From a virus, in IMG/VR virus record IMGVR_UViG_3300009027_000049, positions 1 to 20,204 of that record: DNA of 20,204 bases, one strand, 5' to 3'. How positions within the stretch are numbered: the stretch's first letter is position 1; the number at the start of each line of letters is the position of its first letter. Position numbers and translations under genes: made by a program. Positions 1 to 20,204 of the stretch are shown here, one piece after another. The notes below the pieces were generated by a model. That model was given only the letters and a program-made list of their open reading frames with translations, was not told the DNA's origin and ran no database searches.

Positions 1-1722
1 AATGCCAGCAGCAGCTAACATATCAGACAACGTATTGCGTATGTTCGTCAAGCTCACCATGCCATTAAATGGCCCATACTGCGTATAAATTTGCTGTTGA
101 ATTTGGAAGGCTTGCTGCAACGCCATCATCTTTTCTTCTTCGCGGCCTGTGCCTAGGCCTACGTTGATGCCGATGTCCATGTCTGAGCGCCACACGCGAG
201 GATCAACCTGCACGAATTGCCCACCCATTTTCACAAGCTGCTCTTCGTCTGTGTTTTTGATTGCTGCGCGTAGCATGATGCCGAATAGACGCTTCATACC
301 GTCTGCAAGGTTGCGCACCATCACCTCAATCTGACCAGCCTGTGATTGGATTGTAGCTTGTACTGCAGCCTTTGTGGTGGACTGCATCGCGTCTGGGTCT
401 AGTCCCATTGACGCGCGAGATACGCCAGTTTTGTTCTCTACAACCTGATCCATGTAGGTAAGCGCGCCTAGCGTCTGGCCTGCAGTAAATGGAACGCTAA
501 GCTCCTGCACAGCGCCAGCCTGACGCATACGCACGATTGCGCCGATCTCGTTGTTCAGCACATCGTCTATATTAACCGCACCATCAACAATACCAATGCG
601 AGGGTTGTTCGTCATGGCTACGTTATCAAGTACGCCGCGTAGGATAGCTGTTGCTGCGTCTTGGTCATCAATAATGATTTCCGCAAGAGAACGTCCGTAG
701 AATGTGTGTGGCTCTGGATCAACCTCAAATACTGCAAATGGCACCTCATCCCAAGGCTCCATGTCTAGCAGTTGATAGCTTGTGCCGCCGCAAATGAAGC
801 GGTGCAGAACGGGTACACCTGTGCCATCCACGTCAATCTTCATGTAGGCTTCTGTGACTGCCACAGAGCGCATCGCAGGATCGCCCTCTTGATCCTCATA
901 GTCATCTTGAGAGTAGCCCTGACGCTCTATGGTTTCAGCCTCAGAGATGTCTGATGCGCCGTATAAGCCATCTAGCTTATATACGTCCTCAAAGTCATAA
1001 CCCATCTCTACAAGCTCACCAACGCGCATCTCTGTGCGGTGCGCTACGATATACGCATCATCTATGTTGCGCGCTTGTGAGTTAATGAAGAACTCTTCAG
1101 GTGGTACGCTTTCTAGGCGTAGCTGCCCGTTAGGTATTTGTCTGCTGATCTTCAGCGAATGGATTGGCGAGGCTACCTCCATGCCAAACTCATCCATGCT
1201 CATAGACATTTCCATGCCATGCTCAAGGATTTCCACATCATCGTCTGAGGCCAGCAAGGTGTATTCTTCGTCTGTCAGGTTGTCATACGTGAATATCTCA
1301 GCTTTGTAGCTGTTCTCGTAATACGCTTTAACGATGCCTGTTTTCTTAATCAGCGCATCGTGGATCGCATCGTTTAGTACGCGATACCCGTCATTCTTGG
1401 TGAATGCATAGTGAATATACTGCGTAGCTTGCTCTGCTGCAGCAACGTCCTCTGGGCCTTTTGGTAGGAACTCAACAGGCTTGGACGTAGACATAAATAC
1501 GCGCATGATGCTTGGTTTGACTGAGCGAATGGTGTCGCGCACTTTTGTCGCCACAACCCTACTGCGCCCATCTTCGTAGCCTATGTCAACTTGACCGTCA
1601 AAGTAGCGCTGAGCTTTGATGCGCTCATCTGTGATTTCGCTCTCAACAAAGTCTACAGCCTGCGCCATAGCGTCTTGAACGATACCTTCAATCTCGCGTC
1701 TGTCTTTTGCTTGTGGCTGCAT
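1..1722 (-). CDS. Portal protein, P22-like, 3' end cut by window edge
   Basis: The reverse strand is open without a stop from the ATG at 1722 to the window edge, giving 574 residues and no stop codon, so the C-terminus lies outside. The N-terminal part (MQPQAKDRREIEG, then IKAQRYFDGQVDIGYEDGRS) and the following VRDTIRSVKPSIMRVF, EEFFINSQAR, PFAVFEVDPEPHTFYGRSLAE and SRASMGLDPDAMQSTT segments are typical of the P22-type portal family common in podoviruses. That family forms the dodecameric ring at the packaging vertex through which DNA enters and leaves and to which the tail attaches. The ATG follows the upstream stop by one base (TAACATG), with GGAG at good distance inside the upstream gene. 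It sits downstream of the ejection proteins, far from the terminase, so scaffold and capsid are expected to follow beyond position 1. Family assignment is from recognised motifs, not a search. Confidence 0.85.
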   Translation of the reverse strand, partial: MQPQAKDRREIEGIVQDAMAQAVDFVESEITDERIKAQRYFDGQVDIGYEDGRSRVVATKVRDTIRSVKPSIMRVFMSTSKPVEFLPKGPEDVAAAEQATQYIHYAFTKNDGYRVLNDAIHDALIKKTGIVKAYYENSYKAEIFTYDNLTDEEYTLLASDDDVEILEHGMEMSMSMDEFGMEVASPIHSLKISRQIPNGQLRLESVPPEEFFINSQARNIDDAYIVAHRTEMRVGELVEMGYDFEDVYKLDGLYGASDISEAETIERQGYSQDDYEDQEGDPAMRSVAVTEAYMKIDVDGTGVPVLHRFICGGTSYQLLDMEPWDEVPFAVFEVDPEPHTFYGRSLAEIIIDDQDAATAILRGVLDNVAMTNNPRIGIVDGAVNIDDVLNNEIGAIVRMRQAGAVQELSVPFTAGQTLGALTYMDQVVENKTGVSRASMGLDPDAMQSTTKAAVQATIQSQAGQIEVMVRNLADGMKRLFGIMLRAAIKNTDEEQLVKMGGQFVQVDPRVWRSDMDIGINVGLGTGREEEKMMALQQAFQIQQQIYTQYGPFNGMVSLTNIRNTLSDMLAAAGI

Positions 1723-1723
1723 G

Positions 1724-3376
1724 TTACTGCTCCGATCCTGCTGATAGACCTATGGCCTTAGTGATGTCTTTTTGTAGCTTATCGCGGAATTGAGGGCGCA
1801 CACCTGAGACAATTGTGTCTTTAATCTGGTCAATCGCGTCTAGCGTTTTTCTGTCTATAACGCCTTTTGCGGTCATCCCTGCAGCAGTTACGCCAAGCAT
1901 TGCTGGGTTCGCCGCAGCCGCTCCGACATTCAAAGCAGCCATAAGCCCATTGCCCGTGGGGGACAACTTACTCATAAGGCGCAGCATATTGTCAGTCATG
2001 CTGCCTCTGACAAAGCGCTCCATCATTATGATTTCGTCCTGATCGAACTGCATTCTATTCTTGGGGTTATTGAGTATGTTCTTAATCGCCTGCTTGTAGG
2101 TATTTACTACGTTACCGCCTGATCCAGTTGATGCCACATTGCGCTTCGCCTTGTCCATCGCCTCATCAAACATTTTGATTTTGTAGTATTTTCTGCTTTC
2201 TGCATTTGCGTTCTTTAGCAAATCGCCTGCATCGCCACCTATAACAGACGCAGCTTGAGTTGCTTTTGTGTCAAGTGTGTTCTTAACGTTGTCGCGAATG
2301 AATGCAACCTGCGGCTTATACCCACTTTTGCGATAAACGTTATTTAGCTCTCTTACTAAGTTATTAAGCTGTGATGCGTTAAATGTGTCTCCAGTGTGCG
2401 CCGCGACCATCTTAATAGCCTCGTCAATATATTCAGCATCGCCCTTAGCTCCTGCAGAATAGCCCACAAACAGGTCTTTTCTATTTGCAGCAATCTCTAG
2501 CCCAAGGTTTTTGTTTACGTCATCCATATTAATCGCAAGTTTGCCTGCAACTTGTTCAAATTCATCCCAAGCCTTGTTTTTAGATTGCTCAGCAGTCTCT
2601 AGGGCTGGTGATTTGAAGTTCTTTTGGCGCAGGGCTTCCGCAGTTTTGTTGTAGACCTTGCCCGCACGGCTGACTGCCGCAGGACCAGCAAACGCCCCAA
2701 CAATGCGCGCATAAGGCTCTGCCGCCGTTCCCTCTGTTAGCTGACCAGCAGCCTCGCTTGCGATACCACCTGCCGCTGCTGCGCCCATGCCAGATTTAGT
2801 TAGTCCCGCACGCCCAATATCTGCAGCAATATCCGCGCCTCGCGCTGCACCTACTGCGCGCAAGCCTTTAGAAACTGCACCCGCAACTGGTGCAAAGCCA
2901 ACGCCACCGCCAACAAACTCGCCAACAGTGCCAGCAAACTGCCCGCCCAAGGTTTGCCCTCGCGCAGCAAGCTCAGGGCCAATGGGGTCAGCAATGTTAT
3001 AAGCGCTCTCCAGAAGCTGCCCCGTTTTTGTATCTAAAATTGGGGTTCTGCTTTCTGCTCCAGTTGCAATCTCGCCAGCGCGAACAGCCGCACGACCTGC
3101 CATCTCAGGAAGCTCTGCTGCCGCAATACCGCCGCGCACTAGACCGCGAATACCGCTGCCGATTACATCACCAACTCTTTCACCAAAGGTGTCAACTTCA
3201 CCTTCACCAACAATGTTCTCGTAAAGCATTTCGCCAAAGGTTCGATCAGCCTTTTCTGCCGATTTAGCCTCATCACGAACCCGAATTGCAGCCTGAACTA
3301 ACTGACGCGCAGCGTCCTCATCACCCTGCGCGTCAGCGTTTCTAGCTGCATTCATGTACTGCTCATATGTAGCCAT
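1724..3376 (-). CDS. Large ejection/internal virion-type protein
   Basis: A 550-aa protein with no catalytic motif that I recognise. Residues 1-60 are charged and helical (repeated Ala, Asp, Glu, Arg). About residues 65-250 are rich in Gly and Ala with many spaced glycines, as in proteins that insert into or cross membranes. The rest is mixed helical with Lys and Asn, ending in another Ala/Gly stretch near residue 480-510. Its size, composition and place between a lysozyme-domain virion protein and the portal fit the internal virion proteins that podoviruses eject to carry DNA through the envelope; this is inference. The ATG follows the previous gene's stop in the arrangement TAATAATG, with a run of five G upstream (GGGGGC) that can serve as the ribosome-binding site. 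Confidence 0.6.
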   Translation of the reverse strand: MATYEQYMNAARNADAQGDEDAARQLVQAAIRVRDEAKSAEKADRTFGEMLYENIVGEGEVDTFGERVGDVIGSGIRGLVRGGIAAAELPEMAGRAAVRAGEIATGAESRTPILDTKTGQLLESAYNIADPIGPELAARGQTLGGQFAGTVGEFVGGGVGFAPVAGAVSKGLRAVGAARGADIAADIGRAGLTKSGMGAAAAGGIASEAAGQLTEGTAAEPYARIVGAFAGPAAVSRAGKVYNKTAEALRQKNFKSPALETAEQSKNKAWDEFEQVAGKLAINMDDVNKNLGLEIAANRKDLFVGYSAGAKGDAEYIDEAIKMVAAHTGDTFNASQLNNLVRELNNVYRKSGYKPQVAFIRDNVKNTLDTKATQAASVIGGDAGDLLKNANAESRKYYKIKMFDEAMDKAKRNVASTGSGGNVVNTYKQAIKNILNNPKNRMQFDQDEIIMMERFVRGSMTDNMLRLMSKLSPTGNGLMAALNVGAAAANPAMLGVTAAGMTAKGVIDRKTLDAIDQIKDTIVSGVRPQFRDKLQKDITKAIGLSAGSEQ

Positions 3377-3378
3377 TA

Positions 3379-4890
3379 TTAGCCCCCATACTTTTTCAGC
3401 AAGTCATCGTCAGTACGAGGTTGTGCCTGATCAGAGCCGCCACCTAACCTTGGCTGGTATCCAGCCTTCGCCATTGCGTCAGGTGGGTAAGCATCAAACT
3501 TTCTAATAATGTCTGTGTAGCGACTTTCAATGTTCGCAAGTCGAGACAAGAACTGCTCTCTGGATTGGGCTTGATCCAAGCTACCAAGCGCAGAGGAAAG
3601 CAAGGTAAGTTCGCGCTCTGTAACCTGACCAAGCGCACCGCCAGTAGGGCTTGCGTCCCTCATCGCCTGCAGGCGCTCAAAGCCGATAGCCGCCTCAATC
3701 GGATCAAGCAGCTTCTTTACATCTAGCGCGCCAGTGCCGCCGATATTTCTCAATACCTGACCAAACACGCCAGTTGTTGGGAGCGTGCTGTTCTCCATTA
3801 CCTCGCGTATTTCCTGTATATTCCCAAGAACAACGCCACCTGATACGACCTGCTGCTCCGCAGATACCTCCGCAGTCTCATCTTTTTTAAGAGCCTCATT
3901 CGCAAGTTTTGTCCCAGCTATCGGCAATGCTATTGGGACCCCGCGCTCATCAAGTGCGACAGTACCATCCTGATTTCTCTTCCAAGCCATGTCTGTCGGG
4001 GGCTTGCCGTGGTCTATCCCTTGCGGCCCAACATTTACGGTTGTCCCAGCCTTCGTCTGAGATAGAGCCATTTGCAAAGCCTCTGTCTCATTCTTCGCTA
4101 ATCCCTTTTCAAGAAGGTCTTTTGCAAGTGCTTGATATTGATAGGTTTTTGGAGAGGTCTGACTGTCCTTGAGGTAGTTAGCAACAGCAGCCCCACCTTT
4201 GATCGTGCCAGTTGCGACCGCATCATGATAAGCGCGCGCCAAACTATCACCAGCATCTGCTCTAGTTTTTAGATACTCCAATGTTTTATTTGTGGATTTT
4301 AGCTCTTTAGCCTCACCTCTACGCTTCTCCATCCGCGCAGCCGTAGCGCGAATAAGCGGGTCCATACGCGCGTCGCCAGTTCCTGCCAAAATTGCCATTT
4401 TCAACTTATCGCGGAAGTCATCACTCATTCCCAGAGCGCCACCTATGCCCTGCCCACCAAGCAGGCCACCTAGCAAACCTTGAGGTTTTTGAGGTTCTTG
4501 AGCCATTGCTGCACCACCTTTTCCGTAACCTTCCCAAGCGCCTGTGCCTTGGGTTTTTAGAATATATTGACCAATCTTATCCTGCGTTGCCTTGTCAAAC
4601 TTTTGGCTTGGGTCAAGGCCAAGCGCCTCAACAGCGCCTCGCAGCGTAGAGCCAACAACTTGATATGCGCCAACTGGCGTAGCTACGCGTCCGACTTGGC
4701 CTTTAACATACTGCCCGTATGCCCCAGTTGGGCTTGTGAACTTGATAACGTCAGCAATAGGCATCTCAGACACTTTGATGCCAGAAAAAATACCGTCTGG
4801 TCTGTTCTGATAGCCAAACAAAGCATCGTAATCGCCACCGCTTTCGCCTGCGAAGATGTTTTGCTGATGCTGCTGCCAAGTTAGTGCCAT
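3379..4890 (-). CDS. Virion protein with N-terminal lysozyme-like domain
   Basis: A 503-aa protein counted from the ATG at 4890. The frame stays open further upstream to 4968, but that part lies inside the preceding gene, and ATG 4890 gives the TAATATG junction typical of this operon. Residues 11-115 look like a lysozyme or transglycosylase fold: NIFAGESGGDYDALFGY with a probable catalytic Glu at 15, then GAYGQYVKG, and RVATPVGAYQVVGSTLRGAV near 68-87, followed by KFDKATQDKIGQYIL. Residues 115-155 are a Gly/Gln/Pro linker and the remainder is helical and charged, ending DDLLKKYGG. Podovirus virions often carry such a domain on an ejected protein to open peptidoglycan locally. No Shine-Dalgarno is visible before the start (CTCTAATATG), so translation probably relies on coupling. 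The enzyme class is uncertain. Confidence 0.7.
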   Translation of the reverse strand: MALTWQQHQQNIFAGESGGDYDALFGYQNRPDGIFSGIKVSEMPIADVIKFTSPTGAYGQYVKGQVGRVATPVGAYQVVGSTLRGAVEALGLDPSQKFDKATQDKIGQYILKTQGTGAWEGYGKGGAAMAQEPQKPQGLLGGLLGGQGIGGALGMSDDFRDKLKMAILAGTGDARMDPLIRATAARMEKRRGEAKELKSTNKTLEYLKTRADAGDSLARAYHDAVATGTIKGGAAVANYLKDSQTSPKTYQYQALAKDLLEKGLAKNETEALQMALSQTKAGTTVNVGPQGIDHGKPPTDMAWKRNQDGTVALDERGVPIALPIAGTKLANEALKKDETAEVSAEQQVVSGGVVLGNIQEIREVMENSTLPTTGVFGQVLRNIGGTGALDVKKLLDPIEAAIGFERLQAMRDASPTGGALGQVTERELTLLSSALGSLDQAQSREQFLSRLANIESRYTDIIRKFDAYPPDAMAKAGYQPRLGGGSDQAQPRTDDDLLKKYGG

Positions 4891-4891
4891 A

Positions 4892-5671
4892 TTAGAGGAA
4901 CGCATAAAGTAAAGTTGCAGGGTTAAACGGTTGGCTAGTTGTGGTTGATGTCCCGTATGGTGTACCACTTAAAATCTGACTTAGCGCACCAAGTCCAGCC
5001 AATGGCGCACCAGTTTGCCCCATGTATTGCTGCTTAGCCAAATCAAGCAACTGCTGCTGCATTTTGCGCTGGAATTGCGCTTGCTCGCCAACTGCAGCTT
5101 GCGTTGCCTGACCCATCCCAAACGCCTGACCGCCAAGCCCAGCTAAACCGCCCGCCGCTGCCTGCTGTATACCTGCGCCTGTCAATGCTGCTTGCTGATT
5201 TGCCAATGATGTCTGTTGCTGCAAGTTAGCTTGCTGAAGCGCACGCTGCTGCTCTTGGCCAATGTCATACTGGGCCGCGCCAAGGGCTTGCTGATACGCT
5301 TTCTCGCGTTGCTGTGCGGCAAAGTCACCTGCCATGCGCCCGTATTCTCCAGCCGCTACGCCCTCCGCTACACCATGACGAGAACCGCCAAATGCCTTTG
5401 CAGCAGTGGCTTGAGCGCCTAGCTGGTTCATGCCCTGCTGCTGTTGGCGCATAATGTCTTGCTGCCCACGCTCAATAACGTTTTGAGTGTAGGGCGACAT
5501 ATACTGTTGCATGTTTGCCGTAGCTAACGACCCAACTGGGCCAATCTGAGTGGCTTGCGCCGTTGGAGCTTGGAAGCCTGCAAGGTTGCCGTAGGTCTGA
5601 CCTGCCTGCTGCATGGCCTGAGATGCACCTTGAAACGCATTTTGTACTGGTTGATTGCCTGATGCACCCAT
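4892..5671 (-). CDS. Gln/Ala-rich ejection-type virion protein (C-terminal-type half)
   Basis: A 259-aa protein made mostly of Gln, Ala and Gly, predicted helical and coiled. The recognisable centre is MQQYMSPYTQNVIERGQQDI followed by AAKAFGGSRHGVAE, a pair of signatures I remember from marine podovirus virion proteins. In those the same two blocks usually lie downstream of an N-terminal part like the 207-aa gene just upstream here. The C-terminus (LSGTPYGTSTTTSQPFNP) is also typical. The start ATG at 5671 has GGAG overlapping the end of the upstream gene (GGAGATTAAGACATG), three bases after its stop. It probably works with its neighbours as an ejected or internal virion component. The biochemical role is not visible in the sequence. 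Confidence 0.6.
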   Translation of the reverse strand: MGASGNQPVQNAFQGASQAMQQAGQTYGNLAGFQAPTAQATQIGPVGSLATANMQQYMSPYTQNVIERGQQDIMRQQQQGMNQLGAQATAAKAFGGSRHGVAEGVAAGEYGRMAGDFAAQQREKAYQQALGAAQYDIGQEQQRALQQANLQQQTSLANQQAALTGAGIQQAAAGGLAGLGGQAFGMGQATQAAVGEQAQFQRKMQQQLLDLAKQQYMGQTGAPLAGLGALSQILSGTPYGTSTTTSQPFNPATLLYAFL

Positions 5672-5674
5672 GTC

Positions 5675-6298
5675 TTAATCTCCAAATATAGCCCTACTAA
5701 TCGGGCCTCTGTCTCTTCCTGAGCTATAAGTATCCCCAGACGCGCCAGCGCCGCCACCGTCAAACATGTCTTTGACAGAAGTGAAGCCGCCAAACAATCC
5801 TCCAGAACTCGAACCGCTACTTGATGGTGCTGGGGCAAAAAATGGCCCATCATCGTTTCCGCCACCTGAAACTGGCGAAACCCCAAGAGGGCCAGTCGCT
5901 ACCTCTGGCACAACTGGCGGCGCAATCGCTGCGCCTGTGATTGGATCAAAGCGACCAAGCCCAGCTAGATAAGCATACTGCTCTGGGCGCTGCTCCTGCA
6001 AGCGCTGCAGTGCAGACATGTAAGCGGGGTAAGAACTATAGCCAGAAACACCGCCTGCAGATGTAACCTCTGCGTCACCCATCGTAAGCGGGGCTGGACC
6101 CTCTAAGCCAAATGCGGAAGCCATCGCGCCCACATTGCGGTTTAGCGCACGCTCTGTTTCGCTAATCTCAGCAATCTCTGGCCCCATATAAGGCACATAG
6201 CCCAAATCTTGGATTTGTTGGGCGCGCTCTAACGCTTTCTTTCCAGCTTCCTCAATGTAGGCTGGGATTTTGGTTTCTTGAGTGCTTTTGCTACCCAT
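5675..6298 (-). CDS. Ejection-type virion protein (N-terminal-type half) with DGGGAGASGD motif
   Basis: A 207-aa protein starting MGSKSTQETKIPAYIEEAGK, a start I recognise from marine podovirus virion proteins, followed by YVPYMGPEIAEIS at 35-46 and a low-complexity Pro/Gly/Ser region from about residue 120. Residues 172-189 carry FTSVKDMFDGGGAGASGD, almost the same as a stretch in the 267-aa protein encoded at 16615-17418. The start ATG follows the preceding stop as TAATATG, with GGAG eight bases upstream inside the last codons of that gene. The gene directly downstream continues the signature blocks that, as I recall, are often on the same polypeptide. The pair may therefore be a split gene, though each half has its own start and ribosome-binding site. 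Function is inferred only from context. Confidence 0.6.
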   Translation of the reverse strand: MGSKSTQETKIPAYIEEAGKKALERAQQIQDLGYVPYMGPEIAEISETERALNRNVGAMASAFGLEGPAPLTMGDAEVTSAGGVSGYSSYPAYMSALQRLQEQRPEQYAYLAGLGRFDPITGAAIAPPVVPEVATGPLGVSPVSGGGNDDGPFFAPAPSSSGSSSGGLFGGFTSVKDMFDGGGAGASGDTYSSGRDRGPISRAIFGD

Positions 6299-6299
6299 A

Positions 6300-6674
6300 T
6301 TAAAACTCCAAGTGCATTGTTATGGAGTGAGGCTTCCAGCCCAGTTTCTCCAAAGGTTTTTGCCATCCAAAACGACCATCAAATGTGGCAAATGAACAGC
6401 CTTGCAATTTCGCCCATTCTTTCACACTTTCAGTCATTTGTAAAATTTCATCCAATTCACCGCCCGCAAGAAAGACATGCAACGCGTTTCTATCGTGATA
6501 TACCACGATTTCCGTTACAATGCATCCTCGCTCTGCAGGCCATAACTGCATTTTGCCAGAACGTATGCCCTCGCATACCTCTGCCCAAGTGTTTAGATTA
6601 CCTGAACGCTTTAGCGCTTTCTTGATCCAAGGCTTGCAGCGCTCTAGCGGATTTATGTCTGCGTGCGCATTCAT
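6300..6674 (-). CDS. GNAT-like small phage protein (possible T7 gp13-type virion assembly protein)
   Basis: A 124-aa protein. The pattern of an amphipathic N-terminus (ERCKPWIKKALKRSG), a central beta-alpha section (GCIVTEIVVYHDRNALHVFLAGG, then ILQMTESVKEWAKLQGCSFATFDGRFGW) and the end KPLEKLGWKPHSITMHLEF resembles the small acetyltransferase-fold proteins found next to internal virion genes in many podoviruses. T7 gp13 is the familiar comparison, from memory. The acetyl-CoA binding R/QxxGxG/A signature is not evident, so catalysis is doubtful. The start overlaps the preceding stop by ATGA. It lies exactly between tail and ejection genes, which fits an accessory role in assembling the ejection complex. 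This is inference. Confidence 0.5.
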   Translation of the reverse strand: MNAHADINPLERCKPWIKKALKRSGNLNTWAEVCEGIRSGKMQLWPAERGCIVTEIVVYHDRNALHVFLAGGELDEILQMTESVKEWAKLQGCSFATFDGRFGWQKPLEKLGWKPHSITMHLEF

Positions 6675-7330
6675 CCATGCATCCTCGTAATCGCAAGCGT
6701 TGTCGCTGGTGCCGCTGGGCTAAACGCAGTCGCCGCAGAGGCATCCAAAAAGCCGCTTGTGCTATCCACCGCCCACATAACTTGCAAGTAATCTCCAGCC
6801 GAAACGTCAAACTTAGCTGCGCGGGAAACAACAAGCGTTGCGCCGTTCTGATGCAAGGCGTTCTTCATGGTTGATCCTGTTGCGTCTGTGCCGTTCAGGC
6901 GGGGCCAGAAGTAGAAGTTCACCGTACTAGATGACGTTGAGCTTATTTGCGCTGAGAACATCAGCAAGTATTCACCCGCCTCCGCAAAGACGATCTTCGT
7001 TGGATCAGTGCCATCAAGCGATATGCCCACGTTACCTGTCGGCGCGTCATACTGGATTGCGTAGGCTGTGTTGATTGTAGCAGCCGTTATGTCTGTCGTG
7101 CGGATTAGATTAGCGTGACCATCCTCTAAGACGATCTGCACAAACGCGCCATTCTTGGACACAACGGGATAACCGTTTTCGTCATCCCACAAGATAACGC
7201 CGTTTTCTGATGGATTGTCATCTGCTGTCTTAAAGTACAAGCGCGGAAGCTGCCTACGCAGATATGCAGTTAGGTTATTACCCCAAGCCTTAATATTGTC
7301 GCCAATCGGCGGGAGTACGGGTGCTGCCAT
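6671..7330 (-). CDS. Tail-associated protein with C-terminal TNF/C1q-like jelly roll
   Basis: A 219-aa protein from the ATG at 7330; the frame is open further upstream, but this start gives the one-base TAATG overlap with the preceding gene. Residues 1-75 (PPIGDNIKAWGNNLTAYLRRQLPRL, then NGVILWDDENGYPVVSKNG) look like an attachment part. From about residue 78 (TINTAYAIQYDAPTGNVGISL) to the end, the pattern of short strands, with FAEAGEYLLMFSAQISS, STVNFYFWPRLNG and FDVSAGDYLQVMWAVDS, matches the beta-sandwich jelly roll of C1q/TNF-like domains that phages use in trimeric tail proteins and head decorations. It probably decorates the tail or binds a receptor. The fold call rests on pattern recognition and needs structure prediction. 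Confidence 0.55.
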   Translation of the reverse strand: MAAPVLPPIGDNIKAWGNNLTAYLRRQLPRLYFKTADDNPSENGVILWDDENGYPVVSKNGAFVQIVLEDGHANLIRTTDITAATINTAYAIQYDAPTGNVGISLDGTDPTKIVFAEAGEYLLMFSAQISSTSSSTVNFYFWPRLNGTDATGSTMKNALHQNGATLVVSRAAKFDVSAGDYLQVMWAVDSTSGFLDASAATAFSPAAPATTLAITRMHG

Positions 7331-9237
7331 TATCTGCGCCCACCTTGCTTTGCGTCTACCCGCATTGTACCAACACGCCACGCTGTGTAAGGCGCATCGC
7401 CCTCTACGCGCATTCTAATCTGGCGACCTGAGAAGCGCACGGCAGTCGGGCTAGACGGTGTATACGGCCCATGCGTGTATTCTGTGTCGTTGGGGTAGAA
7501 GCGTGACTTGAATGTAACGTCTACATCGCCCTGCGTCTTTTCGTCAGGGATTAGGTCTGTGACCTGCATAATGTTGTCGCCGTTGCCAATGCTGATCGGG
7601 CCGCTTTCTGCGAATACAGATTGCTCAACACCATCCACCGCATACGATATGCCAACCTCATGGTCATGCAGAACAGACGAGGCATTTAAGAGCATTGGAT
7701 ACTCAAACACGCCGCGTGATGCACCAGAGGTGCGAGATAGATTGCCGATAAGCCAATGGTTCTCTTTAAAGTCAAACGCTACATAGCGATCTATCTCAGT
7801 GCTATCCGCTGAACAATAGAACCACCAAATTTCGCCAAACTGACCGTTGGTAAATGCCCAAGTCTTACTTTTCTGCGAGGTGTTCATGTCGCCAAACACA
7901 TAATCGTGAACATCGCACGGTATCTCAGAAACTAAGTTACCATCAAAACGATAGAACCCGCCGTTGCCCATCCAGAACACGCCCATGTCAACGTCTGCCG
8001 CCGCTTGGCGTGAAATGATGCCACAAGATGTGCCAACGCGCTCAAAGCCATACACATAGGGTGGGCCAATGTAACGTGCTGTATGCGCGTCAACGTCTGT
8101 GATGATTAAGGTCTGACCGCGTGTCCGAATTGCCGTTTCAATCTGGCCTGACGTTTGCAATTCAATATCGCCAGCCTCGTTTGTCGCGGCAGGTGTCCAC
8201 AAAGTGTTATTTTCACGATCACACCACTGCACCTTGCGCGGGTTGCCGCCTGCGCCTAATGCAAAGATAAAACGCTCCTCTGTGACAATCAGACCCTTGT
8301 TGCTTGTTGGTGCGTTGGCAATGATTTCAGCGTTCTTGCCCAACTTCAGCGAAACGTCATCAACGTGGAACTCTGGCTCTGCATCACTGGCTGCATAAAT
8401 CTGTATATCTAATGACGTGTCATCAATATAGAATTGATATGTGTTAGTGCCTACCGATAGCGTTTCATCTAGCAGAACAGTTGACGTATTAGTTCCTAGC
8501 ACCTTTACTTTTGCAGACGGTATTGTTGCAGGGTCAGCGTCAGCATCTGGGTCAATCAGGCGCAACGTCAAATAATACTTTTCACCGTTAGTCAAGCTGC
8601 CAATGGTTTGCTCTAAGTTTGCAGCAGTAGTCAGCGTCCACTTTGCTACTCCGTCCGCGACGAGCCATCCGTTTAACGTCCATCCAGTAGATGCGGCAAA
8701 GTCGCCATCTGCAACAAGCTCTGAGCCAGCCGTTGCTTCTAGCTGCCATTCAATTAAATCGCCATCTGCTGTGGAACACGCAACAAGGTATTCACCCCAG
8801 TTATCTATTGACCATGTGGTTGCCTCAACGATGTTGCCCGTGTCTGGACGCGGCGTACCGTATGTGCCTGCGCCATAAAAGCCGTATCCGTAGCCAATAT
8901 TGACGGCTGCGTCCTCAGTGCCTGCGGTTAAGTCTGTCGGGGTAATGTCGTACTTTGTGCCAGATGATAATACAGCTACAAGCTCATTTGCTGACCCTGA
9001 AGCAACATATCTTGTGCCAGAGATGCTCTGCCAAGTGTGCATCGTACGTGGTGCATAGTTATTAGTGCTGACACCTTCAGTATTTGGTATGTTCTCATTC
9101 ACACGCCAGCCACCGATAGGGCGCAGCGATTCGTCACGCCAGCGAACTAATGACCCGTCTTGCCACCGCCCAGATGCGTCCAAATCCGTACCTGTGCGGT
9201 AGAAGCCTGCGGGAATTTTAAGTGGTATTAATGCCAT
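7330..9237 (-). CDS. Large tail (nozzle/stabilisation-type) protein with carbohydrate-binding-like insertion
   Basis: A 635-aa protein starting MALIPLKIPAGFYRTGTDLD, followed by GRWQDGSLVRWRDESLRPIGGW (residues 23-44), a signature I recall in the large tail proteins of many podoviruses. They are probably counterparts of the P22 gp10 or T7 gp12 nozzle and likewise beta-propeller-like. Repeated blade-like blocks such as DNWGEYLVACSTADGDLIEW, GLIVTEERFIFALGAGGNPRKVQWCDRE and GVFWMGNGGFYRFDGNLVSEI fit this. Residues 172-299 interrupt one such block with a different segment (DGDFAASTGWTLNGW, LEQTIGSLTNGEKYYLTLRL, FHVDDVSLKLG) that resembles CenC-type carbohydrate-binding modules. The start follows the preceding stop as TAATAATG. 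The nozzle role is inferred from size, signature and position next to adhesins. Confidence 0.6.
   Translation of the reverse strand: MALIPLKIPAGFYRTGTDLDASGRWQDGSLVRWRDESLRPIGGWRVNENIPNTEGVSTNNYAPRTMHTWQSISGTRYVASGSANELVAVLSSGTKYDITPTDLTAGTEDAAVNIGYGYGFYGAGTYGTPRPDTGNIVEATTWSIDNWGEYLVACSTADGDLIEWQLEATAGSELVADGDFAASTGWTLNGWLVADGVAKWTLTTAANLEQTIGSLTNGEKYYLTLRLIDPDADADPATIPSAKVKVLGTNTSTVLLDETLSVGTNTYQFYIDDTSLDIQIYAASDAEPEFHVDDVSLKLGKNAEIIANAPTSNKGLIVTEERFIFALGAGGNPRKVQWCDRENNTLWTPAATNEAGDIELQTSGQIETAIRTRGQTLIITDVDAHTARYIGPPYVYGFERVGTSCGIISRQAAADVDMGVFWMGNGGFYRFDGNLVSEIPCDVHDYVFGDMNTSQKSKTWAFTNGQFGEIWWFYCSADSTEIDRYVAFDFKENHWLIGNLSRTSGASRGVFEYPMLLNASSVLHDHEVGISYAVDGVEQSVFAESGPISIGNGDNIMQVTDLIPDEKTQGDVDVTFKSRFYPNDTEYTHGPYTPSSPTAVRFSGRQIRMRVEGDAPYTAWRVGTMRVDAKQGGRR
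8341..8724 (-). other. Region encoding a CenC-like carbohydrate-binding insertion
   Basis: This part encodes residues 172-299 of the 635-aa tail protein. The order is that of CBM_4_9/CenC domains: ELVADGDFAASTGWTLNGW, an awkward loop, LEQTIGSLTNGEKYYLTLRL, a beta hairpin set (SAKVKVLGTNTSTVLLDETL), TNTYQFYIDDTSLDIQIYA and the closing EFHVDDVSLKLG. The flanking halves read as one continuous propeller block if it is removed. Assignment is by eye. Confidence 0.5.
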
Positions 9238-9239
9238 TA

Positions 9240-9968
9240 TTACACCGTGTGCGTTCCAGATGAGGTAAAGTCGTAATTTGTGCCGTTAATCGTAAGGCGA
9301 ACAAAGCCATCAGAACCGCTGTAGCCATTACCAGTAGCAACATAGCCAGAACCACCTGTGCCGCCTGTACCAATCGTAACAGTGATAACCGTACCTACAG
9401 CAATGGATGATAGTGTCCCTGTTGAGTACCCAGCCTGTGTGCCACCGTTTCCAGTTGGACTAATGCTGTCTTCCCCATCACCGCCAGCACCGCCACCGCC
9501 AGCACCACCATATTCAGTGTCATCGCCGCCACCAAGGTTAAATCCACCGTCACCGCCTGCGCCACGCTCTACGCCGCCAACTGTGACACCAATACCGCCA
9601 TCACGTTGTGTTTTATCTCCACTGGTATCTGTAACGCGGGTGCCGCCTCCGCCTCCACCGCCGCCTGAAGCGGTAACTGTTGTGAAACCAGAGCCAGAAA
9701 TACTGGTGCTTGTGCCATCTGTGCCGCTTCCTGATGCTGACGTGTTACCAGCACCGCCACCACCGCCGCCAGCGCCGACGACATGGTATGTGATGTCAAC
9801 TGCCGCACTCGCGCCATACCACTCATTAAACGACATTTCTACACCGCTAGACTTATCAATAAGACCACGAATATCGCTGTCATTTATAGATGCCTGAGTT
9901 TGGCTGCTACCCCCAGCCTCGCCGTGTATGTCGTTTAAGGATATTGCACCTGATGATTGTAGGGCCAT
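9240..9968 (-). CDS. Glycine-rich adhesin-like tail-tip protein
   Basis: A 242-aa protein. Residues 1-55 (MALQSSGAISLNDIHGEAGG, then SINDSDIRGLIDKSSG and MSFNEWYGAS) are a recurrent phage tail-tip start. After the strand ITYHVVGAGGGGGGAG, the protein is dominated by glycine runs up to about residue 170, then becomes Thr/Gly-rich beta (VGTVITVTIGTGGTGG) and ends in a short beta segment (FVRLTINGTNYDFTSSGTHTV). Such Gly-rich blocks can form polyglycine-II bundles, as in the gp38 adhesin of Salmonella phage S16 (established example). A receptor-binding role is therefore plausible but not shown. The ATG overlaps the preceding stop by one base (TAATG). The strong Pro-rich open frame on the opposite strand is only a shadow of the glycine codons. 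Confidence 0.6.
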   Translation of the reverse strand: MALQSSGAISLNDIHGEAGGSSQTQASINDSDIRGLIDKSSGVEMSFNEWYGASAAVDITYHVVGAGGGGGGAGNTSASGSGTDGTSTSISGSGFTTVTASGGGGGGGGTRVTDTSGDKTQRDGGIGVTVGGVERGAGGDGGFNLGGGDDTEYGGAGGGGAGGDGEDSISPTGNGGTQAGYSTGTLSSIAVGTVITVTIGTGGTGGSGYVATGNGYSGSDGFVRLTINGTNYDFTSSGTHTV

Positions 9969-10603
9969 TACGCTGATCCATATGCAGTCACGTTATCTTC
10001 AACAATCAATGCACCTGCGGATGACAGGCTGAACACATTGTCTGATCCGTACTTAAATTTGAGGCTAGTGCCAGAAACGTAAATTGTCCACGACCCTAAA
10101 GTTAATCCTGTCGCCGCTGTCGCGGTTAAACCGCCAGTAATATCAATATTACCCGTTCCTGTAATATTGTTTTCATTTAAGTCCAAATTACCGCCTAGCT
10201 GCGGTGTTGCATCGCCAGAAACTTCTGAAAGGCCACCAGCTTGCCCCTGAATGTAGGTATTCAAGGTGTCCACAGTCACTTGTTTCATTTCGCCAGCGTC
10301 ATTTAAAATAACGGCATCTGTGCCTTCTACCGTAACGGAAGATGCTGAAGTGTCACCATCTAAGATATTGACTTCATCTGTCGTAACGGTTGCTTCATCA
10401 AGGATGTTTAGCTCTGCCGCAGATGCCGTAACAGCCGTTGTGCTAATTTCCCATGAACCTTCAGTTAGATTGGGCGTAATCGCGTTCGTACCGTCAGCGT
10501 TGCTATTTATCTCTAGGACAATATCATCCAACGCCGTGTTAATCGTTGTACCCCAGCTATCCTCAGAACCGCCAACGGTTGGTTTTGTAATACTTATCGC
10601 CAT
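9968..10603 (-). CDS. Tail-fibre-like protein
   Basis: A 211-aa protein starting MAISITKPTVGGSEDSWGTT, a common start of phage tail-fibre proteins. It contains the fibre repeat AAELNILDEATVTTDEVNIL near residues 60-81, where NILD recurs 13 residues apart. VSGDATPQLGGNLDLNENN follows near 129-147, then a beta-rich C-terminal part (GSWTIYVSGTSLKFKYG, IVEDNVTAYGSA). It probably forms a trimeric fibre or a fibre-network piece together with the neighbouring 294-aa and 242-aa proteins. The start is well supported by TAGGAGACTTAGATG, where the upstream gene's TAG stop is part of the ribosome-binding site. It lacks a chaperone domain and any enzymatic motif. Confidence 0.6.
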   Translation of the reverse strand: MAISITKPTVGGSEDSWGTTINTALDDIVLEINSNADGTNAITPNLTEGSWEISTTAVTASAAELNILDEATVTTDEVNILDGDTSASSVTVEGTDAVILNDAGEMKQVTVDTLNTYIQGQAGGLSEVSGDATPQLGGNLDLNENNITGTGNIDITGGLTATAATGLTLGSWTIYVSGTSLKFKYGSDNVFSLSSAGALIVEDNVTAYGSA

Positions 10604-10612
10604 CTAAGTCTC

Positions 10613-11497
10613 CTATGCGGCATTTGTCCAAACTTTAACACTTTCAGAAGCCTCTGTCCAACTGACGCTTGATGAAGTTTGTTCAGACCAAGTGTTTGCG
10701 TTTTCTTCTTGCTCATCCCAATTAGGTATTCGGCTAGAAGTGGCATTACCTGTATAATATTCTGAATATAAATCAGGGTTCGCCTCCATATACGGAAGCA
10801 TATAGTTTTCTATGTAATCTATTGATGCTTGCTTGGTAAGCGCAGAGCCAATAGCGTATCTTTGAATTTCCAAAGCATCAGCGACAAACACATAACCCTC
10901 ACTTGCGGTACGAACAGCCCCTAAAGATCGGCCCCCAACTATCGTATTTGCGAATAAATCTTCCTCCGGTTGATTACCTACAGAGGCCAGCAAAATTGCC
11001 AATCTTATATTGAAGTCACTGGGGGAAACAGGATTTTCAACAAGGGGGAATGGCTGGGGGGATGCCTCTAGCCAATCCTCAACAACAAACTCCTGAAAGT
11101 CCCAAGTAAACCTTGCATTGAGCGTAGGCTGTCCAGCAAAAATGGTATCAAGCGCAAGCTGATAGTCTTGGAAGAACGGGATCGGGTCAAGAACAGGAGT
11201 GCCCGCGTACAAATCCTGTGGCGCAAAGTTGCTAATGACCGCAACACTAAGCGTATCAAGAACAGGATCGCCGCTAAATATATCTTGCGGTGCGAAGCTC
11301 TCATCTTCAAAGGCAGGCGCAGTATCTAAAACTGGAACACCAGCAGTGATGCCCTGTGGCGCAAAGTTGCTAATGACAGCGACAGTTGCTGCATCAAGGA
11401 CAGGTACGCCAGCCGTTATGTCTGACGCAATAACTGCGACATTCTTTACACCACTATCCGCAAGTGGTGCGGAGGCTAATGGTGTAAAGCCAAGCAT
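10613..11497 (-). CDS. Virion protein with 23-residue and Trp 10-residue repeats
   Basis: A 294-aa protein of unknown function in the fibre gene cluster. The N-terminus MLGFTPLASAPLADSG is a start I have seen in marine phage proteins of this kind. Residues 26-127 hold five units with an exact 23-residue period, each centred on a motif like DITAGVPVLD (starts 26, 49, 72, 95 and 118; the last is TIFAGQPTLN). About 128-250 are mixed alpha/beta. The C-terminus has tryptophans at 260, 270, 280 and 290, an exact 10-residue period in Ser/Glu/Thr-rich sequence. The start lies seven bases after the preceding stop, with only a weak ribosome-binding site (GGAAAAGC). It is probably a structural or assembly component of the tail-fibre complex. 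Confidence 0.55.
   Translation of the reverse strand: MLGFTPLASAPLADSGVKNVAVIASDITAGVPVLDAATVAVISNFAPQGITAGVPVLDTAPAFEDESFAPQDIFSGDPVLDTLSVAVISNFAPQDLYAGTPVLDPIPFFQDYQLALDTIFAGQPTLNARFTWDFQEFVVEDWLEASPQPFPLVENPVSPSDFNIRLAILLASVGNQPEEDLFANTIVGGRSLGAVRTASEGYVFVADALEIQRYAIGSALTKQASIDYIENYMLPYMEANPDLYSEYYTGNATSSRIPNWDEQEENANTWSEQTSSSVSWTEASESVKVWTNAA
10628..10720 (-). repeat. Trp-every-10-residues coding repeat
   Basis: Codons for Trp recur at residues 260, 270, 280 and 290 of the 294-aa protein. The intervening residues are Ser, Thr, Glu, Val and Asn (SEQTSSSVSW, TEASESVKVW). The array ends four residues before the stop. Confidence 0.7.
11117..11422 (-). repeat. Five 69-bp coding repeats
   Basis: Five consecutive 69-bp units encode the 23-residue repeat of the 294-aa protein. 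Units 2 and 4 share VAVISNFAPQ before the core motif and are very similar at DNA level (for example GCAAAGTTGCTAATGAC is common to both), so recent unit duplication is likely. Confidence 0.75.
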
Positions 11498-11501
11498 TTA
11501 C

Positions 11502-11744
11502 TTAGCTTTTCCAGTAAGTGCGCCCAGACGTAATCACGCTATTAATGCGCGTCATGTCTTTGCCAGCATCTGCGTACTTGCTGTCCAGCACTTCCATCTC
11601 TAGGTGCATGACCATGTTGCCGACTTGCTTTTTCTTTTCGCTATCGGTTTCTTCCGTCATTTTCATGCCGCCAATAACGTTTTCTATAGCGTCACAAATG
11701 TGCAGCAATTTCATATGATCGCGGTCTAGTTCATTTACAGCCAT
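11502..11744 (-). CDS. Small helical protein of unknown function
   Basis: An 80-aa charged protein, apparently helical throughout: NELDRDHMKLLHICDAIENV, then GGMKMTEETDSEKKKQVG, then NMVMHLEMEVLDSKYADAGK and MTRINSVITSG. No family is recognised. It directly follows the 1200-aa fibre gene, two bases after its stop, with GAAGGA in that gene's last codons as ribosome-binding site. A position straight after a fibre gene is where phages often keep fibre assembly chaperones, but the fibre here already carries an intramolecular chaperone, so that idea stays weak. Confidence 0.55.
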   Translation of the reverse strand: MAVNELDRDHMKLLHICDAIENVIGGMKMTEETDSEKKKQVGNMVMHLEMEVLDSKYADAGKDMTRINSVITSGRTYWKS

Positions 11745-11746
11745 AT

Positions 11747-14700
11747 TTAGTTTCCTTCTAATTCAGCTATACGCGCTTCAAGAGCGTCATTTTTTGCCGA
11801 CAATTCCTGTACGGCTTTCACAAGAATTGGATAACTGCGTAAGTAATCCGCTTCCAACTTCTCTGGGTTGTCCCACTTCACTAATCGTGTGCGTGAGGTA
11901 GACGAATGGTCTAATTCAACGTCATACAAATCTTGCGCAATGAAGCCCATGTCTGGCGTTGCGCCTAACGACCCATCACGGCGGTTCCAAGTAAACTGGA
12001 CGGGGCGCATGTCTTTAATGAAGTCTAAGCCATACGGCAAATCCTCAATCGCAGTTTTGTCGCGCTCATCTGACAGACTGCTAATTGTCTGCACATTGCA
12101 GCGGAGGGATGTGATGTCATTATCACCAAGCGTAATTTCGTTTGTTGCGGTTCCGCTTGATGGTACTGCTTGAAAGCCGATACAAGTTAGATTTGTTCCA
12201 GTTGTAACTGCGTAAGTATTTCCTGTGTCTTGATAATAGCCTGCATTGTGACCCACAAGAGTATTGTAATCTCCTGTGGTCAAAATTTGCCCTGCGGTTC
12301 CCCCGATTGCACAGTTTCCAATTCCCTCTGTAACGGCTTCTAAAGCACTAGCGCCAACGGCATTGTTATTTGCACCTGAAGTGAGAGAATATAACGATTT
12401 TCGCCCCAAGCCATTGTTAAAACTTCCCGTTCCGCCGTTAAAACCAGACTGATTACCTACAAAGCTATTATGATCCCCACCATCTAAGTCGTATCCAGCT
12501 TGACTACCAACGCAAGTATTGTAATCAGAACCAGCAATTGCACTTCCCATTGCCTGATAGCCGATTGAGACAGAATAATCTGTTGATCTTGCATTGTATC
12601 CAATCCCGATTGCATAACTGTCGTTAGTGTCTATCATATCGGCTGAGTAGCCCATATAAATGTTTCCATCACCGCTGTATATACCATTACCAGCGGCGTA
12701 ACCTACACATATATTATAATATGGGCTACTTGTTGAAGAATTGCCTAATGCATCATATCCTACAGCGACAGCACGGTAATGATTTCCGTCGCTTAGTGAG
12801 TAAGCGCCTACGGCGACACTATTATCGCCGTATGCATCATTACCCGCCGAATATCCTATGTATGTTTGACTGTCTTTTGAGGAAGTATTATAGTTACCAG
12901 CGTAAGCCCCGACGTAAACATTAAAGTCGTTGCTGGTTTGGTATGCCCCAGCTTGATAACCTATTGCGACTTCGGTGTTGCCGCCTAACTTTGCCTGATA
13001 CCCTATTGCGACACCGTTTGTTGTATATGCTGTGCCTGCGGTTTGCGCACCCACATAAGTGCTACCACTGTCAATTGTATCATATAACCCAGCGGCATAT
13101 CCGATTGCAGTTTTATAAGAGCCTGTCGTGTTGCTATATAAAGCCTGATCGCCAATGGCTGTATTGTAAGCGCCTGTTGTTGATTGGAAAAGAGCGTCCT
13201 TTCCAACCGCTGTGTTGCTGCTACCTGTGGTGATCTGCGATCCCGCCCTATAACCCGAACCAGTGTTGAAATCAGCAGTTGTAAGATCATTCAAAGCATC
13301 TTTGCCTATGGCAACATTACCTTGAGCGCCACTTTGAACAACAGCTAAAGAACCCTCTCCAATAGGTATATTGCCGCCATTGGTTGTGTCTGGGTCATCA
13401 GGCCATGCGCTTTGCCAAGACATATCGCCACCACCGCCGCCGCTGACAGTAGTGAAACTTAGGTTGCCGCTGCCATCAGTCGTTAGTACCTGACCACTTG
13501 TGCCATCTGCGCTGTAGACAGCTACGGTGCCTGTTTTATCTGGAAGTGTGATGGTACGATCTGCTGTAGGGTCAGTAACGGTTAAAACGGTTTCGTTGGC
13601 ATCAGCAGTGGAACCTTCAAAGGTTATCTCACCATTAACGGTTACGTCAGTAAGGAACGCTGTTGTGTATGATACGATAGTATCCGCATAAACAGCGCCC
13701 CAATGAGTGCTGTAAGTACCTAGGGAATAAACACCATCAGTTACTGGAACAATATCTTTAGCATATGTTACGGTTGCGGATAGATCAGCGTCTACGCTGT
13801 TAAAGCTTACATCTGCGCCCTCTAACGCAACGGTTCCAGACGCATCAGGCAGGGTAATGGTGCGGTCACCTGTTGGGTCCCCTACGGTTAGTGTGGTTTC
13901 AAAGGCATCGTCAGTCGCACCCTCAAAAATAATGTTGTCGCTAATAATAGGAGCATCTAGTGTTTTATTAGAAAGGGTTTGTGCAACGTCTGTATATGCT
14001 ACATAGCCACCAGTTGCGTCAAAAACCGTTAAGGTATTTGACGATAATGTATCTGTTAAAAGAGTATGTGAAAAACCACTATTTGTAAGTGCTATGTTGT
14101 TAGGTGCATCTAATCCACCTGTCGCAGTAATCTTACCGGTTACGTCTAGTGTTCCAAAAGTTTCTACATTTTGAAAATAAGCAGTTTTACCTGCACCTGA
14201 CGCAACAATGTCCCCAACATAAAGAGCAGCCCATCTATCACTATTACTGCCCAAGTAGTCATTCGCACTTGCAGGATAAATGTCATTTGCAGTTGTAACA
14301 GCCTTTGCTAAATCAGCGTCTACGCTATTAAATGTAACATCCGCAGTTGTCGCAACATCCTGACCAATAGAAAACTCTGTGCCTGTCTGCGTAATGCCTG
14401 TACCAGCCGTGTATACCGCTGTTGCCGCAACCTGCGTAAATGTGATGTTTGTTGTGCCAAAGGTGATTTCACCCTCTGTATTCATCACATAAAGCTCACC
14501 AGCGCCCTCTGTACCTTCTAAGACAAAGAACGCATCACCTTGGCCCAAGGCATCTGGATCAGAAGCGCCATAGCTATCCGCATCAGTTGCGCGAGTTAAC
14601 ACCCAGTTTGTGCTTGCGCTGCCAACTGTTGTAACTGTGTAGATACCGTTTTGTGTTGCGTCTGTTTGTTCATACAGCAATACGCGGTCATTCAGCGACA

Positions 14701-15349
14701 ACGCTACGCCATCAATCGTAATGGCTTCCTGTGTGCTGTTATTTGTGAGCGTAGCACCTACGCCACTTGTGCCATTGTCATACGTTGCTGATAAGTTACC
14801 CTCACGCTCAACACGAACTGGATCATGGTAGTGCAAACCTGCCGCTGCAATAGTATCTACATACTCTTTCGTAGCTGCTCCTAGTGCCGCTGTGGGATCG
14901 GCATTCAAGACAAGATTGCCTGTCATTGTGCCGCCAGTTTTCATCAATGCACCAGCCGCAGTGACGTTCGTGGTGTCCGTTACATCAGCACTCGCCTCAA
15001 TACCGTCTAGTTTGGTTTTATCGCCATCCGCAAATGCACCCTCTGATGGTGGCTGCTGTACATCCTCTGCCGCCGCTGTAACAAAAACAATCGCTTCACC
15101 TGATAGGCTTAGAAGCGATCCAGTAGAACTTTCAGTAAGTGTGCGAGATAGCGTTGTGCCTGACGCGGTATATGTACCTGTGCCAATCTCCCATGCGCCA
15201 TCTTCTTCAATCGTGTAGCGAACTGTGTCGCCATCGCTAATCCCAGCAGAGCTAAAGGTTTGATAACCATCCTCTGCCGAACCTAGCGTGATTGTGCCAG
15301 TGCCAGTTGTAGCTGTTGCGACTTTAACGCGATTGGCGAGAGTAACCAT
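11747..15349 (-). CDS. Tail fibre with adhesin-head-like repeats and S74 chaperone domain
   Basis: A 1200-aa fibre, the largest gene here. Residues 1-95 form a beta domain typical of marine phage fibres ([36 protein letters not shown]). About 105-185 hold [25 protein letters not shown] and AATKEYVDT, followed by LHYHDP and [20 protein letters not shown]. Twice, FNSVDADL and a block like [18 protein letters not shown] recur between 330 and 620. After a GGGGG hinge near 641, about 660-1070 consist of many short repeats of the kind [20 protein letters not shown], like the heads of YadA-type adhesins. From 1093, [12 protein letters not shown] starts a peptidase S74 chaperone domain with the conserved Ser-Asp and Lys, ending in a coiled coil ([20 protein letters not shown]). 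In known fibres this domain trimerises the fibre and then cuts itself off before that Ser. The TAGGTG ahead of the ATG includes the upstream stop. Confidence 0.85.
12140..13372 (-). repeat. Region encoding YadA-head-like repeats of the fibre
   Basis: This stretch encodes roughly residues 660-1070 of the fibre, a series of short degenerate units built around (A/V)xIGYxAG or NTAVGxxAL, each about 13-24 residues. The pattern resembles the left-handed parallel beta-roll of trimeric autotransporter adhesin heads. Units vary too much to be recent copies. Confidence 0.65.
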
Positions 15350-15356
15350 TTAGCAC

Positions 15357-15728
15357 CTATACAGGGTCAGGAAGTTCAATATCAAATGCTTCTGTCGTAA
15401 ACGTGTTGCCGCTTACTACTTGCTGTGAGGTTGTAAGATCACCAGCCGCCAAAAGTTGTGTGCCTGCTACGTTAGAAATCGCATAATGCGTTGCTGTACC
15501 TGTTGCGTCAATAGTGCCGCCACTTGTTGCAGAAACAGTCACCTTGCGACCTGACACATCACCGTCAGCAATCGTGCCAATCGTAATGGATGTCTGATTG
15601 CCTAGTGAATATGTGCTAGTCGCCTCTGTGTAGTTTGTTGGCTCTTGCGAACACAAATCCAAGCGATCACCGTCATCAATCAATACTTGCAGTGCCGCGT
15701 CAAATACTGGGTTTTCTATTCTTGGCAT
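15357..15728 (-). CDS. Small beta-rich virion protein of unknown function
   Basis: A 123-aa protein: MPRIENPVFDAALQVLIDDG, then a run of predicted strands rich in Thr, Ser and Gly (TSITIGTIADGDVSG, KVTVSATSGGTIDATG, ATHYAISNVAGTQLLAAGDL) and a Pro-ending C-terminus. I recall similar small proteins next to adaptor and fibre genes in podovirus genomes, but know no assigned function. A tail-tip or fibre-attachment role would fit its place between the adaptor-like and fibre genes. The start is firmly placed by TAGGAGAGCAAAATG, in which the upstream gene's TAG stop forms part of the Shine-Dalgarno. Confidence 0.6.
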   Translation of the reverse strand: MPRIENPVFDAALQVLIDDGDRLDLCSQEPTNYTEATSTYSLGNQTSITIGTIADGDVSGRKVTVSATSGGTIDATGTATHYAISNVAGTQLLAAGDLTTSQQVVSGNTFTTEAFDIELPDPV

Positions 15729-15734
15729 TTTGCT

Positions 15735-15740
15735 CTCCTA
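15735..15740 (-). promoter_or_regulatory. Stop codon fused with ribosome-binding site (adaptor/123-aa junction)
   Basis: The sequence TAGGAG is both the TAG stop of the adaptor-like gene and the Shine-Dalgarno of the 123-aa gene. The same TAGGAG arrangement occurs at 10610-10615, and TAGGTG at 15354-15359. It fixes the start choices of the three downstream genes. Confidence 0.7.
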
Positions 15741-16355
15741 GAATGTATTAACTTGCATGCGCAAGCCTGAGCCGCCAAACTTGGCCTTTTCATTGTTACT
15801 ATTAATACCATCAATGGCTGCTTGGTACAACGATGCCCATACACCTGTTCGCTGGTCATCAACTAAATAAGGCGCTGAGTGCATCAATGCACCATACAAA
15901 TATGCATCAGGGAAGTATTGCAAAATCCAGTTAGACGTTGCGCTGTCGCTAAGCGGCGTTGTGCGTGCGTAATAATAAAGCTCACCTGTGTATGTGCTGT
16001 CTGGCGTAGGCCAAACTTCAAGCTGACCTGCAATCACAGAGTAATACTTTGGCCTGCCTTTCGTATCCGCGCCACCTCTACGATAAGACTGAAGCGCTAA
16101 TGGCGTAACTAGCTCAATAGGACGCTCATCTACATCTAGGTGAAAGCGCACAGCTTCCATAAAACCATCGGGTAGCTGTGTGTAGCGCGCATCAATGCTT
16201 GCCGTGCTGCGCTCTTCCATACGCCAGTGGCGCACTTTGCGATCCATGTCAGCCTCTGCAAGACTGATGAAATCAGGAATAACACTCGTAAGATCATCGC
16301 GGTTCAGCCAGTTGGCGATTGCGGTCTTTAGTTCTGCGTAGGTTGTAATAGCCAT
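15738..16355 (-). CDS. Head-tail adaptor-like protein
   Basis: A 205-aa protein from the ATG at 16355; a GTG two codons earlier is possible, but the ATG makes the TAATG overlap used elsewhere in this operon. The start AITTYAELKTAIANWLNRDD, then IPDFISLAEADMDRKVRHW, RYTQLPDGFMEAVRFHLD and, near the end, PDAYLYGALMHSAPYL, is the pattern of the adaptor proteins (SU10-type, related in role to T7 gp11). These form the ring joining the portal to the nozzle and fibres. In those phages this ring closes the filled head and holds the tail fibres. The assignment is by motif memory and gene context. The small size, helical ends and central beta section agree. Confidence 0.7.
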   Translation of the reverse strand: MAITTYAELKTAIANWLNRDDLTSVIPDFISLAEADMDRKVRHWRMEERSTASIDARYTQLPDGFMEAVRFHLDVDERPIELVTPLALQSYRRGGADTKGRPKYYSVIAGQLEVWPTPDSTYTGELYYYARTTPLSDSATSNWILQYFPDAYLYGALMHSAPYLVDDQRTGVWASLYQAAIDGINSNNEKAKFGGSGLRMQVNTF

Positions 16356-16615
16356 TACCACTTAACCTTATCTGCCCAATATGCGGCGCTCATCTTGCCC
16401 TTGGCAATGTTTTTAGCGTGCCTTGCTTTAAATGACTTAGCACGCTTTGTCATAGTCTTATCGCCCGTCTTGCCCTGCTGACCAAAGCGAATTGTTTTAA
16501 CCTTATCGCCCTCTTTAGCCACAACTACGTGTGACTTGGTTTTATGGCTTGGAGTACGCTTGGGTTTATTATAACCCGATACTCCAGCGCGGGCGAGGCG
16601 GGGGTCTTTAGGCAT
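16355..16615 (-). CDS. Small strongly basic conserved phage protein
   Basis: An 86-aa protein, very rich in Lys, Arg and His: MPKDPRLARAGVSGYNKPKR, then HVVVAKEGDKVKTIRFGQQG and ARHAKNIAKGKMSAAYWADK, ending VKW. From memory, this protein and its IRFGQQG and KMSAAYWADKVKW blocks are widespread in marine cyanophages and pelagiphages, with no experimental function known to me. The charge suggests nucleic-acid contact, and the position between terminase-side genes and the adaptor suggests a role in the virion or packaging. Both points are inference. Its start overlaps the preceding stop as TAATG, and its stop overlaps the next start the same way. Confidence 0.75.
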   Translation of the reverse strand: MPKDPRLARAGVSGYNKPKRTPSHKTKSHVVVAKEGDKVKTIRFGQQGKTGDKTMTKRAKSFKARHAKNIAKGKMSAAYWADKVKW

Positions 16616-17418
16616 TAGTAAAGGCTTCCACCGTTTTGAACATATGTGCTATACACATCCATCAAAGTCTGATTGTCAGCGTTATTAACAAAGTCTGGGT
16701 CAATCTGCCTTAGATCATCAATCATCGACGCATACAAATTTGGACTAAATCCACCAACGCTCGTGCCTCTACCAGAATAAACCATCTCAGGTTGTACTGG
16801 CATACCTACGCTCCCGCGACCAGAATATCTCATCCCAGTCCTGTCATTCATGCCTACATCCCCACGACCAGAATACTGCATGCCGCCTAGTGAACCCTCT
16901 GCTGTGCCTCTGCCAGAATGCTGCATAGCCTCGCGAGGCATACCTAAATTCCCGCGACCAGAGTAGCGCATAGGCCCAACGCCACCAAACGGATCAAGAC
17001 CCATAGCTGCCTCATTAGCAGCTTGAGCAGCAAGCAAACCCTGCGGTGATCCAAGCATGTCTGGGGGTGTAACTGTTGGCCCAGTACCGCCAAACGGGCC
17101 AAGCCCCATAGCAGCTTCCGCATCAGCCTGAGAGGCTTCACGTAAAACTGGCTTGGGCGAGCTATCTCTATCTCTTGAAGATGTGCGTGCGGCAATATCC
17201 TCAACGCGCTGCTGCGCCTCAAGCGGTTTAGCAAAAAGATTACCCAGCATAGACAGCAAGCCACCGCCCTCAAACTTATCCCCAGATGCGCCAGCGCCAC
17301 CACCGTCTAGCATGTCCATCAAGCCAGTAAAGCGCTTGCCTGTGCCATTTCTGCCACCGCCTAACGCATTCAACGCGCCTAAACCAGCGAGTAATCCTAG
17401 TGCTGCTCCTGCTTTCAT
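16615..17418 (-). CDS. Repeat-bearing virion-type protein with DGGGAGASGD and YSGRG motifs
   Basis: A 267-aa protein of unknown function. Residues 1-22 are hydrophobic and Gly/Ala/Leu-rich (GAALGLLAGLGALNALGGG). Residues 30-47 carry FTGLMDMLDGGGAGASGD, shared with the virion protein encoded at 5675-6298. The middle has two copies of EAAMGL(G/D)PFGG (101 and 136). Residues 150-218 hold five YSGRG-type repeats (RYSGRG, QHSGRG, QYSGRG, RYSGRG, VYSGRG), each after Met. The C-terminus (MIDDLRQIDPDFVNNADNQT) looks folded and helical. The shared motif and low complexity suggest a virion or ejected protein. The ATG lies inside the stop of the 40-aa gene upstream (ATGA), with AAGG as a modest ribosome-binding site. 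Confidence 0.6.
   Translation of the reverse strand: MKAGAALGLLAGLGALNALGGGRNGTGKRFTGLMDMLDGGGAGASGDKFEGGGLLSMLGNLFAKPLEAQQRVEDIAARTSSRDRDSSPKPVLREASQADAEAAMGLGPFGGTGPTVTPPDMLGSPQGLLAAQAANEAAMGLDPFGGVGPMRYSGRGNLGMPREAMQHSGRGTAEGSLGGMQYSGRGDVGMNDRTGMRYSGRGSVGMPVQPEMVYSGRGTSVGGFSPNLYASMIDDLRQIDPDFVNNADNQTLMDVYSTYVQNGGSLY
16765..16971 (-). repeat. Five YSGRG coding repeats
   Basis: Five units encoding (R/Q/V)(Y/H)SGRG, 13-18 residues apart, within the 267-aa gene. At DNA level they share a core like CGACCAGAATA on the plus strand, with some synonymous change, which shows diverged tandem duplication. Confidence 0.7.
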
Positions 17419-17537
17419 TTCTTTTTACCTTTTTTGCTTTTGCTCAGCTTTTTCAAGTCTGCGCCAGTAATTTTCTTGCGTGGTGGAGCCACTGCGGCTA
17501 ACTTTTTTTGCTTTGGGCTATATTTAGAATACGGCAT
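17415..17537 (-). CDS. 40-aa lysine-rich small protein
   Basis: A short open frame of 40 aa, MPYSKYSPKQKKLAAVAPPR followed by KKITGADLKKLSKSKKGKKK. The KYSPKQKKLA and KITGADLKKL parts look like a small conserved protein I remember from marine phages, so I take it as real. Its start overlaps the stop of the 63-aa gene (TAATG) and its TGA overlaps the start of the 267-aa gene (ATGA). This double linkage also supports it. Thirteen of 40 residues are Lys, suggesting nucleic-acid binding (inference). The run of seven A bases at codons 10-12 forms the heptamer A AAA AAG, a classic minus-one slip site, but the product it would give ends 26 codons later and looks like nothing known. Confidence 0.65.
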   Translation of the reverse strand: MPYSKYSPKQKKLAAVAPPRKKITGADLKKLSKSKKGKKK

Positions 17538-17728
17538 TAGGACTTCACCTGCTTTTCCCATTCATAACACTTAACCTGCTTGATTGTATACGTTGGATAT
17601 TTCATCTGCAAAGATGGAACTCCGTTCTGCATAAAATCAGCAATGCATTCATTCTCATCGACATACGCAGGGCCGCCGACTGCAAAGCAGTAATTTTGAG
17701 CGCACAAGAGAACAAACGCGGTAAACAT
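17537..17728 (-). CDS. 63-aa putative exported protein
   Basis: Residues 1-16 (MFTAFVLLCAQNYCFA) form a hydrophobic segment ending in a signal-peptidase-like site before VGG, although the usual basic residue after Met is missing. The mature part has two Cys (28 and 54) that could form one disulfide, within ENECIADFMQNGVPSLQM and TYTIKQVKCYEWEK. No family recognised. It is probably sent to the periplasm or anchored in the inner membrane. It begins four bases after the 11-aa frame's stop and ends in TAATG with the 40-aa gene. A role in envelope change during infection is possible but not shown. Confidence 0.6.
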   Translation of the reverse strand: MFTAFVLLCAQNYCFAVGGPAYVDENECIADFMQNGVPSLQMKYPTYTIKQVKCYEWEKQVKS

Positions 17729-17732
17729 TACA

Positions 17733-17768
17733 TCACTTCTTTACTTTCTTCTTAGCAGCTTTAGCCAT
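17733..17768 (-). CDS. 11-aa lysine-rich micro-frame
   Basis: ATG follows directly on the stop of the 26-aa gene (TAAATG) and the frame encodes MAKAAKKKVKK, then TGA. It is too short for statistics. In favour are the exact junction, the Lys-rich composition like the neighbouring 40-aa and 86-aa proteins, and the otherwise complete use of this cassette for coding. It may simply be a translational bridge that carries ribosomes to the 63-aa gene. Confidence 0.3.
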   Translation of the reverse strand: MAKAAKKKVKK

Positions 17769-17849
17769 TTACTTGCCATACTTCTTTTTCATGCACATAC
17801 CTGCACGCTTACACGCTGCGGGTGTGGGGCAACCTTTACATGGTTTCAT
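17769..17849 (-). CDS. 26-aa four-cysteine microprotein
   Basis: Encodes MKPCKGCPTPAACKRAGMCM followed by KKKYGK. Cysteines at 4, 7, 13 and 19 (C-x2-C-x5-C-x5-C) with basic residues between and after suggest a tiny zinc-binding or disulfide-held fold. The start is preceded by AAAGGAGTTGGCT, one of the best Shine-Dalgarno sequences in the window, in the 31-base gap after the large terminase gene. A ribosome-binding site this good before so short a frame argues that it is translated. The next micro-frame begins at once (TAAATG). I recall similar CxxC microproteins in marine phage genomes but not a function. Confidence 0.6.
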   Translation of the reverse strand: MKPCKGCPTPAACKRAGMCMKKKYGK

Positions 17850-17880
17850 AGCCAACTCCTTTTGCTGCAAACGTATCACA

Positions 17881-19287
17881 TTACGCTATTCCACGCAAAT
17901 TCCTTCTAATTTCGCCACGCCAGCTAGAAAACGACCCAGATAACGCCGTTGCAGCATCCGAAGCCATCGTCAAACAAAGCGCATCAGCCAAGTCAGGAGA
18001 GGCTAAGCCACGCTTGCGCATCTCATCCTTACTCTCAGCTTTCATCTTTCCTGAACTGGTAAAGCTATAGCGAATGCTGGTTAGCTCTGCGATAAGCTGG
18101 TCATTCTTCGGCAGCTTGCAAGAACGATCCTCAAGCCAACCCTTCGTCTTAAACCAAAGCTCGCTCCGCAGATTAAGATAGGTATCGCCCATAGACGGGC
18201 TTTCAGCAACATTCACGCCGCGCACAGGCAGGCCAATCTCACGCAGGCGGTCCACCACACCTGAGCCTACGCCAATGCTATCGACAAGAATTTGCGTTGG
18301 CTGTCTGCTAGGCGGTAACGCCTCATACTCAGCAACAACCCTACCCACAGTCTGCATCAAGTCCAACCCAGACCAAGCCCTAAGCTCAGTCACAATCGGA
18401 CCCTGACGCTTACACAGCGCAGTCTTATCCTGCCCAAAGCGCGCTACGTCCAGACCCCAGACCGCCTTGGTATCCTCATCAATCTGCACATCGCGGTGCG
18501 TGGCATTCTCCACAAGATGAAACGGGATAATCGTGTCATCGTCAGCAAGCGGAAACTCACCCAGCACACGAATGCGAAACGCATTGCTCTCCTCGCCATA
18601 CCTGAGCCGCATCTCATCGACAAACTCATCGCTCACCAGAGGGCTATCCACGCATGACCAACGGCGTGTCCACCAGCTATCCGCCATGCGCGTCTGACTT
18701 TCGAAAAACGTACCACTGCTCCGCGTGGGGTTGCTCAACATAATCGTCGTCGCGTTATGACCCGACATAGAGCCAGCCGCAGCCTCAAATACCTGCTCAG
18801 GTACACCAGAGGCTTCATCTACAACGAGCATAACATGCTCAGAGTGAACCCCAGCCAGCGCTTCAGGCGTTTCTGCGCGTGACGTTCTAGCCGATATAAA
18901 CATCTCTGCAGGCGCAGAAGTGTGCTCAACGCGATCCGATTTAACGTTAAGTATGCTCTGCAACCCTTCAGGCAACTCGTTTATCCAGCGCTTTAGCTCT
19001 GCAAATAAGGCATCAAAAAGCTGACTGCTGGTGGGCGCAGTTACAACAACTTTATTTGGGTAATGCATCAAAAAATACCATAGCATTGCCCATGATGCTG
19101 CTGTAGACTTACCAGTACCATGACCCGACCGAATGCTAATCTTGCGTTCGCCAGACGCAATCGCTTCCAGAAATTCTGCCTGATACGGCAATGGCTCTAC
19201 GCCAAGCACCTCTTGCACAAATAAAGCAGGCTTCTTGCCGTACCGCTCAACAAAGTCCAGCATTGCGCTGTGATTGTCGTCACTCAT
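17881..19287 (-). CDS. terL: Terminase large subunit
   Basis: A 468-aa packaging motor that translocates DNA into the prohead with ATP and cuts the concatemer. Numbered from the ATG at 19287, the ATPase part has Walker A SGHGTGKST at 54-62, Walker B MLVVDE at 153-158 with the catalytic Glu, and a coupling motif SNPTRSSG near 185-192. The RNase H-like nuclease part has the acidic residues expected for metal binding: LDVARFGQDKT (Asp 280), ILVDSIGVG (Asp 336) and SPDLADAL (Asp 432/435). Length is normal for the family. A TTG two codons earlier is possible, but AAGGTGA lies at the right distance from the ATG and much too close to the TTG. The start overlaps the small subunit's end by eight bases (ATGAGTGA). 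Confidence 0.95.
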   Translation of the reverse strand: MSDDNHSAMLDFVERYGKKPALFVQEVLGVEPLPYQAEFLEAIASGERKISIRSGHGTGKSTAASWAMLWYFLMHYPNKVVVTAPTSSQLFDALFAELKRWINELPEGLQSILNVKSDRVEHTSAPAEMFISARTSRAETPEALAGVHSEHVMLVVDEASGVPEQVFEAAAGSMSGHNATTIMLSNPTRSSGTFFESQTRMADSWWTRRWSCVDSPLVSDEFVDEMRLRYGEESNAFRIRVLGEFPLADDDTIIPFHLVENATHRDVQIDEDTKAVWGLDVARFGQDKTALCKRQGPIVTELRAWSGLDLMQTVGRVVAEYEALPPSRQPTQILVDSIGVGSGVVDRLREIGLPVRGVNVAESPSMGDTYLNLRSELWFKTKGWLEDRSCKLPKNDQLIAELTSIRYSFTSSGKMKAESKDEMRKRGLASPDLADALCLTMASDAATALSGSFSSWRGEIRRNLRGIA

Positions 19288-19777
19288 GGTCAATCACCTT
19301 GGCTTTCCGCAGCGCATCCAAATGCAAGTCACCAATGTTGATCTGAATGTTCTGCTGATTGCCGCTACCATAGCGCGCCTTGTTAAAACTGGCAGCAATA
19401 AAGTTGCGCTGGTGGGCTAAGCCCTTAGCAATGCCGATATCAACCTGACTGACATACTGCAGGTTTTTATCTACAGCTTCATTATCAGGATTGCGTGCAG
19501 CCGCCTTCTCATAAGCACGCTCTTCCTTCAACTCAACAAGCTCCTGAAGGGCAAGAGCAGCCTGCACATCAGCAACCTCAGCTTCAACCTCTTTTATCGC
19601 CTTGCCATACTCTTCGTTTTTCATCAGGTTGCGCTGCAAATAACCACGATCCAACCCAAGCTCTTTTGCAATCATTGGAATAGTTTTACCCGAAAGCAAT
19701 TCCTGCTGCAAAGCTTCAGGGCCACCCCTTCTATCAAGGGCTGCAAGAGCAGCTTTCAACTTAGGCTTACCAGCCAT
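19280..19777 (-). CDS. terS: Terminase small subunit
   Basis: A 165-aa protein just before the large terminase. The N-terminal part has a helix-turn-helix-like stretch (GKTIPMIAKELGLDRGYLQR, about residues 30-49) after a helical LKAALAALDRRGG. A long helical middle follows (EYGKAIKEVEAEVADVQAAL, then ELVELKEERAYEKAA), as in the oligomerisation part of small terminases, and a C-terminal part (GNQQNIQINIGDLHLDALRK) that would contact the large subunit. It recognises the packaging start site and regulates the motor. The start is fixed by TTAGGAGTTATGTATGG, with AGGAG six bases upstream. It is the first gene after the control region at 19778-20204. Confidence 0.88.
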   Translation of the reverse strand: MAGKPKLKAALAALDRRGGPEALQQELLSGKTIPMIAKELGLDRGYLQRNLMKNEEYGKAIKEVEAEVADVQAALALQELVELKEERAYEKAAARNPDNEAVDKNLQYVSQVDIGIAKGLAHQRNFIAASFNKARYGSGNQQNIQINIGDLHLDALRKAKVIDHE

Positions 19778-19812
19778 ACATAACTCCTAAATTAGCCTCG
19801 CGTGTACTGTAC

Positions 19813-19885
19813 TAATACTAATAATAATACCTATAGGTATTTTATTATTATTATTAGTCCCAGCACTGTACCGATATTAGTATTA
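19813..19885. repeat. Nested AT-rich inverted repeats
   Basis: An 11-base perfect inverted pair, TAATACTAATA (19813-19823) and TATTAGTATTA (19875-19885), encloses a 16-base perfect palindrome AATACCTATAGGTATT (19826-19841). A third pair, ACTAATAAT (19817-19825) with ATTATTAGT (19850-19858), competes with the outer one. The very low GC suggests an easily melted element rather than an intrinsic terminator; there is no GC-rich stem. Confidence 0.65.
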
Positions 19886-20031
19886 CTTTGATAGATTTTC
19901 AAAGGCAAAATGAACGCTGCAGCCAGTGAGGAAGAAAACGTCCATCAGGGAGGGGTTTGGACTAGAGGACTGCAGCGCTCAACAAAATGTGTAGCACAAA
20001 TTTTTCTGTGTGGGAATGTATAATAATAATA

Positions 20032-20061
20032 GGGGTAGGGGTGGGGGTGTGACGGGGGGGG
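20032..20061 (+). other. G-quadruplex-type tract
   Basis: Four G runs on the plus strand: four G, TA, four G, T, five G, TGTGAC, then eight G. This meets the usual G-quadruplex pattern (four runs of at least three G with loops of seven or less), with loops of 2, 1 and 6. It is the non-template strand for plus transcription and the template strand for the late operon. Confidence 0.75.
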
Positions 20062-20092
20062 CTTTTGCAAGATTGTATACCGTTGCACTGGA

Positions 20093-20131
20093 TTGTACTG
20101 CTCAGTATTGCAAGCGCCTAATCCAGTACAG
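20093..20131. promoter_or_regulatory. Inverted pair of TGTACTG elements, possible operator
   Basis: TTGTACTG (20093-20100) faces CAGTACAG (20124-20131), and the flanking ACTGGATT (20087) and AATCCAGT (20120) are also inverse copies. Further copies occur at 19803, 19865 (ACTGTAC) and 20173. Repeated half-sites in a gene-free region suggest binding by a regulator or replication initiator; the protein is not in this window. Confidence 0.4.
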
Positions 20132-20135
20132 TCAA
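20107..20135 (-). promoter_or_regulatory. Weak late-promoter candidate
   Basis: On the minus strand TTGACT (20135-20130) is followed after 17 bases by TGCAAT (20112-20107). The first is a good -35 box and the second a poor -10. A TGTACTG element sits in the spacer, as an operator would. It points toward the terminase genes, which otherwise lack a visible promoter. If the phage uses its own polymerase, the true promoter may look different. Confidence 0.22.
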
Positions 20136-20170
20136 GAACAATAGACACGCGAATGTTTCGCACGGTATTG

Positions 20171-20193
20171 CATTGTACTGATTTAGTACAATG
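20171..20193. repeat. Perfect 9-bp hairpin
   Basis: CATTGTACT, loop GATTT, AGTACAATG. The arms contain the TGTACT element that recurs elsewhere in this region. It could be a dimeric regulator's operator or an RNA hairpin. It touches the window edge, so its full context is not visible. Confidence 0.6.
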
Positions 20194-20204
20194 AGAAACA
20201 ATGC

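Follow-up and report, generated by a model that had tools for sequence, protein, structure and literature searches.

Organisation of the locus

The window analysed here is a 20.2-kb virus record in which a terS-like gene, the large terminase gene (terL), a group of microgenes, a 267-aa gene and an 86-aa gene follow one another on the minus strand. Past the 86-aa gene the same strand carries an SU10-type adaptor, a head protein, a long S74 fibre and further virion genes, with the portal gene at the far end. The fibre (11747-15349) comprises 1200 aa and has the S74 intramolecular chaperone domain at its end. The terL gene (17881..19293, minus strand), which lies directly upstream of the microgenes, encodes 470 aa from a TTG start (an ATG is present at 19287), and its product matches the terminase large subunit family phrog_2 (E 5.5e-43). 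Upstream of the terS-like gene is a long AT-rich inverted repeat (19804-19871; 26-nt arms 81% complementary, inner arms of 17 nt 94%), and ATTGTACTG repeats occur further out, at ~20089 and ~20169.

Frames of 26, 11, 63 and 40 aa tile positions 17849-17415 of the minus strand, between terL and the 267-aa gene. Their junctions are, in order, an abutting TAA/ATG, TGA-TGTA-ATG, TAATG and ATGA, the last being an overlap between the 40-aa gene and the 267-aa gene. An initial annotation of this DNA had described the chain of four frames with these junctions and a good Shine-Dalgarno before the first of them, and both are borne out: AGGAG is present 5' of the first array ATG (AAAAGGAGTTGGCTATG), in a leader (AAAAGGAG; 17855..17868, minus strand) that is conserved in close relatives. 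The first gene of the array (17769..17849, minus strand) encodes a 26-aa peptide with the spacing C-x2-C-x5-C-x5-C and a net charge of +8, here called Cys4. After the 11-aa frame come the 63-aa EXP microgene (17537..17728, minus strand; pI 5.1), with a predicted beta-beta-alpha-beta domain, and the 40-aa PYSK microgene (MPYSKYSPKQKKLAAVAPPRKKITGADLKKL...; 17415..17537, minus strand; net +14), with two predicted short helices. Promoter-like sites in the array occur at chance level, RNA elements and terminators were sought in the array with no Rfam match, and a PADLOC search returned no match.

Directly downstream, the 267-aa gene (16615..17418, minus strand) gave no match in PHROG and Pfam searches. 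Five [YH]SGRG copies (MRYSGRG, MQHSGRG, MQYSGRG, MRYSGRG, MVYSGRG) are found in the C-terminal half of its product. The 86-aa gene (16355..16615, minus strand) encodes a basic protein (net +19) of the family phrog_7595 (E 4.3e-36); two matches of this gene to L24 proteins, found by sequence in the PDB, had E values of 0.68-0.97 and were disregarded.

Coding status of the microgenes

Proteins this short sit at or near the usual limits of gene calling. Open frames of such length are common, and the array could be a set of chance frames in a spacer. Against this, the chained ATG frames span 432 of the 466 nt between terL and the 267-aa gene, an extent equalled by 1 of 5000 dinucleotide shuffles, and four chained frames covering at least 300 nt were seen in 5 of 5000. 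When the space after terL was tiled in 80 relatives from a TerL scan (86-100% TerL identity), the microgene frames were found to be kept next to terL.

Selection on the frames points the same way. In sets of fixed-length sequences, the 63-aa gene has a pN/pS of 0.11 (26 sequences; like all such values here pooled pairwise and not tree-corrected), as against 2.4 and 2.6 in the shifted frames, and its variable sites number 9, 9 and 36 by codon position. The 40-aa gene gives 0.17 against 1.7 and 1.8 (variable sites 9, 9 and 32) and the Cys4 core 0.27 against 1.5 and 2.3. Across these sets the shifted frames range from 1.5 to 3.2 and nearly all contain stops, and pooled over all relatives each module kind has a pN/pS of 0.11-0.41. 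The ratio is thus far below 1 in the true frame only, and the modules have hundreds of relatives. By these comparisons, the frames of 26, 63 and 40 aa encode proteins and evolve under purifying selection, a claim made with high confidence. As an account of the array, chance frames have next to no probability, and they stand only for the 11-aa frame as a functional gene.

The initial annotation had counted four micro-genes, of which the 26-, 63- and 40-aa genes stand and the 11-aa frame does not (see below). It had also proposed to look for a conserved order next to terL with a low selection ratio, and for a lack of conservation, or for frameshifts and stops in close relatives with no purifying selection, as a contrary sign; the place is kept, the ratio is low for these three genes, and the contrary sign was not found for three of the four frames. 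In the 40-aa gene an in-frame upstream ATG exists (48 aa, 17561); the start giving 40 aa is likelier, because the same gene elsewhere begins directly at MP[YF] after other modules.

Decayed members of the array

Relatives have a 50-58-aa GLY gene next after Cys4; it ends in ...KTAKKKVKK, with the 3' DNA ...GCTAAGAAGAAAGTAAAGAAGTGATGTAATG. In the window the matching GLY 3' end follows ATGGCTAAAGCT. The 3' end of the 11-aa frame (MAKAAKKKVKK; 17733..17768, minus strand) is almost identical to the GLY 3' end in relatives, and the same TGATGTAATG comes after it. Since this 3' end is present and the body of the gene is absent, ~120 nt of GLY are gone from the window, and by this alignment the 11-aa frame is a deletion remnant (a 3' stub) of the 51-aa GLY microgene (GLYANIHAKRKRI...) that close relatives carry whole. 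That 51-aa gene matches phrog_16028 (E 6.7e-27, profile positions 3-49 of 50), for which the stub itself is too short to be scored.

The stub was found only in the window and in two relatives (L001 and L003). Copies of the 40-aa gene are shortened in L013 and broken in L002. Single array members may therefore decay, with assembly error as an alternative for the decayed copies.

Exchange of microgenes among relatives

What the initial annotation missed is that the array is modular, its genes being exchanged one by one across marine phages, as comparison of related loci indicates with a confidence equal to that for coding. Modules were scored by motif in 70 loci with a related TerL, and 25 different arrays were found, composed from ~15 kinds of microgene (Cys4, GLY, EXP of 63 aa, PYSK of 40 aa, YARV, WFKEDWRDV, HYFRDG, YSKK, which is phrog_2423, CWKGYR, GTYG and others). 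The array of the window is, on this scoring, one variant among many. Architectures are unlike in 11% of pairs at 96-100% terL nucleotide identity, in 45% at 92-96% and in more than 90% below 84%.

The exchange can be followed in a pair of loci (L066 and L067) whose terL genes are 96.7% identical over 900 nt. Their sequences agree at 93% almost to the end of the Cys4 gene, after which one carries GLY and the other YARV and WFKEDWRDV (DUF5872). They agree again, at 97.8%, across the PYSK gene and the 7 nt on either side of it, and the agreement falls to 79% in the next gene. Such alignments indicate that the microgenes in one slot differ among relatives and that the exchanges are at gene boundaries. 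The 267-aa gene is, by the same kind of comparison, mosaic too, because its relatives have an N-terminal DMIDGGG...FEGGG core in common and differ in the surroundings.

The YARV and WFKEDWRDV genes, which are separate genes of relatives and are not found in the window array, match the two halves of DUF5872 (PF19197; profile positions 1-39 and 51-91) with 37.0 and 27.9 bits, respectively, at a gathering cut-off of 27.5 bits. DUF5872 occurs as two adjacent, coupled microgenes in L026, L040, L043, L057, L059, L061, L067, L070 and L077. One relative (L071) has a 91-aa gene within its array that is related to the 86-aa gene of the window, the two being linked by phrog_7595 (E 6.5e-11 for the 91-aa gene). 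With its first 70 residues scored, the 91-aa gene reaches 15.7 bits against DUF5754/Tlr6F (PF19058; cut-off 27.4, E 0.016), and the 86-aa gene of the window has no match to DUF5754/Tlr6F in Pfam.

Larger insertions are seen as well. A 148-170-aa gene (MPPCPYAKQAW..., phrog_28122) lies between terL and the array in one branch (L052, L053, L055, L056, L059, L063, L064 and L069), and in another locus ~0.6 kb of extra DNA separates terL from an otherwise ordinary array (L072:1877-2525).

Some of these families have been catalogued before. GLY, YSKK and the 86-aa gene belong by direct sequence membership to phrog_16028, phrog_2423 and phrog_7595, respectively, which are listed singly and without a function. 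DUF5872 and DUF5754/Tlr6F are small proteins of giant viruses, polinton-like viruses (PLVs) and phages (PMC12085832, PMC4642659, PMC12220804), and Tlr6F is conserved in PLVs, giant viruses and some phages with no function assigned (PMC4642659, PMC12220804). Here DUF5872 is split over two coupled genes, and the link of Tlr6F to the array is a single weak Pfam match (E 0.016).

The seam between modules

The exchange boundaries carry a common seam, typically ...GGTAAGAAGTAATGG. Unrelated modules usually end in a short Lys tail encoded ...AAGAAGTA|ATG, so that the stop and start codons of successive genes overlap, with the last codons typically GGT AAG AAG TA|ATG G. The sequence ...AAGAAGTAATG(G) is found at the borders of Cys4, GLY, DUF5872, PYSK, GTYG and S42 modules. 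Among ~280 junctions, 172 overlap by one base (TAATG type) and 33 by four, and in 27 loci with a terminase unlike that of the window, 22 PYSK genes share 1 nt with the gene before them. Such an overlap is by itself nothing unusual, since 26% of all large-gene pairs in these phages overlap by one base; what is special at the seam is the shared sequence and the repeated exchange there.

The last two Lys codons are AAG in 81-85% of cases, compared with 55% inside genes, which suggests that the constraint on the seam acts on the DNA and not on the peptide alone. This bias is partly inherited, as the loci are related to one another. The seam would couple translation of neighbouring genes, and it would also supply a short stretch of homology through which one microgene could be replaced with its neighbours left unbroken.

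If selection at the seams acts on DNA and RNA, with purine-rich codons doubling as ribosome-binding tract and recombination homology, the Lys-rich tails might be mainly a by-product of that selection and many of the microgenes short-lived passengers. The preference for AAG at the last two Lys codons, the occurrence of ...AAGAAGTAATG in unrelated modules and the decayed copies (the 11-aa stub, and PYSK shortened in L013 and broken in L002) fit such an account. However, purifying selection runs along the whole frames and not the tails alone, Lys and Arg are abundant throughout the proteins, and modules with conserved cores are kept across unrelated phages. We consider this explanation unlikely.

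Modular exchange of phage genes is classical. Whole-gene exchange at borders with a short common sequence has been described for phage mosaicism at short conserved boundaries, as in the mycobacteriophages Island3 and Brujita, where two neighbouring genes have alike C-terminal 18 residues (PMC3029335). The arrays differ from this in that many exchanges have taken place in one slot, one microgene of ~20-80 codons is moved at a time, and the seam additionally bears the stop/start overlap. In the literature searched, no account was found of basic-microgene arrays exchanged singly at a common seam, nor of a function for the modules, although such absence is not proof. If the seam is read correctly, it is a clear example from nature of mosaic exchange at a common boundary, a mechanism that has long been proposed and is rarely visible, and one that would here lend itself to testing.

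Properties of the encoded proteins

All module products except the 63-aa protein have a pI of 9.9-11.4. Every complete array is net positive, from +13 to +81; a fixed total charge per array was considered and rejected, as the charge varies sixfold.

In the Cys4 peptide, C4, C7, P8, C13, R15, G17 and C19 are invariant among 15 aligned relatives, and with them the C-x2-C-x5-C-x5-C spacing; Tyr replaces the last Cys in one locus. With its four conserved and regularly spaced cysteines the peptide is zinc-knuckle-like and would form a putative metal site. The PYSK protein is modelled as two short helices (pLDDT 80, pTM 0.31).

In the 63-aa protein, 49 of 63 columns are invariant in 16 sequences. 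AlphaFold predicts a compact beta-beta-alpha-beta domain, the best model having a pLDDT of 86 and the others 45-81. The initial annotation had taken this protein to be exported, and together with the basic peptides it might then alter the host envelope. Its chain does open with a short hydrophobic run (MFTAFVLLCAQ). However, there is no Lys or Arg ahead of this run, the model places it in a beta hairpin of the compact domain as the first strand (pLDDT 86; five models 45-86), and the other products look soluble and basic. With no basic N-region and with a beta-beta-alpha-beta domain as its model, the 63-aa protein does not look like an obvious export substrate, although the spread among the models makes this less than proof, and an action on the host envelope is very improbable.

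In a fold search with the 63-aa model, the nearest solved folds were common small arrangements only. These include two phage inhibitors, T7 Gp2 (VIA Z 5.1-5.2, Foldseek E 0.27) and phi29 p56 (VIA Z 4.8), for both of which the likeness is at the level of a common arrangement. Among predicted small proteins, the model resembles one of the Celeribacter phage P12053L (E 2e-3) and one of the Roseobacter phage CRP-4 (E 8.5e-3). Other arrays (L182, L183, L191 and L236) are preceded by 59-60-aa proteins such as MWLLFAILIQSDGYAVYPQGPF..., whose layout is similar to that of the 63-aa protein.

No PHROG or Pfam family match was found for the 26-, 63- and 40-aa proteins; one Pfam match of the window array proteins (E 0.06) lay below the cut-off and was disregarded, and weak PHROG cross-matches to larger head proteins (phrog_220, phrog_3778) were not relied on. 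Searches of the PDB by sequence with GLY and DUF5872 returned nothing, and the 40-aa protein was without a match in 50,697 phage records. Fusion to a protein of known function gave no hint either, GLY being free-standing in 68 of 70 cases and DUF5872 in 78 of 78.

Distribution and genomic neighbourhood

Members of these families are present in hundreds of contigs of marine viruses, and also in phages in culture that infect Pelagibacter, Prochlorococcus, Synechococcus and Roseobacter. IMG/VR holds at least 511 relatives of PYSK, at least 589 of GLY and at least 581 of the WFKEDWRDV module, and 117 of EXP. The genes are nearly always free-standing, at 47-61 aa for GLY and 50-103 aa for WFKEDWRDV, and YARV lies no more than four genes from WFKEDWRDV in 58 of 78 loci. 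GLY is present in 84 phage records, including phages of Synechococcus, Prochlorococcus, Pelagibacter and Roseobacter.

To characterise the surroundings, the large genes flanking the modules were clustered and 40 representatives compared with PHROGs. About 25 of the 40 are terminase (several families), portal, scaffold, major capsid, head-tail adaptor, neck or other virion genes, a result that is an association and not a test because the clusters were chosen by hand and had no matched background. Three are auxiliary metabolic genes (psbA, a ferredoxin-type gene and a 2OG oxygenase), the remainder are without assignment, and replication, lysis or integration genes do not occur among the 40.

Cultured phages give a similar picture. 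GLY is located between the scaffold and capsid genes in Pelagibacter phages HTVC168P and Eistla and in Synechococcus phages S-SBP1 and S-CBP4, and between the capsid and tail-tube genes in Prochlorococcus phage P-SCSP1d; in Prochlorococcus phage P-SCSP2 a WFKEDWRDV gene lies between scaffold and capsid. There are exceptions: in CRP-4, GLY stands at the end of a gene block beside the ribonucleotide reductase region and not visibly among head genes, in CRP-207 the module lies between a lysozyme gene and terS, and in S-RIP1 it is near psbA. In cyanopodoviruses, psbA and a high-light-inducible (hli) gene are found in the same interval. Taken over these genomes, one set of modules keeps reappearing in many marine phages that are not related to one another, and its neighbours are mostly terminase, portal, scaffold, capsid or neck genes.

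Possible roles of the array

Since in unrelated phages these modules have terminase, portal, scaffold, capsid and neck genes as their neighbours, a role in packaging or head completion is the best-supported guess; of the roles suggested in the initial annotation this one is retained, and a change of the host envelope is not. We propose that the locus belongs to the late packaging/head operon of a marine tailed phage and that its exchangeable microgenes supply basic accessory products for packaging or head assembly, a proposal whose chances of being right we judge to be about even. The microgenes would be co-translated late with their packaging and head neighbours. With the exception of the acidic 63-aa domain, their products would be free-standing, strongly basic peptides (a Cys4 knuckle, short helices and Lys tails). 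These would probably bind nucleic acid (DNA or RNA) or acidic patches on the packaging and head machinery, and would thereby modulate packaging, the assembly of heads or the condensation of the genome. The 63-aa domain would be carried along in the array as a distinct small protein that binds a partner. If the products do act in packaging or in heads, abundant ocean phages would have a class of accessory proteins for which no assay turned up in the literature searched.

Strongly basic proteins of a DNA virus are also known from the chloroviruses, whose basic virion proteins bind DNA (PMC3281028). Those were found bound to packaged DNA, whereas the peptides described here are far smaller and are candidates for such binding; a search for a carrier-phage proteome listing them found none. 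The same paper states that evidence is lacking for any large contribution of basic proteins to the neutralisation of phage DNA (PMC3281028), which, like the wide range of array charge (+13 to +81), speaks against a simple charge-neutralising role. It also counts against a packaging or head role that the capsid of P-SCSP1u has no decoration protein (PMC10575957). Moreover, neighbourhood is weak evidence for function, and psbA, hli and auxiliary metabolic genes lie nearby too.

The last observation leads to a different reading, in which the array marks a permissive site within a late operon with strong transcription, and the small proteins carried there are late host-takeover cargo directed against host RNA polymerase, nucleases or ribosomes. 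The content is swapped as cargo would be, and psbA, hli, ferredoxin-like and 2OG oxygenase genes occupy equivalent slots. The 63-aa model moreover resembles the small beta-alpha phage domains T7 Gp2, an RNA polymerase inhibitor (Z 5.2, Foldseek E 0.27), and phi29 p56, a UDG inhibitor (Z 4.8), in size and arrangement. However, these matches (Z ~5) are at the level of a common arrangement, no sequence similarity to either inhibitor was detected, and a late operon is a different place for such a gene. The modules recur in phages of cyanobacteria, Pelagibacter and Roseobacter, which makes a host-specific target unlikely, and most flanks are head or packaging genes. Host cargo is the main alternative to a role in packaging or heads, and the less likely of the two.

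The proposed role in packaging and head assembly can be extended, more speculatively, to the arrays as a whole. They may form a widespread combinatorial system of marine phages, in which a common stock of ~15 mostly basic microproteins is shuffled as single-gene cassettes and yields phage-specific sets for packaging or genome condensation. The seam would then serve at once as stop/start overlap, ribosome-binding tract and recombination homology. We regard this extension as rather improbable.

As to the host, a TerL relative of 78% identity (L242) is on a contig binned as Rhodobacteraceae bacterium Water_Bin34. Together with the presence of the modules in Roseobacter phages, this gives a hint, and not more, of a Rhodobacteraceae host.

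Follow-up and report, generated by a model that had tools for sequence, protein, structure and literature searches.

The zinc knuckle of retroviral nucleocapsid proteins has the spacing CX2CX4HX4C. Iron-sulfur clusters can be ligated by four cysteines, or by three cysteines together with a glutamate or a histidine, and known cystine peptides are small and basic. Gene callers and family libraries readily overlook genes of less than 30 codons. Fremin et al. 2022, reportedly a study of small genes in global phage genomes, is taken to be the likeliest prior listing of the family described here, and is cited in PMC11364881. The family was not found named in the literature, in a search of a kind that could not establish absence from print.

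The window, i.e. the whole stretch of DNA that was analysed, comprises 20,204 bases and is a virus record. A gene of 26 codons plus TAA occupies positions 17769-17849 on its minus strand, and read from 17849 to 17769 it translates to MKPCKGCPTPAACKRAGMCMKKKYGK. The four cysteines are residues 4, 7, 13 and 19, corresponding to the spacing CX2CX5CX5C, and eight residues are Lys or Arg. The net charge is +8 and the pI 9.9, and the gene sits among other Lys-rich small genes. Direct reading places the Shine-Dalgarno-like site AAAGGAG at 17856-17862 of the same strand, 6 nt before the ATG, and sites resembling it also precede many of the homologues. The coordinates, the length, the Cys positions, the Lys/Arg count and the AAAGGAG site given in a preliminary description were all found to be correct on re-reading; the strand was absent from it.

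The gene is located in a packaging/virion module. The terminase large subunit (TerL; 17881-19293, minus strand; phrog_2 with E 5.5e-43, and Pfam Terminase_6N just above the cut-off) precedes the start of the microprotein by 31 nt, on the same strand. On the 3' side follow, in the same orientation, a 63-aa frame, a Lys-rich 48-aa frame, a 267-aa protein, an 86-aa relative of phrog_7595 and an SU10-type adaptor. Directly after the microprotein stop, an 11-codon frame MAKAAKKKVKK (17733-17768, minus strand) is, from comparison of the window with loci L003 and L026, probably the leftover tail of a partly deleted Lys-rich LYANI-type gene that is kept downstream in relatives. The 63-aa frame, MFTAFVLLCAQNYCFA (17537-17728, minus strand), has four Cys and a hydrophobic, signal-like start, and its sequence ends a longer frame overlapping the LYANI gene in L003 and L030. 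The 48-aa frame (17415-17561, minus strand; net charge +14) belongs to a run of small basic genes and recurs in relatives. The 267-aa protein (16615-17418, minus strand) contains five (Y/H)SGRG-type repeats and has no family match; its start, GGGAGxxGDKFEGGG, is like that of the gene in the same place in relatives. The 86-aa protein (16355-16615, minus strand) is without Cys in the window copy, and its relatives in L188 and L208 have the C-terminal sequence SYCARSGG...SANYWSRKAW and a final Cys.

The window frame belongs to a widespread, unnamed family of environmental phage microproteins. Scans with the window TerL and adaptor as queries were used to collect 80 loci each, with more found by both, and in many of the kept loci the core F-[KT]-P-C-x2-C-P-[TS]-P-x2-C-x3-G-x-C was present just 3' of TerL, with N- and C-termini that differ among members. 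A degenerate search of IMG/VR, derived from a 17-member alignment, gave at least 540 confirmed relatives among at least 599 stretches, the best 80 of which were kept; the IMG/VR counts are lower bounds, and some contigs are common to several scans. The same search of 84,980 species genomes gave 14 stretches, two of them confirmed (L237 and L238). L237 is a phage-like contig with a window-like TerL and, just after it, the core MAKTEYNAKTVKGFKPCKGCPTPSKCRAAGKCMGGK; the frames beyond look like portal, scaffold and capsid genes as named from reading alone. L238, an archaeal genome contig scoring 20.1 bits, is without the second half of the core and was taken as a chance match. With a profile of the relatives, 139 loci (98 distinct by DNA) scored at least 25 bits, followed by L238 and then by values of at most 12.9. 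The window protein fits the core [KT]PCx2CP[TS][PK]x2Cx3GxC, and is itself a row of the profile. In L003 (2020-2274, plus strand), and also in L026, the Cys core is extended at its C-terminus (to 84 aa in L003), so that the core can head a longer protein.

The window protein matched no Pfam, PHROGs or NCBIfam model at E values up to 10. Among 24 members, weak matches were obtained, three to Pfam and one to PHROGs, the best scores being 0.014 (DUF7630) and 0.11 (phrog_22813), for one member each. Searches with tblastn using four forms (26, 37, 51 and 22 aa) against 50,697 phage records gave no match to E 10, with a low-complexity filter that may hide Lys-rich matches, and the profile scored at most 8.2 bits in six whole TerL-similar records (Venkman, HTVC106P, P26218, MW202481, phiM5 and Greip) and three partial records; a cultured phage carrying the gene was thus not found in either set. 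A clearly selected family present in at least hundreds of environmental phage contigs is without a model in the three family libraries searched.

Six of the 80 TerL-selected loci are cut off too early to be judged. A member was found just after TerL in 46 of the 74 informative loci and none in the other 28, where TerL is kept, and the gene is therefore accessory and not essential to packaging in this group. On the TerL tree of the 74 loci, presence and absence require at least 5 changes, as compared to a mean of about 23 with shuffled labels, showing that the gene is inherited within clades. All four Cys are found in 45 of the 46 members, the exception being L030 with Cys4 replaced by Tyr. Loci without a member often fill the slot with other Lys-rich small genes (KGTYG, MAMKPR, KYSYGK and one that we take to be DUF6496-like, the sequence of which matches phrog_2423). 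The KGTYG and Cys peptides are encoded by two genes in L043 and by one fused frame in L049-L051. The preliminary description held that the Cys spacing should be invariant among homologues of a metal-binding protein, and that regions keeping the neighbouring genes and losing the Cys pattern would speak against the idea. Such regions do occur in one sense, i.e. the 28 loci with TerL and no member, some of them with a Cys-less Lys-rich peptide, and losses of a single Cys are also found. In the loci that do carry the gene, the Cys spacing hardly varies.

The reading that we prefer, and to which we assign somewhat less than an even chance, is that the window frame is a member of a family with a one-metal core and basic ends, made late and binding nucleic acid or the virion. 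The 16-residue core C-x2-C-P-x4-C-x3-G-x-C would fold round a single metal ion, most likely zinc, with the four Cys, or three Cys and a His in variants, as its ligands, and would be flanked by Lys/Arg-rich ends of variable length. The microprotein would be produced late, alongside the terminase and the head and tail genes, and would most likely bind nucleic acid (packaged DNA or RNA) or a part of the virion in a manner resembling zinc knuckles. Arguments for binding of nucleic acid or virion come from the charge, the position of the gene and the fusion of the core to a Lys-rich peptide; for DNA or RNA as the partner, only the charge argues.

A dedicated terminase accessory factor, with a metal-folded core that docks on TerL during packaging, was also considered and is unlikely. 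Among the 183 members with a locus TerL match, 155 follow TerL on its own strand at a distance of at most 400 nt, a number that is inflated by the many loci fetched with TerL. The nearest large upstream frame of 133 members (a redundant set, many of them TerL-selected) is a TerL of the window type in 99 cases and a second TerL type (phrog_2, E 1.3e-38) in 6, and the latter precedes members in L115, L125, L138 and L213. In contrast, the absence from 28 of the 74 TerL-selected loci speaks against a dedicated factor, as does the placement in other lineages: in L200-L203 the microprotein is found between an endolysin (phrog_315) and a gene with phage matches annotated as internal virion protein in several records, and in L292, L254, L245 and L270 it lies beyond the next large gene. 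Since members also adjoin other genes, such as the endolysin, the terminase is weakened as a dedicated partner. Ten proteins were scanned, comprising eight neighbours and two peptides from the slot. TerL and the endolysin gave clear matches to a named function, and the others matched weakly, matched unknown families or gave no match.

It is rather unlikely that the microprotein is a host-takeover peptide, inhibiting a host polymerase, nuclease or defence and sitting in the late module by happenstance. The patchy presence, the variable ends and the accessory character would suit such a role, but the gene is placed repeatedly among packaging and virion genes across lineages, and the core is nearly fixed while it is the ends that vary.

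The four cysteines look like a metal-binding site. Since the degenerate pattern contains Cys1 and Cys2, the DNA anchor PTPAACKR, which holds Cys3 only, was chosen for a further search of IMG/VR, and the 80 listed loci, of at least 119 stretches, were examined. Excluding 8 duplicates and one stretch at an edge left 71 distinct places, of which 3 were chance matches and 68 were members. Cys2 and Cys4 were found in all 68 of these listed members and Cys1 in 59, with Ile (5), His (3) or Pro (1) as replacements. Over all loci collected up to that point, and with one contig-cut member left out, 150 distinct members comprise 137 with four Cys, 6 ICCC, 3 HCCC, 3 PCCC and 1 CCCY; forms lacking several Cys would be missed in this tally, since the detection profile was built from four-Cys members. 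A His after Cys4 was observed in none of the 137 four-Cys members, in 5 of the 6 ICCC and 2 of the 3 PCCC members, and in none of the HCCC and CCCY members. Seven of the 12 members without Cys1 thus have a tail His, and the three HCCC members have a His at the Cys1 site instead. Counted by distinct protein, the tail His is present in 0 of 90 four-Cys forms, and a His at either place in 7 of 9 without Cys1. An N-terminal His is present in two four-Cys members, and the Cys-loss forms without His are L256 (PCCC), one ICCC sequence and L030 (CCCY).

The TerL tree of 110 members has the Cys1 losses in separate TerL clades, with 2 changes for ICCC, 1 for HCCC and 2 for PCCC. Loss of a Cys paired with acquisition of a His, in separate lineages, favours a metal site and disfavours two disulfides, to be read with the limits that the independent events are few, that members of one clade do not count as independent and that the gene may pass from one TerL background to another. 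The proposal of a phage-encoded mini zinc-binding peptide is partly supported: there is a real Cys4 phage family, and its Cys1 loss is paired with a new His, as would be expected of a metal ligand. Zinc is the putative metal, with comparative support, and the DNA, terminase or host protein that the preliminary description named are candidate partners. The natural changes from Cys to His provide a testable prediction on metal binding.

An iron-sulfur cluster or redox sensing by the four Cys, in place of structural zinc, is distinctly unlikely. Both four Cys and three Cys with Glu or His are among the general ligand sets for such clusters, and a Glu precedes the conserved, invariant Gly in 9 of 9 ICCC and HCCC members, as compared to 0 of the 141 others and 0 of the 138 members with Cys1. 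Against a cluster, the peptide is very short and the profile and fold searches gave no match to an iron-sulfur family; zinc is preferred over a cluster by analogy only.

Still less probable are two disulfides in a small cystine-stabilised peptide acting outside the cell or in the virion. The Cys count is even in 137 of the 150 distinct members, and the microprotein is small and basic as are known cystine peptides. However, no signal-like stretch is found in the 26 residues of the window microprotein, and 13 of the 150 members keep three Cys, 10 of these with an added His, which is unfit for paired disulfides.

The coding character of the frame was examined by shuffling and by codon analysis. 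The preliminary description regarded four Cys in 16 residues, together with eight Lys/Arg residues, as far from random. In 200 dinucleotide shuffles of the window, frames of 15-45 aa that start with ATG and have four Cys in a span of 16 residues occurred 5.79 times per shuffle, as compared to 6 observed, so the composition argument fails and the Cys count alone is no evidence. With a ribosome-binding site the shuffle mean was 0.225, the exact spacing CX2CX5CX5C had a mean of 0.02, and the exact spacing with a ribosome-binding site was not seen across the 200 shuffles. The non-randomness of the window frame comes from conservation across phages, not from composition. For the 18-codon core, 77 distinct DNA haplotypes gave a pN/pS of 0.23 in the coding frame (0.24 for 32 TerL-selected haplotypes), and both TGC and TGT are used at every Cys; the count of zero non-synonymous changes at Cys was set aside as circular because the pattern used to pick the core demands Cys. 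The microprotein codons are under purifying selection. A chance frame or conserved non-coding DNA, for which speak the short four-Cys frames common by chance in the window and the low ratio of 0.30 in one antisense frame (ascribed to shared third positions), was ruled out by the codon pattern and the conservation and retains hardly any probability, given the ratios of 1.54 and 1.96 in the other two sense frames, the use of both codons at each Cys and the joining of an identical core to unrelated ends.

The predicted structures are only moderately confident. AlphaFold2 models of relatives had a mean pLDDT of 66 (37 aa) and 77 (30 aa), the latter predicted as a loop with the CxxC followed by a short helix that would begin just past CxxCPT and carry Cys3. 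Foldseek gave no PDB fold match for either model, and the sole PDB profile match, Piwi-like protein 1 (11 residues, best E 0.11), was taken as chance. The only notable match in a viral fold library was A0A1B1IHV6, an uncharacterised protein of 45 aa from Skeletonema virus LDF-2015a, with E 0.034 for one model and E 0.049, 53% identity over 30 columns and a TM of 0.63 for the other.

Judged from these models, A0A1B1IHV6 is probably a true relative of the microprotein, compared here through the fold-library match only, with an E of 0.049 that is not significant alone; its source is an unclassified virus. The Lys-rich slot genes (phrog_2423, phrog_16028 and KGTYG) resemble the microprotein in being tiny, basic and located just after TerL in relatives, but are without the Cys core, to which KGTYG is fused in L049-L051. 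With the retroviral zinc knuckle the microprotein shares a very short, putatively metal-folded core that starts with CxxC, Lys/Arg flanks, a viral gene and, in some variants, three Cys and a His. It differs in its spacing, CX2CX5CX5C, seen with all four Cys in 137 of the 150 members, and in its origin from tailed dsDNA phages; the window protein departs from the CCHC spacing and gives no Pfam match, and there is no sequence match to the knuckle. The microprotein may work like a zinc knuckle, by analogy, but is not one by spacing. A further and doubtful extension is that this phage family of about 25-50 aa is a counterpart of the nucleocapsid zinc knuckles, with a one-metal core and Lys-rich arms, which would go with the packaged genome and occupy a post-TerL slot of interchangeable Lys-rich microproteins that are sometimes fused to the core. 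If borne in the virion, the microprotein would rank with the smallest metal-folded proteins of tailed phages that have a structural or genome-binding role.
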